DNA of 64,000 nt from Gimesia chilikensis. Lineage in GTDB: Bacteria > Planctomycetota > Planctomycetia > Planctomycetales > Planctomycetaceae. Made by a program: the position numbers and the translations under genes. Below the pieces are notes generated by a model. That model was not told the DNA's origin and did no database searches. It worked only from the letters and a program-made list of their open reading frames with translations. The first letter of the stretch is position 1. Each line of letters starts with the position of its first letter. The stretch covers positions 1,977,655-2,041,654 of the forward strand of contig NZ_CP036266.1 in NCBI RefSeq assembly GCF_007744075.1, in the 5' to 3' direction. Positions 1-64,000 of the stretch are shown here, in pieces.

Positions 1-358
1 TCGAAGCCGAAAAGACCCTTCGTTTTTGTTTCACCTCGCGGCGGGCATCACGCTTTTGTGCACCAAGATGCCGACGATGTACGTCGATCAATGTCTGACC
101 GACGATGGTCCGCAGCCAGATGAAAAACGTAGTAGCCGGATCGTTAAGATAATGTTCAATCCGGGTGGCCGCATCCAGGTAGGCTTCCTGCAGAATATCA
201 TCCGCATCAACACGTCCGAGCAGACGATGATCGAGACGAAAATTGACAATTCGCCATAACCGATCGCGGTAGCGGTCATATTCGTCCGCTAAAACACCCT
301 CCGGATTTTCTTTCAGCCGTTCCAGAAATTCCTGGGGGTCTTCCTGCTCTTCCAACAA
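1..358 (-). CDS. RNA polymerase ECF-type sigma-70 factor, N-terminal part (3' end cut by window edge)
   Basis: About 119 N-terminal residues of a sigma-70 family factor are visible; the C-terminal region 4 lies outside the window. Region 2 is recognisable: the segment V-DADDILQEAYL, followed by a basic stretch (WLRTIVGQTLIDVHRRH), matches the core-binding and -10 recognition helices of planctomycete ECF sigma factors. No ATG is available. An in-frame TAA lies just upstream, and the start is most likely TTG at 358 (a second TTG follows at 355), with GGAGG 8 nt upstream. The family directs core polymerase to stress or envelope promoters; its targets cannot be read here. No anti-sigma gene is visible on this side. 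Confidence 0.8.
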   Translation of the reverse strand, partial: MLEEQEDPQEFLERLKENPEGVLADEYDRYRDRLWRIVNFRLDHRLLGRVDADDILQEAYLDAATRIEHYLNDPATTFFIWLRTIVGQTLIDVHRRHLGAQKRDARREVKQKRRVFSAS

Positions 359-1117
359 AAATCTGTCCTCCCGAATAGTTACTGTTTAATCTCAGGCCTG
401 ATTCTAGTCGAATGCTTCCCGAAACAACAAGTCGCGTCTCAGGTTCGAAGAGAGGGATTATCACAATTCCACAGGCCCCTGGGGCAATGCGCAGACGAGA
501 GGCGATCCGTATCTCTTACGCATGATTCAAGCTGTTTGACGGATGACATTTAGAACATTGCCAGAAATTCAACTCGGGCCCCGGAACCGACGCCCCGAGA
601 TTCCTGCTTGAAAACAAAGCGGTCCAGCAGAAAGGTTCAGGATGACTCCATTGGTTTCTGAACTTGGATTCCACCAGCCATTTTATGGTCTGAGTAATTA
701 GGGACCTGTATTGGCCTGAACCTGAAACTGCATATCGGAATGAACGTCAGTGTTTAGCTACTGTTTTCGAAAGTCGTTCCAGATCAAACATAACGGATTT
801 CAAACCGGATCAAAGCAACTGATTGACTGGAGATGCCTTACGGGGGGTGATCGATTGAGAGACAGTCTGGCTCGCAGGCGACCAATTCTCCATGGATTCG
901 GTGAAGACTTGTTTTGCATTCTCCTGTAAGAGGGAGACACGCTATCTGGTAGAAGACCGCTGCAAATTCAGTCCATACCTGTAAATAGAGATGAGACCCT
1001 ATGGACGTATTCATTACTTTTCGGACTATGGCACACCACTTGCGACACTTTGAATTCAGGATATTGTTTCAAGAAAACAATTCAGCAGAATTTGATTACA
1101 ATTCTAAGGAGCGAGAT
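359..1117. other. Intergenic region between divergent sigma factor and stress operon
   Basis: About 760 bases with no convincing gene. It holds the upstream region of the minus-strand sigma factor gene and the sigma-54 promoter of the plus-strand operon (1029-1045). An AGACAGTCT inverted repeat lies at 860-868, about 160 bases before that promoter; the same nonamer recurs at 12604-12612 ahead of another sigma-54-like promoter. An ATG at 1001 is in frame with the first gene but lies upstream of the promoter, so I do not use it. Confidence 0.5.
1029..1045 (+). promoter_or_regulatory. Sigma-54 (RpoN) -24/-12 promoter of the CsbD/YqjD-like operon
   Basis: The sequence TGGCACACCACTTGCGA has the invariant GG (1030-1031) and GC (1042-1043) separated by exactly 10 bases, in full TGGCAC and TTGC contexts, which is close to the sigma-54 consensus. 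Transcription would begin near 1055, giving a leader of about 60 nt before the ATG at 1118, which has a good ribosome binding site. An NtrC-type activator gene lies at 10951-12426. Confidence 0.75.
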
Positions 1118-1567
1118 ATGGTTACTCGAGAAGAAATACGCGGTCATTGGAATGAATTGAGAGGTCGGATTGAAAAACACTGGAATCAACTGAGCCCTCA
1201 CGATCTGGATGGAGTTGAAGGAGAGACTGATCAGTTGGTGGGAAAAATCCAACAGAAAACCGGACAGGCTTCTACTGAAATCCGACAGGAGCTGGATTGT
1301 ATCGTCGACGATATGTCCAAGTCAGCTGCCCGTGCTACCGAAAAGCTGGGGGAAAACTTTGAGAACACGGTCAATAAAACTAAAGAACAGTTTCAGCATG
1401 CCTCCGAAGCGGCTCGCGCACAATATGAGCACTTAAATGAATCCATGCACAAAGGGTACCAGCAGGCGGAACAGACGCTGCGAAAGAATCCAGTGGAATC
1501 AGTTGCGGTTGCTTTTGGGACTGGCCTGATCGCAGGAGTTATTGTGAGTCTGGTCTGGCGCCGTTAA
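1118..1567 (+). CDS. CsbD-like / DUF883 (ElaB-YqjD type) membrane-anchored stress protein
   Basis: A 149-residue protein. The first 60 residues resemble CsbD-family stress proteins (GHWNELRGRIEKHW, then a GETDQLVGKIQ segment). The middle is a charged, alanine/glutamate-rich helix, probably coiled coil. The last 30 residues form an ElaB/YqjD-type tail: R-KNPVES, a glycine-rich membrane helix and a terminal arginine pair. In E. coli, DUF883 proteins are inner-membrane proteins that bind stationary-phase ribosomes; that role here is inferred. ATG 1118 is chosen because AAGGAG lies 7 nt upstream and a sigma-54 promoter lies inside the longer reading frame. It is the first gene of a six-gene operon. 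Confidence 0.85.
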   Translation: MVTREEIRGHWNELRGRIEKHWNQLSPHDLDGVEGETDQLVGKIQQKTGQASTEIRQELDCIVDDMSKSAARATEKLGENFENTVNKTKEQFQHASEAARAQYEHLNESMHKGYQQAEQTLRKNPVESVAVAFGTGLIAGVIVSLVWRR

Positions 1568-1621
1568 GAAACACGGTCCTATGCAGTAGTTAAACCATCC
1601 AATTGACATCAGGAGGTAAGG

Positions 1622-1924
1622 ATGATTCATCAATACGATGATCTTGAGATACGCTCGCAGCAGCGAGCGAAGTCTGTAACCGACAAAGTTGAGCAGGAGT
1701 CTGCTTCCGGTATGTGCCAGTATGTTGAAGAACAGCCCGTAAAATCAGTTTTTATTGGTTTAGGCGCAGGTCTTGGAGCAGGTCTGTTACTGGGCGCTCT
1801 CTTCAGGGAATCAACCAGATATCTCTATCATGAACCTGGTATCGCTGAACGGGTTGGAAATCAAGTTAAAGATTCCTTGTCTGAGATCTTTCCCAGTTCG
1901 TTTAAAAGTCATTTCAGATCCTGA
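1622..1924 (+). CDS. Small membrane protein with YqjD-like glycine-zipper helix
   Basis: A 100-residue protein of unknown function with a textbook AGGAGG ribosome binding site. The first 35 residues are polar. Residues about 38-60 form a glycine-rich hydrophobic helix preceded by EEQPVKSV, the same layout (charged residue, proline, small residues, G-x-G-x3-G) as the tail of the upstream CsbD/DUF883 protein. Unlike the others it continues about 35 residues beyond the helix, with an amphipathic stretch. It lies 54 bases after the previous gene in the same direction. It is probably a divergent DUF883 relative, but it may be lineage-specific. Confidence 0.75.
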   Translation: MIHQYDDLEIRSQQRAKSVTDKVEQESASGMCQYVEEQPVKSVFIGLGAGLGAGLLLGALFRESTRYLYHEPGIAERVGNQVKDSLSEIFPSSFKSHFRS

Positions 1925-1975
1925 GACGCAAAACTACTAGTCACAGACTGTAAGCTTTAACTGAGGGGGGGAGTG

Positions 1976-2458
1976 ATGAATCACGGGGGGCCAGGTCGCA
2001 GTGCAGAAGAGATCAGCCACTCCATGAAGCGGTTGCGTAACGAGCTTGATGGCGATGTGCATCAAATCAAGCAAAGTGCTGCGACCCTTTCTGACTGGCA
2101 GTATTACATCAGGAACTATCCCTGGATAAGTCTGGGAGGTGCAGCGTTAATTGGATATCTGCTTGTGCCTAAAAGACTAGAGATTCAGAGCCCCGATGCT
2201 GAAACGATCGAAAAACTGGCCCGTAAGAACCGGCTGGTTGTCGAGAATCAGCCTCGGAAACATGCTTCCAGAGGAGGGCTACAGACCGTTGCCTCGTTTG
2301 TAACCCGATTGCTTGTGAAAGCAGCTACCGCACAGTTAATGCACCATTTTGCCAATGGTATTGCATCACAAGAGCCAGCAAGTTCCTTTGCCGGCTCCGA
2401 AACCAGTTCTAACGGGGCAGGTGAGCATTTCAGCAGAATTATGGGCGATGGAGATTAA
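1976..2458 (+). CDS. Membrane-anchored protein with DUF883-like central helix
   Basis: A 160-residue protein with a polar N-terminus (SAEEISHSMKRLRNELDGDV, typical of DUF883 coiled segments). One glycine-rich membrane helix follows RNYPWISLGG at about residues 45-63. A basic/amphipathic C-terminal half contains a second weakly hydrophobic stretch. A GGGGGG purine run lies just upstream of ATG 1976; GTG 1973 is an alternative start. It is the third gene of the operon. Function is unknown; membrane association beside its YqjD-like neighbours is the safest statement. Confidence 0.7.
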   Translation: MNHGGPGRSAEEISHSMKRLRNELDGDVHQIKQSAATLSDWQYYIRNYPWISLGGAALIGYLLVPKRLEIQSPDAETIEKLARKNRLVVENQPRKHASRGGLQTVASFVTRLLVKAATAQLMHHFANGIASQEPASSFAGSETSSNGAGEHFSRIMGDGD

Positions 2459-2474
2459 ATTGAGGGCGTTACAA

Positions 2475-2690
2475 ATGTTAAAATATCAGTTGTATGATTC
2501 CAGATTATCAAAACATCTATTGAGAGATGTTACATCAACTACCCGGAGATCCGGTAAGCCAGATGATAATGATTCTGCCTTAATTGGTGCAGATTCAGCT
2601 ATTCGTCGACAGATTTCCAAACATCCAGCAATTGCACTCAATGTAGGTATTGCTACAGGATTTCTCCTGGGATGGCTGGTGAAGCGATGA
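2475..2690 (+). CDS. Short tail-anchored protein, YqjD/ElaB-like
   Basis: A 71-residue protein with a polar first half and a C-terminal helix introduced by SKHPAIALNVG and ending GWLVKR, the ElaB/YqjD tail signature. ATG 2475 is chosen because AGGG lies at suitable distance and it clears the preceding stop; ATG 2448 would overlap the previous gene. The next gene starts inside its stop codon (ATGA at 2687-2690), suggesting translational coupling. It is a size match for the last gene of the operon, which carries the same kind of tail. Function is unknown beyond probable inner-membrane anchoring. Confidence 0.7.
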   Translation: MLKYQLYDSRLSKHLLRDVTSTTRRSGKPDDNDSALIGADSAIRRQISKHPAIALNVGIATGFLLGWLVKR

Positions 2691-3127
2691 TTCGTAACAG
2701 CATGAAAAATCAGTCGCCAGATATAAGAGGTGGATTCGGCGATTTGATAGCAGATTTGATTTCACTTAGTGAACTCCAGATTGAGCTTTTGACCATTGAT
2801 TCCCGCGATGCCCTGCGCAAATCTATCTACCCTCTAATCCTGCTCTGCCTGGGTTTAGGCTTGATCGTTGGCGCCTTTCCCGTGATGTTGTTTGGCATGT
2901 CCTGGTGGCTTAGTGAGGTCACCAGTCTCAGTCTGGCGGGGAGTTGTCTGACCATGGCTCTATTGTCGCTGGCAGGGGCTGGATTACTGTTCTACCTGGC
3001 CCGAAAGGGGCTGGTCCACAGTCTGGGACATTTCAAACGAACTCGAGACGAGCTACGCAGTAATACGCAGTGGATAAAGAAAATTCTTTCTGAGAAGCAG
3101 TGTTATCATCAGACGTCAACCAGGTGA
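2687..3127 (+). CDS. YqjE-like / phage holin superfamily 6 (DUF1469 type) membrane protein
   Basis: A 146-residue protein with a short cytoplasmic N-terminus (FGDLIADLISLSELQIELL) and two adjacent hydrophobic segments at about residues 45-70 and 78-103, then a basic amphipathic C-terminus. This layout matches the YqjE / holin-3_6 family, which in E. coli is encoded next to the DUF883 protein YqjD. The ATG overlaps the stop of the preceding gene (ATGA); an upstream ATG (2672) and a downstream ATG (2702) are possible. Holin activity is not implied, since members outside phages are stress-linked inner-membrane proteins of unclear role. Confidence 0.75.
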   Translation: MIRNSMKNQSPDIRGGFGDLIADLISLSELQIELLTIDSRDALRKSIYPLILLCLGLGLIVGAFPVMLFGMSWWLSEVTSLSLAGSCLTMALLSLAGAGLLFYLARKGLVHSLGHFKRTRDELRSNTQWIKKILSEKQCYHQTSTR

Positions 3128-3167
3128 TGCAGAAGTCTGTATTACGCTTTAGTTAAGGATAGACATT

Positions 3168-3383
3168 ATGAATATGAATGCCACCAAAACTCAAAATACT
3201 TCAGACTATAATCAGAATCGTTCTCCGGTAACCGACGAGTTACCCAGGCAAGGTGAGCCATTAAATCCCTCCGACGATTTCATTGAATACGTTTCGGCTT
3301 ACGCTCGCCAGAAACCCGGCACTGCAGCTCTATGGTGCTTCGGAGTAGGGTTTATTCTGGGCTGGAAGCTTAAGCCCTGGTAA
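3168..3383 (+). CDS. Short tail-anchored YqjD-like protein, last gene of operon
   Basis: A 71-residue protein with about 45 polar residues followed by ARQKPGTAALWCFGVGF and a terminal GWKLKPW. This is the fifth protein in this operon with a proline-introduced, glycine-rich helix, and here it ends the protein. AAGGA lies 8 nt upstream of ATG 3168. Homology to ElaB/YqjD is by pattern only, since the N-terminal half is not recognisable. The gene ends 55 bases before the converging phosphodiesterase gene; no strong hairpin terminator separates them. Confidence 0.7.
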   Translation: MNMNATKTQNTSDYNQNRSPVTDELPRQGEPLNPSDDFIEYVSAYARQKPGTAALWCFGVGFILGWKLKPW

Positions 3384-3437
3384 GAATGACTCTTCGCTCT
3401 GAGGAAACTATTCTAATCAGGGGCTCGTTCAACAAAT

Positions 3438-4997
3438 TCAATCTTGCCGGGGGTATGGTTCTAAGATCGCACTTGCCCCCGGCTTTCTAAATGACTCGAC
3501 TCCCAGTATTTGTAGACAGATGGGAGTAATATCAGTTAACCGCAGGTGCTCCGGTAATTCAAAGTCAGTGGGTAAACCGGCGGCTATCAACGGAGCCGTC
3601 GAGTCCAGGTAGTGTAAGGATCCGTGTGAACCAGAGGGGTTACATTTCAGATCTGGCAGACAAAACTCCTTCCCGAGGCGGGCAGTAATCCATATGTTTC
3701 CCGTCTGCTGTGAAAAGCAGGTTGCGATTCGCTCAAAGGCATTTGGGTAAGTCTCAAATGTGATCAAACCGTCCGAATCAACTTGGGCATCAACTGCTTC
3801 CAGGTTTCCTTCCCAGAGCCAGGGGGTCCCATAGCAGTCCACCCCATCTCGTTTCTTCTTTACAGCCGGCTTGAATACCAGTTGCCCCCGGTCACTGGTA
3901 ACGACGTGGAAACCTGGCTGTTTACTTCCGTTAAGTCCATGGTCATCATCACACCAGATGACTTGATCGATATCCGGGCACTTCAGTAGACATTGAATCA
4001 CATCACGTCGATGCTCCCAGATTCCGGACTGCAAATAGATCTGGGCAGATCGCATGTTAGGGCAGACCATTAATTCTTCAGAGTTACTCCAGGGTTTACC
4101 CGCAGTTACAAGTTGGAACTCCTGAAGAACTTCATTCAGGTCAACTCCAGAGTCAGCATCCAGATCGCTTTGCGAATGATCACCTGTGATCAGGATGGCA
4201 AATTCTTCCAGAAAACGCGTGATTCCGCCCTCAGATTCGATCAGGGAGCCCAGAGTTTCATCAATAGCCTGGAGAATGTCGACTGCGTAAGTCGGACCTT
4301 TCTCATGACTGACAAAATCATTATTGGGGAAATAGGCCAGAGTGAAATCCGAGAAACACTTCTGCTGACTCAGAGCGAGCAGGTAGTCAGCCGTGGTATC
4401 GTCGTGAAATCCAAATCGATAGGAGAGTCCACCGCGAGCTGAGGGCAGGGAACCATAGAGGGGAGTCGAGACAAAATCACCCAAAAACATTGTATGGGGA
4501 CCCTGCATACTCTCGGCCAGTTCCACGCCTGGTGCCAGTTTTAGCAATAGTGGTGTTGTGGTTTCGTGTGTAACAGTACCCCGATACCACATATAATTGA
4601 TGACTGCATCAGACAATGAGCCATGCTGTTCTATCAGCTCAAAAATCGTGGGGACCAGGAGGCGTTCCATATTCAGTTTGATCTGAAAATCGTTGAGATA
4701 CTCTCCCATCCCCTCATTCATGATGGCTGTCAGGTCGGATCCAAAAAAGGCAACTTCATCCTTGGTCCGGTCATACCAGTAGGCGCCGGAAATTCCGTGT
4801 TCAAACGGGTATGCTCCTGTGGCTATCGTGCAGGTTGCAGCGGGCGTGATCGAGGGGAAAATGGAAGTACATTCCGAGCGAAATACTCCCTGATCTATCA
4901 ACTTGGACAGATTCGGAAGCCAGCCCTGTTCCAGTGCGGGTTGGACAACACGTGTTGCCAGGGCATCGATGACGATAAGTAGAACTTTTTTTTTCAT
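3438..4997 (-). CDS. Alkaline phosphatase superfamily protein (type I phosphodiesterase / nucleotide pyrophosphatase)
   Basis: A 519-residue protein without an obvious signal peptide. Metal and catalytic positions of the alkaline phosphatase fold can be placed: Asp11 in the opening VIDAL strand, Thr51 in FPSITPAA as the probable nucleophile, NDFVSHE, then TGDHS, and a C-terminal GSHGS histidine. The pattern fits type I phosphodiesterases (PF01663 class), which hydrolyse phosphodiester or pyrophosphate bonds of nucleotides or lipid head groups. The substrate cannot be assigned. It is convergent with the stress operon. It is transcribed alone, and about 325 bases separate it from the divergent ANTAR gene. 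Confidence 0.85.
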   Translation of the reverse strand: MKKKVLLIVIDALATRVVQPALEQGWLPNLSKLIDQGVFRSECTSIFPSITPAATCTIATGAYPFEHGISGAYWYDRTKDEVAFFGSDLTAIMNEGMGEYLNDFQIKLNMERLLVPTIFELIEQHGSLSDAVINYMWYRGTVTHETTTPLLLKLAPGVELAESMQGPHTMFLGDFVSTPLYGSLPSARGGLSYRFGFHDDTTADYLLALSQQKCFSDFTLAYFPNNDFVSHEKGPTYAVDILQAIDETLGSLIESEGGITRFLEEFAILITGDHSQSDLDADSGVDLNEVLQEFQLVTAGKPWSNSEELMVCPNMRSAQIYLQSGIWEHRRDVIQCLLKCPDIDQVIWCDDDHGLNGSKQPGFHVVTSDRGQLVFKPAVKKKRDGVDCYGTPWLWEGNLEAVDAQVDSDGLITFETYPNAFERIATCFSQQTGNIWITARLGKEFCLPDLKCNPSGSHGSLHYLDSTAPLIAAGLPTDFELPEHLRLTDITPICLQILGVESFRKPGASAILEPYPRQD

Positions 4998-5322
4998 TTC
5001 TGGACTGTCTTTCCATCCATTTCAGCTGGAGCCTCTGACTGCAGTATATCATTCTCTTCTACAGGTTGAGACTAGTATTTCGTTCCGTCAAGAGTAATCG
5101 AAGTCAGAATAAATTAAGTGCAACTGAAATGCCGTTTCATTAAAAATGAACAGAATTGTGAGTAATATCAGGTTAGATTTCAGGCTGTCTCAGCGGCAAA
5201 TTTTAAATTTACTTCGTCGGGTATGGCTTCTAATTAGATGTTTTGCTCTAATATGCTCTAGTTCCAATCATAGTCTGAATGAACTTACTGTTTAGCGGGC
5301 CATAAAAGCAGGATTCACAGTA
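4998..5322. other. Divergent intergenic region, phosphodiesterase / ANTAR regulator
   Basis: No gene is visible. A near-direct repeat TGCTCTA-ATA-TGCTCTA lies near 5243-5261 and a small palindrome TTCATT-AAA-AATGAA near 5135-5150, both AT-rich promoter-like sequence. No sigma-54 spacing was found ahead of the ANTAR gene. Confidence 0.35.
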
Positions 5323-5916
5323 ATGATCATGGAATCTCTTCAGATTCTCATTGCACATAGTAATCAAAAAACTCTGTCAATTATCAATAACGCGGTTTTA
5401 ACTCTCGGTCATAAAGTGGTCGATACTGTTGAAACAGGCGAGGCGCTGGTAAAATGTAGTGAGTCTCACCGACCCGATCTGGTGATAAGCGGGGTCAAGA
5501 TGCCGGACCTTGATGGGATCCGGGCATTGACACTCATCGGCTCAGAAACTCCGGTACCCGGAATCATCGTAACTCCCAAAAGTGATCTGGAACTGGTGGA
5601 GACTGCAGCTCTGGATCATATCATGGCCTGGCTGGTGGAACCAATTCGGACTGTTGATCTGGCACCAGCCATTCTGCTGGTTCACCGCCGCGCTCAGGAA
5701 TTTGCGGAACTCCGTAAAGAAAATCATGATTTACGTACGGCTCTGGTAGATCGGAAAACTATCGAACAAGCTAAGGGAATTCTGATGAAATCTGCAGGTC
5801 TGGATGAAGGAGAAGCCTTCAAACGGTTGCAGAAAATGGCATCGCGCAAACGAATTCGCTTGATTGAAATGGCGCAGGCTGTCATCCACGCAGAAGATGC
5901 CATCGATCTTAAGTAA
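5323..5916 (+). CDS. ANTAR-domain regulator with a degenerate (pseudo-)receiver domain
   Basis: A 197-residue protein. Residues about 6-120 have the layout of a response-regulator receiver, and residues about 138-192 form a good ANTAR domain (TIEQAKGILM...GEAFKRLQKMA...RLIEMAQAVI), an RNA-binding helical bundle used for transcription antitermination. The receiver lacks its key residues: the acidic pocket reads AHS instead of DD, the phospho-acceptor position in DLVISGVKMP is Gly57, and the conserved lysine is Glu106. The protein is therefore unlikely to be phosphorylated in the usual way and may dimerise or sense another signal. ATG 5329 is an alternative start. No ANTAR double-hairpin target was identified nearby. 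Confidence 0.85.
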   Translation: MIMESLQILIAHSNQKTLSIINNAVLTLGHKVVDTVETGEALVKCSESHRPDLVISGVKMPDLDGIRALTLIGSETPVPGIIVTPKSDLELVETAALDHIMAWLVEPIRTVDLAPAILLVHRRAQEFAELRKENHDLRTALVDRKTIEQAKGILMKSAGLDEGEAFKRLQKMASRKRIRLIEMAQAVIHAEDAIDLK

Positions 5917-5932
5917 GTTGTTTTCCTGATCC

Positions 5933-6208
5933 TCATTTGCCTCGAAATGAGATCAGGCTGAGCACGGCTACAAAAAGCGAGGCCCCGATAATTGACCATA
6001 GAATCGGAAACGGTTGATCGCCAAATTGAACCGTCAGTATTTCCGGTAATCCCAGCCCCTTCGACATCCAACTCCCCAGTAAGGCGCCAATGAAACCGAG
6101 TGCGATCGATGTCAGGCACCCCCCGCGAGAGTAACCTGCCAGAGATTGTCCTATACCTCCACAAATGGCAGCGACAATCAGCAATATGAGCAGTTCAAAG
6201 ATTCCCAT
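5933..6208 (-). CDS. GlsB/YeaQ/YmgE family (transglycosylase-associated) membrane protein
   Basis: A 91-residue, almost entirely hydrophobic protein with three membrane segments and the glycine-rich family pattern GGIGQSLAGYSRGG...GFIGALLGSW. The family is widespread, small, general-stress induced and of unclear biochemistry; the name transglycosylase-associated is historical. It lies 53 bases downstream of the DUF2254 gene on the same strand, probably in one operon. It ends 17 bases from the convergent ANTAR gene. Confidence 0.88.
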   Translation of the reverse strand: MGIFELLILLIVAAICGGIGQSLAGYSRGGCLTSIALGFIGALLGSWMSKGLGLPEILTVQFGDQPFPILWSIIGASLFVAVLSLISFRGK

Positions 6209-6261
6209 AGTTTTGTTTCCTTTTAAGTGCTTAAGTCAAAGTGCGCTGGCATCTTCAAGTT

Positions 6262-7623
6262 TCATGACTGCTTGTCCTGATCCAGGATTTCCGATAACTG
6301 CCGATACTTTGAACGGAAAGTTTCAAGATCTTGTTTTACAATATGCTGGTCGACGTACGCCGTCTGGAGCGCTTCAGCTTCACCACGGATGGCATGAATA
6401 TCGTCAGGGCGACTGGCATGATTGGTGATTTCAGTCAGTGCTTTCAGTATGGTCAGAGAGACGGCAGTGCTACTGGCACCATATTCACGAATCTGTCCAA
6501 ATGACTGAATCAATACTTCGGGAAAATCATCTGCCTCTGTGATCAGAACCCTCGCGACTGAATCATCGTCGCGACGAATCCGCACCGGTACTGACCGTTC
6601 AACCAGACGTCCCAATGCCCCTCCGAGTCTGTCGACACAGCTCATCGCTGTAAAAGGATCGTTAATGCCTGGTGACAGGGCTCGCAGTGCAATCTCAACC
6701 AGTTCACGAGCGGCATATCCCACATCCTGACGCGGAGTTCGTCGAGGGCCGACAATAATGACGCGATTCACCGAATTGGTGTAAGATGTAGTCATGTCCT
6801 CCGTCTTTTCTGTATCCCGTGGCAACCAGATCCGGGCCAGCAGCTTTTCCCGAGTCACGAAGTCCCCCGGTTTGCATAGAAGCTCAACGACGCCTTCAGC
6901 TTCACATGCCAGGGAAACCAGGCTTTCGCCATCAATTCCCTCGATATAACCTTCCGCTTGAGATGCGACTGTAATGTTGTTATCGCTTAACTCTGCACGA
7001 AGGTCCTCAATACTGAGTTTAGCTTCTTCTTCATCGGGACGTTCACCGATCCGTTCCGGAAATAGTCGATCTACGGCGAGATCCAGGTCGCGTGCTACCG
7101 CAGTGACGATTGTGGGAGCCTGAATGGCTGTCGCAACATGGTGGATAAACAGGATTAACATCCCCATACAGATTAATCCCAGAATTAATCCAACGGCCGT
7201 ACCCAGCTGTGGAGTGAATACATCCGTACCATTTTTACCTTCGCGAACGGTCTGAAGCACAAGCATGCAGTACAGGCTGGTTCCCACATACTGACCGATA
7301 ACAAGGTCTGCAATGCTGTCGCTCATGACGTTACGCACAAGTCTTGAACCGAACTGTGAGGAAGCAATCGACAGGGTCAGAACCGTGATTGAAAAGACGA
7401 CGCCGGCCAGTGCAATGGTGGCACCTGCCACTGAGGAAAGAGTAGACCGAGCTGCTTCTGCTGTGGTAGAAAACCAACTCAGTTCTCTGTTAGAGCTGGC
7501 AATCATCTCATCCAGCTGACATGTCCCCATTGCAAGTGCAATTGCGAATAATGACATAATTGAAGGGACAAACCAGAAACTGCTGCGAAAGGAATCCCAT
7601 AAATTTGCCAGACGTGCTCTCAT
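6262..7623 (-). CDS. DUF2254 domain-containing membrane protein
   Basis: A 453-residue protein. The N-terminus carries hydrophobic segments near residues 18-38, 65-90, 107-125 and 140-165, with the family pattern SSVAGATIALAGVVFSI and ASSQFGSRLVRN. A large cytoplasmic C-terminal half includes ALSPGINDPFTAMSCVDRLG, also typical of DUF2254. Function is unknown. Upstream, TTGACG-17-TAAATG resembles a housekeeping promoter. It probably heads a two-gene operon with the GlsB/YeaQ gene. The full length agrees with the family. Confidence 0.88.
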   Translation of the reverse strand: MRARLANLWDSFRSSFWFVPSIMSLFAIALAMGTCQLDEMIASSNRELSWFSTTAEAARSTLSSVAGATIALAGVVFSITVLTLSIASSQFGSRLVRNVMSDSIADLVIGQYVGTSLYCMLVLQTVREGKNGTDVFTPQLGTAVGLILGLICMGMLILFIHHVATAIQAPTIVTAVARDLDLAVDRLFPERIGERPDEEEAKLSIEDLRAELSDNNITVASQAEGYIEGIDGESLVSLACEAEGVVELLCKPGDFVTREKLLARIWLPRDTEKTEDMTTSYTNSVNRVIIVGPRRTPRQDVGYAARELVEIALRALSPGINDPFTAMSCVDRLGGALGRLVERSVPVRIRRDDDSVARVLITEADDFPEVLIQSFGQIREYGASSTAVSLTILKALTEITNHASRPDDIHAIRGEAEALQTAYVDQHIVKQDLETFRSKYRQLSEILDQDKQS

Positions 7624-7744
7624 AAGTTGGAAGAACTCCTCAGAAGGATTAGCCTGCCGTGTCTATTTTCATTTATTGGCAGATCGGTTTAGCGTCAATT
7701 TCAATAAATAGTATTCTAAGGTTCTGGTTTGGAGTTGTGACAGT

Positions 7745-7783
7745 AAAAAAACGCTGCAGTCGACAAATAGACGGCTGCAGCGT
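7745..7783 (-). terminator. Intrinsic terminator after the PRC-barrel protein gene
   Basis: On the minus strand ACGCTGCAG pairs with CTGCAGCGT (9-bp stem, 15-nt loop) and is followed by a run of six to seven T. It lies 43 bases past the stop codon at 7826. Confidence 0.85.
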
Positions 7784-7825
7784 CAGATTCTAAACCAGAT
7801 TAACTGGTTCAGTTGTGGACTTGAT

Positions 7826-8737
7826 TCAGCTATCAATGCCCACTTTCACACCTTGGTCTTTTTGCTTTTTAACAAACAGGAACTGTTCGATGAGTGATTT
7901 CCGGTAAACAGGATCTGTAAAATCCGGCCAGTGATCGCGATCAAATCCCTGGATCTTCGTGATCTGATGATTAGACATCTTCAACACCAGGTTTTGCTGA
8001 TTGCGATTTTTCAAGTCGAACTTAACCTGGAATGCCTGAAAAGGAACTGCAAAAAGCTTGTTTCCATTGGTGGTATGATGATCTAAAGAGACAATGATAT
8101 AACGTGCTTTGCGATGCGCCGTATCTAGAATGATCTCTTCAACTTTACCAATTTGATGGTCTTCTATATTAAGAACTTTTAAGTTTAAAAGCTGATTGGC
8201 CCGGATGACTGCATTTGATGGTGGGACATCCTGGTCACGGCGGACGTTGTAGCGACGATCGAGTTTATTAAGGAATTCCTGATCTGCAAAATCTGGCCAG
8301 TGATCTTGCTCAAATCCTGTTGCTCCGTCAAGTTGTTCCTGATCCACTTTCAGTAGAAATCGATGGTCATGTTCGTGATTGTTGTTTGGCAAAACAGTTA
8401 TAGCCTCGAAGGGGACAGCAAACATTTTATTTCCGAGCCCTGGAAAACCACCATAGGTTACCGCAGCGTAACGGATTTTGCCGTTATTTGAATCAAGAAC
8501 GAAATCATTGATCTCTCCCACATCCTGTTGGTTTAAATTCGTAATCCCTTGGGTCAAGGCCGATCCTGCCCTGAGGAATGTGCAGTCTTTCGTAAGTGGT
8601 CTACTGATTTTATCTAGACTGTCCGAATGGTCCTCTTTCGGAATATTGGGTTTGTTCTGTGCGTGGCCACTTCCGGTCAATAAAACTGATCCGATACTAA
8701 TGGCGATCGCTCCAGTGATCACTGTGACGGGCTTCAT
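7826..8737 (-). CDS. Secreted protein with two PRC-barrel domains
   Basis: A 303-residue protein. The start at 8737 gives a clean signal peptide (MKPVTVITGAIAISIGSVLL, cleavage near GHAQ) and a GGGAGA ribosome binding site; a longer reading frame to 8860 is not supported. Two similar halves follow, each with a PRC-barrel pattern: residues about 60-165 (VGEINDFVLDSNNGKIRY...KMFAVPFEAI) and about 200-290 (IGKVEEIILDTAHRKARY...KLFAVPFQAF), each ending in a DHWPDF motif. PRC-barrels are small beta-barrel modules in RNA-processing and photosynthetic proteins and in many stress proteins. The role here is probably periplasmic and otherwise unknown. A strong terminator follows. Confidence 0.85.
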   Translation of the reverse strand: MKPVTVITGAIAISIGSVLLTGSGHAQNKPNIPKEDHSDSLDKISRPLTKDCTFLRAGSALTQGITNLNQQDVGEINDFVLDSNNGKIRYAAVTYGGFPGLGNKMFAVPFEAITVLPNNNHEHDHRFLLKVDQEQLDGATGFEQDHWPDFADQEFLNKLDRRYNVRRDQDVPPSNAVIRANQLLNLKVLNIEDHQIGKVEEIILDTAHRKARYIIVSLDHHTTNGNKLFAVPFQAFQVKFDLKNRNQQNLVLKMSNHQITKIQGFDRDHWPDFTDPVYRKSLIEQFLFVKKQKDQGVKVGIDS

Positions 8738-8922
8738 GATATTTCTCCCTGGACTAACCTGGTACAGAGCTGATCTCGGCGTACTCGAAATCTCTGAAAC
8801 AAATTCAGATAAAATGGCCCTACTGTCGGAGAACAGCTTTCCAGGCTTAGTTTTAAACATCAGCCATGTGGAAAGTGTACCCCGACAGGATCACTGCTGT
8901 TCTTGATATGGCCCGCCATGCA

Positions 8923-9126
8923 TCAGCAGTGACATGACGATTCAAATTGGTTTACCTGCTCTTCGGCTTCATCTTTCGCGATGCCGTAGTGCTCCTGGAT
9001 CTTGCCGACCAGTTCATCTCGTTTTCCATCAATCTGGTCGAGTTCATCATCAGTCAGTTCTGCCCATTTCTGTTTGGCCTGACCTTTGATCTGTTTCCAT
9101 TTTCCTTGAATAATGTCGCTATTCAT
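8923..9126 (-). CDS. CsbD family stress protein
   Basis: A 67-residue protein typical of CsbD: MNSDIIQGKWKQIKGQ, KWAELTDDELDQIDGKRDEL and VGKIQEHYGIAKDEAEEQ. The short C-terminal tail contains CHC. ATG 9126 is chosen because GGAGG lies 8 nt upstream. CsbD proteins are small, highly expressed general-stress proteins of unknown mechanism. It lies 76 bases downstream of the lipoprotein gene; that gap contains a GGCGAA/TTCGCC stem-loop (about 9160-9182) that could modulate read-through. Confidence 0.92.
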   Translation of the reverse strand: MNSDIIQGKWKQIKGQAKQKWAELTDDELDQIDGKRDELVGKIQEHYGIAKDEAEEQVNQFESSCHC

Positions 9127-9202
9127 CAAACTATCCTCCAATTTCTGGTTTTGAAATGTCTGGCGAAATACATACTTCGCCGATTAAGAACGAGTATTCA
9201 TC

Positions 9203-9394
9203 CTATTCTTTTTTATTGAGCTCGACTCCAACCGAGCCATCACTCTTATCTCGCTCGATTTCGAGCTCGCCGGATGGGGTTTCCACATCCAGAACTTTTT
9301 CTTTTTGTTCACACCCCGTGAGGGTGAAAGTTGAGAAAGACATCAACATTAGAGCCAATGTACTTAATCCGAATTTTAAAATTGAACTTTTCAT
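9203..9394 (-). CDS. Small lipoprotein
   Basis: A 63-residue precursor with a basic N-terminus, a hydrophobic stretch and the lipobox LTGC, leaving a mature lipoprotein of only about 34 residues that is rich in Glu, Lys and Asp. ATG 9394 is chosen because GAAGG has proper spacing from it; the upstream ATG at 9403 directly abuts the GAAGG. No family is recognised. Its position just before csbD suggests a shared stress transcript. Confidence 0.7.
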   Translation of the reverse strand: MKSSILKFGLSTLALMLMSFSTFTLTGCEQKEKVLDVETPSGELEIERDKSDGSVGVELNKKE

Positions 9395-9507
9395 GAGATT
9401 CATCCTTCTAAAAGTAGATGCCTCAGTTTCTATGCGCGCAGTGGTAGCCGCTCGAGCACACAGGGGTTAAGCAAAAGTTGCTTACAAGCATTCAGACGCA
9501 GTTAGAA

Positions 9508-10221
9508 TCACCAGTAAGTGGGTCTTCCATAAAAGTCATAAAGCTGAACTTCATAAGCGCGGTTGACAGGTAGTCGCGGATCATAAACCGGCGCATCTCT
9601 TACCTGTTCTTCAGTCAGATCGACATGAGCTTTTTTATCTTCCCACGTAAAATGTGTGATCCAGTCGAATGCGATAATTACTTTTTTGCCAGGTAACCAG
9701 TTTTGAGTATCGATCACCAGATATCGCATGGTCCAGCTTTCGGTATCTACAATCAGATCATCTATATGGCCTAACGTTCCTTCCATACACTGAATGTGAT
9801 AACCAATAACCTCTTTTACGCTACGTAGGTGAGGGTTTCCGTCCAACTCCACAACCTGTGTTTGAGTTGAGTGATGATCCAGACCGGAGTCGGAATGCCC
9901 CCAATACATAGGCCAGTTAAAGTGAGACGAGAGTGCTACTTCCTTCTGCCGGGACACAGGAAGGTCGTCCTCCAACGCCGGAGAAGTTTCGATATTTTCC
10001 CTGGATAAGACTGTCGGTAATTCACGTGTATCAAGATTTGGCTGATCAATGGCTACTGGGGAAACCAGTACTTTTCGCCCCGGCAGCCAGTTCCCCGTGT
10101 CGATTACAAGATAACGGACGATATTAGACTCATCATCAAAAAGAAAGTCTTTAACGGTACCGCACTCGCCGTCTGTGGCCAGCACGTGATATCCATTAAG
10201 TTCATTGGTACTGCGAAACAT
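9508..10221 (-). CDS. Cytoplasmic protein with two PRC-barrel domains
   Basis: A 237-residue protein without a signal peptide. Two PRC-barrel repeats are visible: residues about 4-75 (LNGYHVLATDGECGTVKDFLFD...RYLVIDTGNWLPGRKVLV) and about 130-205 (VIGYHIQCMEGTLGHIDDLIVD...RYLVIDTQNWLPGKKVII). The near-identical YLVIDT-NWLPG signatures show internal duplication. Each half is followed by a Pro/Tyr-rich linker ending in MYWG or PTYW. ATG 10221 is preferred (AAAGGAG 8 nt upstream) over ATG 10320, which has a weak site. This PRC subtype is common in bacterial stress islands; molecular role unknown. Confidence 0.85.
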   Translation of the reverse strand: MFRSTNELNGYHVLATDGECGTVKDFLFDDESNIVRYLVIDTGNWLPGRKVLVSPVAIDQPNLDTRELPTVLSRENIETSPALEDDLPVSRQKEVALSSHFNWPMYWGHSDSGLDHHSTQTQVVELDGNPHLRSVKEVIGYHIQCMEGTLGHIDDLIVDTESWTMRYLVIDTQNWLPGKKVIIAFDWITHFTWEDKKAHVDLTEEQVRDAPVYDPRLPVNRAYEVQLYDFYGRPTYW

Positions 10222-10479
10222 TTGTGTCTCCTTTCCTGACTCTACCTGTAATCGGAAAGCAGATGGCGTGCCAAATCTGGTCAAATCATTGGGTGGCACT
10301 TGAGTTTGTTTAGATTCCATAAAGGATTCTCGCTGTTTTTTAGAGATATCAGGATTTAAAAATAATTCCTGCTGTGTTCCGTTTGCCTGCGCTAAACTAT
10401 TTAAATTCTGTTCTATCGACTGCTGGCAAACCGGACTGCTTGAAGAACAGCCAGATTTGAGATGGACCCGGTCGAGCGA

Positions 10480-10523
10480 TAAAAAAAGCCCTGCAGCGCA
10501 GTAATGTTATGCGCTGCAGGGCT
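10480..10523 (-). terminator. Strong intrinsic terminator (minus strand) with no coding gene upstream
   Basis: AGCCCTGCAGCGC pairs with GCGCTGCAGGGCT (13 bp, 11-nt loop), followed on the minus strand by seven T. No convincing minus-strand gene lies immediately upstream, so it may end a small RNA. Confidence 0.8.
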
Positions 10524-10567
10524 GTCATAGGCCTGCTTATGATGTGTCTTTTGGACAAATCTTCTCT
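10480..10567 (-). ncRNA. Candidate small RNA ending at a strong terminator
   Basis: On the minus strand a TTGACT-16 nt-TAGACT promoter (10601-10574) is followed, after about 85 transcribed bases, by the strong terminator at 10523-10480. No open reading frame of note lies between. The architecture is that of a trans-acting small RNA, but neither the family nor any target is recognised. Confidence 0.3.
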
Positions 10568-10950
10568 ATCCCCAGTCTAACAAGACTGCGTCGTGAGTCA
10601 ATCCACTAAAGTTTAGTATTAGACAGACCTCAATTTGGATTGTCTTGTTCAGGCTCACCTCACGCTTCAGGACGGGACTGAAAGGGACTTCGTACTACTC
10701 AAGTACGAGCTCAACTATTTGATTCGGACAAAAGAGTGCTATAATGGTTTTAAATTTCAGCTGAAACTGATTCCCTCTGAGTCTTATTGGCCTCGAAAAA
10801 AGGGAATATGGTTGCTGAAGTACGGGCCAGATAACACTTTATTAGTTATAAAAGCAGGGCTTGGGCCGACTGGAATCGTAAATACTGAATCTATCCGTAT
10901 TTTGTTTACATCGATCCCCTTTATTCTTGCTGACAATGGAATAACAAAAG
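10568..10950. other. Intergenic region upstream of the sigma-54 activator gene
   Basis: No gene supported. It contains the palindrome CAGTCT-AACA-AGACTG at 10573-10588, operator-like and overlapping the proposed small RNA -10 box. A 112-codon frame (10635-10973, TTG start, no ribosome binding site) overlaps the activator start and looks like chance. Confidence 0.35.
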
Positions 10951-12426
10951 ATGCCAGAAGCACTAGTGGTTGATGATGATCGTACAATCCGAGAGATGGT
11001 ACGAAGTTCTCTGAGTAAAATTAACGTTGATATCATCCAGGCAGGTACTGCTCAGGAAGCGCTTGAGGCAATTAAAACTGGCTCTCCGGAAGTGGTACTG
11101 CTCGATATCATGCTGCCGGTCGTATCCGGACTGGACGTGTTTCGAGAAATTCGTGAGTTGGATCGCAGGCTGCCAGTGCTCTTCATAACCTCTTCCAGTG
11201 AAAGCAATGTTGCGATTGAAGCAATGCAACTGGGAGCGTTTGACTATCTGGCTAAGCCATTGGATCTTCCCAAGCTGAACGATCTGGTTTTGAAAGCGAT
11301 CGAAAACAGGCGATTGATGAATATTCCTGTGGCCCTGCCGGTGGGAGGAAAGAAACGGAGTAGCGGAGATCAGTTTGTCGGTCGCAGTCCACAGATGCTT
11401 GAAGTCTTCAAATCCATCGGACGTGTCGCCTCGGAAAATGTTAATGTACTGATTCGTGGTGAAAGTGGTACCGGGAAAGAGCTCGTCGCCAGAGCTATCT
11501 ACCAGCATAGCCCTCGTTCTGAGGAATGCTTTATGGCGGTAAACTGCGCAGCCCTGACGGAAACTCTGCTGGAAAGCGAACTTTTTGGCTATGAAAAAGG
11601 AGCTTTTACAGGCGCTGATCGACAGCGAATCGGTAAATTTGAGCAATGCAATGGTGGTACAATCTTTCTGGATGAAGTGGGGGACATGTCGCAGCTCACA
11701 CAGGGGAAAGTACTGCGGCTGTTGCAGGAACAGAAGTTCGAACGTGTAGGTGGCAATAAAACGATTGAAACAGACGTACGTATCATTGCTGCGACCAATC
11801 GAAACCTGGAACAGATGGTAAAAGACGGCACGTTTCGAGAAGACCTGTTTTATCGTCTAAATGGAATGACTATTTCGCTACCTCCTCTCCGGAAACGAGG
11901 AAACGACATCGCTTTGCTGGTTGAGCACTATCTCAACGAAGCGTGTTACGAAATGGGGCGTACCGAGGTAGAAGGGATTTCCTCTGAAGCCCTGGATCAG
12001 TTGTTACAATACCGCTGGCCAGGGAATGTGCGTGAATTGCAGAGCGTAGTCCGTCAATCTCTCTTGAACAGCACCAGTCCGGTAATCGTTCCCTCTTCTC
12101 TTCCTGAAGACGTTTCCAGTCAATTTAAACCAACTCCCGAAGTCTTCCAATCAGACGATCCCCTGGATGAAGACCCAGCATTGCCGCTCTCAGATCTTCA
12201 ACTTTTTGTTGATCAGAGGCTGGCAGCACAAACCAAAGACTTGTACAGCGAGACTCTGGAAACGATGGAGCGTTATCTCTTAACCCGTGTTCTGAATGAA
12301 ACGGGGGGAAATCAGACCCGTGCTGCGGAGATCCTGGGGATCACGCGAGGCAAAATTCGTGATCGTATTGCGCAATTTGGAATTTCCCTCGAGAAGACAG
12401 TCAGCATTGATGAGAATGGCGGTTAA
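10951..12426 (+). CDS. NtrC-family sigma-54-dependent response regulator
   Basis: A 491-residue protein. The receiver domain covers residues 1-120 with acidic pocket DDD (8-10), phospho-acceptor Asp52 in LLDIMLP and Lys102. The AAA+ domain covers about 143-370 with Walker A GESGTGKE (170-177), an intact GAFTGA sigma-54 contact loop (217-222), a Walker B IFLDE and an R-finger region. A Fis-type HTH closes the protein (NQTRAAEILGITRGKIRDRI). Such proteins hydrolyse ATP to open sigma-54 promoters. Sigma-54-like promoters precede nearby units at 1118, 12867 and possibly 17309, making it the natural activator of this stress island (inference). The likely kinase partner is the hybrid kinase at 13669, but the pairing is unproven. 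Confidence 0.92.
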   Translation: MPEALVVDDDRTIREMVRSSLSKINVDIIQAGTAQEALEAIKTGSPEVVLLDIMLPVVSGLDVFREIRELDRRLPVLFITSSSESNVAIEAMQLGAFDYLAKPLDLPKLNDLVLKAIENRRLMNIPVALPVGGKKRSSGDQFVGRSPQMLEVFKSIGRVASENVNVLIRGESGTGKELVARAIYQHSPRSEECFMAVNCAALTETLLESELFGYEKGAFTGADRQRIGKFEQCNGGTIFLDEVGDMSQLTQGKVLRLLQEQKFERVGGNKTIETDVRIIAATNRNLEQMVKDGTFREDLFYRLNGMTISLPPLRKRGNDIALLVEHYLNEACYEMGRTEVEGISSEALDQLLQYRWPGNVRELQSVVRQSLLNSTSPVIVPSSLPEDVSSQFKPTPEVFQSDDPLDEDPALPLSDLQLFVDQRLAAQTKDLYSETLETMERYLLTRVLNETGGNQTRAAEILGITRGKIRDRIAQFGISLEKTVSIDENGG

Positions 12427-12866
12427 CTGCTCTCACAGTAGATTGGCCTCAATGTGACCGGAGGCAGGCTCAGGTGCAGCTGTTAACTTCTCAAGCTCCT
12501 TGATAATTCCCCTTTCAAAGGCAGTGGTCGCTGACCAATCACGGCATTCTTTGAGCAGATCGATTATCGACCGCTTTCTTGCTCTCCACATGCTCTATTT
12601 TACAGACAGTCTAAAATTGCAGAAGGTTATCCGACTGCTATTTAAGGACTTATGCTGAATATCATTTTTGGGGACCCAACTCTGGCATAGCACTTGCTTA
12701 TTCATATTTTGTCGCAACAACGCGATTGAAAATGTGAAAAGTAAATTATCTGAGCCAGGAATTTTACCTGGTCGGTTGGCACCGGCAGATTAAGCGGAGA
12801 GCCCAACCGGATCGGAAGCAAAATTCTGATTTCGAAAATTGGCCTGGATTCTGAAAGGGTATCACC
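12427..12866. other. Leader and upstream region of the DUF1328 gene
   Basis: About 440 bases without a gene. Contents: an AGACAGTCT repeat at 12604-12612, the sigma-54 promoter at 12683-12698, and a leader stem of CGGTTGG (12773-12779) with CCAACCG (12803-12809). The leader between promoter and ATG would be about 155 nt, unusually long for a 55-codon gene. Confidence 0.4.
12683..12698 (+). promoter_or_regulatory. Sigma-54 promoter upstream of the DUF1328 gene
   Basis: TGGCATAGCACTTGCT has GG at 12684-12685 and GC at 12696-12697 with the required 10-base spacing, plus TGGCA and TTGC contexts. It is the second good sigma-54 site in this island and lies only 257 bases past the end of the NtrC-type activator gene. 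Confidence 0.65.
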
Positions 12867-13034
12867 ATGTTAAGTTGGGCATTGATGTTTCTGATTATTG
12901 CACTGATTGCGGGACTGTTTGGGTTTGGACTGGTTGGTGGCATGGCCTATGGTGCAGCTAAAATCTGCTTCTTCATCTTCCTCGTACTGGCGATTTTCAG
13001 TCTGTTGACCGGTCGACGGGTTCCTACTGACTAA
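12867..13034 (+). CDS. DUF1328 (YtjA-like) small membrane protein
   Basis: A 55-residue protein, easily missed because of its size. It matches DUF1328: MLSWALMFLIIALIAGLFGF, then GAAKICFFIFLVLAIFSL, giving two membrane helices with a short polar C-terminus. The family is a common stress-associated small membrane protein with no known biochemical role. Its ribosome binding site is weak (AAAGGG, 10 nt upstream). It lies downstream of a sigma-54-like promoter and a structured leader. Confidence 0.85.
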   Translation: MLSWALMFLIIALIAGLFGFGLVGGMAYGAAKICFFIFLVLAIFSLLTGRRVPTD

Positions 13035-13169
13035 TTCCTGAACAGGTATTTAAAACAGTCGATTAATAATCTGCTGGAGCACTCAACCGACGGCATGTTT
13101 ACGAATGTGTCGTCGGTTCGTGCGCTATAGTAGTTCCCGATGGTAGTGAGAGGCCAGGAGAGAAGAGCT

Positions 13170-13424
13170 TTGCGAAATTCAACTGTAATTATATTGATCA
13201 TCGTAGCTGTAGTTGCGATGGCATTTGGGGGCTGGATTTCATTTAACGATAGCGGGGAGAAAGCCAGCGTCACGATTCACAAGGAAAAAATTAAGCAGGA
13301 TACAGAATCTGCAGTAGAGCAGGGAGAAAAGCTTGTGAATAAGGCGACAAGTAAAAGCAAAGAGTTAATTGATCAGGAGACTCAGGGCGAGCCAGCTAGT
13401 GAAAATGCAACTGACATAGAGTAA
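13170..13424 (+). CDS. Small single-pass membrane protein with basic/acidic helical tail
   Basis: An 84-residue protein starting at TTG 13170 (AGGAG 9 nt upstream, giving MRNSTVIILIIV). An in-frame ATG at 13140 lacks a ribosome binding site. One N-terminal membrane helix covers residues about 5-24, followed by a charged segment (VTIHKEKIKQDTESAVEQGEKLVNKATSKSKEL) that resembles a short coiled coil. It is not assigned to a family. It lies 135 bases after the DUF1328 gene and may share its transcript. The start choice is uncertain. Confidence 0.6.
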   Translation: MRNSTVIILIIVAVVAMAFGGWISFNDSGEKASVTIHKEKIKQDTESAVEQGEKLVNKATSKSKELIDQETQGEPASENATDIE

Positions 13425-13668
13425 ACTGAGCCTGCTGCCTCCCCTTGAAATTTCAGTATAAGACTTCAAAGTCTTCAATTCGCACTTTCATCTTTTAGAA
13501 TCTAAGCAGACTTCTCGACTGATAAATGTCTGAAGATGATCCATTTCAATTTCACCTCACCAATTTAGTAGAATAAGAGTCTGGAATTTGATAACTTCAT
13601 TTGAAGTCCACTTCCCTGGTTTATCGTTTTGAATCAATCGAAAAATGCTATGAAAGTATAAGCTACGC

Positions 13669-16600
13669 ATGGTTCCTTCCTCGCCGAATGAGAATATCCC
13701 CAATTCAGCACTCTGGGCTTCTGATGAACAATTGCAGAAGATTATCGATTCTGCTCTGGATGCTGTCATTACTATGGATATGGAGGGGCTGGTAGTAGAT
13801 TGGAATCGACGTGCGGAGGAGATCTTTGGCTGGTCTTACGATGAAGCAGTTGGGAATCCTCTGGTTGATCTGATCATTCCGGAGCAGTATCGTCTGCAAC
13901 ACCTCGACGGTTTGAGACTTTTTAAATCGACAGGCAAGGGGCGAGTCATCAACCAGAAGCTGGAGCTAACCGCTCTCAGGAGAAATGGTCACGAGTTTCC
14001 TGTGGAACTGATGGTTACCAAAGTCGACTGGAAAGAGCAGACCATCTTTAATGCTTTTGTTCGCGATGTTTCGGATCGCAAGGAAGCGGAACAGTTAATT
14101 GCACGGGAAAAACTTGAGGCTGCGCTTCTACAACAGGCCAGTTTTGCTTCATCGACCATTGATGCTCTGGAAGATGCCTTAAGAATCTGTGTCGCTAATC
14201 TCGGCGAAATTTCCGGCTGGCCTGTCGGGCATGCATTCCTCATGAATCAAAATGGAACTCGTCTGGTCTCTTCGCGGATCTGGCATTTTTCCAATCGAGA
14301 TAATTTTCGAGCATTGGATGAGGCTTCCCAGCAACTCAGTATTTCCCGTGGTGAGGATTTGCCCGGACAAGTCTGGCAACGCGGCGAACCGGTCTGGATT
14401 ACAGATATTGAGCATGATCAATCACTCCAGTCTCCCCGCGACTTTTCGTCACTGGGGGTACGCTCTGCATTTGGATTTCCCGTGAAACTCGATGGCGAGG
14501 TTATCGCAGTCGTAGAATTCTTTAATACGCGGCTGACAACCCCTGATCTGAATCTGCTGGCACTGGCACGTGGGGTGGGAAACCTGATCCGCCATGTTAT
14601 TGAACGTGTGCAATGGCAAGAAGAACGAACTCGACTGGCCGCGATTGTGGAGTCTTCAGGGGACGCCATCATCGGCAAGGCGCCCGATGGTACAATCACC
14701 TCCTGGAATAAAGGGGCCGAGGAAATCTATGGCTGGATGGCGGATGAAGTTATTGGCGAGACAGTGTCGGTCTTACTGCCTCCCGGGATGGCTCGTGAGG
14801 AATCAGAGATTTTGGAAGCAATGAAGACGGGACGTCGCCTCGATCAATTTCAGACACGACGGGTGAGAAAAGATGGTTCGATCATCGATGTTTCCATATC
14901 AGTTTCACCAATCCGTGGAATGGATAACCAGATTGTAGGAACTTCTACGATTGAGCGAGATATCACTGCACGCCGACGACGAGAAGAGGAGCTCAGCAAG
15001 GCACGCGATGAAGCAGAGCAGGCAACCCGCACACAAAGTGAGTTTCTGGCAAACGTCAGTCACGAGCTGAGGACACCCATGAACGCGATTCTGGGAATGC
15101 TTGAACTGACTCTTCAGGAAGACTTAACTCCGTTAAAACGGGACTACCTGCAGACAGCAAAAGACTCCGCCGACTCACTGTTGCTTCTGGTAAATGACAT
15201 TCTGGATTTCTCACGACTTGAGGCGGGTCGCTTTGAGCTGGAGCCCGTTGCCTTCAATTTGAGAGAACTTATTGATGAGGCAATCAAAACGCTCTCTCTC
15301 CGCGCCTGTGAAAAAGGGCTGGAGGTAATCTGTCGCATTGATCGGCGTGTGCCGGCGCGCGTCATTGGAGATCCGGTCAGGTTGAGACAGATTTTAACTA
15401 ACCTGGCAGGTAACGCGATAAAATTTACCGAACAGGGTGAAGTCGTTGTTGATGTCAAGTTTATCGAAGAATCAGTCTATTCTCCTGCAGATGGTCGATC
15501 TGCTATTGAACCGATCATCGGCAAACATACTGAAAAACAAGTACTTCTGGAATTCAGTGTGTCGGATACCGGCATCGGTATTGCACCGGAAGATCAAGAG
15601 CGGATCTTTGCTCCATTTGCTCAAGCGGATGCTTCTACAACCAGGCATTATTCAGGAACTGGCTTGGGACTGGCAATTTGTCACGAACTAATCAGCCTCA
15701 TGAAAGGCCAGATGAAACTGAAAAGTGATCTGGGAAAAGGTAGCCGGTTTTCATTTCAGGTCGTATTCCCGGTTGCTGATCCGGAAGAAATAGAATTCCC
15801 AGGAGAGAAGTCGCGCGTATCTGAGTTAAAAGATCTTCCCGTACTGGTGGTAGACGACAACCAGACGAATCGTCTTATTTTAGAGGAAATGCTGTCTAAC
15901 TGGTCAATGTCTCCCACCCCTGTAGAATCCGCGAAAGAAGCATTACAACATCTCAACTCAATCCAGGAAACTGAGACAGAATATCCTCTGGTAATCGTTG
16001 ATGCGCTGATGCCCGAAACCGATGGTTTTATGCTGCTTGAGAAAGCTCGGGAAGAGGGGTTGCTTGATACGGCCACTATTTTGATGCTTTCATCAGCAGA
16101 TCATCAGATATTCGGAGAGCGGTGTCAGGGGCTCGATATCTCGGCATTTCTGGAAAAGCCAATTTCCCAGTCTGATTTACTAGATGCCATTATGACCGCA
16201 TTAAAAGGACCACAACTCGAGAGAAATGGTGTTGTGCAGATTAGCGAGACCAAACAGTCACTGCGTATCCTGGTAGCGGAAGATACACCAGCTAACCAGA
16301 AAGTAATTACAGCAATTCTGAAGAAGAGGGGGCACCAGTGTGTCATCGCCAATAACGGGCGCGAGGCTGTGGAATGGGTGCGCAATGATACCTTCGACGT
16401 CGTATTAATGGATGTGCAGATGCCAACCATGGATGGTCTGCAGGCGACAAGAATGATTCGCGAATATGAAGAGGATGCCGATGAGCATATCCCCATTATC
16501 GCGATGACTGCTTATGCCATGCGGGGGGATCGTGATAAGTGTATCTCTGCGGGGATGGATAATTATATCTCGAAGCCGATTGATGCCCCCAAGCTCATCA

Positions 16601-17088
16601 GGCTGCTGGAGCGACTGGCATCAAAATACCCGCGCCAGTCTAATCTAAACTCGGCGATTACCAGAGAAGAATCAGGCCCTCCCGCTGAGCCATCAGGCAG
16701 GAAATCGGAACAAACTCTAGCTGATTCCGCAGGTATCGTTTCAACTCAGCCTGTAATGGATATGAAGGCTGCGCTGGACCGTGTGGGGAATGATCCCGAT
16801 CTACTCAACTCGATGGTCGGATATTTTTTTGAGGATGCACCTGGCTTGGTTCAAGTGATTTCTAAGCAGAATCAATCAGGAGATGCTGATGAAGTCGCGC
16901 GTGCAGCACATAGTCTCAAAGGGCTCTGCGCCAACTTCAACGCAGATGCGGCAGTAGGGGCTGCGAAGGTGATCGAAGAGATGGGACTGCAAGGAGATTT
17001 GCAGGGGGTTCCCGATGCAATTCCTGCCTTGGAATTGGAAATTGACCGTCTCACCAGCGAATTGACAAAATGGCGATCAGAACTCTGA
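13669..17088 (+). CDS. Cytosolic hybrid sensor histidine kinase (PAS-GAF-PAS-HisKA-HATPase-REC-REC-HPt)
   Basis: An 1139-residue protein with no membrane helices. Domains in order: PAS about 20-138, GAF about 160-312, PAS about 322-436, HisKA with His465 (SHELRTP), HATPase about 565-702 with DTGIGI and GTGLGLA, receiver 1 with Asp778, receiver 2 with Asp915, and HPt with His1081 (AAHSLKG). It can therefore run a full phosphorelay. The first PAS resembles the second PAS of the kinase at 55642 (shared PE-YRLQH and NGHEFPVEL/DGHEFPVEL elements). Its place between the sigma-54 activator and the stress genes suggests it feeds that regulator, but the output is not encoded in the protein itself. Confidence 0.93.
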   Translation: MVPSSPNENIPNSALWASDEQLQKIIDSALDAVITMDMEGLVVDWNRRAEEIFGWSYDEAVGNPLVDLIIPEQYRLQHLDGLRLFKSTGKGRVINQKLELTALRRNGHEFPVELMVTKVDWKEQTIFNAFVRDVSDRKEAEQLIAREKLEAALLQQASFASSTIDALEDALRICVANLGEISGWPVGHAFLMNQNGTRLVSSRIWHFSNRDNFRALDEASQQLSISRGEDLPGQVWQRGEPVWITDIEHDQSLQSPRDFSSLGVRSAFGFPVKLDGEVIAVVEFFNTRLTTPDLNLLALARGVGNLIRHVIERVQWQEERTRLAAIVESSGDAIIGKAPDGTITSWNKGAEEIYGWMADEVIGETVSVLLPPGMAREESEILEAMKTGRRLDQFQTRRVRKDGSIIDVSISVSPIRGMDNQIVGTSTIERDITARRRREEELSKARDEAEQATRTQSEFLANVSHELRTPMNAILGMLELTLQEDLTPLKRDYLQTAKDSADSLLLLVNDILDFSRLEAGRFELEPVAFNLRELIDEAIKTLSLRACEKGLEVICRIDRRVPARVIGDPVRLRQILTNLAGNAIKFTEQGEVVVDVKFIEESVYSPADGRSAIEPIIGKHTEKQVLLEFSVSDTGIGIAPEDQERIFAPFAQADASTTRHYSGTGLGLAICHELISLMKGQMKLKSDLGKGSRFSFQVVFPVADPEEIEFPGEKSRVSELKDLPVLVVDDNQTNRLILEEMLSNWSMSPTPVESAKEALQHLNSIQETETEYPLVIVDALMPETDGFMLLEKAREEGLLDTATILMLSSADHQIFGERCQGLDISAFLEKPISQSDLLDAIMTALKGPQLERNGVVQISETKQSLRILVAEDTPANQKVITAILKKRGHQCVIANNGREAVEWVRNDTFDVVLMDVQMPTMDGLQATRMIREYEEDADEHIPIIAMTAYAMRGDRDKCISAGMDNYISKPIDAPKLIRLLERLASKYPRQSNLNSAITREESGPPAEPSGRKSEQTLADSAGIVSTQPVMDMKAALDRVGNDPDLLNSMVGYFFEDAPGLVQVISKQNQSGDADEVARAAHSLKGLCANFNADAAVGAAKVIEEMGLQGDLQGVPDAIPALELEIDRLTSELTKWRSEL

Positions 17089-17143
17089 TCTCACTTGTCA
17101 GATTATCGGGTTAACTCTCATGCTCCCTCATTGATCGCTGAGC

Positions 17144-17159
17144 TGGCATTCTGTTCGCT
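17144..17159 (+). promoter_or_regulatory. Weak sigma-54-like site (distal) upstream of the Pmp3 gene
   Basis: TGGCATTCTGTTCGCT has GG-N10-GC spacing and a good -24 half, but the -12 half reads TTCGC rather than TTGC. It lies 150 bases before the ATG. Confidence 0.25.
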
Positions 17160-17232
17160 GATCGTCCACGCTGAGCCCCACCATTTGTCGTAACTCCATG
17201 TTACGCCCCGGTTAGAGACCTCTTGATCTGTT

Positions 17233-17249
17233 TTGGTATGAGAAGTGCA
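17233..17249 (+). promoter_or_regulatory. Candidate sigma-54 promoter of the Pmp3 gene
   Basis: TTGGTATGAGAAGTGCA has GG at 17235-17236 and GC at 17247-17248 (10-base spacing), and lies 60 bases before the ATG at 17309, the same distance as in the first operon. The -24 half lacks the usual C after GG, so it is weaker than the sites at 1029 and 12683. Confidence 0.4.
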
Positions 17250-17308
17250 TATTAGATACTGAAAAAGATCACCTGATTTTCAGGCCCCATTCAGAAAGGA
17301 TCAATTCA

Positions 17309-17515
17309 ATGTCTACTAATGTCGAACACCAGGTTGCACCAAATCAATCAGTCGTCGCGGATGTTCTCCGGATTATTCTCGCAGTTCTTCTGCCACCGGT
17401 CGGTGTATTATTGCAAGTCGGGTTGGGAATGCATTTTTGGTTGAATATCGTTCTCACATTATGTGGTTACATCCCCGGGCTCGTGCATGCAATCTGGGTT
17501 ATCGCCCGTAAATAA
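17309..17515 (+). CDS. Pmp3/YqaE family (UPF0057) small membrane protein
   Basis: A 68-residue protein of the PMP3/YqaE family: two membrane helices with the signature LLPPVGVLLQVGLG...FWLNIVLTLCGYIPGLVHAIWVI. The N-terminal 18 residues are polar. The family is induced by salt, cold or stationary phase in plants, yeast and bacteria and is linked to membrane potential or ion homeostasis; the mechanism is unsettled. AAAGGATC precedes the ATG. It lies 50 bases before the TrkA-C membrane protein, probably in one transcript, which fits an ion or osmotic stress role. Confidence 0.92.
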   Translation: MSTNVEHQVAPNQSVVADVLRIILAVLLPPVGVLLQVGLGMHFWLNIVLTLCGYIPGLVHAIWVIARK

Positions 17516-17565
17516 GTTCCCATACTCAATCAGCTGCTTCATTTTCGCTTATTAGATGAGGAATT

Positions 17566-18324
17566 ATGTTTGCCATTGTTTCACTGATCGTAATCGTGGT
17601 GGTTTCAATCATCGTTGTCAGAGTGGCAACGGTTGCGTTATCACTGACCGGGCTCTCAAACCAGTTGGCGCGCTTCCAGGCCAGATCTGCATTTACCAGT
17701 ACCGGATTTACGACCAGTGAAACTGAAAAAGTAATGCGACACCCGGTTCGCCGAAAAATCATTATGACGTTAATGATTTTGGGAAACGCGGGAATCGTTA
17801 CAGCAATTTCTTCTTTGATTGTCTCCTTCGTCGGTGCTGAATCCAGCGGTGGACTATGGCTTCGAATCGCCTTGCTCGCTGTCGGTCTCTCGGCACTTTG
17901 GGTACTGTCTTATAGCGACTGGGTTGACCACCGTATGTCTGAATTTATTCAACGCGCGCTACAGCGATGGACTGATCTGGAAATTCGAGACTACGCCGGT
18001 CTGTTACACCTGACCGGGGAATACATCGTCGTGGAACTGAATGTGAACGCGAGCGACTGGCTGGCCGAGTCGAGTTTAAACGAGTTGAAGCTTAATGATG
18101 AAGGTGTTCTTGTTCTCGGGATTGAAAAAGAGGATGCGTCATATATAGGTGCACCGCGCGGCGATACGCAACTGGAAGTAAACGATCAGGTGTTGTTGTA
18201 TGGCAAGGCAAGCGTCTTGAAAAACCTGGATGAGCGTCGGCGCGGTGCTGCCGGGAACTGGGAACACCATAAAGCCGTGGATGACCAGAAACGTTCTGAG
18301 GAACAGGAAGCTGTTGTCTCATAA
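17566..18324 (+). CDS. Membrane protein with TrkA-C (RCK-C) ligand-binding domain
   Basis: A 252-residue protein. It has an N-terminal membrane helix (residues about 3-25), a conserved linker ARSAFTSTGFTTSETE, then helices near 66-87 and 98-115. The C-terminal domain at about residues 150-225 has the TrkA-C pattern (IVVELNVNASDWLAESSLNEL...GVLVLGI...GDTQLEVNDQVLLYG). TrkA-C domains bind small ligands and gate K+ or anion transporters; here the pore part is too small for a classical Trk or Kch channel, so it may be a regulatory or accessory ion protein. The C-terminus is highly charged. Confidence 0.8.
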   Translation: MFAIVSLIVIVVVSIIVVRVATVALSLTGLSNQLARFQARSAFTSTGFTTSETEKVMRHPVRRKIIMTLMILGNAGIVTAISSLIVSFVGAESSGGLWLRIALLAVGLSALWVLSYSDWVDHRMSEFIQRALQRWTDLEIRDYAGLLHLTGEYIVVELNVNASDWLAESSLNELKLNDEGVLVLGIEKEDASYIGAPRGDTQLEVNDQVLLYGKASVLKNLDERRRGAAGNWEHHKAVDDQKRSEEQEAVVS

Positions 18325-18358
18325 TCCTTCAATTATTGTTTAGCAGTAATGCTATGGT

Positions 18359-21124
18359 TTATTGATCAGCCTGGTAAATAGAAAGCAGGCCTGATTGATG
18401 TAGAAGTGCAAACTCCTGATTGTGATTTCCTGGGATAACGGCAATGGGATCTGTATTTTTGAGAGTTAGATCGTTAATGAGTTGCAATTGTCTTTGCTGA
18501 GTCTGATAGATCTCCAGAGCATTACTGCCTGCAACGATCAGGTTTCCATTTCGTTGAAAAGCAGTACAGGGATTATCCAGTCCTTCTCCGAAGTTGAATG
18601 TCGTATCTGAGCCAAATCCGTCCCAGATTACGGTTCCTCCCTGGTCAAATACCAGCGCGATTCGAATTTGAGTATTCGGATAAGACGCGGTCATCGAGCG
18701 AATTCGTCGATGAAAATTATCAAATTCTGCCCCCTGAGGATCAACAATTCCCAGATATGGGCCTACCCCGATAAACAGCTTGTTTCGTCTTTCAAGACAG
18801 GGGATCGGAAACTGAATCGCTCCTTCCTCAAGCTCGAGATCCCGGGGAAGCGGAATTGAATGACTGGAGATCAGATGATTTTCCCTATTATAGGTACTCG
18901 TCAGCAGGAGATCTCTTTGAATGGCCAGGTTCCAGGAGATTCCATCTAGTGAACCTGCAGTTGCCCCCAGAATAATATGCGGCAATCCGTTGAAATCACC
19001 CGCAGTCAATCTGCAGGGAAAGTGGTCCGACTCAGACAAAACCTGGGATTGAAACTGATCGCGGGCTGTGAGGACTCTTACATAAAGTTGATGTTCCGGT
19101 GAAGTGGTTTTAGGAATCAAGAGGATGGGGAAATCGTGAGTTTCACCTGGATTCAGTGACCAACTCAGGCGGGAGGGGACGTGAGAACCGTCCCACAAGC
19201 AGCGTTCCAGAACCAGTTGAGAGGTCTGAGGATTTACTCCTGCAGCGTAGATTGTTTCACCAATGGTAATTGCAGTCTGCCATTCAACGTCACTGGAAAG
19301 TTCAATCGTTCTAATCAGCTGGACTGATTTCCCAGGGCTTTTACGTTTAACAGGTTTACGCGCGGTATTTTTCTGTTGAAGATACCGTCCGGTATCTCGC
19401 TGCAAGAGTTTGTCTGAGGGAACCAGTTTACCGAGTTCCGTAACCAGAGCCTTTCGTTGAGTCAGGTCCGCATGATTCAGGCTTCGTGAGATCAGGATTC
19501 TCGCTTTTTCTTCAGCATGTCCAGTCACAACTCGATCAGGATACGTGGAACGCGTTTGCGCCAGAAATTCAATCAGAGGGAGTCGACCACTGAGGGGCAG
19601 ATTGGTTTCCGATAGTTCATTGATTTTCTCTTGAGCCTCCTGATGTAAGCCATGTCTGGAATAAATTTCAAATAAATGATCGAGGCAGAGTCTGGCCTGC
19701 GATGAATGGGGCCAGCCCGATTCCAGTTCTGCGATTGCCTCATCAGTGGCTTTGATTTTATCTTCTAAAATACGAGCAGCCTGAGTCGGGAGTTGCTGCT
19801 GATGCAGTTGATTTGCTGCCCGGCGGTATGCTTCGATCGCTTTCTCTTCCTGGTCTAATTTTCGATGCAAATCGCCTACGGTTTCAAATTCTTTAAGTTC
19901 TTCATACTCGGTGATTGCTTCAGCCCAGAGACCACCTTCAACGAGGCATTCGGCAGCAGAGCGAGGTTGGTTAAGCTTGTCTTTGTAAAGAACGGCAGCC
20001 TCGCGCCACTGGCGACCAGATTTGAGTGTTTGTGCGGCAGCACTATAATCCCCCAGCAAGTGGGCATAGATGTAAGCTGCCCGTCTATAACGTCCAAGTT
20101 GGACTTCCCGGGTTGCTAATTCCCGATAGCGGTTCATTAATTCCAGTTGAGTTTCATAAGGAATATCCCAGAAATCAGCGGCTCCTCCCGATCCCATACT
20201 GGTGAAATCAACATTCATGTCACGCCTGGAGAGGGTGTCTCCGGGCGGGGCAACACCCCGGTGACCGGGATCGCCGCCCATAGGTAGTGCATATTTAAGA
20301 CCTTCATCCGGATTGTTACCCAGCAGATTGAGCAGGCGTTTAATTTCTCTATTGCGTTTAGACTGATCCGGCCTGAACGCAGAAAACAGCTGTTTTCCAG
20401 CCCAGTTTTCCAGATGATTAATCCAGTTAGGGGCACCATGATTGCGGGTAGGTACCTTGCTCGTAAATGAAAGGATCGCCTTGGCAAACAGAGCATGCGG
20501 AAGCTTGAGTGGATTCGGAAGATTGTTGAATACAGATTCATCTGGATTTTTAGGGAGCTTCTTCAGGGAATCCTGGTCCGAACCAATCTCTTTTTCTTCC
20601 TCTTCAAATAACGTATCCAGACTAGGAAACTGAATCAGGGAGATCGTATGCAGCTGTGATGAGATTGCTATTCCAGGAACTGCATAATCCCAGTTGGAAT
20701 CCCGTGAAATAGAGGGCTGAAAAAAATCCGCAACCGATAATTCATCCTGCTGCTCACAAGCGACGAGACCCGCTGCCGGATGCCAGATCCAGGTATAAGG
20801 GGAGCGCAGCAGGGTTTCCAGTTCCTGTAGCGAAACTGCTGGTCGAAGCGAAGCTTCAACCGGTAGATAAAGACGTGAAGCGATCTGCCCATAGGGTACT
20901 CCCTGTCGCGACCGAACCTGCTGATCCGAAACGGCCAGTAGACCACATGGCCTCCGGCTCTGATTTGACTCAGGAATCAAATACAGCTTGAGCGACATCT
21001 GGGCGACTTCCCATTGGCTGATCTCATCGATCCATACTTCGGGACGGTTACCCGGCAGAAACCAGGCTGTCGTGTCTCTAACAGGTTTTGGATGATATTG
21101 TAACTGGACGGTAGCCGTGTTCAT
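18359..21124 (-). CDS. bpX6-like / TPR / beta-propeller component of a MoxR-vWA ternary system
   Basis: A 921-residue protein. Residues 1-170 resemble the bpX6-type domain found with MoxR-vWA systems (including WIWHPAAGLVACEQQD). A linker with a conserved GHRGVAPPGD segment follows near residue 290, then helical TPR-like repeats at about 325-475 (YRRAAYIYAHLLGDYSAAAQTL, WREAAVLYKDKL, KAIEAYRRAANQL). The C-terminal 320 residues are beta-rich blade-like repeats consistent with a propeller. The ATG overlaps the stop of the preceding gene (ATGA at 21124-21121). Assignment to bpX6 is from memory of the family pattern; function is inferred as substrate recognition or scaffolding. Confidence 0.65.
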   Translation of the reverse strand: MNTATVQLQYHPKPVRDTTAWFLPGNRPEVWIDEISQWEVAQMSLKLYLIPESNQSRRPCGLLAVSDQQVRSRQGVPYGQIASRLYLPVEASLRPAVSLQELETLLRSPYTWIWHPAAGLVACEQQDELSVADFFQPSISRDSNWDYAVPGIAISSQLHTISLIQFPSLDTLFEEEEKEIGSDQDSLKKLPKNPDESVFNNLPNPLKLPHALFAKAILSFTSKVPTRNHGAPNWINHLENWAGKQLFSAFRPDQSKRNREIKRLLNLLGNNPDEGLKYALPMGGDPGHRGVAPPGDTLSRRDMNVDFTSMGSGGAADFWDIPYETQLELMNRYRELATREVQLGRYRRAAYIYAHLLGDYSAAAQTLKSGRQWREAAVLYKDKLNQPRSAAECLVEGGLWAEAITEYEELKEFETVGDLHRKLDQEEKAIEAYRRAANQLHQQQLPTQAARILEDKIKATDEAIAELESGWPHSSQARLCLDHLFEIYSRHGLHQEAQEKINELSETNLPLSGRLPLIEFLAQTRSTYPDRVVTGHAEEKARILISRSLNHADLTQRKALVTELGKLVPSDKLLQRDTGRYLQQKNTARKPVKRKSPGKSVQLIRTIELSSDVEWQTAITIGETIYAAGVNPQTSQLVLERCLWDGSHVPSRLSWSLNPGETHDFPILLIPKTTSPEHQLYVRVLTARDQFQSQVLSESDHFPCRLTAGDFNGLPHIILGATAGSLDGISWNLAIQRDLLLTSTYNRENHLISSHSIPLPRDLELEEGAIQFPIPCLERRNKLFIGVGPYLGIVDPQGAEFDNFHRRIRSMTASYPNTQIRIALVFDQGGTVIWDGFGSDTTFNFGEGLDNPCTAFQRNGNLIVAGSNALEIYQTQQRQLQLINDLTLKNTDPIAVIPGNHNQEFALLHQSGLLSIYQADQ

Positions 21125-23919
21125 GTCAGGTGCTCCCCGAATTTCTTGATCGCTGCATCAAAGATCGGTTGGGGACTGCTACATTCGTTTTCACTACAGA
21201 AATATGCATCGCCCCAGAAACGTCCATCATTGCACCAGCCTGATGTTCTACCCTCTACCAGGCAGAGAGAAACTTCAGGAATATTGATGTCTGCACTTTT
21301 AAGATGCAGCATGCCTCGAGAATCCAGGAAAGCCTGTGAACCATCATCCCAGGTAGCGACAGATAAATGACATCCCAGATCCCGGTTATGTTTGACCTGT
21401 TTAAAAGTTTTCAGTCGTCGTTGATCACTGGATGAGATTCGGGAACCCTGCAGCATGATATACTTTAAGTCCGGTTGATACGAAATCCGTAATGTTGACT
21501 GTTTTGTCGTTTTCAAAACCAGCTCACCTGATTCTGTCACCAGGATTCCCATAAACTTTTTGCGGATGTTTCGGCCGGAATTTTTCCAGTGCGCCGGCTG
21601 ATCTATCCATTTCTGAATGTCTGGCCGCGCAGGTTTCAATTCGGCCTGCATGCTATATAGATTAAGGACACATCTGTCCCAGCTGAAAGTATTGTCCAGT
21701 TTGATCGCAACAATCTGCCCATCGGTGGAAATATCCTCGCTTGAGATTGATTCGACTTTGACAGAATCCATGACCGGAATGGTTTTCAGTTCTTCACGGG
21801 CGGGAAAATAGATTTTACCTCCCTTCCACAGGATACAGACTGGTCCAATATCAGGGTCACGTTCAAAAATGGTGACCACATCGCTGGGATTGACTGTTCC
21901 GAGGTTGAATTCGGTCATCACGGGCTGTCCCCGAGATATATCAAAGGAGAGCGCGAGCCACTGGCTCCGATCAATTGTGCGGAAAAAACGATCGCAGGCC
22001 AGAATCAAATCTGAAGAATAATGCGAGGAACCGACGCGTTCGCCTGTAGCAGGATCAATGGCGATAATGGTATTGAACGTTTCATTGACCAGAAACAGGA
22101 AGCCGTGATGGGCGCAGATCGCGGTGAATTCCATCTGCTTCAGTTCAATGGGAGTATGTGTGACGCTTTTCTGTTCCAAGTCTATGTGTACCAGTTGAAG
22201 TTCTGAATTCTGAAGATCACCTGTGAGCAGCGAAATTCTTCCCTGATCAGGAATCCCTGTTTTCCAGCAGATATTCCTGCCATTTAACTGGGGGATTCCA
22301 AATGCCAGCAACTGGGCTCCCGTATGTGATTTGGGCCAGTACAACAGAAGACCGGAATCTGTAACACCAATTTGTCCATAGCCGGGAACCCACCAGGTGA
22401 CCTGTTTGTTCTGCTGGAATGAGTACGCGAGATTCAATGGAAAAGGATGAGTGGCAAAGATGGCCGGTAAACCTTCAAAACCCTCCTGTCTTACGAGGGG
22501 GGCAATCGATGTAGAAGCCGTGTCAAACAGGCTTTCAAGATCGAGTTCCAGATCACATATGATTTTATTACCCCGTAAGCTTTTCTCGATCAACTGGAAG
22601 TGACCATCCCGTTTAACAGTGGCGATGTGCAGAATATCGAGTTCTACAGTTCGTAGCGCAGTCTGAAATTCCGGGTCATGCCAGACGTCCTCAGTGATTA
22701 ATAGCACCGGTTCCGGATCGGATTCTAGTTCTTCGAGTTGCTTAAGAAAATCAGGTAAAGCGAACGCCGGATGCAGATGACTATCCAGGGCTTGCAGGAG
22801 CTCTTCAAGACCTTCGCGAGATGCCAGATCTACAGTTTCGAGTCGTTTCTGAAATGCCCGGAACGCTCTGAATTCAGTCTGTTGATCGGTAGAAGCAGCC
22901 AGGGCCATCGCGACTGCAGCCAGATAGACACGCGGAATGCCCCAGGTACGAATTCCGCAGTCGATGAGTAAAGTCCTGCACCGTTGCGGTGGATGTGGCG
23001 ATGCTTCCCTGCGCAGATAGAGGGCTTCATTCACTGCGATCCGCACAGTTAAAGTTAAGTCATCATTGGCGAGTTCGCTGAGCAGTAAGCGATCAAGGGG
23101 CCCACGATTGCAGATATCAGAAACACCACCATGTGCCAGGTCTTCCGGCTCTGCAACTGGCCGAGGAATGGAGACTGCCGCTAATAGGTTCTGAGCCAGC
23201 CTGGCCAGGCCACTGTGTTCCCGATCTTCTTTCAATTCAGCGATGAGTTGTCGGACCTGATCCGCAAAGGGGATGTCCAGTGCATCCGGGAGAGGCAATT
23301 CATCCAGCCCGGTTGTCTCGCGCAGCCTTAATTTTTCCGTATCAAGCTGTGCCAGTCCGTTGAGGAAATGACTGACTTCCTTGAGCGTCAATCGCTGGGA
23401 GAGTTTGCCTTGAATACTCTCCAATATCGGGTCAAAGATGACCTCTTCCAGTCCTGAGGAGACTTCGTCGACGATGGCTCGTGCCAGTTCGGGAGACGTC
23501 CTTTGGCTTGAGAAATCAAAAACGCATTCAGCAATCAGTGCTTTACCCTGTGGCCGGGAACGCAGTTCACCAGGCAATTCCTGAACTTTTTTCAGACCTG
23601 ATTCCAGGATTCCCTGTGTGGATGAGAGCGCTTCTGTTCTGGAAACGACAGGGGAAAGCGAGGCGAAATCTTTGACCTGTGCTTCAAGCCGTTCCAGGTC
23701 ATGAATCGGATCTCGCATCCCCGCCAACAGAATTAATAACAGGTCGAATGGAGGTAGCCCCTGCGGAGCAAGGTGCGAAAGAATTTCCTCCAGTTCCTGT
23801 CGAAACAGGATTGTACTTCCATCCTGCCAGGCAATCACTTCTCCTGCATCAGTCCACTTCCAGAATGCGTCCCGGGAAGGGATCAGGTATTTGCGAATAT
23901 CTTTACTGAAGTCACTCAT
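21121..23919 (-). CDS. vWA-beta-propeller fusion protein of the MoxR ternary system
   Basis: A 932-residue protein from ATG 23919; GTG 23937, directly after the upstream stop, is an alternative. Residues 1-250 are helical and charged. A vWA-like core spans about 314-490, opening with LLIDCGIRTWGIPRVYLAAVAMAL: the MIDAS motif DxSxS is degenerate (Asp320-Cys-Gly-Ile-Arg). The remaining 430 residues are beta-propeller-like, with repeated short strands and blade ends such as GYGQIGVTDSGLLLYW and DDGSQAFLDSRGMLHL. In ternary systems the MoxR ATPase remodels or loads the vWA protein and the propeller provides specificity. Tight packing in this operon supports that reading. Confidence 0.75.
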   Translation of the reverse strand: MSDFSKDIRKYLIPSRDAFWKWTDAGEVIAWQDGSTILFRQELEEILSHLAPQGLPPFDLLLILLAGMRDPIHDLERLEAQVKDFASLSPVVSRTEALSSTQGILESGLKKVQELPGELRSRPQGKALIAECVFDFSSQRTSPELARAIVDEVSSGLEEVIFDPILESIQGKLSQRLTLKEVSHFLNGLAQLDTEKLRLRETTGLDELPLPDALDIPFADQVRQLIAELKEDREHSGLARLAQNLLAAVSIPRPVAEPEDLAHGGVSDICNRGPLDRLLLSELANDDLTLTVRIAVNEALYLRREASPHPPQRCRTLLIDCGIRTWGIPRVYLAAVAMALAASTDQQTEFRAFRAFQKRLETVDLASREGLEELLQALDSHLHPAFALPDFLKQLEELESDPEPVLLITEDVWHDPEFQTALRTVELDILHIATVKRDGHFQLIEKSLRGNKIICDLELDLESLFDTASTSIAPLVRQEGFEGLPAIFATHPFPLNLAYSFQQNKQVTWWVPGYGQIGVTDSGLLLYWPKSHTGAQLLAFGIPQLNGRNICWKTGIPDQGRISLLTGDLQNSELQLVHIDLEQKSVTHTPIELKQMEFTAICAHHGFLFLVNETFNTIIAIDPATGERVGSSHYSSDLILACDRFFRTIDRSQWLALSFDISRGQPVMTEFNLGTVNPSDVVTIFERDPDIGPVCILWKGGKIYFPAREELKTIPVMDSVKVESISSEDISTDGQIVAIKLDNTFSWDRCVLNLYSMQAELKPARPDIQKWIDQPAHWKNSGRNIRKKFMGILVTESGELVLKTTKQSTLRISYQPDLKYIMLQGSRISSSDQRRLKTFKQVKHNRDLGCHLSVATWDDGSQAFLDSRGMLHLKSADINIPEVSLCLVEGRTSGWCNDGRFWGDAYFCSENECSSPQPIFDAAIKKFGEHLT

Positions 23920-23937
23920 GAAGATAAGTATTCCCAC

Positions 23938-24678
23938 TCACACTGGATCAGAGGACGAAGTGTTATCGAACCGCTGAAGTGTCAATCTGACAGAGGAGCG
24001 TGTTATTGGAGTGAACTGGTCCGCGCGAATTAACTCGCGTGACTGATCCGCGTGAAGTAAAACAACATCACCCGGATTAAGCTTGAACAGTGACTGCAGA
24101 ACATCTGCATCCACCTGCGGAGACCATACCCAGCCCGCTGCAACAGCGATCCCCTTTTGTTCACAGAAAAAAGATCCTTCAATTGAGGGCAGGGGAGAAC
24201 CCCGAATAATGGTTCTTTGCTGACTGTCGACTGCGTATTGCAATGGTTTCAAACGGATCTGCGAATCGCAATCGATCAGTTTTTTTAAATTGACAAGCGT
24301 TGTCAGCAATACGTTCGCCTTCAGATTCTGTTGACTGCGCACCAGCTCAAACGAGAGACGGTCATCTGTCTTTCCAGCCAGGGCGGGAGCCTGCAGTTGT
24401 ACGGTTAACCATTCCGGAAGTGGCAGCCATTCCGTTTCAGGCAGATAACCCAGGGGGACATGGCGACCGGCGGGAATGAGTTGCGCGTCTTTTTGCAGAT
24501 CAAAAAGTTCACTGTCGGGAATTGATCGCAGTGTTCGTGTGAGATTCTCATCCAGCGTTGAACCACGGAGCCAGATTTCCTGGTCCAGGGCGCTAGCCTG
24601 AATCTGTTTCTCCAGCCGGAGTGAGCTCAGCGATTTCAATTGCTCTGCAGGGAGACGCAGTACCCAATGTGTTGTCAT
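23938..24678 (-). CDS. bpX-type accessory protein of the MoxR-vWA ternary system
   Basis: A 246-residue protein of mixed alpha/beta composition with no membrane helix or known catalytic motif. Conserved-looking pieces are LPETEWLPLPEWL and GWVWSPQVDADVL. Its position between the MoxR gene and the vWA-propeller gene is where small bpX accessory proteins occur in these systems. I cannot assign the bpX number with confidence. It starts 41 bases after the MoxR stop, and its TGA abuts the next gene. Confidence 0.55.
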   Translation of the reverse strand: MTTHWVLRLPAEQLKSLSSLRLEKQIQASALDQEIWLRGSTLDENLTRTLRSIPDSELFDLQKDAQLIPAGRHVPLGYLPETEWLPLPEWLTVQLQAPALAGKTDDRLSFELVRSQQNLKANVLLTTLVNLKKLIDCDSQIRLKPLQYAVDSQQRTIIRGSPLPSIEGSFFCEQKGIAVAAGWVWSPQVDADVLQSLFKLNPGDVVLLHADQSRELIRADQFTPITRSSVRLTLQRFDNTSSSDPV

Positions 24679-24719
24679 TGATCTGTCCGAAATGAACTGA
24701 TTTTGATCGAATCGCCGAC

Positions 24720-25895
24720 TTAATCTGAGAGCGAATGCAGTCGCTCACGCAGTTTATCGATTTTTTCAGTAAGAAACGTTTTTTGTTGATCCGATTCTAC
24801 CCACTGACAACGCGAGGCAAGAAGAGTAACCTGATCCTGTAACTGAGCTCGTTCGATCTCTGTGAGACTTTCGTCATCACAGCGTTGTTCCAGTTGCTCG
24901 ATATCGCGAACCAGTAATTCGGGGTCGGGGACGTCTGCGGAACGTGAACGGGGATGTCCTGACTGTTTTTCCGTTTCATCTGCCTGGTCAATGGCATCAT
25001 TCACCAACGAGGCCAGGATTTCAATCTGCTCTTCCGTGTGCCAGATGGAACGCAGAATCCAGAAATCGGTACGGTTAACTTTCAATCTACCGGATAGAAT
25101 CGCACTGGCAGCCAGCAGACGCTGCAGTTTCACAGCGCGACGGTCCGAGACATCAATTCCTGCTTTCCGCATACGATGAATCAACGCGACATAATCAGAC
25201 TGGACCTGACTGAAGTTTGCCTGCGCGAGGCTGTTTTGCAAGCTGCGAATCTCATCAATGGACATGGTCCCCTGTGTCTGTTCACGCTTGACGTCCATTT
25301 TCCAGCCAGCCGTCAATACCTGTGACAACTGATCGGGTTCGACATTATCACAACGCACGCGGACCAGAAAGCGGTCAAACAACGCGCTCAGTGCACTATC
25401 CTCGGGCAGGTGATTACTGGCTCCGACTACCATCAGGGTCGGCAGTGCCCTCGTTTCACGTCCCCTTCGGAAGATACGTTCATTGAGTACCATCAACAGG
25501 CTGTTCAGAATCGCGCTATTGGCATTGAGCAGTTCATCCAGGAATACAAAAGTGGCCTCCGGCAACATCCCCTCAGTATTCGTGATCAGTTCACCTTCAC
25601 GGAGTTTGCGAATATCAAAAGGTCCGAAAATCTCGTTGGGTTCGGTAAATCGAGTGAGGAGATAGTCAAAGATATTGCCTTCAATCCGTCGAGACAAATC
25701 CTGCACTAGCGCACTTTTAGCAGTTCCGGGGGGGCCCAGCAAAAAGAGGTTCTCACGTGCTACCAGGCAGATGCCGAGCAGATCAATGATTTCATCTTTA
25801 CCCACAAATGTCTGTTTCATGGGTGATAGAATCGTATCTTTCAGCTTTTGGCTGAGTGCCAACTCTTCAGACTGCGGCTCAGTTGTCTGGTCCAT
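24720..25895 (-). CDS. MoxR-family AAA+ ATPase
   Basis: A 391-residue protein. Residues about 25-300 form a MoxR/RavA-type AAA+ module: Walker A GPPGTAKS (54-61), TRFTEPNEIFGPFD, Walker B VFLDE (117-121), sensor 1 VVGASN and arginine-rich lid helices. The C-terminal 90 residues form a charged coiled coil. MoxR ATPases act as chaperones that activate vWA-domain partners; here the partner is encoded two genes downstream. It overlaps the preceding gene by 17 bases, consistent with translational coupling. Confidence 0.93.
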   Translation of the reverse strand: MDQTTEPQSEELALSQKLKDTILSPMKQTFVGKDEIIDLLGICLVARENLFLLGPPGTAKSALVQDLSRRIEGNIFDYLLTRFTEPNEIFGPFDIRKLREGELITNTEGMLPEATFVFLDELLNANSAILNSLLMVLNERIFRRGRETRALPTLMVVGASNHLPEDSALSALFDRFLVRVRCDNVEPDQLSQVLTAGWKMDVKREQTQGTMSIDEIRSLQNSLAQANFSQVQSDYVALIHRMRKAGIDVSDRRAVKLQRLLAASAILSGRLKVNRTDFWILRSIWHTEEQIEILASLVNDAIDQADETEKQSGHPRSRSADVPDPELLVRDIEQLEQRCDDESLTEIERAQLQDQVTLLASRCQWVESDQQKTFLTEKIDKLRERLHSLSD

Positions 25896-26538
25896 CTTGC
25901 TGTTTTATTTCATGTTGGATGTGTTTGTGGATATTGGGCGCAAGTTCAGGATACATTCCCCAGGATGCCTCGACAAGTGTTCTGACGCGTGGGGCAGCCA
26001 GGCGTGAGCCATCGTTTCTTGCCAGGATGCGGTCGCAATAAAGTCGGAGCAGTCCGGGACAATTAACGAAACCCTCAATCGGGAACGGTACAGCAATCTC
26101 TTTTATTCCGACAGACGATAAAGGCCAGCGGTTCGCCCAGTCATTCAGATGTTTCAGTAGCGGGTCATTTTCCATCATTGATTTTGAAAGGCGAAACAGA
26201 TCAGGCAGAAATCGAAATACCAGATCGACTGCATAATGTGACTCAGGCGTATCAGGGAAATTTTGTATCTCGTTTAATTCTTCATCGAGTTGCTGAGGGG
26301 GCGCATTGCGCAGAACGACAAATTGACAGGCACGATAAAACAAAACTGCGGCTCGTTCAGCCAGGGTGATATCGAGGGAGGGAATCTCTCGAGGCAATTC
26401 CAGTCGATATAGCTTCTCAAAATTTCTGATGACTTCCCTTGCATCCAGGAGTTCGTCTTCCTGAAGTGATTCGATTTCTGGAACCAGAACATGTCCATCA
26501 TCAAACAGTGATTCGAGAAATATCGGAAAGGAAGACAT
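25879..26538 (-). CDS. First gene of the MoxR ternary operon, bpX4-like candidate
   Basis: A 219-residue, helical, acidic protein with no catalytic motif. It opens with MSSFPIFLESLFDDGHV and includes ERAAVLFYRACQFVVLR and a Pro/Phe-rich LEGFVNCPG-like turn (PIEGFVNCPGLLRLY). It precedes and overlaps moxR, the usual place for a helical bpX-type partner, and I tentatively compare it with bpX4. It could be an adaptor that binds MoxR or the propeller. Confidence that it is a real gene is high; confidence in the family name is low. Confidence 0.55.
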   Translation of the reverse strand: MSSFPIFLESLFDDGHVLVPEIESLQEDELLDAREVIRNFEKLYRLELPREIPSLDITLAERAAVLFYRACQFVVLRNAPPQQLDEELNEIQNFPDTPESHYAVDLVFRFLPDLFRLSKSMMENDPLLKHLNDWANRWPLSSVGIKEIAVPFPIEGFVNCPGLLRLYCDRILARNDGSRLAAPRVRTLVEASWGMYPELAPNIHKHIQHEIKQQDGPDN

Positions 26539-26908
26539 AGGAGAAGATCTGCCTGTCGTCAGGATGCGATATCAGTATACCGGATTGAAAATGTAAGACT
26601 CATCTTAAAATAGACAATGCAGAGATGGATGTATAGTGAGAAGTTCGAGGAATCATTTACGAGCCGAATCAGACACGTTACTTGCTCTGAATTGTGATAT
26701 TTGAACTTTGCTGATACAGATTCCACTCTGGTTTTCTATAATAACTGGACACCAGATAAACCAATCAGGATCAGACTTATCTTGACAGAACAACAAGGTT
26801 TAACGAAGATCCACCTCAATGAAATACTATTAAAATAGTAGTATTTTGATATTCATGAAGACTCACACGGAACCGCGATTGTAAGCGCGTCAGAAATTCA
26901 GAGGGATT
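26539..26908. other. Divergent promoter region, ternary system / PKS operon
   Basis: About 370 AT-rich bases without a gene. The notable element is the palindrome at 26826-26843 (listed separately), 66 bases before the methyltransferase ATG. A TTGACA hexamer near 26783 may be a -35 box, but I cannot place a matching -10. Confidence 0.4.
26826..26843 (+). promoter_or_regulatory. Putative BlaI/MecI-type operator, left copy
   Basis: ACTATTAAAATAGTAGTA contains the perfect palindrome TACTAT-TAAA-ATAGTA when one flanking base is included. The same 18-mer with 2 changes recurs at 34754-34771. It sits 66 bases upstream of the PKS operon start. Confidence 0.65.
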
Positions 26909-27616
26909 ATGAATTTACAGATTCGGCAACGCGAGCCGGAATTGATGGATCAGCCGGGACTTAGTGATGCTGAGCATGGTAGTGCACTTACTGGCTTAAG
27001 TCGCGTGAACTGGTTCAGCCGCAGTAGTTCCATCTTCTGGGGGCCTCTGTCAAAGCTGGCTCAGACAATTGATCAGAGACCCGTGAAGATCCTGGATATT
27101 GCCAGCGGAGGGGGCGATGTCAGTATCGATCTGGCGATGCGCGCTCGACAGACGGGACTGGACATCGAAATCTCCGGGTGTGACATCAGTGAATATGCCG
27201 TCAAACATGCGACCGAAAGGGCTCAACAGAAAGGGTTGGAGAAGATTCATTTTTTCCAGAGTGATATTTTCCAGGAACCTGCAGAACGTAAATACGATCT
27301 TGTGATGTGTTCGCTATTTCTGCATCATCTCGATGAACCCCAGGCGGTACAACTGATGCAATGGATGTCAGAATCAACCAGGCATTTATTGCTGATAAAT
27401 GATCTGCGCAGGACCCGACTGGGGTACTGGCTGGCCTGGTGTGGCTGCCGTTTATTAACGCGTTCGCCAATTGTACACACTGATGGTCCTGTTTCCGTCG
27501 CGGCGGCATTTTCAATTGACGAGACAGAACAGTTGGCCCGACAGGCAGGCTTAAACCAGATTCAAGTATCCCGACACTGGCCTCAAAGATTTCTGCTGGA
27601 GTGGAGTCGGGTATGA
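26909..27616 (+). CDS. SAM-dependent methyltransferase (UbiE-like), PKS operon
   Basis: A 235-residue class I methyltransferase. Motif I is ILDIASGGGDVSIDLAM (residues about 62-78), motif II is ISGCDISEYAV, and motif IV is YDLVMCSLFLHHL. The C-terminal part carries an aromatic substrate-binding region. It is the first gene of the rightward operon with the FAD reductase and type III PKS, so it probably methylates a PKS product or quinone-like intermediate. GAGGG lies upstream. The next gene starts in its stop codon (ATGA, 27613-27616). Confidence 0.88.
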   Translation: MNLQIRQREPELMDQPGLSDAEHGSALTGLSRVNWFSRSSSIFWGPLSKLAQTIDQRPVKILDIASGGGDVSIDLAMRARQTGLDIEISGCDISEYAVKHATERAQQKGLEKIHFFQSDIFQEPAERKYDLVMCSLFLHHLDEPQAVQLMQWMSESTRHLLLINDLRRTRLGYWLAWCGCRLLTRSPIVHTDGPVSVAAAFSIDETEQLARQAGLNQIQVSRHWPQRFLLEWSRV

Positions 27617-28776
27617 CTGCGCTTAAGTCAATCAGTATCGCGGATGCGAGCAGGCAAGAGTGGGATATACTTGTCATTGGTGCCGGACCTGCGGGCACTG
27701 TAGCGGCTCATCAGGCAGCCAGGTCAGGACTCAAAACACTTCTCGTCGAAAAAAAAGTGTTTCCACGTTACAAAGTCTGTGGCGGTTGTCTCAATCAGAG
27801 AGCTGTGAATGCGTTACAGGAAGCAGGGTTGGCAGCAGCCCTCGATGAACTCGATGCCGTTCACTTGGATCAGTTTGAAATGCGTTACCAGGGACGGGCA
27901 TTAAAGATTCCCCTGCCCGGAGGAATGGCAGTCTCCCGTTCTGCATTGGACCTTCAGCTGGTTCGAATGGCTCAGCAGTCAGGAGTCAGTTTTCTTGCTG
28001 AGACGAAGGCACTGGTATGTAACGAAGCAATTTCTGGTTTCACTCGCAAAATTGATTTATATCAGCAGGGAGCATTATGTGGAGTGGCCCGGGCGCGAGC
28101 TGTATTAGCAGCAGATGGTCTTGGTCATCCCAGCCTGAAACAATGTGGGGAGTTCGAAAGTAAGATTTCTCACGATTCTCGAATTGGTGCAGGAGTCATC
28201 TTGCCCGGTGATCAAATCTCAGATTATCCTGCGGGCACGATTCATATGGCAATTCACAGGCACGGCTATGTGGGGCTGGCACGTGTCGAAGCGAATCAAC
28301 TGAACGTGGCTTCTGCCATCGATCGTGAATTTATTAAACATCAGCAGAGTCCAAATGCCGCAGTGATCAGCATCATGGAAGAATCAGGGTTTTCTGTTCC
28401 TCCGGTGATGAGAAGTATGAATCTCAAAGGGACGATTCCCTTGACCAGGAAAACGGTGAGGCCTGCCTCCCATCGGCTGTTACTGGTGGGGGATGCTGCC
28501 GGATATCTGGAGCCATTTACGGGTGAAGGGATGTCAAATGCGATATCGGAAGGGGTTGCTGCTGTGCGTATCGCGTCGAACGGATTGCAAGACTGGGATC
28601 AATCTCTTGAACAGCAGTGGTTGCACACGCATCAGACTTTGACAGAGGGACGCTCACACTGGTGCCGCTATCTGTCTCAGCTTTTACGCTCTCCAACAGC
28701 AATCAACGTTGGACTGCGGTTGTTTCGCTGGTTTCCCAATATGGCCCGGCCCATCGTTGCCAGCTTAAATCATTAA
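27613..28776 (+). CDS. FAD-dependent oxidoreductase (geranylgeranyl reductase-like), PKS operon
   Basis: A 387-residue flavoprotein. The dinucleotide-binding loop is VIGAGPAGTVAAHQAARSG near the N-terminus, followed by CGGCLNQRAVNAL. The second FAD motif is LLVGDAAGYLEPFTGEGMSNAI at about 293-315. The pattern fits the geranylgeranyl reductase/halogenase-like group of group A flavoproteins, which reduce isoprenoid chains or hydroxylate aromatic substrates. ATG 27613 overlaps the previous stop; a GTG at 27601 is in frame but less likely. With the PKS it probably tailors an alkyl-aromatic product. Confidence 0.88.
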   Translation: MTALKSISIADASRQEWDILVIGAGPAGTVAAHQAARSGLKTLLVEKKVFPRYKVCGGCLNQRAVNALQEAGLAAALDELDAVHLDQFEMRYQGRALKIPLPGGMAVSRSALDLQLVRMAQQSGVSFLAETKALVCNEAISGFTRKIDLYQQGALCGVARARAVLAADGLGHPSLKQCGEFESKISHDSRIGAGVILPGDQISDYPAGTIHMAIHRHGYVGLARVEANQLNVASAIDREFIKHQQSPNAAVISIMEESGFSVPPVMRSMNLKGTIPLTRKTVRPASHRLLLVGDAAGYLEPFTGEGMSNAISEGVAAVRIASNGLQDWDQSLEQQWLHTHQTLTEGRSHWCRYLSQLLRSPTAINVGLRLFRWFPNMARPIVASLNH

Positions 28777-28807
28777 ATCGCAATTGTAGCGAGATCGAGT
28801 ATTACAG

Positions 28808-29932
28808 ATGAGTTTTGAAATTCTTGGAATCGGAACAGTCAATCCAGTGCATTCAATCGAGCAGATTGAAGCCGCCACACATGCGGAGGCACTCAGCTGT
28901 TCGGCGGAATCAACAGAACAGCAGCGACGGTTACTGCCAGTTCTGTATCGAAGAGCCGGTGTTAAAACACGACACAGTGTCGTGCTGGAGAGCAGCACCA
29001 ATGGTGAGATGGCACGACAGAGTTTCTATCCTCCCGCAGAATCAGAGTCTGATCAGGGGCCAACGACATCACAGCGGATGCAGGCATATGAATCGAATGC
29101 AGCTTCCTTGGCCGTTTCAGCAGTGGAAGCAGCGTTGCAGGATAGTCAGGTAGCCCCTGGTGAGATTACCCAGCTGATCACAGTTTCGTGCAGTGGATTC
29201 AGCGCTCCCGGTTTTGATATTGCGCTGGTTAGAGAATTGGGCTTGCCAGCAGATGTGGCCCGTACACACGTCGGATTTATGGGCTGTCATGGTGCCTTAA
29301 ACGGGTTGCGGATTGCCAAGGCTTTTACTGACAATGACCCCCAGGCAAGAGTTCTGGTCTGTGCGGTTGAATTGTGCAGCCTGCATCAGCAGTACGGCTG
29401 GTGTCCGGATAAAATTGTAGCGAATGCGTTGTTTGCGGATGGTGCTGCGGCCGTTGTGGGAAAACAGGCTTCTGGAGAGGTTGTTGATCATTGGCAGCTG
29501 ATCGCATCCGGATCAACGATCGTACCGGACTCCGAAGAGATGATGAGCTGGCGCATTGGCGACAATGGTTTTGAGATGACACTCTCCCCTCGCATCCCGG
29601 ATCTGATCCATCAAAATTTGCGACCCTGGCTCAAGCAATGGTTACTGCAGCAGGGAATGAGCATTGAAGATGTGGGGAGTTGGGCGATCCATCCCGGGGG
29701 CCCTCGCATTCTGAGTGCGGTCGCGGAAACAGTTGGTTTTGAGGAATCTCTGCTAAGTCCTTCCCGAGAAGTTCTGGCACGTTATGGAAACATGTCTTCT
29801 CCTACCGTGCTGTTTATTCTCAAAAAACTCCAGGCAGAACAGGCACGCTTACCCTGTGTCATGCTGGGCTTTGGTCCTGGGCTGACCATTGAAGCCGCTT
29901 TGATTAATGATTGTGATCTGTCTCAGGCTTAA
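28808..29932 (+). CDS. Type III polyketide synthase (chalcone synthase family)
   Basis: A 374-residue protein with the complete type III PKS triad: Cys160 in GFMGCHGA, His295 in WAIHPGGPR and Asn328 in YGNMSS. The C-terminal GFGPG loop (near residue 357) is also present. These enzymes extend an acyl starter with malonyl-CoA and cyclise it, typically to alkylresorcinols or alkylpyrones. Starter specificity cannot be read by eye. It is the last gene of the rightward operon. Its 3' end overlaps the converging MMPL gene by 29 bases, so the two operons meet tail to tail. Confidence 0.95.
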   Translation: MSFEILGIGTVNPVHSIEQIEAATHAEALSCSAESTEQQRRLLPVLYRRAGVKTRHSVVLESSTNGEMARQSFYPPAESESDQGPTTSQRMQAYESNAASLAVSAVEAALQDSQVAPGEITQLITVSCSGFSAPGFDIALVRELGLPADVARTHVGFMGCHGALNGLRIAKAFTDNDPQARVLVCAVELCSLHQQYGWCPDKIVANALFADGAAAVVGKQASGEVVDHWQLIASGSTIVPDSEEMMSWRIGDNGFEMTLSPRIPDLIHQNLRPWLKQWLLQQGMSIEDVGSWAIHPGGPRILSAVAETVGFEESLLSPSREVLARYGNMSSPTVLFILKKLQAEQARLPCVMLGFGPGLTIEAALINDCDLSQA

Positions 29933-32165
29933 GCTCAAAGCATCGTCCCAGAGGGCTTAAAAGTAGAGCCGGCAGGACGATCAGATCGCCCAGCAGGGCC
30001 ATCATTAACAGTCCCGCCATCATCCAGGCAAATCGGGATGTAGGTACAAAACTACTCAGTGCGAACACAAGCAGTCCGAGGCCGCAGATCAGTGATGTCT
30101 GAATCATCGCCTTTCCGCAATGTCGATAAGCATAGAGCACTGATTCCCGGGACGAATGTCCCTCATCCAAATGGCGGCGGAAGAAGGTCAGATAGTGCAG
30201 GGTATCATCGACGGCGATACCGAGTGCCACACTGGCTGTCATTACAGATCCGATATCGACAGCGACGGACAACCAGCCCAGTAGTCCGAAGATCATCAAC
30301 GGTGGAAACACGTTGGAGACCATGGATACTAAGCCCGCAGCAAGTCCGCCTTGTACGATCGTCATGACAACCGCAATGATCAAAAATGCAAACAGAAAGC
30401 TTTTAAACAGATCCTGCATTAACTGCCGTTGAATTTCGTGAACCAGAGGCATGATACCGGTCTGTTGTGTTGTTACGCCTGCAGGAATCGTTTCAAACTT
30501 ATTCATCAGAGCTGATTCTACGTGTGTCCCGATCTGCTCCAGGCACGCATTATAGTCCACATCGTTGAGTGCGCTGACATACGCGGTAATTCGGAACAGA
30601 TGCTTGCCGTCGATTTCTTTCAGATATCCTGCGTTCATAAACTGAGGTTTGAAACGTGTCAGTGCTTCATTGAGCTGGTATTGAAATAATTCGTCCGAAA
30701 GATTCTCTGGGCGATGAAATCGGGGGGCAAATGACATGGTCGAAATCGTGCGATTGACCATGCTGGTCTTACGCAGGCTGCGTTCGATATCCCAGACCAT
30801 CAGTAACTGTTCACGAAACGTCAGGTCCACGTCAGGAGAGCAGGTCAAAACCACTTCGATCGGGACGAGTGAGCCAACATGATCTTCCAGCCAGCCATAG
30901 TCATTCAGTATTTTGCTGTTCTCAGAAAATAGTGTTTCGATACGCACGGAAGCAGAGATTCGGGAAATTCCCAGACTGGCTGCCAGCATCGCGAGCAGAG
31001 CCAGACAGACAATCACGGTATGGTTTCTTTTTAAAATTGTTGTCAGAAAGTACCAGATGTCGTGTCGATCTTCCTGGATGACTTCAGTTTCATTTGTCGA
31101 TTTCGCAGGCCGTTTGAGAGGCCAGACAGTGAAGACTCCCGGAATCAGGCTTAACAGCAGTCCTGTAGTAATCAGCACACCACAGGCGGCGTAACCGCCG
31201 AACAGTCGAATCGGTGTCAGTCCGCTGACGAGCAGAGAAGCCAGTCCAATTGCAGTCGTCCCTGCAGAGAGCAGACAGGGCAGCCAGCCAACCTGAAAAG
31301 CATACGCAGCAGGATTGGTAATCTGCGGGTCTTTGACTGCATCAAAGTAATAGTTGACCAGATGAATTCCACCCGCGACTGCGAGTACCTGAATTAACGG
31401 TGGTAGCACGATCAACAGGGCCGTGATACTTTCTCCACTGTAATGAATCAATGCCAGTGTAATACCCTGGGCCAGAAGCGAAAGACCAAAGACGAGCAGT
31501 GCCGCGCGGATCGAACGCAGGCAGATCCAGCAGATTAACAGAACCATCAAGGTTGAGGGGAGGACGAACCTGTCCATGGAATCTTTGCTGGCCAGGTCAA
31601 TTTCCAATCCATCTATGATGGGACCTGCCAGATAACATTCTTCTGCTGAAACCTGACAATGAGTTTTCAGGGCAGATTGGATTTCGCTCACCAGCTCTTT
31701 TCGTTTGAGTAGACCGGCTGGCGTGAAATTTACAACAATACAGGTTGTTTTATGGTCATTTCCAATGAAAGTTCCATCGAGTCGATGGTGGACTTCCCGG
31801 TCATTCAAACGCATGGCAGGAGTGCTTAAAGAGAGATAAATCTCTCTGCCGGAGATCACGCGTTCAAAATACCATTGTCCGGAATTATCCTTAAAAACAG
31901 CATTTGTGCGCAGCGCGGAAACAAACTGATCCAGATCCGGATTGTCCAGCTTACAATCTTTCCAGCTGACGATTACGGTATCTGCATTGCCGAACTGTTC
32001 CCGGAAACGATCATAGTCTGCCCGGGCAGGGAAAGTTCCATCGACCCAGTCCAGTGGGGAATTGACTTTGGTCTGAAGTGCCTGAAAAGCCCCGTAGCCG
32101 ACGAATGGCAGTAGAATCAGCAGGTAGATCACCAGTAACCAGAATCGTTTACGATGAATCAACAT
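29904..32165 (-). CDS. MMPL/RND-family lipid or hydrophobe exporter
   Basis: A 753-residue protein with about 12 membrane segments in two repeats: one N-terminal helix, a long periplasmic loop (about 35-200) and five helices, then the same again. The second half has DIGSVMTASVALGIAVDDTLHYLTFFRR, the characteristic TM4 acidic segment of RND proteins. MMPL/RND members of this size move lipids or hydrophobic products out of the inner membrane. It is the last gene of the leftward operon and the likely exporter of the PKS-derived lipid (inference). It overlaps the PKS gene at the 3' end. Confidence 0.88.
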   Translation of the reverse strand: MLIHRKRFWLLVIYLLILLPFVGYGAFQALQTKVNSPLDWVDGTFPARADYDRFREQFGNADTVIVSWKDCKLDNPDLDQFVSALRTNAVFKDNSGQWYFERVISGREIYLSLSTPAMRLNDREVHHRLDGTFIGNDHKTTCIVVNFTPAGLLKRKELVSEIQSALKTHCQVSAEECYLAGPIIDGLEIDLASKDSMDRFVLPSTLMVLLICWICLRSIRAALLVFGLSLLAQGITLALIHYSGESITALLIVLPPLIQVLAVAGGIHLVNYYFDAVKDPQITNPAAYAFQVGWLPCLLSAGTTAIGLASLLVSGLTPIRLFGGYAACGVLITTGLLLSLIPGVFTVWPLKRPAKSTNETEVIQEDRHDIWYFLTTILKRNHTVIVCLALLAMLAASLGISRISASVRIETLFSENSKILNDYGWLEDHVGSLVPIEVVLTCSPDVDLTFREQLLMVWDIERSLRKTSMVNRTISTMSFAPRFHRPENLSDELFQYQLNEALTRFKPQFMNAGYLKEIDGKHLFRITAYVSALNDVDYNACLEQIGTHVESALMNKFETIPAGVTTQQTGIMPLVHEIQRQLMQDLFKSFLFAFLIIAVVMTIVQGGLAAGLVSMVSNVFPPLMIFGLLGWLSVAVDIGSVMTASVALGIAVDDTLHYLTFFRRHLDEGHSSRESVLYAYRHCGKAMIQTSLICGLGLLVFALSSFVPTSRFAWMMAGLLMMALLGDLIVLPALLLSPLGRCFELKPETDHNH

Positions 32166-32226
32166 GACGCTGATGCTTTAAGAATGGGAGAATGTGAAGC
32201 AGAGGAGTCGAAGAAGAATCGATTGC

Positions 32227-32994
32227 TCAGGTTGTCTGGAGGGGAGTTTTTTCAAGTGATTTTACAGGTGTAACTTTCGTCTTTCGCTTTCCCAGGGGAC
32301 CAAAAAAGATGAAGGGATAGCCGGGAACTCTGGATTGATAGTCCCGATAGGGTTTTCCAATATAGAAACTGAGACGTTCATCTTTCAGATAACTTCCGAT
32401 GAATATATAAGCCGTCCAGATTCCTGTCAGAACCGCGCGATCCAGTGTCATTAAAGGTGTGAACCAGAGTAAGCCCATGAAGCTCAGGTAAACCGGATGC
32501 CGCAGGCAGCAGTAGAGACTCCGTGGTTGAAAATCCCTTCTGGGGAGTGGCTGTTTTCTCAGCCAGTACCACCATTGAGTGAGACCGGTCTGATAGCCCA
32601 GACCAGTCAGGTTGAGACTGTAGAGCAGCGTAAGCCACGATCCATAAAAGCCGGCTGTCATCAGCCAGCCTCCCCAACCTGACAGATTCCAGATTTCTAC
32701 GGGGCTGCTGCGCCAACAGAATGCTGTTAACAGAATTCCCACACAGGTTTGCACGCAGAACAGACTACCATAGAACTGCGAAGGAAGCCTGCGCGTGATA
32801 GCAGTGCGTATGCCGGGGTAAAGCAACAGACTGTGTCCGACCGCGAACTGGATTGCCAGCAGTGCATCAATTGCCAGAGACCCAATTGCGTGGTGACTGA
32901 AGTCTTCTTTCAGAAACCAGAACAGGTACCAGACTGTGATCAGGAACAGCAACTGTGTTGCGATCCCGAATACAATACCTACGAAACGTCGCAT
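32227..32994 (-). CDS. Isoprenylcysteine carboxyl methyltransferase-like / NnrU-like membrane methyltransferase
   Basis: A 255-residue integral membrane protein with about six helices. The C-terminal segment RSLYCCLRHPVYLSFMGLLWFTP and ERLSFYIGKPYRDYQSRVPGYP matches the ICMT/PEMT family, in which RHP-Y and the E-R-Y region bind SAM and substrate. Such enzymes methylate carboxyl, amine or hydroxyl groups of lipid-like molecules at the membrane. It lies 27 bases after the soluble methyltransferase and 61 bases before the exporter on the same strand. It probably modifies the PKS lipid (inference). Confidence 0.82.
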   Translation of the reverse strand: MRRFVGIVFGIATQLLFLITVWYLFWFLKEDFSHHAIGSLAIDALLAIQFAVGHSLLLYPGIRTAITRRLPSQFYGSLFCVQTCVGILLTAFCWRSSPVEIWNLSGWGGWLMTAGFYGSWLTLLYSLNLTGLGYQTGLTQWWYWLRKQPLPRRDFQPRSLYCCLRHPVYLSFMGLLWFTPLMTLDRAVLTGIWTAYIFIGSYLKDERLSFYIGKPYRDYQSRVPGYPFIFFGPLGKRKTKVTPVKSLEKTPLQTT

Positions 32995-33021
32995 CCTTGC
33001 TTCCTCGAGGTCGTTATTTGA

Positions 33022-33897
33022 TTATTTCATTTCTGGTTTGCTGGCAATGAAGCATCCATACTGCATTGCACCGGTCTCGTATGCCTTGAGAATGGTTTCG
33101 AACCGATCCAGAAACATAACTGTATTTTGATCGATGAGTTTCGCCAGCCAGCGAACTTTTGTTTTTTTGACCCGTTGATGACAGATTTCCCAGGTCTGGC
33201 TGACGCGATTGGTCCAGTTGTGGAAATTATGAAATTCCAGACCAGACTGCTCAATCCAGGTTTGATAATCAGCGGCGGTCCCCAGTGAAGGGCAGAAGAA
33301 ACCTTCACAGACATCGTAGACGTTTTGTTTTGCATCATCGGTATCAAGTTGATCGCCAGCCAGCCAGGCACAGATAATCATGCGTCCTCCAGGCCTAAGC
33401 CAGGAGGCTGCTTTCTGGAAAAAGGCTGGTTTATCAAACAAGTGTTCTGTGCACTCGATGCTCCAGATGACATCAAAAGATTCCGCAGGAAATTCTGCTG
33501 TCTCAGCATCCTGGCAGAGGAAGCGGGTGCGACTGGACTGTCCGCGAAAAAACGCTTCCAGGCTGGCCCAGCGTCTTTGAACAGGACTGAGTGTGATCCC
33601 CGTGACGTTACACTTGAATGCCTGAGACAGAAACATGGATGAGCCTCCCATGCCACAGCCGACATCAAGCAGGTCCTGACCATCCTGAATCTGTATCAGT
33701 TCAGCCATCGTTTCCGTCAACTGTTGTTGCGCCTTGGCAGGTGCGCGATATCTGTCCTGAAGATTCTCCGAATTCGCAAGTTCTTCATCCCATAGTCCGT
33801 GATGAATATGGCGTCCCCAGAGCAGACGATAGAACAATGTTGACAAGTTGTAGTGACTGCGAATCACTTCCTTCTCTACTGTGGGGCAACTAATCAT
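33022..33897 (-). CDS. SAM-dependent methyltransferase (tocopherol/cyclopropane synthase-like)
   Basis: A 291-residue class I methyltransferase. Motif I is LLDVGCGMGGSSMFLSQAF, followed by GITLSPVQRRWA and the acidic SIECTEHLFDKPAFF. An N-terminal HHGLWD segment is shared with gamma-tocopherol methyltransferases and related enzymes of lipid quinone methylation. Residues 1-60 likely form the lid. It is the second gene of the leftward operon, 52 bases after the YceI gene. It is the third methyltransferase of the cluster, implying a heavily methylated product. Confidence 0.9.
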   Translation of the reverse strand: MISCPTVEKEVIRSHYNLSTLFYRLLWGRHIHHGLWDEELANSENLQDRYRAPAKAQQQLTETMAELIQIQDGQDLLDVGCGMGGSSMFLSQAFKCNVTGITLSPVQRRWASLEAFFRGQSSRTRFLCQDAETAEFPAESFDVIWSIECTEHLFDKPAFFQKAASWLRPGGRMIICAWLAGDQLDTDDAKQNVYDVCEGFFCPSLGTAADYQTWIEQSGLEFHNFHNWTNRVSQTWEICHQRVKKTKVRWLAKLIDQNTVMFLDRFETILKAYETGAMQYGCFIASKPEMK

Positions 33898-33949
33898 TCT
33901 GTCTTACCGTATTAACTGTGTTGTCGCGAAAGAAAATTAAGGATTAATG

Positions 33950-34666
33950 TTATCTGGCCACGTCAATTTCACCATATATTTTTAATTGATCTGTAACGCC
34001 GACTGCCCCAAAAGCCTTACTGAAGGGAGTGATTCCATAGTGCGACTGTAAAATGGAGAAGTTGCCTCGCAGGTGATAGGAGTCTTTTTTCTCTGTCACT
34101 TCTGCGACAATGTTCATTTTTCGTGCCACTCCGTGCAATGTGAACTTACCGCTTAGCTGGTAGAGCGGTTTGCCGGAACTTGATTTCTGTTGCAGCGGAA
34201 GTGCCGAATTGACTTCGAATGTGGCTGTCGGATATTTCTGCACATTAAGCACTGCACTCCCTAGCATATTGGCATTCACATCTTTCTGGGTCGATGCAGA
34301 TGTGGTACCGCTTAAGCCGATATATTGCCTTGCTTGAGCAGTATCTGCCCGCCAGGTTGTCATATCGAAAATAATTTCACCCGCATTGCTGCGGACTCCG
34401 AGGTTCAAGGAACCCGATTTAATTTTACCTTCCACGGCATGCTCATGTCCAAAACCGGTTTTTCCCACATATGTGTAAACGCGGCTGGAAGATGTATCGA
34501 TACTACCTGTTGGAACCGGGGACTGTGAGACTGAGTTTCGTGACAGGTGCTGGATTACCCCTGTCAGGACTTCTCCCTGAGAACTGCGAGCGGAAATGAT
34601 CCAGATCAGGCAACAGCTCAAGCTAATGGAAATCAACCACTTCTGTTTTTTATCGAGAATTGTCAT
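33950..34666 (-). CDS. YceI family lipid-binding periplasmic protein
   Basis: A 238-residue precursor with an N-terminal membrane/signal segment (WLISISLSCCLIWIISA). The rest is a YceI lipocalin-like barrel: SSRVYTYVGKTGFGHEHAVEGKI, KYPTATFEV, LSGKFTLHGV and FSILQSHYGITPFSKAFGAVGVTDQLKI. YceI proteins bind long isoprenoid or amide lipids in a central tunnel in the periplasm. As first gene of the leftward operon with an exporter, it may carry the product across the periplasm. The shared palindrome lies 88 bases upstream. Confidence 0.9.
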   Translation of the reverse strand: MTILDKKQKWLISISLSCCLIWIISARSSQGEVLTGVIQHLSRNSVSQSPVPTGSIDTSSSRVYTYVGKTGFGHEHAVEGKIKSGSLNLGVRSNAGEIIFDMTTWRADTAQARQYIGLSGTTSASTQKDVNANMLGSAVLNVQKYPTATFEVNSALPLQQKSSSGKPLYQLSGKFTLHGVARKMNIVAEVTEKKDSYHLRGNFSILQSHYGITPFSKAFGAVGVTDQLKIYGEIDVAR

Positions 34667-34753
34667 CAGTCAATCCTTGTCTGTGTACTTATGTCAGTAG
34701 TGCAGAGAGGCGGATGTCTTACCAAAGCCTCCAATTTGCGGCGAAAAGTAACA

Positions 34754-34771
34754 ACTATTGATATAGTAGTA
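34754..34771 (-). promoter_or_regulatory. Putative BlaI/MecI-type operator, right copy
   Basis: ACTATTGATATAGTAGTA matches the left copy (26826-26843) at 16 of 18 positions and contains the perfect palindrome ACTAT-TGAT-ATAGT. It lies between the leftward yceI gene (ATG 88 bases away) and the divergent BlaI-type repressor gene (152 bases away), so it could control both. Confidence 0.7.
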
Positions 34772-34922
34772 AAGGCCGGTTTGGAAAATTCATAAAGACC
34801 CTCGCTGAAATTCTCTGATTGATGTTTGGGTGGGGAGCCGGAAGACTGGTTTTAACTGAGCTTTAGAGTCGTTAAACTCTGTTCAGAAAATAAACTGACT
34901 TTCTTCTGTAATGGGTTAATCT

Positions 34923-35294
34923 GTGAAAGACTATCGGCTGACGCCTTATGAACTGGAACTGATGGATGTGATCTGGGATCTCGGAGAGGCCAGCGTCCAG
35001 GATGTTTGTGATGCATTACCACGGGATCTGGCCTATACAACCGTGATGACGACCCTCAGTCTTCTGGTACAAAAAAAGAAAGTCTTGAAAAGAGTCAAAA
35101 ACGGCCGTGCTTATATCTATCAACCCGTGGTCTCGCGAGAAGAAGTCTCACGCTCGATGCTCGGCCAGATCAAGCAGGTGTTGCTGAAAAACTCGCTGCC
35201 GAGCCTCATGTTAAATCTTCTGGAAGAAGAGAATATTTCAGCAGACGATATCAGCGCTCTCAAAGAGGCAATCAGGAAACTGGAAAATCAGTAG
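34923..35294 (+). CDS. BlaI/MecI/CopY family transcriptional repressor
   Basis: A 123-residue protein. The N-terminal winged helix (residues about 5-75) matches BlaI/MecI: LTPYELELMDVIWDLGEASVQDV, TTVMTTLSLLVQKKKVLKR and GRAYIYQPVVSREE. The C-terminal helices serve dimerisation. The start is GTG at 34923; the ribosome binding site is poor. Family members bind short palindromes and are released by proteolysis via a BlaR/MecR sensor; no such sensor gene is visible here, so the inducer may act differently. Two 18-bp palindromes at the promoters of the flanking PKS operons are its probable targets. Confidence 0.9.
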   Translation: MKDYRLTPYELELMDVIWDLGEASVQDVCDALPRDLAYTTVMTTLSLLVQKKKVLKRVKNGRAYIYQPVVSREEVSRSMLGQIKQVLLKNSLPSLMLNLLEEENISADDISALKEAIRKLENQ

Positions 35295-35914
35295 CCTGCC
35301 CCTTGCTGATGATATCTCATCAACAGGTTGATCAAGCTTACTCGCTGCCTTAATGAGAGTGGGGCTGCACAAAGTGAGAAAAGTAATTCATCTGTGTGCC
35401 TTATCCAGGTCGAGAGTACTGTCTACGGATTTTCTCTCGCTATCTCATTCATAACCCAATTTACTTTTGAATGGTTAACAGACAACCTGGATATCGCATG
35501 ACCAGGCATGATGGCGATTCTTGAAAATATATGCACGATATTGCGTCTGAACTGCAAAGAGTTGCATGGAATCGTTGTCTCATACTGCTCACCTCCGAAC
35601 TCTATAGCTGGAAGAATCGCAGTCAGCTAAATGAATTTGTATGTTTTTATTACTGATATTTCAGGCTCTCACTGAATCTTTCCATCTTCAGTGAAAGAAT
35701 TTTTGCTGCGCCGGTATGCCTCTTGCAAGTAGAGGCAGTTAATGTCAGATCGGGAAGACTGACATGCTTTCGAATTTCAATTATCGGTATCAAATACTAA
35801 TAGATAGATCTGAATCGGGTAGTCTCTCGATGGTGTGCCCTGACCATCTGAGAGCGTTTTTAAACAGGGTATGTGTAAGGCGAAGCAGCTACCCGTTTTC
35901 AGGAGACAAATAAA
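35295..35914 (+). other. Hairpin-rich leader/upstream region of the carbonic anhydrase gene
   Basis: About 620 bases without a gene. The last 250 contain four consecutive stems: TCACTGAA/TTCAGTGA (35669-35694), TGCCTCT/AGAGGCA (35717-35737), ATGTCAG/CTGACAT (35742-35765) and CTCTCGATGG with CCATC-T-GAGAG (35824-35854). The last is followed by five T. The series reads like a structured 5' leader, possibly a riboswitch or attenuator; no known riboswitch motif was recognised. Confidence 0.4.
35824..35861 (+). terminator. Terminator-like hairpin (possible attenuator) before the carbonic anhydrase gene
   Basis: CTCTCGATGG pairs with CCATC-T-GAGAG (10 bp, one bulge, 10-nt loop), then CG and five T. 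It ends 53 bases before ATG 35915, in the same direction as the gene. Confidence 0.45.
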
Positions 35915-36853
35915 ATGGATTCCACATCATTGTCAAATACCTGTCAGTGCGTGAAAGAATCACTGAACCATGGAAATATGGAATTTGTGGAAACACTGCG
36001 CTGCGAGCAACAGTTACTGGAGGAAGCTTTAGGCAGGGGCGACACTTCTGCCATTACAAGCCCTGAAGAATACAAACAGAGTTATATCGAGCAGTTAGGG
36101 GCTCTGGGAGAAATTCCACCACAAACTCCTCGTGCCGCTGTTTTAGCCTGCTCTGATGCTCGTGTCCCTGTTCTGGATATTTTTAATCAACGTCCCAATG
36201 AGGTTTATGAAATCCAGTTAGCAGGAAATGTGGCTTCTGCGGAATGTCTGGGGAGTCTGGCGCACGCAGTTGAAAATCTACCGACACTTGAGGGAGTTGT
36301 TGTGCTGGGGCATACAGGTTGCGATGCTGTAACTGTAGCCGTAGATCAGTTTCTTTCTCCACGACCGGAAATCACAGCAGCAGACAGCTCAATCCGATCC
36401 CTTGTCAATTCCATCATGCCGTCCATCGAAATTGCTGCATCAGCACTGGGGAAGAAGACGCGGTTTCTTTCTGGAAGTGTGCCCCGTTTCACGCTTGACC
36501 GAAATAAGCTGATCAAAACCGTCGTATTTGTGAATGCGGCGGCGATGGCCTGGAAAATTCAGGAATTTGTCAACAGGCTGCAACGTGTTGTCCCGGTCTG
36601 GTATGGCATCTACGATCTGGCATCCTGTCGAATTCTGCATGTGGACCTGGAACGTCGCGATGGCTCCCTGCTGTTCGGTTTGGGAAATGCTCCCGGTGTG
36701 ATTGACCTCGACGATGTCGCCAGCAGTATGGCTCAGTATCTCTCAAAAATGGATAACTTCGATGCTGCCAGGTTCTCAACAAAATCACTCGGGCCGCAGG
36801 AAAAATCTACCTGGGATACCCTTTCGATGAGGGAGCGAACTGCAAAAACATAA
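35915..36853 (+). CDS. Beta-class carbonic anhydrase, extended form
   Basis: A 312-residue protein; AGGAG lies 9 nt before ATG 35915. The zinc ligands and catalytic dyad of beta-carbonic anhydrases are present: Cys79, Asp81 and Arg83 in ACSDARVP, then His133 and Cys136 in LGHTGCDAV. The late segment VVPVWYGIYDLASCRILHVD matches the family's end strand. It interconverts CO2 and bicarbonate in the cytoplasm. It is longer than the usual roughly 200-230 residues because of about 60 extra N-terminal residues and a C-terminal extension of about 65. Its leader is unusually structured. Confidence 0.9.
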   Translation: MDSTSLSNTCQCVKESLNHGNMEFVETLRCEQQLLEEALGRGDTSAITSPEEYKQSYIEQLGALGEIPPQTPRAAVLACSDARVPVLDIFNQRPNEVYEIQLAGNVASAECLGSLAHAVENLPTLEGVVVLGHTGCDAVTVAVDQFLSPRPEITAADSSIRSLVNSIMPSIEIAASALGKKTRFLSGSVPRFTLDRNKLIKTVVFVNAAAMAWKIQEFVNRLQRVVPVWYGIYDLASCRILHVDLERRDGSLLFGLGNAPGVIDLDDVASSMAQYLSKMDNFDAARFSTKSLGPQEKSTWDTLSMRERTAKT

Positions 36854-36891
36854 AACGATGTGATGTTAGAATACGGCTGAAAAACTTCACC

Positions 36892-36962
36892 AATGAATGA
36901 GTGGACTGTAAGCCGGACGACTCTCCATTTCGTTCATTTTATGCCTCAGCCACTCATTCATT
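36892..36962 (+). repeat. 13-bp perfect inverted repeat after the carbonic anhydrase gene
   Basis: AATGAATGAGTGG (36892-36904) and CCACTCATTCATT (36950-36962) are exact reverse complements separated by 45 bases. The pair could fold as a 3' hairpin of the carbonic anhydrase transcript or mark the end of a small inserted element. Confidence 0.6.
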
Positions 36963-37330
36963 TAAAACCATGTTGTTGTAAAGACCATTGAGTAAATAAG
37001 AAGAATCAGAGAATGATTCTGGTTCAATTATGTTTCTACTTGCGGAGTAAAACAGTTGGAAGATTATGGTCGTCGAAAAACTGTTTTGTTTCGCAAGATA
37101 AGAGGAGTCGTGTTCCGTCGTGCTGGTTCCTGAGTTAATCAGTTGCGCATTACCAATGCCCACGCAAGTGGGGGGTTCAGTCTTGTTCCTCGACTGGATA
37201 TTTCGTAGTTTGCCGGTCACCTTCATGTGCTTACTTTGGCGGGTAGCTAGCATGATGGGTGGCTGGCGACTACGTGCTTAATCCGGGAGTCTGAACTTCG
37301 CGGCGGACACGTTCCTGTTATCTCAAGAAA

Positions 37331-37365
37331 AGCAGCCCTGTAGATTACTTACAGGGCTGCTTTTT
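37331..37365 (+). terminator. Intrinsic terminator, plus strand (also T-rich on the other side)
   Basis: AGCAGCCCTGTA pairs with TACAGGGCTGCT (12 bp, 7-nt loop) followed by TTTTTC. The upstream AAAA also allows weaker minus-strand termination. The nearest plus-strand gene ends 478 bases upstream, so it may serve an unannotated RNA. Confidence 0.75.
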
Positions 37366-37650
37366 CTATTTCTGCAGATGTTTTTAAACTCTGCCCTGAG
37401 ACCAGATAATAATACCCAGACGTTGTCCACTCTTTTTAAATCAGACCGAGAGGACGGGACTTCCGCAGTATCGAGAATTCAATACGACGACTAGAAATAC
37501 GTTTACATTTACTAGTGGATGGTAATCGGGATGCAGTGTTAGTCCAGAGGAGTAGCTTGTGAGCAAGCTAAATCAATGCGTTCGAAGAAATGAATCGCTA
37601 ATGAGCCTAAGACATCAGAGGTAACATTTTATTCAAGCGATATGAATCAG

Positions 37651-37680
37651 AAAAAGAGCTGGTTCAAGATAAACCAGCTC
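37651..37680 (-). terminator. Intrinsic terminator of the porin gene
   Basis: On the minus strand GAGCTGGTTT pairs with AACCAGCTC across a short loop and is followed by five T; it lies about 80 bases past the porin stop. Confidence 0.8.
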
Positions 37681-37760
37681 GAGAAGAAATACTCTGTGTG
37701 AGTGAAGCAGCTCTCAGTGATTCAGGCTGTGGTTGTGATACTCTGGAGAAGCAGGAATAT

Positions 37761-39299
37761 TCAGAAATCAACCTGTGCACGAAGGGCAAAGATATCTGCA
37801 TTCGAATTATCCACGACAGGTCCGTAAACGGCTGGACTGCTGTGAAGGAATGAATGAATATAGTTGAATTGAAATTTTGTGAACTGGTTCAGATACCAGT
37901 TCAGGCCCAATGTTAAATCGGTCATTCGACCACCCTGGATTGATTTGTCATTCAAGTCAATATACGACCAGCGTCCTGCAATTTCCCACGCGCCACAGCC
38001 TCCATCGCGATTGAACGGATTGAGTGGTTTGACACGTCCAAAAACACCCCCCTTGCGGTTATAAGCCCGAGATTCTCCCGTCAGGAAATAGCCGAAATGA
38101 GCGTACGCTCCAGAAAAGGTGTCGACCTCGCCATTTCTCTGTTGCACGATGGAATACAAGACTTCTGATTGTGCATAAAATGACCCGATTGCATATGCGA
38201 GTTCAGCATCGAACAGGTGATAGTCCTGGGCAGAAATCAAACCTGTGTCGACAAAGGGAGGCACGGCGCTCGGAACTCCAACCGGAACATTGGATCCGCC
38301 AGCCTCTGTCACGAAGACTTCGGGCTGGTTACGGTATTGAATCAGATTATTGGCTGGGTTGGCATAACTGTAGTCTGCCCCGATATGGACCAGCCCGTTT
38401 CCATCCCCATTGTCAACGAGGAGATGGGTCAGCCGAGTGGCGAGTCCATAACCGCCGCTGTCACCGATATTCCCACCATAAGGGCCCGTGGGATATCGGA
38501 ATCCTGAAATGGCGTAGGTTGACCGTTCGTCTTCTGTATTTCCGAAGTACATGGCACCAATCTGTCGGAATGGTAGAAAGGCGAAAGGGAGTGCGCGTTC
38601 CAGGAATGTCAGCTCTTTTACACTGGTTAATGCATCCATACCTATCGGTTGACGGTATTGACCGACGCGTACTGTATTTCCCCCCAGGACGTCTCGCACT
38701 TCCAGCCAGACATCCATGAATGAAGGGCGACCGGGAAAGGCGAAGTCCATTTCAAGCATGTAGCCTATATTTTCCCAGGCATCCCCAGTCGCAGCCAGAC
38801 GGGCACGACGAAAATCAGCTCCGTTTTGAACATCTCCCACAGCCTGTATGTTTTTACTGTCCTGGCTGAACCAGACAGCATCTGCCTGGAAGAAGCCAGT
38901 GAGTCTGACTGTTGGGAAATCCTGCGGAGCATTTGAGTCTCCGAACAGGTAGGGAGGCAGATCAGAATCGTATTCATCCGGAGTTTCCATCATGGGATCC
39001 GTTGCGGGCGGCGCGAGATTCTGAACTGTCATGATCTGCTGCGACTTTAACTCATCGATCTGTCGCTGAAGATCTTGAAGCTGAGATGTGAGGTTTTCAT
39101 TTGTCCCCTGTATCTCAGGCAACTCAGCTTGAGTGGAGGAGACAAAAAAAACAAGCAGGCCAGCTATCGCGACGATCCATTTTGAGAGGCAACGGGAGAT
39201 TTGTGTAGGTTGTTTGTCCGCGATTTTTTGCATTGCAGAAGAGGATTTTGTCCCTGAATTGTGATTCCTGATCATGGCTGAGATTCCAATAGGGGCCAT
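37761..39299 (-). CDS. Phosphate-selective porin O/P family outer membrane protein
   Basis: A 512-residue precursor. An N-terminal signal region ([17 protein letters not shown], residues about 43-59) is followed by a short coiled coil ([19 protein letters not shown]), typical of planctomycete porins. A beta-barrel follows with alternating aromatic strands: [54 protein letters not shown] and a closing [10 protein letters not shown] with terminal Phe. The family forms anion/phosphate-selective channels; specificity here is unknown. ATG 39299 has no clear ribosome binding site, and ATG 39275 is an alternative. A sigma-54-like promoter lies about 62 bases upstream and a two-component pair is divergent. 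Confidence 0.87.
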
Positions 39300-39360
39300 T
39301 CGATGTTGTGGATAATTTACCGCCTGGCATCAATCAAGACGGTTCACTATCTGATTTGGA

Positions 39361-39378
39361 TTGCGATTTGCATTCCAT
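39361..39378 (-). promoter_or_regulatory. Candidate sigma-54 promoter facing the porin gene
   Basis: On the minus strand TGGAATGCAAATCGCA has GG and GC with 10-base spacing (plus-strand CC 39375-39376 and GC 39363-39364). The -24 half is TGGAA and the -12 half TCGCA, so it is only a moderate match. It lies about 62 bases from ATG 39299. Confidence 0.35.
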
Positions 39379-39452
39379 TGATTTTAAAGACGGCAGGATA
39401 TGTAAACTTTTCCTTTTTTATCGGTTTGGCCCTGAGCGAGGCTGAATTTTTC

Positions 39453-39528
39453 CTGCAAAATTTCGATTCTGCAGTTTTTGATTAAAGATATGCTGCAATG
39501 TCCTGCAGGGTGTCTGCAATAAGCTGCA
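39453..39528. repeat. Helically phased CTGCA array between porin and sensor kinase genes
   Basis: CTGCA occurs at 39453, 39469, 39493, 39503, 39514 and 39524. The last four are spaced 10, 11 and 10 bases, one helical turn each, so they face the same side of DNA. This looks like a multi-site regulator binding region. Confidence 0.6.
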
Positions 39529-39743
39529 CATGAAAGGGTGGGTTAAGACGAGGGATGAATTTAATTGAGAAATATCATAAACTGAATATAATGCCTTGTG
39601 AGCAAAATGATTGCGTTAAATCCATCGAGCAGCAAATGCTTCTGCCTTCCCTCCTCGGTGCACCTATGAGTATGACCTGTCTTGTTTCAGTCCATTCCGG
39701 ATGCTTTAGTCTGGATATTTAGCCGGGGGCCGGAGTTCAACGG

Positions 39744-41102
39744 ATGTTTCATGTTTACGAAACGCGGGTCAGCCGCGGTTTTCAACTGGCAATCGGGGGG
39801 CTCGCTTTACTGAGCCTTACCGGTCTGGTGGTGACGCTCTGGATTCTGGTCGATTTCCATCACGAGCAGGAAATCGTTGCTAAAATCATTCGTCATCTGC
39901 CCGACAGCGATCTGGCTGTTGCCCGGGAACTGGCGGGGGAACTGCGATTTCAGTCGCAATTATCGATTCTGTTGTTTCTCAACATTATTGTGACCGCCAT
40001 TGCTCTAGTTCTGTTGGTGCGAGCTTATCTCAACAGTGAGCGATCTCTCCGTGAAGTCAAAGTGATGGCCAGTGATGTTCTGGCTAGTATGGATCAGGGA
40101 GTACTGACGACGGACCGAGATGAGATCATCACAAGTATTAATCCCCGCGGACGCGAATTATTGAGCCTGGAAGAACCTGTCATTGGTCGCCCACTCTCGG
40201 ATGTGGGGGTCGAACATACGCTGTTATGCGTGATCTGCAGTCACGTGAATGCCCATCATTCGCCAGTTCGTGACTGTGATTACACGATTAATCGTGATGG
40301 TCATGAACAGACTCTCAGGGCGGGCTGTAGTTTGTTGCGGAATGAACGCCAGGAAGAACTAGGGACCGTGCTCCATGTTCGTGACGTGACGGAACGCGCT
40401 TTAATGGAACAACGCTTACGTCGCATGGAGCGCTATGCAGGTCTGGGCTCTCTTGCAACCGGGCTGCAGCATGAAATCAAAAATCCACTGAGTGCGCTAT
40501 CACTCCATGTTCAACTTCTTGAAGAGGCATTAGAGAGTCAGAATCGATCTGACGAAATCGATGAAATGCTGGAAGTCATTCAAACCGAAGTCAAGCGACT
40601 GACTTCAGTACTCGAAGGGTTTCGTGATTATGCTTCGATGTCAGAACCAGGACGATCCCGTGTTGATTTGACCGCATTAATCAATAAACTGGTCCGCTTC
40701 ATCAGACCACAGGCTGAGCAGCAGAAAGTGAAAGTAGAGGTGAAGCTGCCGCAGGAAAAGCCTCCAGAGATCATGGCTGATTCCGTTCACATCGATCAGG
40801 TACTTTTGAATCTGGCACTCAATGCTATACAGGCGATGCCGGGAGGCGGGGTACTGACCATCGGTCTGAATCAGGAGGGGGACTGGTTGCGAATCAGCAT
40901 TACCGATACCGGGAAAGGAATCCCTGCCGAACTACGTGAGCGAATATTTGATCCTTATTTCACGACGCGGCACGAAGGGACCGGCATGGGACTTGCACTA
41001 TGTGAGAAGATTGTACGACAACACGATGGAACAATCGATTTCAACACGGGGCCGAGTGGTACCTCGTTCTCAGTTTTATTGCCAGCAAGTGGGACAGCAT
41101 GA
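39744..41102 (+). CDS. Membrane sensor histidine kinase (NtrB/ZraS-like)
   Basis: A 452-residue protein. Membrane helices at about 14-36 and 72-93 flank a short periplasmic loop. A PAS-type domain spans about 105-222, with a cysteine/histidine-rich segment (LCVICSHVNAHH, residues 161-172) that could bind a metal or heme. HisKA carries His243 in LQHEIKNPLS, and HATPase spans about 345-450 with DTGKGIP and GTGMGLALCEKI. The downstream activator gene overlaps its stop (ATGA at 41099-41102), so the two form a coupled pair, most likely sensing an envelope or nutrient signal. Confidence 0.93.
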   Translation: MFHVYETRVSRGFQLAIGGLALLSLTGLVVTLWILVDFHHEQEIVAKIIRHLPDSDLAVARELAGELRFQSQLSILLFLNIIVTAIALVLLVRAYLNSERSLREVKVMASDVLASMDQGVLTTDRDEIITSINPRGRELLSLEEPVIGRPLSDVGVEHTLLCVICSHVNAHHSPVRDCDYTINRDGHEQTLRAGCSLLRNERQEELGTVLHVRDVTERALMEQRLRRMERYAGLGSLATGLQHEIKNPLSALSLHVQLLEEALESQNRSDEIDEMLEVIQTEVKRLTSVLEGFRDYASMSEPGRSRVDLTALINKLVRFIRPQAEQQKVKVEVKLPQEKPPEIMADSVHIDQVLLNLALNAIQAMPGGGVLTIGLNQEGDWLRISITDTGKGIPAELRERIFDPYFTTRHEGTGMGLALCEKIVRQHDGTIDFNTGPSGTSFSVLLPASGTA

Positions 41103-42460
41103 ATACAGACGGTTTCGGAATTTTAATCATTGATGATGAGCCCAACATTCGCTCCGGGCTTGCAAAGGGGCTGGCGAAAGAGGCAGATGTTCTGGAGACA
41201 GCCCAGGATGCTGAGGAAGGCCTCGCTAAATTTCGAGAGGGGACTTATCAACTGGTCATCGCCGATGTGCGTTTACCGGGTGAAATGGATGGGCTGGAAC
41301 TGATTGAACAGATCCTCCGCAGCAGTCCCCAGACAACAACCATCGTGATCACCGCCCATGGTACCGTGGAGACGGCAGTCAAATCGATGCGGCTGGGGGC
41401 ATTTGATTTTATCACCAAACCGCTGGATCTCGATTTGATTCGACATCAGGTCCGTAAGGCCCGCGAACATTACCGACTGCAGATTGAAAACCGCGAATTG
41501 CGTAATCGTCTGGTTAACGCTGGAGAAGTTTCCAACATCATTGGTAACTGTGCAGCCATGCATGATGTGTTCCAGCAGATTCGCCAAGTGGCCGCCACTG
41601 ATGCTACAATTCTAATTCAGGGAGAAAGTGGTACTGGAAAAGAGTTGATTGCCAGGGCCGTCCATGATTTGAGCAATCGGAGTAGTGGCCCATTCGTGGC
41701 TGTCAATCTGGGAGCAATGCCGGAAACGCTACTAGAGAGTGAACTCTTCGGTCATGAAAAAGGATCTTTCAGTGGAGCGACGCGACAGAAGCCCGGATGT
41801 TTTGAACAGGCACAGGGCGGTTCCCTGTTCCTGGATGAAGTGACAGAAATGCCTGCCAAAAGTCAGGTCGATCTGCTCCGCGTGCTGGAAACTCAACAAT
41901 ATATGAGAGTAGGTGGTGAAGAGGTTCTCACCAGTGATGCCCGCATTATTTCAGCCACGAACAAAGCTGTCGAGCCTTTGATCGAAGATGGAACCTTCCG
42001 TGAGGATCTGTTTTATCGCCTGAATGTTATTCCCATTCATATCCCCGCACTGCGTGAGCGTCGCGATGATATTCCTTTGTTGATTGAGCATTTTCTGACA
42101 CATTTCTGCCAGCGGCATAATCGACCGTTGAAGACTGTTTCACCAGAGGCCATGCGCATATTCGTGACTGCCCGCTGGCCCGGTAATGTGCGCCAGTTAC
42201 GAAACGTTATCGAACGGCTGGTAGTTACACTACCGGCAGATTTGATTGAAGCTCCTGATCTGCCTGTGGAGTTGAGTCCTACTACTGCCTCTGACTCCGC
42301 GCATGTGAAGACACTGGCAGAGGTAACTGAGGACGCTGAAAAAGAAGCGATCACGACGGCACTCGCAGCCTGCGATTATCATCGTGAAAAGACGGCCAAG
42401 CTGCTGGGGGTCAGTGTGCGTACGCTGCACTACAAAATGAGTCGTTACGGTCTGCATTAA
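41099..42460 (+). CDS. NtrC-family sigma-54 activator, partner of the upstream kinase
   Basis: A 453-residue protein. The receiver has acceptor Asp56 in VIADVRLP and the conserved lysine in ITKPLD. The AAA+ module has Walker A GESGTGKE (175-182) and Walker B LFLDE. The sigma-54 contact loop reads GSFSGA (222-227) instead of GAFTGA: two substitutions at A2 and T4. The C-terminal Fis HTH ends ...EKTAKLLGVSVRTLHYKMSRYGLH. It is translated from an ATG inside the kinase stop codon. The neighbouring porin promoter region with a phased repeat array is a plausible target (inference). Confidence 0.93.
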   Translation: MNTDGFGILIIDDEPNIRSGLAKGLAKEADVLETAQDAEEGLAKFREGTYQLVIADVRLPGEMDGLELIEQILRSSPQTTTIVITAHGTVETAVKSMRLGAFDFITKPLDLDLIRHQVRKAREHYRLQIENRELRNRLVNAGEVSNIIGNCAAMHDVFQQIRQVAATDATILIQGESGTGKELIARAVHDLSNRSSGPFVAVNLGAMPETLLESELFGHEKGSFSGATRQKPGCFEQAQGGSLFLDEVTEMPAKSQVDLLRVLETQQYMRVGGEEVLTSDARIISATNKAVEPLIEDGTFREDLFYRLNVIPIHIPALRERRDDIPLLIEHFLTHFCQRHNRPLKTVSPEAMRIFVTARWPGNVRQLRNVIERLVVTLPADLIEAPDLPVELSPTTASDSAHVKTLAEVTEDAEKEAITTALAACDYHREKTAKLLGVSVRTLHYKMSRYGLH

Positions 42461-42527
42461 AAACGCGTTTATCAACGATCTTGATTGAGCTGAATCCCCG
42501 TTGGCGGGAGCCAGCCTCTGTCAGGTT

Positions 42528-43994
42528 TCAGGCCAGAATCTCTGTGATAACTCGGGGTTCGTTACCGACACCAGTCAGGCGTTCTTTCAGTCCATTGCGT
42601 TCGATGAAAAGCTCTTCATGATTCAGACCAAGCAGGTGCAGCATCGTGGCGTGCCAGTCTGGAACACTGACCCGGTTTTCCACGGCGGCGAATCCCAGAT
42701 CATCGGTTTCACCTAGAATCAGGCCCCGTTTCACACCACCCCCTGCCATCCAGGTGCAGAGCGCGTTTTTATTATGATCGCGGCCTGATTTGCGTGCATC
42801 TTTATCGGGGGACAATTGAGCTATGGGGAGCCGACCCATTTCTCCCCCCCACATCACCAGAGTCTCATCCAGGAGTCCGCGCTGCTTGAGATCCTGCAGA
42901 AGTGCTGCAACTGGTTTATCTGTTCTCCGGCAGGCTGATTTCAAGCTGGAGGCGATCGCATTATGTGAGTCCCAGATCTGGCTATTAATAAACAGCTGAA
43001 TAAAACGAACGCCACGTTCGGTAAGCCGCCGTGCAATCAGGCAGCGACGCCCGTAAGATTCCGTAACCGGTTGATCAATCCCGTACATTCTCTGTGTCTC
43101 AGCCGTTTCCTGGGAAAGATCAAGTGCATCGGAGGCGGCAATCTGCATGCGGGCAGCCAGGGCATAGGTTGAAAGTCGTGCTTCGAGTTGATGCTGGTGC
43201 TGGTGTCGGCGCTGGTGAATCTGGTCCAGGCGCGAAATCAGATTGCGTTCCAATTCTGAAACTGCCGGTGGGCGCTCAAATTCCGGTTTCAGATTCAAGA
43301 CAGGTGAACCGGTTGCACGAAAACGGGTTCCCTGGTGTTGTGCAGGCAGGAAGCCTGCCTGCCAGTTTTCGATACCGTTGACGGGCAGTCCCAGTGGATC
43401 ATCCAGTACAACATAAGCGGGCAGGTTATGGTTCTCACTTCCCAGTCCATAGGAGACCCAGGCACCCAGGGCAGGGTGACCAGTGAATTCGCTGCCTGAC
43501 TGAATTTTGTAAAGTGCCGGCTCATGAGTCAGATTGGTCGTATACATCGAACGAATCATCGTGATTTCATCGACCTGTTTCGCCAGGTGAGGCATAACAT
43601 CAGAGACCCACATTCCCGATTCACCGTGCTGGGCGAATTGGAACGGACTTTTCATTAATGCTCCCGCACGTTCCGGAAATTCGACCTCGCCTGCGATCTG
43701 TTTGAAGTGTTCTTTGCCGTGCAGTTTGTCGAGCATCGGTTTGGGGTCAAACAGGTCCATCTGGCTGGGACCGCCATTCATAAACAGATGAATGACAGAT
43801 TTGGCCCGAGGTCTGTGGTGAGGGCCGGATAATATTGGATGTTTTTTTGTTTCTGAAGCTGTAGACTCAGCATACAGGTCCTGCTGCAGGAGCCAGGTTA
43901 ACGCAGCGCCCTGGAGTCCCGTTGCGACTTGCTCAAAAAAACTGCGTCTGTTTACATGATTTTCGCTCAGGTGTTCCTGTTTCATGTCTGACAT
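42528..43994 (-). CDS. DUF1501 protein with Tat signal
   Basis: A 488-residue protein. The N-terminus carries a twin-arginine signal (NRRSFFEQVATGLQGAALTWL), so it is probably exported folded. The body has DUF1501 signatures: AKSVIHLFMNGGPSQMDLFDPKP near residue 65 and MWGGEMGRLP plus GRDHN near 370-390, the sulfatase-like metal residues of the family. These proteins are very numerous in planctomycetes and are almost always paired with a DUF1549/DUF1553 cytochrome protein, as here (36 bases upstream). Their biochemical role is not established; polysaccharide-related redox work is often suspected. Confidence 0.93.
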   Translation of the reverse strand: MSDMKQEHLSENHVNRRSFFEQVATGLQGAALTWLLQQDLYAESTASETKKHPILSGPHHRPRAKSVIHLFMNGGPSQMDLFDPKPMLDKLHGKEHFKQIAGEVEFPERAGALMKSPFQFAQHGESGMWVSDVMPHLAKQVDEITMIRSMYTTNLTHEPALYKIQSGSEFTGHPALGAWVSYGLGSENHNLPAYVVLDDPLGLPVNGIENWQAGFLPAQHQGTRFRATGSPVLNLKPEFERPPAVSELERNLISRLDQIHQRRHQHQHQLEARLSTYALAARMQIAASDALDLSQETAETQRMYGIDQPVTESYGRRCLIARRLTERGVRFIQLFINSQIWDSHNAIASSLKSACRRTDKPVAALLQDLKQRGLLDETLVMWGGEMGRLPIAQLSPDKDARKSGRDHNKNALCTWMAGGGVKRGLILGETDDLGFAAVENRVSVPDWHATMLHLLGLNHEELFIERNGLKERLTGVGNEPRVITEILA

Positions 43995-44030
43995 TCGTTC
44001 TCTGAAATATTCAGTTTGAGGCTTTCTGAT

Positions 44031-46802
44031 TCAATCGATGTATTGGAATTCAGCCAGATTGAATATCGCGTGACAGTAACTGCTCAATGCTTTTTGAACG
44101 CTGTTTGAGGAGCTCTGCTTATTATTCAGTTGTGTATTCCACTTTTCTTCCAGCAACTGAAGCGTTTCCAGGCCGATCCTGGTTTCCTCAGGATCTGGTT
44201 CTCGGCCCAGTGCTCTCAGGTAGATTTGCTGGATCTGTTGCTCCCTGTCGTCACCAACAGTGTTTTGAATATTTCCAGCTAAGTAGACCGCAAGCTGGTG
44301 GATCATCTCGTTATTCATGAGATGCAATGCCTGAGGAGCCACCAGCGATTCCCCACGCTGAATACAGTTAGGTCCCATTTGAGGGAAATCAAAGTTTTCC
44401 AGTAAGGTGGGGATTTTGGTGCGACGCTGTAAAACGTAGATACTTCTGCGCCATCCAGCTTTACCCCGCCGGGATGTCACCAGACCATCGGCGCGTGCCT
44501 CAACCGGATCAGCTGGTCCGAACGGGGTTTCGTCCAACTGGCCGCAGATTGCCAGAAGGGAATCACGGAGAACCTCCGCTTCCATTCGTTTGAGTGGCAT
44601 TCGGGACAGAAGGCTTCCCGTAGGGTCGAGTCGGGCTGCTTCGTCGGAAATGTCAGAAGACTGCCGATAAGTACTGGAGGTGACCATCAGCTTGTGAATG
44701 GCCTTCATACTCCAGTTCTGGCGAACGAATTCGGTTGCCAGCCAGTCAAGGAGTTCCGGGTGAGACGGGCGCTCTCCTGCACGGCCAAAGTTTCCAGGTG
44801 TATTGACAATACCCCGTCCAAAATGATGTAGCCAGATTCGATTGACAATCACCCGTGCTGTCAGGGGGTGATCGGGTTGAGTCAGCCAGCGGGCGAAGAG
44901 CAGTCGACGACCGATGGGCTTTCCATCAGGAGATACTTGATCAAATTTAATTGATTCATCCGCACTGGTTAAGACAGCAGGGACACCTGGTTCGACCGGT
45001 CGACCCGGCGTGAGATAGTTTCCTCGTTTATAGATATAGGTGGGCGATGGGGACTCTCGGGACCAGAGGGCGCGAATCCGAGGGGCTGGCCAGTGTTGGT
45101 CCTTCAGGTCGGCGATCTGTTTTTTAACTTCTGTACTTTTCTGTTGATAGTCTGGTTTAGTCGGATCCAACTGGGTAAGTTTTTTTTGTAGTAGCCCCTG
45201 TTGTCGAGACAGCTTGCGTTCGTGTTCCTGATATTTCTGATGTTCTTCCTGGCTGACATGAGACAGGGTACGAGGGCCCTGTGATTTTAACCAGTCATGT
45301 TCGTCATAGGCCGCCTTGAAAATAGCTGTCAGGCGGTAATAGTCGCTTTGCGGAATCGGGTCAAACTTATGCGAGTGGCAGCGGGCGCATTTGATGGTCA
45401 ACCCCATGACGGCTGAACCCAGGATCTGAATTTCATCTGAGATGACTTCAAGTCGATCCGGTACGAAATTGGTGATGTTGGCGAAGGTTCTGTCGGGAGC
45501 TGTTCGCAAAAAACCGGTGGCTACCAGGCAGTCATAAACTTCGGGGGTGATATTTCCGGACTGGTAATCGACAAGTTCGTCGCCGGCAATCTGTTCCTGC
45601 AGGAATCGTGAATAGGGTTTATCCTCATTCAATGCGCGGATCACGTAGTCACGATAGCGATACATGTGAGGACGCAGCTTGTCTTCATTTTGCGCACCTT
45701 CCGAATCTGCATATCCGACGACATCCAGCCAGTGTCTGGCCCAGCGCTCACCATAACGGGGGGATGCCAGCAGGCGGTCAACCAGGTTTTCATAGGACTG
45801 GGGATCTTCATCGTTTAAAAACTGGTCGATTTCTTCCGGAGTGGGTGGCAGCCCAGTTAAATCAATCGACAGACGACGGATCAGCGTGCGTTTGTCTGCT
45901 GGAGGAGCTAATGTAAGCCCCTTGTCCTCGAGCTTTTTTATAATGAATGCATCAATGGGATTCTGCACTCGGTGCTGCTGTTTGACATGAGGGGGCTCAA
46001 CTCGAATCGGAGGCTGAAAAGACCAGAATTGGCGATCATCTTCGCTGACGAGAGTCTCTGATTCCGTCATCTCAGAATCATTAACCTCGGGGAGCCCCAG
46101 CTGAATCCACTGGGAGAGTCGTTCCAGCTCATTCGCCTCCATCGGTTTGACACTGACGGAGACCAGTTTCCGCCTGGGAGGCATCTCGGCAGCTTTAATG
46201 CGTTGAATCAGCAGGCTCGCTTCTGGATTCCCCGAAACGACTACCGGGCCAGATTTGCCTCCCTTCATAATGGACTGCCTGGTCCTCAGGTCCAGGCCCG
46301 CCTCCTGGCGGCGGCCTCCGTGGCAGGCAACACAGCGGAGATGGAGCAGAGGGATGATATCATGTTGTGTTACCGCTGGTATGGCTTTGACGGACTCCCT
46401 GAAATGGGCTCCTGTCTGAATCCATGCGCGAATTGTCTCGCGTTCTGTTGCGCTGAGACGGTCTTTTTCTTCCGGAGGCATTTCATCAGCCTCGATCATC
46501 TGGAATAACAGGCTTTCATCAACAGCGCCTCCTTGCAGGATACGTCCAGATTCGCTGCCTTTAAGAATTCCCCGGGGAGTGCTGAGATCCAGTCCCGCTT
46601 TTTTTTCGCTGGGACCATGACAGCGCACGCATTTATTATTCAGAATGGTGCGAACACGGTTTTCGTAGAGGATCGGGGAATCAGGTTCTGCTGCATGAGA
46701 GAGAATGGGAGTGCTGACCAGAAACAGCAACATCAATCCCGTTGAGATGGCTGTTGGTCGAGAAGGCATGCAGGATATTTTGATCAGCGGCAGAGAGGGC
46801 AT
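44031..46802 (-). CDS. PSD1/PSCyt1-type protein with cytochrome c motifs, DUF1549 and DUF1553
   Basis: A 923-residue precursor. ATG 46802 is chosen because GGAG lies 9 nt upstream; the longer frame begins at a TTG. The signal peptide is MPSRPTAISTGLMLLFLVSTP-like. Two planctomycete cytochrome C domains carry CVRCH (58-62) and CVACH (157-161), and a third CARCH sits in DUF1549 (KCARCHSHKFDPIPQSDYY). DUF1549 begins near IDAFIIKKLEDKGLTLAPPAD and DUF1553 near RRLLFARWLTQPDHPLTARV. It is typical of the phylum, probably periplasmic and co-transcribed with the DUF1501 gene. Function is unknown. Confidence 0.93.
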   Translation of the reverse strand: MPSLPLIKISCMPSRPTAISTGLMLLFLVSTPILSHAAEPDSPILYENRVRTILNNKCVRCHGPSEKKAGLDLSTPRGILKGSESGRILQGGAVDESLLFQMIEADEMPPEEKDRLSATERETIRAWIQTGAHFRESVKAIPAVTQHDIIPLLHLRCVACHGGRRQEAGLDLRTRQSIMKGGKSGPVVVSGNPEASLLIQRIKAAEMPPRRKLVSVSVKPMEANELERLSQWIQLGLPEVNDSEMTESETLVSEDDRQFWSFQPPIRVEPPHVKQQHRVQNPIDAFIIKKLEDKGLTLAPPADKRTLIRRLSIDLTGLPPTPEEIDQFLNDEDPQSYENLVDRLLASPRYGERWARHWLDVVGYADSEGAQNEDKLRPHMYRYRDYVIRALNEDKPYSRFLQEQIAGDELVDYQSGNITPEVYDCLVATGFLRTAPDRTFANITNFVPDRLEVISDEIQILGSAVMGLTIKCARCHSHKFDPIPQSDYYRLTAIFKAAYDEHDWLKSQGPRTLSHVSQEEHQKYQEHERKLSRQQGLLQKKLTQLDPTKPDYQQKSTEVKKQIADLKDQHWPAPRIRALWSRESPSPTYIYKRGNYLTPGRPVEPGVPAVLTSADESIKFDQVSPDGKPIGRRLLFARWLTQPDHPLTARVIVNRIWLHHFGRGIVNTPGNFGRAGERPSHPELLDWLATEFVRQNWSMKAIHKLMVTSSTYRQSSDISDEAARLDPTGSLLSRMPLKRMEAEVLRDSLLAICGQLDETPFGPADPVEARADGLVTSRRGKAGWRRSIYVLQRRTKIPTLLENFDFPQMGPNCIQRGESLVAPQALHLMNNEMIHQLAVYLAGNIQNTVGDDREQQIQQIYLRALGREPDPEETRIGLETLQLLEEKWNTQLNNKQSSSNSVQKALSSYCHAIFNLAEFQYID

Positions 46803-46858
46803 GTCGAGATGCTCCAAAAATCTATGAACGCTGCAGTAAGACTATAGTGTATTTTTGC

Positions 46859-48331
46859 TCATTTAAGAGACAAATACAAGTCCCAGATGAACGCAGCAGA
46901 CAGACTGCCATAGCAGATGGCACAGACAATCAGGGCACCACGCCGCCAGATGGGGGGCCTAAGTTGTTGTGGCAGGAGTTTTGTGTTGATAATCAGGATC
47001 TGAATCGCCGCAACAGCCAGGACAGGACCTGCTACAGCGCCCAGGATTTTAAACAGGGAAATAGCGTGTCCCCAGTGTACGGCAAACAAACCCCAGACTG
47101 TGGCAATCATCAGAAACAGATAATAGAGCCGACTGACATTCATCTTACGACGTTCCCGCAACTGGGGGCTGGCTACCCAGACGATATCCGTTACCGTTCG
47201 AATGAGCACATCGGTGTTACTAAGGTGAGTTGACATCAGCACCCAGAATCCGTTCAACAGGGCCAACCACCAGAAACCCGTCCAGAGTTGTTCTGCCATG
47301 AAACGTGCCTGAAATGCTCCCGCAGCCAGATGCTCCATATTAGTGTTTTCCGGAATGACTGCGGTTGCGAGATTCACATTCAGTAACATGCCGACCAGGC
47401 AACCCAGCCCCCAGAGCCAGACCTGGTCTGCGGAGACGTATTTCCACCAGGAGCGCCAGTGATTCAGGTTTTCCTCAGTGAGGGGAAATACTTTTCCGAC
47501 TGGCGAGAGCTGCATTTCACTGTGGCTGAAAGCACTTGTAATCGATCCAACTTTGGCGCCCATGCCGAAGCCTTTATCGCGATACCAGTTGGTTATTACC
47601 AGATTACCGATGCCCCCGGAGCCAGCTGTTGCTGCAAACGTGGCTAAAAGAAGCGGATCCAGGTTGGCAGGGAGTGAGCCAAACTGGACAAATCCAGAGA
47701 GTGTTTTTAACCAGTGTGACAAGGGAACAAACAGCAGGTTGACGGTAATCAGAAAGGAAAAGATGAAGGTAATCATCACCCAGGAAAAGTACTCCAGCAT
47801 CCGCTCAATTGTTTTTCCTGAGAGTAGAATAGCTACCGTAATCGCAATTACCAGGTAAGTCAGCAGATGAAGTGACGTCGCATCTCCGTCACCCGCTATC
47901 CGACCCGCAAATGTCGCGAAGAGGACTGAGGCGCATCCGGCTGCCAGAGCCGGCACTCCCAGTTGCGCTACGGTAGCAAAGATGTAGCCACTCGCCCAGA
48001 ACTTAGATCCGGGACGTAAACGCATAATACCTACCAGAATGGGTTCTCCGGTATAGAGTGTGTAACGAATTGCCTCCAGATTAAATAAAAGCTGAAGAGC
48101 AATCGCGACTGTTGCAATCCAGAGAATACTCATACCGTATTTGACAGTAATCGTAGGACCAATCAGCCACTCGCCACCACCAATGGAACCAGCGAGCAGG
48201 ATGGCCCCCGGGCCGATCGTACGAAACAGATTGCGAATCGAAAAAGGAGGTGGGGCTGGTAGATCCTCTTCGCTCCAAGGAGCGAGATCGCCAGTGATCC
48301 TTGCAGATTGAGGACTAATGTTGTTGCTCAT
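46859..48331 (-). CDS. Nramp-like (SLC11-related) membrane transporter, divergent
   Basis: A 490-residue protein with about 11-12 membrane segments. ATG 48331 is preferred; a TTG at 48376 extends the frame. The first helix region reads GPGAILLAGSIGGGEWLIGP, the position at which canonical Nramp proteins have the metal-binding DPGN motif. The TM6 MPH-type motif is not seen either. It is therefore related to Nramp but may not carry Mn/Fe; such GGEW-type relatives are common in planctomycetes and their substrate is unknown. It lies 56 bases upstream of the DUF1549/1553 gene and may lead that operon. Confidence 0.78.
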   Translation of the reverse strand: MSNNISPQSARITGDLAPWSEEDLPAPPPFSIRNLFRTIGPGAILLAGSIGGGEWLIGPTITVKYGMSILWIATVAIALQLLFNLEAIRYTLYTGEPILVGIMRLRPGSKFWASGYIFATVAQLGVPALAAGCASVLFATFAGRIAGDGDATSLHLLTYLVIAITVAILLSGKTIERMLEYFSWVMITFIFSFLITVNLLFVPLSHWLKTLSGFVQFGSLPANLDPLLLATFAATAGSGGIGNLVITNWYRDKGFGMGAKVGSITSAFSHSEMQLSPVGKVFPLTEENLNHWRSWWKYVSADQVWLWGLGCLVGMLLNVNLATAVIPENTNMEHLAAGAFQARFMAEQLWTGFWWLALLNGFWVLMSTHLSNTDVLIRTVTDIVWVASPQLRERRKMNVSRLYYLFLMIATVWGLFAVHWGHAISLFKILGAVAGPVLAVAAIQILIINTKLLPQQLRPPIWRRGALIVCAICYGSLSAAFIWDLYLSLK

Positions 48332-48549
48332 TTCAGTCTCGCTGATACCCTCAGTGCTTTGTTTCCGTGTTTTCAATATGGCATGACTCTAACATATTGT
48401 TAAACATCAGCAAGATTTTATTTGATTCCTGTGTGGCGCGGAGTCTCAATTTGAAGTTCGCGCCTGGTTGTCGGTCTTGTGATTTGCCATAATGATCACA
48501 GGCAAAGAATTGTCTTTTGAGTCAGTTAATAAAACAGGGCATCAGTTTT

Positions 48550-49791
48550 ATGAAACATTCGATTATTGTTGCAGGTGTTTGTGGGCTCTTGTTCGGTGCG
48601 GGACTCTTTGCAGCCGAACCCCAAACGAAGTCGATAAATCAAATCGAGCGTATGGAAAAGATTGCCGATCTGGCGCTGATTCCTCCTGCTTTGAATACGT
48701 CTCCACTACCTGAATATGGCTACGATAAGCTCGATTACGGCATGACGATTGGGATTGAACGTACCCCGGGAGGGCGTCTCTGGGCCTGCTGGGTAGCTGG
48801 TGGGGATAGCCCCAAGGCGTTTTTTGTGCTGGCCACAAGTGATGATGATGGAGAGACCTGGTCACAACCCCGTTTGGTCCTCGATTCACATTCAACTGAT
48901 TTACCCATGGATCGCAGTATTCTAGTAGGAAATCTCTGGACCGATCCTGAAGGACGTTTGTGGCTGATATTTGATCAGTCAATGCATATGTATGACGGGA
49001 GAGCTGGGGTCTGGGCCACCGTTTGTGATAACCCTGATGCAGACGTACCGGTCTGGTCTGAGCCGCGTCGTATCTGGCATGGGGTCACACTGAATAAACC
49101 AACGGTACTCTCTAATGGAGAATGGATGCTGCCGATTTCCCTCGATCAGCGGGAAGGGTTCGGTCCTTTCAAGGGATGTTTTAAAGAACTGGATCCTGTG
49201 CGAGGTGCAAATGTGTTTGTATCCACTGATAAAGGGGTAACCTGGAAACGCAGGGGAGCCGCCCGGTTTCCCAATCCGGACTGGCACGAACACATGATCG
49301 TTGAACGTAAAGACGGTACTCTCTGGATGCTGGCCCGGACCAGTAAAGGTATTATGCAGACAACATCCCGGGATGGTGGACTAACCTGGGCGAAGCCTTC
49401 ATTACCTCCCCAGATTAAACAGCCGAATGCCCGCTTTCACATCCGCCGGTTAACCTCGGGGCGACTACTGTTAATCAAGCATGGTGATAAAATTGATGCC
49501 CACAAAGGCCGGGTTCAATTAAGTGCCTGGTTATCAGAGGATGACGGCATGGCCTGGCAAGGGGGGCTGGTACTGGATGAGCGGAAGGGAATATCTTATC
49601 CCGATGGATTTCAGGCACCGAATGGAACAATTTATATTTCGTATGATCGGAACCGGTCCACTGATGGAGAAATATTGCTGGCCCGCTTTACTGAGCAGGA
49701 TATCATGGCTCGCAAACTGATCGGGCCGAAATCCCGACTCAAGATGCTGATTAGCCGGGCGACTCCTTCCGGAAAGTCAAAAGCTGACTAA
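48550..49791 (+). CDS. Secreted sialidase-like BNR-repeat protein
   Basis: A 413-residue precursor from ATG 48550; the upstream in-frame start at 48517 would put a polar stretch before the signal peptide. The signal peptide ends near GLFAAEP. Four Asp-box (BNR) repeats are visible: SDDDGETW, STDKGVTW, SRDGGLTW and SEDDGMAW, in the order expected of a six-bladed sialidase fold. GMTIGIERTPGGRLWACWVAGGD resembles the arginine-bearing first blade. Many planctomycete members are not true sialidases but act on other glycans, so activity remains open. Its 3' end overlaps the converging SRPBCC gene by 4 bases. Confidence 0.87.
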   Translation: MKHSIIVAGVCGLLFGAGLFAAEPQTKSINQIERMEKIADLALIPPALNTSPLPEYGYDKLDYGMTIGIERTPGGRLWACWVAGGDSPKAFFVLATSDDDGETWSQPRLVLDSHSTDLPMDRSILVGNLWTDPEGRLWLIFDQSMHMYDGRAGVWATVCDNPDADVPVWSEPRRIWHGVTLNKPTVLSNGEWMLPISLDQREGFGPFKGCFKELDPVRGANVFVSTDKGVTWKRRGAARFPNPDWHEHMIVERKDGTLWMLARTSKGIMQTTSRDGGLTWAKPSLPPQIKQPNARFHIRRLTSGRLLLIKHGDKIDAHKGRVQLSAWLSEDDGMAWQGGLVLDERKGISYPDGFQAPNGTIYISYDRNRSTDGEILLARFTEQDIMARKLIGPKSRLKMLISRATPSGKSKAD

Positions 49792-50276
49792 CCCAGTTGG
49801 CTGGTGGTTGCAAACTCAAAATTCCTGAGCCGCTCCAGTCTAAATCTGAAAATCCGTTCGACATCGCCTTGCACAAACAGGCGATTGATGAGAGCACCTC
49901 CATAAACGGAGTATGTCACATGGTCCCTGGCCAGCGTACCATCGGTCTGTTCTTCAAATGTGTGTAGATGCCTCCACAGGCGATAGGGGCCCTTCAGTTG
50001 TGTATCGACAAACCGGACTCCGGGGACCCATTCAGTGATTTCTGTCCTCCAGCGAAGCGGGATTCCGTGCAGCTTGAGTTGATAGTCAATTAAGGCACCA
50101 GCCTGCATCTCAATCGGCCCCGGGGTGATGATTTTGAAATTCAGCCAGGGAGGGGTAATCGTCTCGAGATTCTCAGGTTGCGCAAAGAAGTCGAAAACAT
50201 CCTTGATGGGGCAGGGGATGAAGATCTCAGTTTCCAGTTCATAATTCCCCGAGGGATTTCTTCTGATATTCAGCAT
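49788..50276 (-). CDS. SRPBCC family protein (START/Bet v 1-like)
   Basis: A 162-residue protein of the SRPBCC superfamily: ELETEIFIPCPIKDVFDFFAQPENLETITPPWLNFKI at the N-terminus is the characteristic opening strand-helix, followed by MQAGALIDYQL and FVDTQLKGPYRLWRHLHTFE. The fold makes a hydrophobic ligand pocket. Members bind or modify lipids and polyketides, but no ligand can be named. Transcribed alone, convergent with the sialidase-like gene. Confidence 0.87.
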   Translation of the reverse strand: MLNIRRNPSGNYELETEIFIPCPIKDVFDFFAQPENLETITPPWLNFKIITPGPIEMQAGALIDYQLKLHGIPLRWRTEITEWVPGVRFVDTQLKGPYRLWRHLHTFEEQTDGTLARDHVTYSVYGGALINRLFVQGDVERIFRFRLERLRNFEFATTSQLG

Positions 50277-50517
50277 GTCTGTAGTGATCCTGCCAGGCTT
50301 GTCGACGTGAAGACAAAAAATGATGTTTCAGGGATTGAAATACGCCGTCAGCCGACTATCAAACTGACAGTAAAATACCTAAGCATACATAGTGATTATT
50401 GTCCTGAGTGGTAAAAAGAGTAGGGTTCTATTATCAGATTTGTTGAATCCCCCTTCTGGAAATGCTGAACTCACATAATATTCCTGGCACACTGTGATTT
50501 AAAAATTGGAAGAAGTT

Positions 50518-51285
50518 ATGTCTGTTACTGTTGGCGATGCACAAAACTATGTGATACTGGGGGCCACTGGATCCGTGGGATCTGAACTCAGCCGACGTCT
50601 GGTTAAAGCAGGGCATAAAGTGATGCTGGGAGGGCGTGATCAGGAGAAACTGAACCGATTATCCACGGAACTGGATTCTCCTGCATACAAAATCGATGCC
50701 GCTCAGCCGCAGACTATTGATGAATGCCTGAAACAGGCAGAAGCGAATCATGGAAGTGTCGACGGCGTTGTGAACTGTATTGGTTCTGTGTTGTTGAAAC
50801 CCGCTCACTTGACCTCAGATGAAGAATGGGCTCAAACGCTTTCCGTGAATCTGACATCCGCTTTCATAACCGTTCGGAGTGCTGCTCAGGTCATGCGTAA
50901 GAATGGTGGCTCGGTTGTTTTGATCTCATCTGCTGCAGCCAGAGCTGGAATCGCAAACCATGAAGCCATTGCTGCTGCCAAAGCTGGGGTTGCCGGTTTA
51001 ACCCTGTCAGCAGCCGCCACCTATGCCAGTCGAGGGATACGAGTCAATGCTGTGGCTCCCGGTCTGGTCAAATCGAATATGACTCGTCATTTGTGGGAAT
51101 CAGAAGCTGCGGAAGCGACTTCGATTTCGATGCATGCCCTGGATCGACTGGGGGAGCCAGCTGATGTCGCTTCACTGATAGAATGGCTGGTGAATCCGGA
51201 GAACAGTTGGATGACGGGTCAGATTCTGGGAATCGATGGTGGGTTGGCTTCTGTGATTCCACGACCGCGACAGAAGAGTGGTTGA
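50518..51285 (+). CDS. Short-chain dehydrogenase/reductase (SDR)
   Basis: A 255-residue classical SDR. The cofactor motif is ILGATGSVGSELSRRL (TGxxxGxG-like), followed by NCIGSV in place of NNAG. Catalytic Ser is in SVVLISSAAARAG; the usual Tyr-x3-Lys reads NHEAIAAAKAG, so the catalytic tyrosine is replaced while the Lys remains. The C-terminus has WMTGQILGIDGGLASV. ATG 50518 has GGAAG upstream. An altered YxxxK suggests changed chemistry or a non-enzymatic role. A bidirectional terminator follows. Confidence 0.87.
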   Translation: MSVTVGDAQNYVILGATGSVGSELSRRLVKAGHKVMLGGRDQEKLNRLSTELDSPAYKIDAAQPQTIDECLKQAEANHGSVDGVVNCIGSVLLKPAHLTSDEEWAQTLSVNLTSAFITVRSAAQVMRKNGGSVVLISSAAARAGIANHEAIAAAKAGVAGLTLSAAATYASRGIRVNAVAPGLVKSNMTRHLWESEAAEATSISMHALDRLGEPADVASLIEWLVNPENSWMTGQILGIDGGLASVIPRPRQKSG

Positions 51286-51286
51286 A

Positions 51287-51326
51287 AAAAATGCCTGACA
51301 AGAATTTCGGTTTCTGTCAGGCATTT
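51287..51326. terminator. Bidirectional terminator between SDR and cytochrome genes
   Basis: AAAATGCCTGACA pairs with TGTCAGGCATTTT (13 bp, 14-nt loop), giving A- and T-runs on both strands. It lies between two converging genes, 1 base after one and 27 before the other. Confidence 0.88.
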
Positions 51327-51352
51327 TATATTTTTAGAGTTTGTCAATAGAC

Positions 51353-51835
51353 TTAAGGAGCCAGCTGATGTTCGCCATCTGCAAAGTCCTGGTGGCAGGC
51401 GTTGCAGTTTTTCAGCATGGCTTCGTAATGCTTGCGGGCAACTTTGAAGTCTCTGGCTTTCGCTGCTTTGTAAAGCAGTCCGCCTTCCTTACGAACATTC
51501 ACGCTGTGAGTATTCCAACTGGTGCCGTTATCTTTCGGCTCATGCAGAAGCAATAAATTCCCACCTTCAGCCAGGATGAGGGCATCTGATTTGATGGATT
51601 TCCAGGCCTTGCGGTTTTCAGGTTCTGTCGCGATGGAGTGCTTCAGCCGTTTGTAGGTCGGCTGGAAGACATATTCCATGAATTCGTGCATATCGGGTTC
51701 AACGGGCACACCCGCTTGCGATTTCTTTGAATCTGGTCCCGCGAGAGACTGTGTTGACTGTGACCATACCAGGGCTGTTCCCAACCCCAATAGAACGATA
51801 GATCCGAACAACGATTTTCGATTAATTCTATGCAT
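51353..51835 (-). CDS. Cytochrome c (c'/c556-like) with C-terminal heme site
   Basis: A 160-residue precursor with signal peptide (LFGSIVLLGLGTALVWSQS). The mature protein is helical, with a single heme-binding CNACH (144-148) close to the C-terminus, as in cytochrome c' and c556 four-helix bundles. The axial methionine of c556 cannot be fixed by eye; EPDMHEFMEYVF near residue 50 is a candidate region. A periplasmic electron carrier or gas-binding role is likely. The terminator downstream is shared with the SDR gene. Confidence 0.87.
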   Translation of the reverse strand: MHRINRKSLFGSIVLLGLGTALVWSQSTQSLAGPDSKKSQAGVPVEPDMHEFMEYVFQPTYKRLKHSIATEPENRKAWKSIKSDALILAEGGNLLLLHEPKDNGTSWNTHSVNVRKEGGLLYKAAKARDFKVARKHYEAMLKNCNACHQDFADGEHQLAP

Positions 51836-51946
51836 TTGATTCTCTCTAAATTTAAATGAAACGATATATCAGATTGGATATTACATTTCCTGCAGGCTTA
51901 ACCTGTCAGGATGAAAAAATTACAGCTGACTCTGAGTAAGGCGATG

Positions 51947-52360
51947 TTAGATCAATTGAACATTCAGTTGCAGAAAGAGGGGACAGCCGATTTCTGAAAG
52001 GTGATGAATCGGGATTGATGTAGTCTGACTTACTGCATGGTCATCTACGTTACAAAGGATTCGCCTTAGAGAGTACGATTCGAGTTGATTTTCTTGATTG
52101 AGTGGTTTCTTACAAGCAGCTTCATTTTCTTCCACTACTGGAAATGCATTAATTAAACCTGAAATGGGCAGTGGCAGGGATGAATGGGAGTGCCAACTTC
52201 TGAGAAGAGGGGGAGAGTGGTCGCATGCATGGTAAAGTCGTAGATGGGTGGCGAGCTCAATTTCAGCCATCCCCTGGTGTGAATGCCCACCCGGGAGGGG
52301 AAAACAAATGGAAAGCAGAATCAATGCAATTATCAAAATTCTGCTGGGGACGTAGGTCAT
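51947..52360 (-). CDS. Hypothetical secreted protein
   Basis: A 137-residue frame with a plausible signal peptide (RILIIALILLSICFPLPGGHS), then a histidine- and leucine-rich body with two cysteines (HACDH, LCNVDDH) and no recognised domain. The ribosome binding site is not obvious. It could be a small metal-related exported protein, as histidines cluster in HSHSSLP and DDHAV. It could also be a chance frame; there is no operon support. Confidence 0.4.
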   Translation of the reverse strand: MTYVPSRILIIALILLSICFPLPGGHSHQGMAEIELATHLRLYHACDHSPPLLRSWHSHSSLPLPISGLINAFPVVEENEAACKKPLNQENQLESYSLRRILCNVDDHAVSQTTSIPIHHLSEIGCPLFLQLNVQLI

Positions 52361-52661
52361 ACAAATCGCCTGATGGGTCTCGGTAAATCGTTCGAGTTTA
52401 TTTCTCAGATGACATTTTCGTCAGCTTAAATTCTAATTATCCCTGTCGCTGATCACAACTGATTCCCGTCTGCACTTCGTGAGATTCAATTAGTCAAGAC
52501 GGGGCTGACAGGTTCCTTCCGCCGTTCTTTGCTCAGCAAAGACTGGTGTACTGTATTGACGGCATGGTATAATCAGGATGATTTGGTAGGATTAATGTAG
52601 TGTTTAATTCGACCTTTGGAGAATATTGATTTTCTTAAGAACAGCATCAGGAGGCAGATCA
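52361..52661. other. Intergenic region upstream of the HEAT-repeat gene
   Basis: 301 bases without a gene. A perfect TATAAT at 52567-52572 may be the -10 box of the downstream gene; no good -35 is at 17 bases. Confidence 0.35.
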
Positions 52662-53150
52662 ATGGCAATCAACGAAAGTCAACTCACAGACTGGATTTCT
52701 CAGCTCGATAGCTCTGATGGAGAGATCAGACAGTCAGCGCGTCATCAACTGGTTCAAGCAGGATCAGATGCGGTCCCGGCTTTGATCAATGCATTGGATC
52801 ATTCTTCCGAGACTATGCGCTGGGAAGCAGCCAAAGCACTGGGAGAAATCAGAGACCCTGCTGCTGTCGAACCATTGATCGAGATTCTGGCAGACGACGA
52901 CAGTGTGCGGTTTGTTGCTGCTTCTGCTCTAATTGGAATGAGTAACGATTCTGTGCCTGCCCTCTTACGTGCCCTGATTAATGAACCAGCCCGGTTCCGG
53001 GATGGTGGTTGTTTCGTGTTACATCATCTGGCATCAGATGACGAAAAACTACGTGAGCCGTTGACCCCTGTGGTTGAAGCGCTGATGTCGCTTGATTCGT
53101 CTCTGCTGGTTCCAGTTGAATCCGAAAAGGCTCTTTCAAAGCTTAAATAG
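52662..53150 (+). CDS. HEAT-repeat protein
   Basis: A 162-residue soluble protein. ATG 52662 is chosen because AGGAGG lies 8 nt upstream. About four HEAT/PBS-lyase-like repeats are visible: EIRQSARHQLVQAGSDAVPALINALDHS, ETMRWEAAKALGEIRDPAAVEPLIEILADDD, SVRFVAASALIGMSNDSVPALLRALIN and a degenerate fourth. Such proteins are scaffolds for protein-protein contact, in some lineages phycobilin lyases; there is no hint of a partner here. It lies 48 bases before the propeller gene, possibly in one operon. Confidence 0.88.
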   Translation: MAINESQLTDWISQLDSSDGEIRQSARHQLVQAGSDAVPALINALDHSSETMRWEAAKALGEIRDPAAVEPLIEILADDDSVRFVAASALIGMSNDSVPALLRALINEPARFRDGGCFVLHHLASDDEKLREPLTPVVEALMSLDSSLLVPVESEKALSKLK

Positions 53151-53198
53151 CTTGTTCGATTTATCAATTCCCGCACCTTCATTTCAGAAGGTCTGCCT

Positions 53199-55241
53199 GT
53201 GAAATGTTCTTTCTGCAGAAAGAAACGGTCAGAACAGGATCTGCTAACCCCCAGGATGCAGATCCTGGCGACGGTTTGCTTTCTGTTTTTCTTAACTGCA
53301 AAACCCGGGCAGGCGAACGATCCAAATCCTTTTTTACCAGCCGGTGTGGAAGATCGTGGTTGGCCTGATGTTCGGGGCGCTGATTTTGATGCGCATTCTC
53401 CGGAAATAAATCTGGCGGACAGCTGGCCTGAAGAGGGACCTCCAGTTCTGTGGGTTAAAGAACTGGGACAGGGATATTCTGCTTTCGTCGCCCAGGGGAA
53501 TCACGTTTATACCCAGGCCCAGACTTTACAGGGACAATACGTGTATTGTCTGGAAGCTAAAACGGGAATAACGATCTGGCAGTACCGTTATGACTGGCCC
53601 TATGAACTGGCTGGCGTTTATCCCGGACCAAGGGCGACCCCCACGCTGGCCGCTGGAAAGGTCCTCTTTGCGGCCCCCAGTGGACTTATCGGCTGTCTGG
53701 ATGCTGATGATGGGAAACTGATCTGGTCCAGAAATGTACTGGAAGAGTTTCACGGTTCAGGGGGCGACGGATTTGGTTATGCCTGTTCGCCGACAGTCGT
53801 GGATCAATTGGTCATCTTACCAGTGGGCGGGCCAGACGCCAGCCTGGTAGCTCTGAATCTCAACGATGGGAAGACCGTCTGGCAGGCAGGCAATCGACCT
53901 GCCAGTTACTGTCCAGCATTTCCGATTGAACACAAGGGGCAAAAACTGGTGGTGGGTTATCTGGAGAACGCCCTGGTTATCCATGATCTGCAGACAGGAG
54001 AGCTGCTGCTCGAGCATGAGTTATCCGAAGGATATGACGAGCACTCAGCCTGGCCCCTTTATCGAGAACCGTATCTCTGGCTCGCTGCTCCTTTTCGTTC
54101 TGGCTCTCAATTATTGGAACTGCCGGATCAGTTTCCACACTCAGAACCGTTGAAAATAGTCTGGCGTTCTCGTGTGATGTCCAATGATGTGTTATCGAGT
54201 GTGCTGGTGGATGGAAGGATTTACGGTTTTGATATATTTGATCAACAGTCAAAAACACAGCGTCCTTCTCGAGGTAAGTTTCGTTGTATTGATTTTTTGA
54301 CAGGTAAAGAATTATGGGAGCAGGGATCTGGACGCCCCGAACGATCGAATAATGACATCTCTGACGAGCTGGGACAATCCGGCATCATTGTCGCTGATGG
54401 AAAACTGATTCTCCTTAATGAACGCGGCAAGTTGATCCTGCTTCGTCAGAATCCCGAGCAATGTGAAATTCTGGCTCGATGTTCGGTTCTTTCAGGAGAA
54501 TTAACCTGGACGCCCCCGGTGCTGCACTGTGGTTGCGTATTTATTCGAAATCAATCCCGGGCCGCCTGTGTTTATATCGGGGATCCTGATCTGTTACCGA
54601 CTGATCAGGCCACATTCAATCTGGCTGATATTCCGCAGGAAGCTTACTACGACTGGGCGGGACAGATCCTGTCCGTGGAACCAGAGTACGCTTTCGATTT
54701 GCCTTCGACAGAATGGCTTATTAGCTGGTACTGCTGGTCTCTCGGTTTACTGATCGTCAGCCTGGTGCTGGCTGCAGTTCCACTCTGGTGGATACCGGCT
54801 CAATATCGAAGGCGGGTGTGGATCCGCTCATACCGTATCATGGCATTTCTAGCCGGGGCACTCGGAACCACCTGGATCAGTCTCTGGTATCAGGATTTTA
54901 TTTTCACGTGGCCGTTGTGTCTCTATATCGCGACCGAACCTGTGCTGGAGTCTGTCCAGTTTCGCAGGGAAGGTCAACGGGCTGCCTTCTGGCGAGATTA
55001 TGGGCCACTTATCGGTTTACTTGGGGTATTTACTTTCTACTTTTTAATCTGCCGTCGGCTGAGCCTCGTCTTCGAATGGGCGTTTCTGGCGGGACCTATC
55101 GGGGCGTTACCTGCAGGTTGCTCGGAATGGTATTTAAAAGCTCAGACACCGCTGCAGGTGTGCTTCGTTTTGCTATTGAAACTGATTACATTTACCTGTT
55201 TTTATGCTAGTGGAGTTGTCGTCCTCTGGCTGCGTTATTGA
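53199..55241 (+). CDS. PQQ-like beta-propeller protein with C-terminal membrane helices
   Basis: A 680-residue protein starting at GTG 53199 (GAAGG 8 nt upstream). A signal/anchor segment (ILATVCFLFFLTAKPGQA) precedes a PQQ-type propeller at about 60-490 with tryptophan-docking repeats: VYCLEAKTGITIWQY, IGCLDADDGKLIWSR, LVALNLNDGKTVWQA and FRCIDFLTGKELWEQ. After residue about 510 come four to five hydrophobic segments (WSLGLLIVSLVLAAVPLWW, IMAFLAGALGTTWISLW, YGPLIGLLGVFTFYFLI and LLLKLITFTCFYASG). No PQQ-dehydrogenase catalytic residues are evident, so it may be a membrane-anchored binding or assembly protein. Confidence 0.85.
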   Translation: MKCSFCRKKRSEQDLLTPRMQILATVCFLFFLTAKPGQANDPNPFLPAGVEDRGWPDVRGADFDAHSPEINLADSWPEEGPPVLWVKELGQGYSAFVAQGNHVYTQAQTLQGQYVYCLEAKTGITIWQYRYDWPYELAGVYPGPRATPTLAAGKVLFAAPSGLIGCLDADDGKLIWSRNVLEEFHGSGGDGFGYACSPTVVDQLVILPVGGPDASLVALNLNDGKTVWQAGNRPASYCPAFPIEHKGQKLVVGYLENALVIHDLQTGELLLEHELSEGYDEHSAWPLYREPYLWLAAPFRSGSQLLELPDQFPHSEPLKIVWRSRVMSNDVLSSVLVDGRIYGFDIFDQQSKTQRPSRGKFRCIDFLTGKELWEQGSGRPERSNNDISDELGQSGIIVADGKLILLNERGKLILLRQNPEQCEILARCSVLSGELTWTPPVLHCGCVFIRNQSRAACVYIGDPDLLPTDQATFNLADIPQEAYYDWAGQILSVEPEYAFDLPSTEWLISWYCWSLGLLIVSLVLAAVPLWWIPAQYRRRVWIRSYRIMAFLAGALGTTWISLWYQDFIFTWPLCLYIATEPVLESVQFRREGQRAAFWRDYGPLIGLLGVFTFYFLICRRLSLVFEWAFLAGPIGALPAGCSEWYLKAQTPLQVCFVLLLKLITFTCFYASGVVVLWLRY

Positions 55242-55641
55242 TCTCTAAAAGGAGATTCATATTACTACACTCCATTTAGATTAGCGCTTTAATCAGCAGA
55301 CAGGCGAACGGCTTATTTGCAAAACAGAAACCTGATGAATTCCTGTAAGTCTTGATTTCTAAGATGCTTACGTCCAGGGAGGATGTGATGCGATTGGTTA
55401 GTCGCTATTTCACCCGGGGAGAATTGTTGTGACAGAATCCATTGTAGATGAGCGGGGTAATATTCCGTCAGACAGCCTGTTTTCAAAACAAAGGTTGTTG
55501 CCTACAATATACTTAGGCCGATACAGTAAGCAATCAGCTTAGGCATTGCATCAGGCAAGAGCCTCTGTTTTCAGGTTGGGGCAGCGGTTAAAACTTTCTC
55601 AGCCTGGCAGAGCTGTATCGGGGGAGAGGAAGGGCAGTTTC
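55242..55641 (+). other. Upstream region of the hybrid kinase gene, with two possible very short ORFs
   Basis: About 400 bases. A 14-codon frame (55388-55432) and a 37-codon frame (55429-55542, GTG) both have purine-rich Shine-Dalgarno-like sequences (GGGAGG, GGGGAG), and the second starts inside the stop of the first. Neither resembles a known peptide. A TTTTCA-17-TACAAT promoter-like pair lies near 55480-55510. Confidence 0.3.
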
Positions 55642-58600
55642 ATGTACGCTTCCGAACAACAGATTCCCGTCACACCGCCAGACGATCAGCGTTCGTTCAC
55701 AGCTGAGCCACCTTCTTTCTGGCGATCATTGCTCTTAAAGAACACCCTGTTTGTGGCCATCGTAGTGGTGCTCACTGCCGGTATTCTGGGGCATCTTGCT
55801 TATATTTTTGCCCGCGATATTCTGCACGATAATATCCGCGTCCGGCTTCAACTGGTCGTCAGTGATCGGGCTGCGTTATTTGAAGGTTATGTACGACAGC
55901 AGTTGGATCGGGCTGCGTTGATTACCAGTCGGACTCACCTGAGGGAGCTGATACAAGACTTCGAACAGGGAACTCTCGATGAAGATGCTTTCCAGTCTGA
56001 ATCAAAGCGGATACTCGAAGACACTATTTCGGGGAGTACCTCCGAATTTCGAGATCTCTGGATTGTGAATCCGGAAGGGACTGTGATCACTGCGACGAGT
56101 GACAATTATCTCAATCAGACCTTTGCCGATGATCCTGGATTTCTGAAAGCGAAAGAACATCCCCAGCTGGATTATCCACAGAAAGTGGATGGTAAGTATG
56201 TGACTTACCTCATGGCTCCCATGAAGAGTGAAGCGGGGGATCTGATCGGCGTTTTAATGGTCTGGCTCGATGTTACTCCTCTGGAGCGGATTCTGACGAA
56301 TCGGACGGGGTTGCAGGACACGGGGGCACTTCTGGTCGCGACCAGAGAGGGAGATCAGGTACGATATTTATTGACTCCGGAAGACAGTACGCAACGATCA
56401 GTACAGCTCAAAGAAGTACCTGCAATGGAGAAAGCGCTGAATGGGGAAAGCGGATCCGAGGTTATGCATTACAGTGGCGATGAGGTGCTTGTTTCTTACC
56501 GTCCTGTAGATTATCAGCCTAATAGTGATGATGCTCCCTGGGGAATGGTAGCCAAAATAGATTTGACAGAAGCTTACGCTCCCGTAACACATTTACGTCA
56601 ACTGTTACTGGGACTGCAGTTTGGGCTCGTTTTTTTCGGAATGGTGGTCTCTTTTCTGGTTGCCCGGAGAGTGACCCGGCCGGTATTGGGACTGGCCGAT
56701 ACTGCATCGAAAATTGCTCGTGGAAATCTGGATGTCCGGGTGCCGATCACTTCGACAGATGAAGTGGGGATGCTGGGGGCTGCGTTTAATCATATGACTG
56801 CAGAGCTGGCAGCCTCACGGGATCAACTGGAGGAACGGATCGAACAGCGAACTGCTGAGTTGAACGCGTCACAAAAGAAATTGCGTCGCCAGACTCAAAT
56901 CCTGCAGTCAATTCTGGACAGTATGGGGGACGGTGTGATCGTTGCGGATCAGGATGGGAATTCCGTCTTCTGGAACCCGGCTGCAGAGCAGATTGTTGGC
57001 ATCGGACCGCAGAATGTAGATCCTTCCAAGTGGTCACAGATTTATGGGTGTTACCTTGCAGACGGAGTTTCGATGTGTCCTTCCGAGGATCTGCCTCTGG
57101 CGCGGGCCATGCGGGGAGAGTCACTCGATGATTCGATTCTCTTTCTTAAGAATCCCGATATTCCTGACGGAACCTGGATCAGTGTGACTGCACGTCCTTT
57201 GAAAAATGATCGTGGTGATCTGCGTGGTGGCGTGATCGTGATGCACGATATTACGGAAGCGAAAGCCACACAGGAAGAACTGGAATCACGCGATAAGAAA
57301 AACCGGGCCATACTGGCGACGACGCACGAAGCGTTCGTCGGTATCGATGAGAACAGTCGCATTTGTGACTGGAATGAACAGGCGGAAGCGACTTTTGGAT
57401 GGACTCAACAGGAGGTGATTGGACAGTCGCTGGTGGAGACCATCATTCCAGAACGCTATCGATTGCAACATATGCAGGGGATCGAAAAATTTCTTGCATC
57501 AGGTGAAGGCCCTGTTCTTAACAAGCGTCTGGAGCTCTCGGCTCTGCACCAGGATGGCCATGAATTTCCTGTGGAACTGACGATCACTCCCGTGCGGCAG
57601 GGGGACAATTTTCTGTTTGCGGCCTTTGTGCATGATATCACGGAAGTCAAGCGGGCCGAGGAAGAACTCAAAGGAGCTAAAGAAGCTGCCGAGGCTGCCA
57701 GCCAGGCAAAAAGTGCTTTTCTGGCAACGATGAGTCACGAAATCCGAACTCCCATGAATGCCGTAATTGGCATGACCGAATTACTGCTCGATACCGATCT
57801 GAACCCCACCCAGCGGGAATACATGACCATGGTGCAGGAATCGGGGGAATCTCTACTGGCAGTCATCAATGATATTCTGGATTTCTCCAAAATTGAAGCA
57901 GGCCGATTCGACCTGGAGCAGGCCGCATTCCACCTGAGGGAAAATCTGGGAGATACCATGAAATCGCTGGCTGTTCGCGCGCATCACAAACGCCTGGAAC
58001 TGGCATTTCATCTGGCGCCGGAAGTTCCTGATACCATCGTTGGTGACCGTTACCGCTTACGACAGATCATTGTCAATCTCGTCGGAAATGCCATCAAATT
58101 TACGGATGAGGGAGAAGTAGTCGTAGATGTAAATGTCGAATCTCAATCAGAGAGAGACGTTCTGTTGCACTTCGTCGTGCGTGATACGGGGATCGGAATT
58201 CCCAAAAGCAAACAGAAACAAATCTTTCAGGCCTTCGAGCAGGTTGATGAATCGATGGCCCGTCGGTTCAGCGGTACTGGACTCGGCCTGGCGATTGCTT
58301 CCCGCCTGATCAATTTAATGGGGGGAAGAATCTGGGTCATCAGTGAAGTCGATCAGGGGAGTGCATTTCATTTTACGGCTCATTTTGAACTGACGCAGGA
58401 AGAAGTCCCCGCCAGTGAGCCATTGGTCAAAGCCGACCTGGATGGCCTGCGCGTGCTGGTTGTTGATGATAACCTCACCAACTGTCAGATTCTGGAAGAA
58501 ATGCTCTCTAACTGGAAGATGCAACCCCAGACCGTCACGCGTGGGAAAGATGCACTGGAAGCGATGCATGCCCGTGTGAGGGGGGGTGAACCTTTCGATC

Positions 58601-59760
58601 TTGTACTGGTGGACGCGAATATGCCAACGATGGATGGGTTCTCGCTGGCGAAAGCGATCAAACAGGATAAGGAACTGGGAAGTGCAGTCATTATGATGAT
58701 TACTTCCAGTGACCGAAGAGGGGAGATCTCCCGCTGCAAGAAACTCGGAATTGCAGCGCACCTGATTAAGCCTCTCAAGCAGTCGGAACTGTTTAACTCG
58801 ATTGCAGAGACATTGGGAATTAACGGGGTAGATCATCATTCGACGCGATTGAAAACGGCTGAACTGGGTAAGCGTATTCCGCCTTTAAAAATACTGCTGG
58901 CAGAAGACAGTATCGTGAATCAGAAACTGGCGCTGGCCCTGCTGCAACCGCATGGCCACGAAATTACTGTCGTGACCAACGGGAAAGAGGCGGTCGAACA
59001 GAGAAAAACAGCCCATTTTGATCTCATTCTAATGGATGTCCAGATGCCTGAGATGGACGGTCTGGAAGCGACACGCGAAATTCGAGACTACGAACAGACA
59101 AGAGAGGAACATATACCAATCATTGCGATGACTGCACATGCGATGAAGGGGGACCGGGAACGCTGCCTTGAGGCCGGTATGGACGGCTACGTTTCTAAAC
59201 CGGTGCGTGTGCGGGAACTGTACCAGATGATTGAAGAAACACTGCAAATGAATGCCCAACTCGCAACTGTAAAAAATGAGTCCACACCTGAAGTGTCAGA
59301 ACAGCAGGCTGATTCGATTCAGATGGAACACGAGACAACCCAGGGGGAAGAATCGAGAGAGGAGTTAATCATGAACCCGTCTGAAGAACAGGATTCCCAT
59401 GACGATGTATTGAACTGGGAGCAGGCAATGGAGAAAGCAGAAATACCTGCTGAGGCCTTGAGCGAACTGGGACAACTGTTTCTGCAGGAAGCCCCTAAAC
59501 TACTGAACGAGATCCGGGATGCCATACAACAGGGGGATGCTACGTCACTAAGACGAGCCGCTCATACACTTAAAAGTTCAGCGGCCGTATTTGAAGCACA
59601 CCATGCAGCCGATGCCGCTTTAAAGCTGGAGTTACTTGGAAAAGATGAAAAGCTGATGGAAGCACGCGAAGCTCTACCTGCCCTGGAACAGGAAGTCGAC
59701 CGATTACTGCCAGCTGTTTCTGCTCACATTGATTCTACCGCTCTGGAAGGAAATAAATAA
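55642..59760 (+). CDS. Membrane hybrid sensor kinase (Cache-HAMP-PAS-PAS-HisKA-HATPase-REC-REC-HPt)
   Basis: A 1372-residue protein from ATG 55642 (GAAGGG upstream); the longer frame to 55546 is not supported. Helix at about 33-56, a periplasmic Cache-like sensor at about 60-318, helix at about 322-342, HAMP to about 392, and PAS domains about 420-540 and 553-672. HisKA has His700 (SHEIRTPMN), and HATPase spans about 805-917 with DTGIGIP and GTGLGLA. Receivers carry Asp992 and Asp1133, and HPt carries His1309 (AAHTLKSSA). The last codon overlaps the next gene (TAATG), a receiver-glutamate dehydrogenase fusion that I infer to be its output. Confidence 0.94.
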   Translation: MYASEQQIPVTPPDDQRSFTAEPPSFWRSLLLKNTLFVAIVVVLTAGILGHLAYIFARDILHDNIRVRLQLVVSDRAALFEGYVRQQLDRAALITSRTHLRELIQDFEQGTLDEDAFQSESKRILEDTISGSTSEFRDLWIVNPEGTVITATSDNYLNQTFADDPGFLKAKEHPQLDYPQKVDGKYVTYLMAPMKSEAGDLIGVLMVWLDVTPLERILTNRTGLQDTGALLVATREGDQVRYLLTPEDSTQRSVQLKEVPAMEKALNGESGSEVMHYSGDEVLVSYRPVDYQPNSDDAPWGMVAKIDLTEAYAPVTHLRQLLLGLQFGLVFFGMVVSFLVARRVTRPVLGLADTASKIARGNLDVRVPITSTDEVGMLGAAFNHMTAELAASRDQLEERIEQRTAELNASQKKLRRQTQILQSILDSMGDGVIVADQDGNSVFWNPAAEQIVGIGPQNVDPSKWSQIYGCYLADGVSMCPSEDLPLARAMRGESLDDSILFLKNPDIPDGTWISVTARPLKNDRGDLRGGVIVMHDITEAKATQEELESRDKKNRAILATTHEAFVGIDENSRICDWNEQAEATFGWTQQEVIGQSLVETIIPERYRLQHMQGIEKFLASGEGPVLNKRLELSALHQDGHEFPVELTITPVRQGDNFLFAAFVHDITEVKRAEEELKGAKEAAEAASQAKSAFLATMSHEIRTPMNAVIGMTELLLDTDLNPTQREYMTMVQESGESLLAVINDILDFSKIEAGRFDLEQAAFHLRENLGDTMKSLAVRAHHKRLELAFHLAPEVPDTIVGDRYRLRQIIVNLVGNAIKFTDEGEVVVDVNVESQSERDVLLHFVVRDTGIGIPKSKQKQIFQAFEQVDESMARRFSGTGLGLAIASRLINLMGGRIWVISEVDQGSAFHFTAHFELTQEEVPASEPLVKADLDGLRVLVVDDNLTNCQILEEMLSNWKMQPQTVTRGKDALEAMHARVRGGEPFDLVLVDANMPTMDGFSLAKAIKQDKELGSAVIMMITSSDRRGEISRCKKLGIAAHLIKPLKQSELFNSIAETLGINGVDHHSTRLKTAELGKRIPPLKILLAEDSIVNQKLALALLQPHGHEITVVTNGKEAVEQRKTAHFDLILMDVQMPEMDGLEATREIRDYEQTREEHIPIIAMTAHAMKGDRERCLEAGMDGYVSKPVRVRELYQMIEETLQMNAQLATVKNESTPEVSEQQADSIQMEHETTQGEESREELIMNPSEEQDSHDDVLNWEQAMEKAEIPAEALSELGQLFLQEAPKLLNEIRDAIQQGDATSLRRAAHTLKSSAAVFEAHHAADAALKLELLGKDEKLMEAREALPALEQEVDRLLPAVSAHIDSTALEGNK

Positions 59761-61418
59761 TGAATGTCGCATCAGGAAGTGGCGTCAAAGTATTGTTCAT
59801 TGAAGATAACCCGATTCATGTGGGACTGGTGAAAACCCTGCTGGGGGAATCCCGGGCACCCATATTTCAGTTACAGCATGCAGGATCTCTCCAGGATGGT
59901 TTGAAACTGCTCGAAGCAGTTCCGGTCGACATTATTCTGCTGGACTTGACCCTGCCCGACAGCGAGGACCTGGATACGTTCATCCGGGTCCGTTCGTTTG
60001 CCCCCGCGATCCCGATCGTAATTGTTACGAGCCTGGATGATGTGAAACTGGCTGCGAAAGCCGTTGAGGCTGGAGCCCAGGATTATCTGGTTAAGACACA
60101 GCTGAGCCGAACTTCGCTAACTCGTTCTTTGCGTTATGCGATCGAGCGGACACGTGTGCGGGATGCCGAATGGGATTCGCCGATGTTCAGGCTGGCACAG
60201 CGACAGTTCCTCAAGGCGGCCCAGTATATGGGGCTGGACGATAATATTCGTCAGCGGTTGTTGTTTCCGCAACGAACGCTGGTCGTGACTCTTCCATTTC
60301 GTCGAGATCATTATACCGAAGTCGAAACCGTATTCGGCTATCGAGTTCAGCACATTCTGACTATGGGACCTACCAAGGGGGGGATTCGATATCATCAGGA
60401 TGTCAGCCTCGGAGAAGTTTCAGCATTGGCGATGTGGATGAGCTGGAAGTGTGCCCTGGTGCACCTGCCCTTTGGTGGAGCCAAAGGGGGCGTACGCATC
60501 GATCCCACGGGGCTAACCGGTCATGAACTGCAACGTCTCACCAGACGATTTGCAACCGAAATCAGCCCGATTATTGGACCTGAGAAAGACATTCCGGCTC
60601 CTGATATGGGAACCAACGAACGGGTGATGGCCTGGATTATGGATACTTACAGCCAACAGGTAGGTTACTCTGTACCTGCAGTCGTGACAGGTAAGCCGGT
60701 CGTCCTCGGGGGGGCTCGGGGACGTAATGAAGCGACAGGGAGAGGCGTCGTCTATCTGATTGAAGAAGCGGCCCGGCATCTGAAGATGAATCTCAGTGAG
60801 TCTACGGCTGTGATTCAGGGGTTTGGAAATGTGGGCAGTCATGCTGCCCTGTTTTTAAGTGATCTGGGCGTGAAAATCATCGGTGTCAGCGATGCAACCA
60901 CGGGCATCTATAACCGTAATGGGCTTTCGATGTCCTCACTGCTTGAGTATGTGGGGCAGAACCGTTTTCTGGAAGGTTATTCTGAAGGGGATGAAATCAC
61001 GAACCAGGAACTGCTGGAACTGGAGTGTGATATTCTGGTACCTGCTGCATTGCAAAATCAGATCACAGCAGAAAATGCAGATCGCATTAAATGCCGTCTA
61101 CTGGCGGAAGGTGCTAACGGGCCAACTACACTGGAAGCTGATGAGGTACTCAATGAAAAAGGGGTTTTCATACTCCCTGATATTCTGGCAAACGCGGGTG
61201 GGGTGACTGTTTCTTACTTCGAATGGGTGCAGGATACGCAGAACTATATGTGGAGCCTGGATGAAGTCAATCAACGATTGAAACGCATTCTGCAAGATGC
61301 GTTTCAGCGTACTTTGAATCGTGCGGAGAAGAACAACGTCGACATGCGGACGGCGGCACTCATGGAAGGGATTGAACGCGTCGCGCAGGCTAAGCTGGCG
61401 CGCGGTCTGTTCCCATAA
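59760..61418 (+). CDS. Receiver domain fused to glutamate (Glu/Leu/Phe/Val) dehydrogenase
   Basis: A 552-residue protein. Residues 9-128 are a full receiver: acidic EDN (15-17), acceptor Asp62 in LLDLTLP and lysine in DYLVKT. From about residue 140 there is an essentially complete GDH: Lys206 (PTKGGIR), Lys230, catalytic Lys242 in PFGGAKGGV, Asp282 in PAPDMGT, Rossmann loop GFGNVG (354-359) and SDATTGIYN. GDH interconverts glutamate with 2-oxoglutarate plus ammonium. Direct phosphorylation control of GDH would be unusual. ATG overlaps the kinase stop (TAATG). No frameshift or internal stop separates the domains, so this is a true fusion. Confidence 0.95.
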   Translation: MNVASGSGVKVLFIEDNPIHVGLVKTLLGESRAPIFQLQHAGSLQDGLKLLEAVPVDIILLDLTLPDSEDLDTFIRVRSFAPAIPIVIVTSLDDVKLAAKAVEAGAQDYLVKTQLSRTSLTRSLRYAIERTRVRDAEWDSPMFRLAQRQFLKAAQYMGLDDNIRQRLLFPQRTLVVTLPFRRDHYTEVETVFGYRVQHILTMGPTKGGIRYHQDVSLGEVSALAMWMSWKCALVHLPFGGAKGGVRIDPTGLTGHELQRLTRRFATEISPIIGPEKDIPAPDMGTNERVMAWIMDTYSQQVGYSVPAVVTGKPVVLGGARGRNEATGRGVVYLIEEAARHLKMNLSESTAVIQGFGNVGSHAALFLSDLGVKIIGVSDATTGIYNRNGLSMSSLLEYVGQNRFLEGYSEGDEITNQELLELECDILVPAALQNQITAENADRIKCRLLAEGANGPTTLEADEVLNEKGVFILPDILANAGGVTVSYFEWVQDTQNYMWSLDEVNQRLKRILQDAFQRTLNRAEKNNVDMRTAALMEGIERVAQAKLARGLFP

Positions 61419-61466
61419 GTAAAAGTGCAATTTCAGCGGGAAATGAAGAGTGGGATAAAAGACAAT

Positions 61467-63893
61467 CTATTTCTTCTTCGCGGGTTCGACGACATTGACC
61501 GTGATCAGTTTCGACCAGGCTGCGAATTTCGTATTGGCGGGAGCTGACTTTGCTTCTGCGGATTTGGCTGTTCGGGCCGCCTGTTCTACGAGTTTCTCAG
61601 CGCGAGCCAGTTTGTCAGAGGCTGCTTTGGTTTTGGCTGCATCCGCTTTGCTGGACTCAACATCGGCCTTGAGCTGCGCGACCAGTTTTTCGAGTCGCTC
61701 CAATTCGGCTTTCGCAGCCTGACTGGCTGGCAGATTCTGGCGATACTGTGTTACGCCCACACCCAGCAGTGCAAACTGATATCGTCCCGGTTCTGCTTTG
61801 AAATTCCCGTTGGGCCTGAAATCGATGACCAGCTTGCCTTCCGTGTCTTTCTCTCCGATATTTACGGTAGGAGGATTGCGCTGGATACCAAACAGTTCGT
61901 GCGGCTCAATCGTCAGGTTACCCGTTCTATTCCCGCTACCGGTCAGCTTGATGGGAATCTCCAGTTTCTGATTCAATTCAACAGTCAACTCTTTATCCTC
62001 TGCTGGGGAAATGATGACGGGGGCCGTCTCATGTTGATTCACTGCCAGAGGCATGCTTGTGGTGAGCCGGGAACGAACGCGGATCGCATCGGCAAAGATG
62101 TGGCCCCAGATCAGGGACGCAAAATGTGCTTCTTTCATCACAGGTTGACCATTGATCTGGGCAGTTCCTTTAATCTGGATTTCACCAGCCCATGTCTTGG
62201 CTGATTCATCTGCAGAGAGGATCAGAATTCCATGGTCGGTCTTTCCACTGAGCGTCAGAGGCTGGGCAGTGACGCCGTTGGGAAGGTTCTCTGCCGTTAC
62301 AACGATATCTCCTGTAAAGCCATCCTGACGAGGAGCGACAATCCGCACACCCCAGTTGGCCCCTCGTCGGAGCAGGGGGGTGACAGAGTAACCCGTACGA
62401 TTGGTAGGCAGCGGGCGTTCTGTGGTTGCGATCAGATGAAAGTCAGGCTTGGGTTCTCGAATCGCCAGACGATAAAGATCTTTTGCGCTGCCTCCTCCAA
62501 ACTGATTGACGATCGTCACCAGGTACTCCCCATCCTGTTCTGCGACGAACGAGACCGCTGCGTCATTTGTGTCGAGGTTAATTGCATTTTTATTGTGGGG
62601 GCTGAAATAGGAAGCCAGGTCATCATTTTCGGTCACTGTCTTCACGCTGACTTCACCAGCAGGGGAGCGGGTCAATTGCTGCACAATCAGTAACGGATCC
62701 ACCTGACAAGCCATCCGGTCTGCGATGGCTTCGATCCAATAGGTTTTTCCTTTCTTTGCACGAAAGACAAACTGATCTTCGTCATTCGGCTGATCGAATC
62801 GTCCGGCAATTTCCGTCGGGATCGAAACGTTTTGCCGGTCCAGATGGGCCTGCTCCTGAGTTACAGGGGCTGTCGCATAACCGATCTTGATTCTGTTAGA
62901 ATTCCCCAGCTGAAAATCAAAACCATCCAACAGACCCTGGCGTGGTTTACCCGGTTGAAAACTACCTGTAGGGCCTGCTACATCAGGGAGTGTGATTTCC
63001 ACCTCTACCGATTGCAGCTTGTGGCCATTGAGCTCCGCAGATTTTCCGTAACTGCCTCCGGGAAGGTTGCGACCATAAATGGTGTAAGTCTGTGTGGAAC
63101 CCGGTTTGCCAGCAGGGGGGTAAATGAAATCAATATGAGGGCGATTAGAAATCTCTAGACGATAAAAATGTTCTGAGCCCCCTCGGTAGAGAATGTCAGA
63201 AATCGCCAGATAATATGTGGCATCCTGTTGGGACAGGATTTCGACAAACGAATCCCGGCCGAACCAGTCGCGGTTGCGGGTGATTTCGCGACCTTCGGAA
63301 TCGTAAACAATAATCTGGCCATCCAGGCGTGAGTCGATACGCTGTGCCAGCAGTTCTACGAGAATCCGCTCTCCCGCTTTTACCTTCAGCTGATACCAGT
63401 CGATTCCGCGGGAGGGAACATCACCTGAGATTACGGAATTGACTTCCACAGGCATGGCCGATTCGCGGGTAGCATGATTGCCGGTTTCCGCAATTTCCCG
63501 GCTATCAGCTTCAGCCACCACAAATGGGCGTGCCGTCGAAAGACCAAAGTAAGAAACGACGCGTGCCTCGTAGATACCCGGAGGAACGTCTGCGGAGACC
63601 GAAACTTCAAAGCGGGATCCCTGTGGCCTCGGAGCCGGATGAAATTCATCAGCAGGCAGCATTACTGGTTTCGCTGTGATACCTGGATGGGAGAATCTTA
63701 ATTCGGATGCATCATCCAGGTTGGAACCAATGATGCTGACATCAACAGTCTTCCCTGCCGGGGCAGCAAAGGGGCGCAACTGCCTCAAATCTGCCGTGGG
63801 GAGCTGGGCTTCCACGTATTGCGAGTGCAGACTGCTTAACAGCAGGAAGAGCAACGGACAAAGTGCAGGGATGAACCTGGTGCTGGTTTTCAT
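61467..63893 (-). CDS. Secreted protein with PPC domain and C-terminal coiled coil
   Basis: An 808-residue precursor with signal peptide (ALCPLLFLLLSSLHSQYVEA). At about residues 30-125 there is an Ig-like region (AAPAGKTVDVSIIGSNLDDASELRFSHPGI). A PPC-type domain follows at about 165-250 (DWYQLKVKAGERILVELLAQR...YYLAISDILYRGGSEHFYRLEI), with a second at about 365-475. The C-terminal 80 residues are Lys/Ala/Glu-rich and probably coiled coil, with a break at AAWSKLITVNVVEPAKKK. No peptidase catalytic residues are present, so this is a PPC-only protein of the kind common in planctomycetes beside DUF1553 proteins. Its start is 19 bases after the upstream DUF1553-like gene. Confidence 0.85.
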   Translation of the reverse strand: MKTSTRFIPALCPLLFLLLSSLHSQYVEAQLPTADLRQLRPFAAPAGKTVDVSIIGSNLDDASELRFSHPGITAKPVMLPADEFHPAPRPQGSRFEVSVSADVPPGIYEARVVSYFGLSTARPFVVAEADSREIAETGNHATRESAMPVEVNSVISGDVPSRGIDWYQLKVKAGERILVELLAQRIDSRLDGQIIVYDSEGREITRNRDWFGRDSFVEILSQQDATYYLAISDILYRGGSEHFYRLEISNRPHIDFIYPPAGKPGSTQTYTIYGRNLPGGSYGKSAELNGHKLQSVEVEITLPDVAGPTGSFQPGKPRQGLLDGFDFQLGNSNRIKIGYATAPVTQEQAHLDRQNVSIPTEIAGRFDQPNDEDQFVFRAKKGKTYWIEAIADRMACQVDPLLIVQQLTRSPAGEVSVKTVTENDDLASYFSPHNKNAINLDTNDAAVSFVAEQDGEYLVTIVNQFGGGSAKDLYRLAIREPKPDFHLIATTERPLPTNRTGYSVTPLLRRGANWGVRIVAPRQDGFTGDIVVTAENLPNGVTAQPLTLSGKTDHGILILSADESAKTWAGEIQIKGTAQINGQPVMKEAHFASLIWGHIFADAIRVRSRLTTSMPLAVNQHETAPVIISPAEDKELTVELNQKLEIPIKLTGSGNRTGNLTIEPHELFGIQRNPPTVNIGEKDTEGKLVIDFRPNGNFKAEPGRYQFALLGVGVTQYRQNLPASQAAKAELERLEKLVAQLKADVESSKADAAKTKAASDKLARAEKLVEQAARTAKSAEAKSAPANTKFAAWSKLITVNVVEPAKKK

Positions 63894-63912
63894 ATTTGCT
63901 TCACAGTAACTG

Positions 63913-64000
63913 TTAATGGTTGAACAGGAACTCTTTTGTATTGATGATCACCCAGATAATATCTTCATAGGCCTGTTTCTCAGCCTGTTCGAGAGATAAT
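63913..64000 (-). CDS. C-terminal fragment of a DUF1553-type protein (5' end outside window)
   Basis: Only the last 28 residues are present, ending QAYEDIIWVIINTKEFLFNH before a TAA. This ending is highly characteristic of planctomycete DUF1549/DUF1553 (PSD1) proteins, whose tails read as A-Y-E-D-I-x-W-x-x-x-N-T-x-E-F. The gene continues beyond 64000. It lies directly upstream of the PPC protein, probably in one operon. Confidence 0.75.
   Translation of the reverse strand, partial: LSLEQAEKQAYEDIIWVIINTKEFLFNH

Follow-up and report, generated by a model that had tools for sequence, protein, structure and literature searches.

Response regulators with an enzymatic output include CheB and the GGDEF/EAL, HD-GYP and PP2C proteins, and ArcB, BarA and TorS are unorthodox or hybrid kinases with an HPt domain. 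Glutamate dehydrogenase (GDH) stands between nitrogen and carbon metabolism, and its control is usually described via expression, small-molecule effectors and partner proteins. GarA and OdhI have the FHA fold, and the Thermotoga maritima enzyme (1b26) and other small GDHs are hexameric.

Receiver (REC) domains "attached to standard metabolic enzymes" have been reported, the archaeal enzyme fusions among them being narrow in spread in that account (Galperin et al. 2018, PMC5847659). The table of P2CS (2009) gives glutamate dehydrogenase (EC 1.4.1.3), marked "Probable", among two-component proteins (PMC2716373). In the actinobacterial PknG-GarA/OdhI system, as outlined in the reports concerned, an external amino-acid signal acts by way of phosphorylation on the enzymes of glutamate catabolism, GDH among them, which are controlled directly (PMC5448819, PMC9769921).

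Here we describe a locus of Gimesia chilikensis at which a receiver is fused to a GDH (REC-GDH). The window, i.e. the whole stretch of DNA analysed, is 64,000 nucleotides long, and all of its features given below lie on the forward strand. As in the enzymatic-output response regulators, the receiver of REC-GDH is N-terminal and is predicted to control a catalytic domain without DNA binding. Unlike the archaeal fusions as presented in PMC5847659, REC-GDH was found in at least six phyla in a scan of named genomes, has a central nitrogen-carbon enzyme as its output and is, by prediction, mostly HPt-fed. It shares its enzyme activity with the P2CS entry, but the latter, as it stands in section 5 of PMC2716373, is one table row without a protein, partner kinase, conservation or mechanism. 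The outlined PknG-GarA/OdhI system resembles the control proposed here in its external signal, its use of phosphorylation and its direct action on GDH; there, however, a Ser/Thr kinase phosphorylates a separate enzyme-binding protein, whereas here the target would be an Asp in the enzyme's own receiver. Pfam finds no FHA domain in either the kinase or the REC-GDH of the window. The preliminary description of this DNA knew of no phosphorylation-gated GDH of this kind. That stands for the module, of which we found no description in the open-access literature (PMC, with subscription papers mostly outside), but P2CS had already listed the combination in passing in 2009.

The fusion protein and the adjacent kinase

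The REC-GDH gene (59760..61418; ORF and Pfam) encodes 552 aa and has full-length relatives across many phyla. Its receiver domain (residues 11-114, 59790..60101) matches PF00072 (Response_reg) with 59.3 bits against a cut-off of 30.2. Sequence and alignment show a complete phosphorylation site of Glu15, Asp16, Asp62, Thr90 and Lys112, that is, the acidic pair, Asp, Thr/Ser and Lys of response regulators, with Asp62 (codon 59943..59945) as the predicted phosphoacceptor. Receiver helix 5 and the junction (residues 117-140, 60108..60179; alignment and model), including Glu137-Trp138, are followed by a GDH dimerisation/substrate domain (residues 170-298, 60267..60653; PF02812, ELFV_dehydrog_N) with Lys206, Lys230, Lys242 and Asp282, which we take to be catalytic, and by an NAD(P)-binding domain (residues 317-549, 60708..61406; PF00208, ELFV_dehydrog) with GFGNVG at 354. 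With both ELFV domains, these Lys/Asp residues, the GxGxxG motif and a fold match, the GDH part belongs to the ELFV family; the solved structures closest to it are named GDHs, and no NCBIfam GDH model reaches its own cut-off on the REC-GDH protein. Pfam and the residue check bear out the intact receiver joined in one frame to an intact GDH, and Asp62, Lys206, Lys242, Asp282 and GFGNVG had all been named correctly beforehand.

A monomer model of REC-GDH contains the receiver and a complete GDH (pLDDT 89.4, pTM 0.76), and its best PDB match is T. maritima GDH (1b26, TM-score 0.92 on the target). This enzyme has the same fold as the GDH part and 54% identity to it; it lacks a receiver, and the alignment starts at fusion residue 141. 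Strands and helices alternate over residues 9-136, giving, together with the PF00072 match, a CheY-like (beta/alpha)5 fold, the block pLDDT being 84-96 over residues 11-90 and 82-83 over 91-120. The alignment behind the final model held 57 rows (43 fusions, 5 REC-less and 9 other stand-alone GDHs); an earlier model from the 43 fusions alone was poor in the GDH substrate domain (pLDDT 68.6). The junction is modelled as a helix (117-136), a low-confidence hinge and a second helix (141-157). Both domains are modelled well, but confidence at the junction is low, and the monomer does not show the contact of the receiver with the GDH hinge that the preliminary description proposed to look for.

Directly upstream lies a membrane hybrid histidine kinase ending in an HPt domain (55642..59760; ORF and Pfam), of 1372 aa from its ATG, with an alternative in-frame TTG start at 55546. 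The sensor, a dCache_1 domain (residues 61-303, 55822..56550; PF02743, 65.3 bits, cut-off 45), is flanked by hydrophobic stretches at about residues 28-59 and 320-343 and agrees with the Cache-like domain suggested earlier. The Pfam order is dCache-HAMP-PAS-PAS-HisKA-HATPase-REC-REC-HPt: the sensor is followed by HAMP (residues 339-389, 56656..56808; PF00672), two PAS domains (425-541 and 564-668, 56914..57645; PF08448, PF13426), and HisKA (689-754) with HATPase_c (801-914) (57706..58383; PF00512, PF02518), where His699 is the phosphoacceptor. The first receiver (two Response_reg stretches in Pfam) has its phosphoacceptor Asp991 at 58612..58614, the second (1084-1198, 58891..59235; PF00072) has Asp1132, and the HPt domain (1278-1355, 59473..59706; PF01627, 54.4 bits, cut-off 24.6), one of seven HPt matches in the whole genome, has His1308. 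HisKA, HATPase_c, the receivers and HPt of an HPt hybrid kinase are hence all present, each with its phospho-residue as assigned by position. Like ArcB, BarA and TorS, the kinase has a HisKA-HATPase-REC-HPt phosphorelay; unlike them, it and nine domain-scanned paired kinases have two receivers, and the final receiver would sit on an enzyme and not on a transcription factor.

The two genes meet at TAATG, where the REC-GDH ATG overlaps the kinase stop by one base, and the coordinates agree with the overlap first described. A putative Shine-Dalgarno-like GGAAGGA (59745..59751) lies in the final codons of the kinase gene at a distance of 8 nt from the ATG, and AAGGAA at this junction is conserved in 9/9 genus genomes. 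REC-GDH is present in 9 of 17 Gimesia genomes and the kinase orthologue in exactly the same nine, the other eight having neither; the two genes are adjacent in every carrier, although at one of the eight other loci the kinase is cut by a contig end. His699 is kept in 8/8 genus kinases covering the site (the ninth being the cut one), and Asp991, Asp1132 and His1308 in 9/9 each. Since fusion and adjacency recur in all eight other gene-bearing genomes of the genus, they are neither chance nor misassembly, an error that the preliminary description had considered.

Conservation and kinase linkage across phyla

All cross-phylum counts rest on the 80 of 147 relatives kept in the scan of named genomes, and because many loci are close kin they are counts of non-independent events. 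REC-GDH fusions make up 74 of the 80; the window's own brings the alignment to 75. Within it, Asp62 and Lys112 are found in 75/75, Glu15 in 73/75, and Asp16 and Thr/Ser90 in 72/75 each, whilst Lys206, Lys230, Lys242 and Asp282 of the GDH part are each kept in all 75. Residues 125-170 have a single length, without an indel, in every fusion, and the junction residues Glu137 and Trp138 occur in 75/75 and 74/75. Carriers include the rhizobial symbiont Sinorhizobium fredii NGR234 as well as Halomonas, Zobellella, Ruegeria and Sphingobium, all of them genera that include named strains. REC-less GDHs are nested inside the fusions in a quick tree, and all fusions as one clade are not rejected (p-AU 0.439).

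A histidine kinase adjoins REC-GDH at 56/74 fusion loci: 54 from the ORF-based neighbour count, plus L102 and L110, hidden there by an ORF-start artefact. Amongst the 53 paired kinases not cut by a contig end before any HPt (as at L081, L086 and L108), 52 have an HPt domain, either within the protein itself or encoded by a small gene next to it, the single exception being L113. Control ORFs at least three places away gave kinases in 3/466 cases and HPt kinases in 0/466, and none of the 6 REC-less sister GDHs lies beside a kinase. Adjacency and co-occurrence, as looked for in a cognate pair, are thus conserved in 9/9 cases in the genus and 56/74 in named genomes. The linkage persists while the kinase lies upstream or downstream and HPt is fused or separate; at L101 and L106 the paired kinase is on the opposite strand. 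Moreover, the sensors of the paired kinases differ, comprising dCache, CHASE, PAS, DUF4154 and one TorS-like match below cut-off.

A proposed phosphorelay and its alternatives

The pairing of kinase and REC-GDH recurs in distant bacteria, which suggests direct phosphorylation control of a central nitrogen enzyme. As read from its sequence, the locus is probably a phosphorelay that gates GDH post-translationally and whose output is an enzyme, not a transcription factor. The analysis establishes which domains are present, that the catalytic and phosphorelay residues are intact, that the linker is fixed and that the kinase-HPt linkage is conserved across phyla; from this we infer phosphate transfer at each step, a ligand, and an effect on GDH together with its sign. 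The dCache domain would sense an extracytoplasmic ligand, and this signal would set autophosphorylation of His699, from which phosphate would pass via the kinase receivers (Asp991/Asp1132) and His1308 of HPt to Asp62 of REC-GDH. A change of the helix 4/5 face of the receiver may then be relayed along helix 5 and across the Glu137-Trp138 junction, whose length is fixed, to the first GDH helix, altering GDH activity or hexamer assembly without a transcription step. Our guess at the sign is that phosphorylation would favour oxidative deamination of glutamate.

Conserved across phyla, the kinase-HPt pairing, receiver active site and linker length strongly favour the direct HPt-to-receiver control of GDH first put forward, but REC-GDH does not always neighbour an HPt-ended kinase, a point that the preliminary description had wished to see checked: no kinase lies beside 11 of the 74 fusions (10 Planctomycetota, 1 Myxococcota), all of them flanked by 1 kb or more at either end, nor beside that of four genomes of another Planctomycetota genus. 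If correct, a phosphorelay acting on GDH would let an outside signal reach glutamate flux quickly and directly. The system is tractable, with one kinase and one enzyme that has a spectrophotometric assay, and fusions with a kinase, fusions without one and GDHs without a receiver offer a natural series. We find it evenly balanced whether these loci form a widespread, undescribed phosphorelay class in at least six phyla, in which swappable sensors act through HPt on the GDH receiver and set the glutamate/2-oxoglutarate node on a time scale of seconds with no need for transcription, and in which kinase loss leads the receiver to decay and finally to be dropped.

It is unlikely that the receiver instead serves to anchor GDH at the membrane kinase, or sets its location or partner (for instance for glutamate/ammonia channelling at an amino-acid uptake site), with intrinsic kinetics unchanged. 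The low model confidence at the junction would permit a flexible link and docking is consistent with the conserved kinase pairing, yet a pure tether would not need the one linker length shared by 75/75 fusions, and at least one paired kinase, that of L117, starts with PAS and, on domain matches by Pfam alone, has no extracytoplasmic sensor.

That the fusion is regulated via its receiver by numerous or remote kinases, with the adjacent one a linked gene that acts mostly on other targets, is quite improbable. The five-residue receiver site is intact in 57/57 fusions with a kinase (window included), in favour of the main reading; it is also intact in 8/11 without one, 7 of the 10 kinase-less Planctomycetota loci amongst them, where distant kinases may serve the receiver, or it may have another use. 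Planctomycetota are where the pairing is scarce: only 3 of 13 informative loci have the kinase, two of these being Gimesia records, and 10/13 are without. In the four genomes of the other genus, an arginine succinyltransferase (arginine-catabolism) operon faces REC-GDH instead. Against this, 53/54 informative loci not assigned to Planctomycetota retain the kinase, and the pair stays together though gene order differs between lineages.

Very unlikely, in our view, is a reverse flow, in which GDH is the sensor and the receiver takes its conformation from whether 2-oxoglutarate, glutamate or NAD(P)H is bound, draining or returning phosphate and so tuning a kinase with another output. HPt-bearing hybrid kinases can serve several partners, and a second receiver protein lies directly upstream of REC-GDH in 3/74 loci (REC-SpoIIE-STAS at both L106 and L108, and at L103 a REC protein of 250 aa), where the kinase may therefore have a second output; L112 has two single receivers at a slightly greater distance. 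However, 71/74 loci have no other receiver protein as immediate neighbour, the other genes that recur nearby, kinase and HPt aside, are lineage-specific with metabolic, transport-related or unknown roles, and the four GDH residues kept in all 75 fusions would be superfluous for a mere sensor. Finally, a passenger receiver, left from an ancestral fusion and with no present regulatory role, is barely credible: REC-less relatives exist and key residues are lost in three kinase-less Planctomycetota fusions (L139, L144 and L146), all in one clade, but the active site is intact in every kinase-paired fusion and most others.

Other neighbours of the fusion

The operon facing REC-GDH in 4/4 genomes of the other Planctomycetota genus, with no kinase adjacent, says little about the window, since AstA was not found in its genome or in the eight other genus genomes examined. 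In Halomonas organivorans (L117) a gene resembling AstE lies 42 nt upstream, but it was rejected as an arginine link: of four further neighbours scanned at this locus, three belong to non-arginine families and one has no match. Metabolic partner genes were likewise rejected, since the recurrent neighbours besides kinase and HPt are confined to lineages; some have no Pfam match, and the others are a PolyA-polymerase-head protein, a TrkA channel, YjeF, His biosynthesis, an M20 peptidase, Sel1 and sulfatases.

The kinase and REC-GDH genes in the genus

The kinase gene (55642-59760, + strand) encodes 1372 aa in which Pfam identifies dCache_1, HAMP, two PAS, HisKA, HATPase_c, two receiver stretches and HPt, every family exceeding its cut-off; two hydrophobic stretches flank the dCache domain. 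REC-GDH (59760-61418, + strand, 552 aa) comprises a receiver (residues 11-114) and GDH domains (170-298 and 317-549), and both ORFs lie where the preliminary description placed them. Their junction is a TAATG overlap, with GGAAGGA 8 nt ahead of the ATG. Matches to PF02812 in the 8.29 Mb one-contig genome reveal three GDHs, of which only REC-GDH also matches over the receiver. The same genome has seven HPt matches, including this kinase. A second HPt hybrid kinase (13669-17088, 1139 aa; GAF/PAS-HisKA-HATPase-REC-REC-HPt) lies ~1.2 kb downstream of an NtrC-type sigma-54 response regulator (10951-12426).

The fusion recurs in close relatives, the check proposed against an assembly error: full-length REC-GDH was found in 9/17 genus genomes. 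A kinase ortholog (E < 1e-200) is present in the same nine and in none of the other eight, two of which are merely 74-76% complete. In all nine the kinase is directly upstream, with 1- or 4-base overlaps or 3-base gaps, one kinase being interrupted by a contig end. His699 is kept in 8/8 kinases covering it, and Asp991, Asp1132 and His1308 in 9/9.

At three genus loci (L028, L029, L030) another hybrid kinase of ~860 aa, PAS/GAF-HisKA-HATPase-REC in a Pfam run on L029 only, is convergent just downstream of REC-GDH, in the place of the window's 808-aa protein. A further locus (L033, ~10218-11513) carries a GDH of the same clade without receiver and with in-frame stops near its start, either a broken gene or a sequencing error in an assembly of 250 contigs.

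Spread of the fusion and its linkage to kinases

We scanned one genome per species (84,980 species) for two peptide patterns taken from the beginning of the GDH part; this gave 147 relatives, of which 80 were kept: 74 REC-GDH fusions and 6 without receiver. The fusions, five of which (L075, L076, L113, L138, L139) seemingly lie on the same contigs as genomes of our genus and phylum sets, came from Gammaproteobacteria (20), Planctomycetota (16), Alphaproteobacteria (12), Gemmatimonadota (8), Myxococcota (8), Latescibacterota (6), Zixibacteria (1) and no assigned phylum (3). Moreover, 9 of the best 20 of 186 matching plasmid records carry the fusion (66-68% identity), all nine from Sinorhizobium or Ensifer, including S. 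fredii NGR234. Three of the nine are annotated, as a Glu/Leu/Phe/Val dehydrogenase dimerisation-domain protein.

Using domain profiles derived from the kinases at these same loci, we found a kinase adjoining the fusion, or with just a small HPt gene in between, in 54/74; L102 and L110, where a spurious ORF lies inside an over-long start, bring this to 56/74. In seven of the remainder, one of the two flanks is shorter than 1 kb. Three kinases (L081, L086, L108) break off before any HPt would appear. An HPt accompanies 52 of the other 53: in 44 it is part of the kinase, and in 8 it is encoded separately, by a gene of 121-125 aa. The idea that an HPt-ended kinase always neighbours REC-GDH thus describes most loci but not all: 11 fusions with longer flanks have no kinase, and L113 (the same locus as L059) has a HisKA-HATPase-REC kinase without HPt. 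Among informative loci (kinase seen, or at least 1 kb of flank on both sides), a kinase is present in 53/54 not assigned to Planctomycetota (three of which have no assigned phylum at all) and in 3/13 from Planctomycetota, two of the three being Gimesia records.

A same-strand kinase or HPt gene overlaps the fusion or lies within 60 nt in 46/56, including overlaps of 196-394 nt at L098, L130, L131 and L152 that we take for over-long start calls; the kinase is on the opposite strand in 2/56. As controls, ORF-called genes at least three places away in the same loci included 3/466 kinases and 0/466 HPt kinases, and GDHs without receiver had an adjoining kinase in 0/6. Sensors of nine sample kinases were CHASE (4), a TorS-like match below cut-off (1), DUF4154 (1), PAS only (2) and none (1).

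Conservation, structure and possible loss of the receiver

Across 75 aligned fusions, the window's included, Asp62 and Lys112 of the receiver are invariant, with Glu15 in 73/75, Asp16 in 72/75 and Thr or Ser90 in 72/75; Lys206, Lys230, Lys242 and Asp282 of the GDH are each kept in 75/75. The joining stretch (125-170) has the same length in 75/75; across receiver residues 28-125 there is a one-residue difference in 11/75. Glu137 (75/75) and Trp138 (74/75) at the junction are also kept in relatives without receiver, so this motif is a feature of the GDH clade and not of the receiver alone. An AlphaFold2 model of REC-GDH (57 sequences; pLDDT 89.4, pTM 0.76) places receiver helix 5 at 117-136, then a low-confidence hinge, then a GDH helix at 141-157. 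The modelled GDH part resembles T. maritima GDH 1b26 (TM 0.92 on the target, 54% identity); the predicted orientation of the receiver relative to it is left unfixed.

The receiver site is intact in 57/57 fusions with a kinase (window included) and in 8/11 without, the exceptions being L139, L144 and L146 (Fisher p 0.003, without correction for kinship). These three, together with L105, all without kinase, adjoin the relatives without receiver in the GDH tree. This suggests that kinase loss may have preceded receiver decay and then receiver loss; a topology with all fusions as one clade was not rejected (p-AU 0.439). One receiver-less relative (L148, 3646-5430) is followed after 14 nt by a same-strand gene for a guanylate/adenylate cyclase.

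Planctomycetota and the proposed phosphorelay

The first 207 residues of REC-GDH match 16/392 Planctomycetota genomes (E <= 1e-30). Eleven match to the end of this stretch and are fusions, one interrupted by a contig end; the other five stop at residues 134-159, one being a REC-SpoIIE protein. In a planctomycete other than the window's (L062, 5396-7102) a receiver ~49% identical to that of REC-GDH is fused to a SpoIIE-family phosphatase. At L059/L113 the kinase upstream of REC-GDH has a V4R-like match below cut-off; its lack of an HPt suggests direct transfer or an HPt elsewhere.

The four fusions of another planctomycete genus, g21, have no kinase as immediate neighbour (0/4); L057 has kinase-like ORFs ~2 kb away. 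In all four (L032, L056, L057, L058) REC-GDH is divergent from AstA, ~2.8 kb from its start, and in one of the genomes (G356) AstA, AstB, AstD, a class-III aminotransferase and an M20 hydrolase form an arginine succinyltransferase operon. This pathway produces glutamate, and its position beside REC-GDH hints that the GDH is catabolic. A search of the window's genome turned up no AstA.

We propose that the phosphorelay would hand phosphate to Asp62, a step we regard as likely, and that the phosphorylated receiver would alter the GDH through the fixed-length junction; an effect on GDH activity or assembly is probable, though less so. That phosphorylation activates glutamate oxidation is a tentative suggestion, its one basis being the arginine-operon neighbourhood in another genus. 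Earlier work recognises metabolic enzymes carrying REC domains as a class (PMC5847659), the 2009 P2CS database gave GDH as a probable enzyme within two-component proteins (PMC2716373), and glutamate catabolism is already under known phosphorylation control via PknG and GarA (PMC5448819). Our search of the open-access literature found no description of a REC-GDH phosphorelay; it is of a kind already known and merits attention as widespread, conserved and testable.

Lastly, another receiver protein lies immediately upstream of REC-GDH in 3/74, which disfavours a strictly private pairing of kinase and REC-GDH. Two of these are REC-SpoIIE-STAS proteins (L106, 6190-7986, 11 nt away; L108, 790-2523, 51 nt away), possibly a second output of the same phosphorelay and reminiscent of sigma-factor partner switching.
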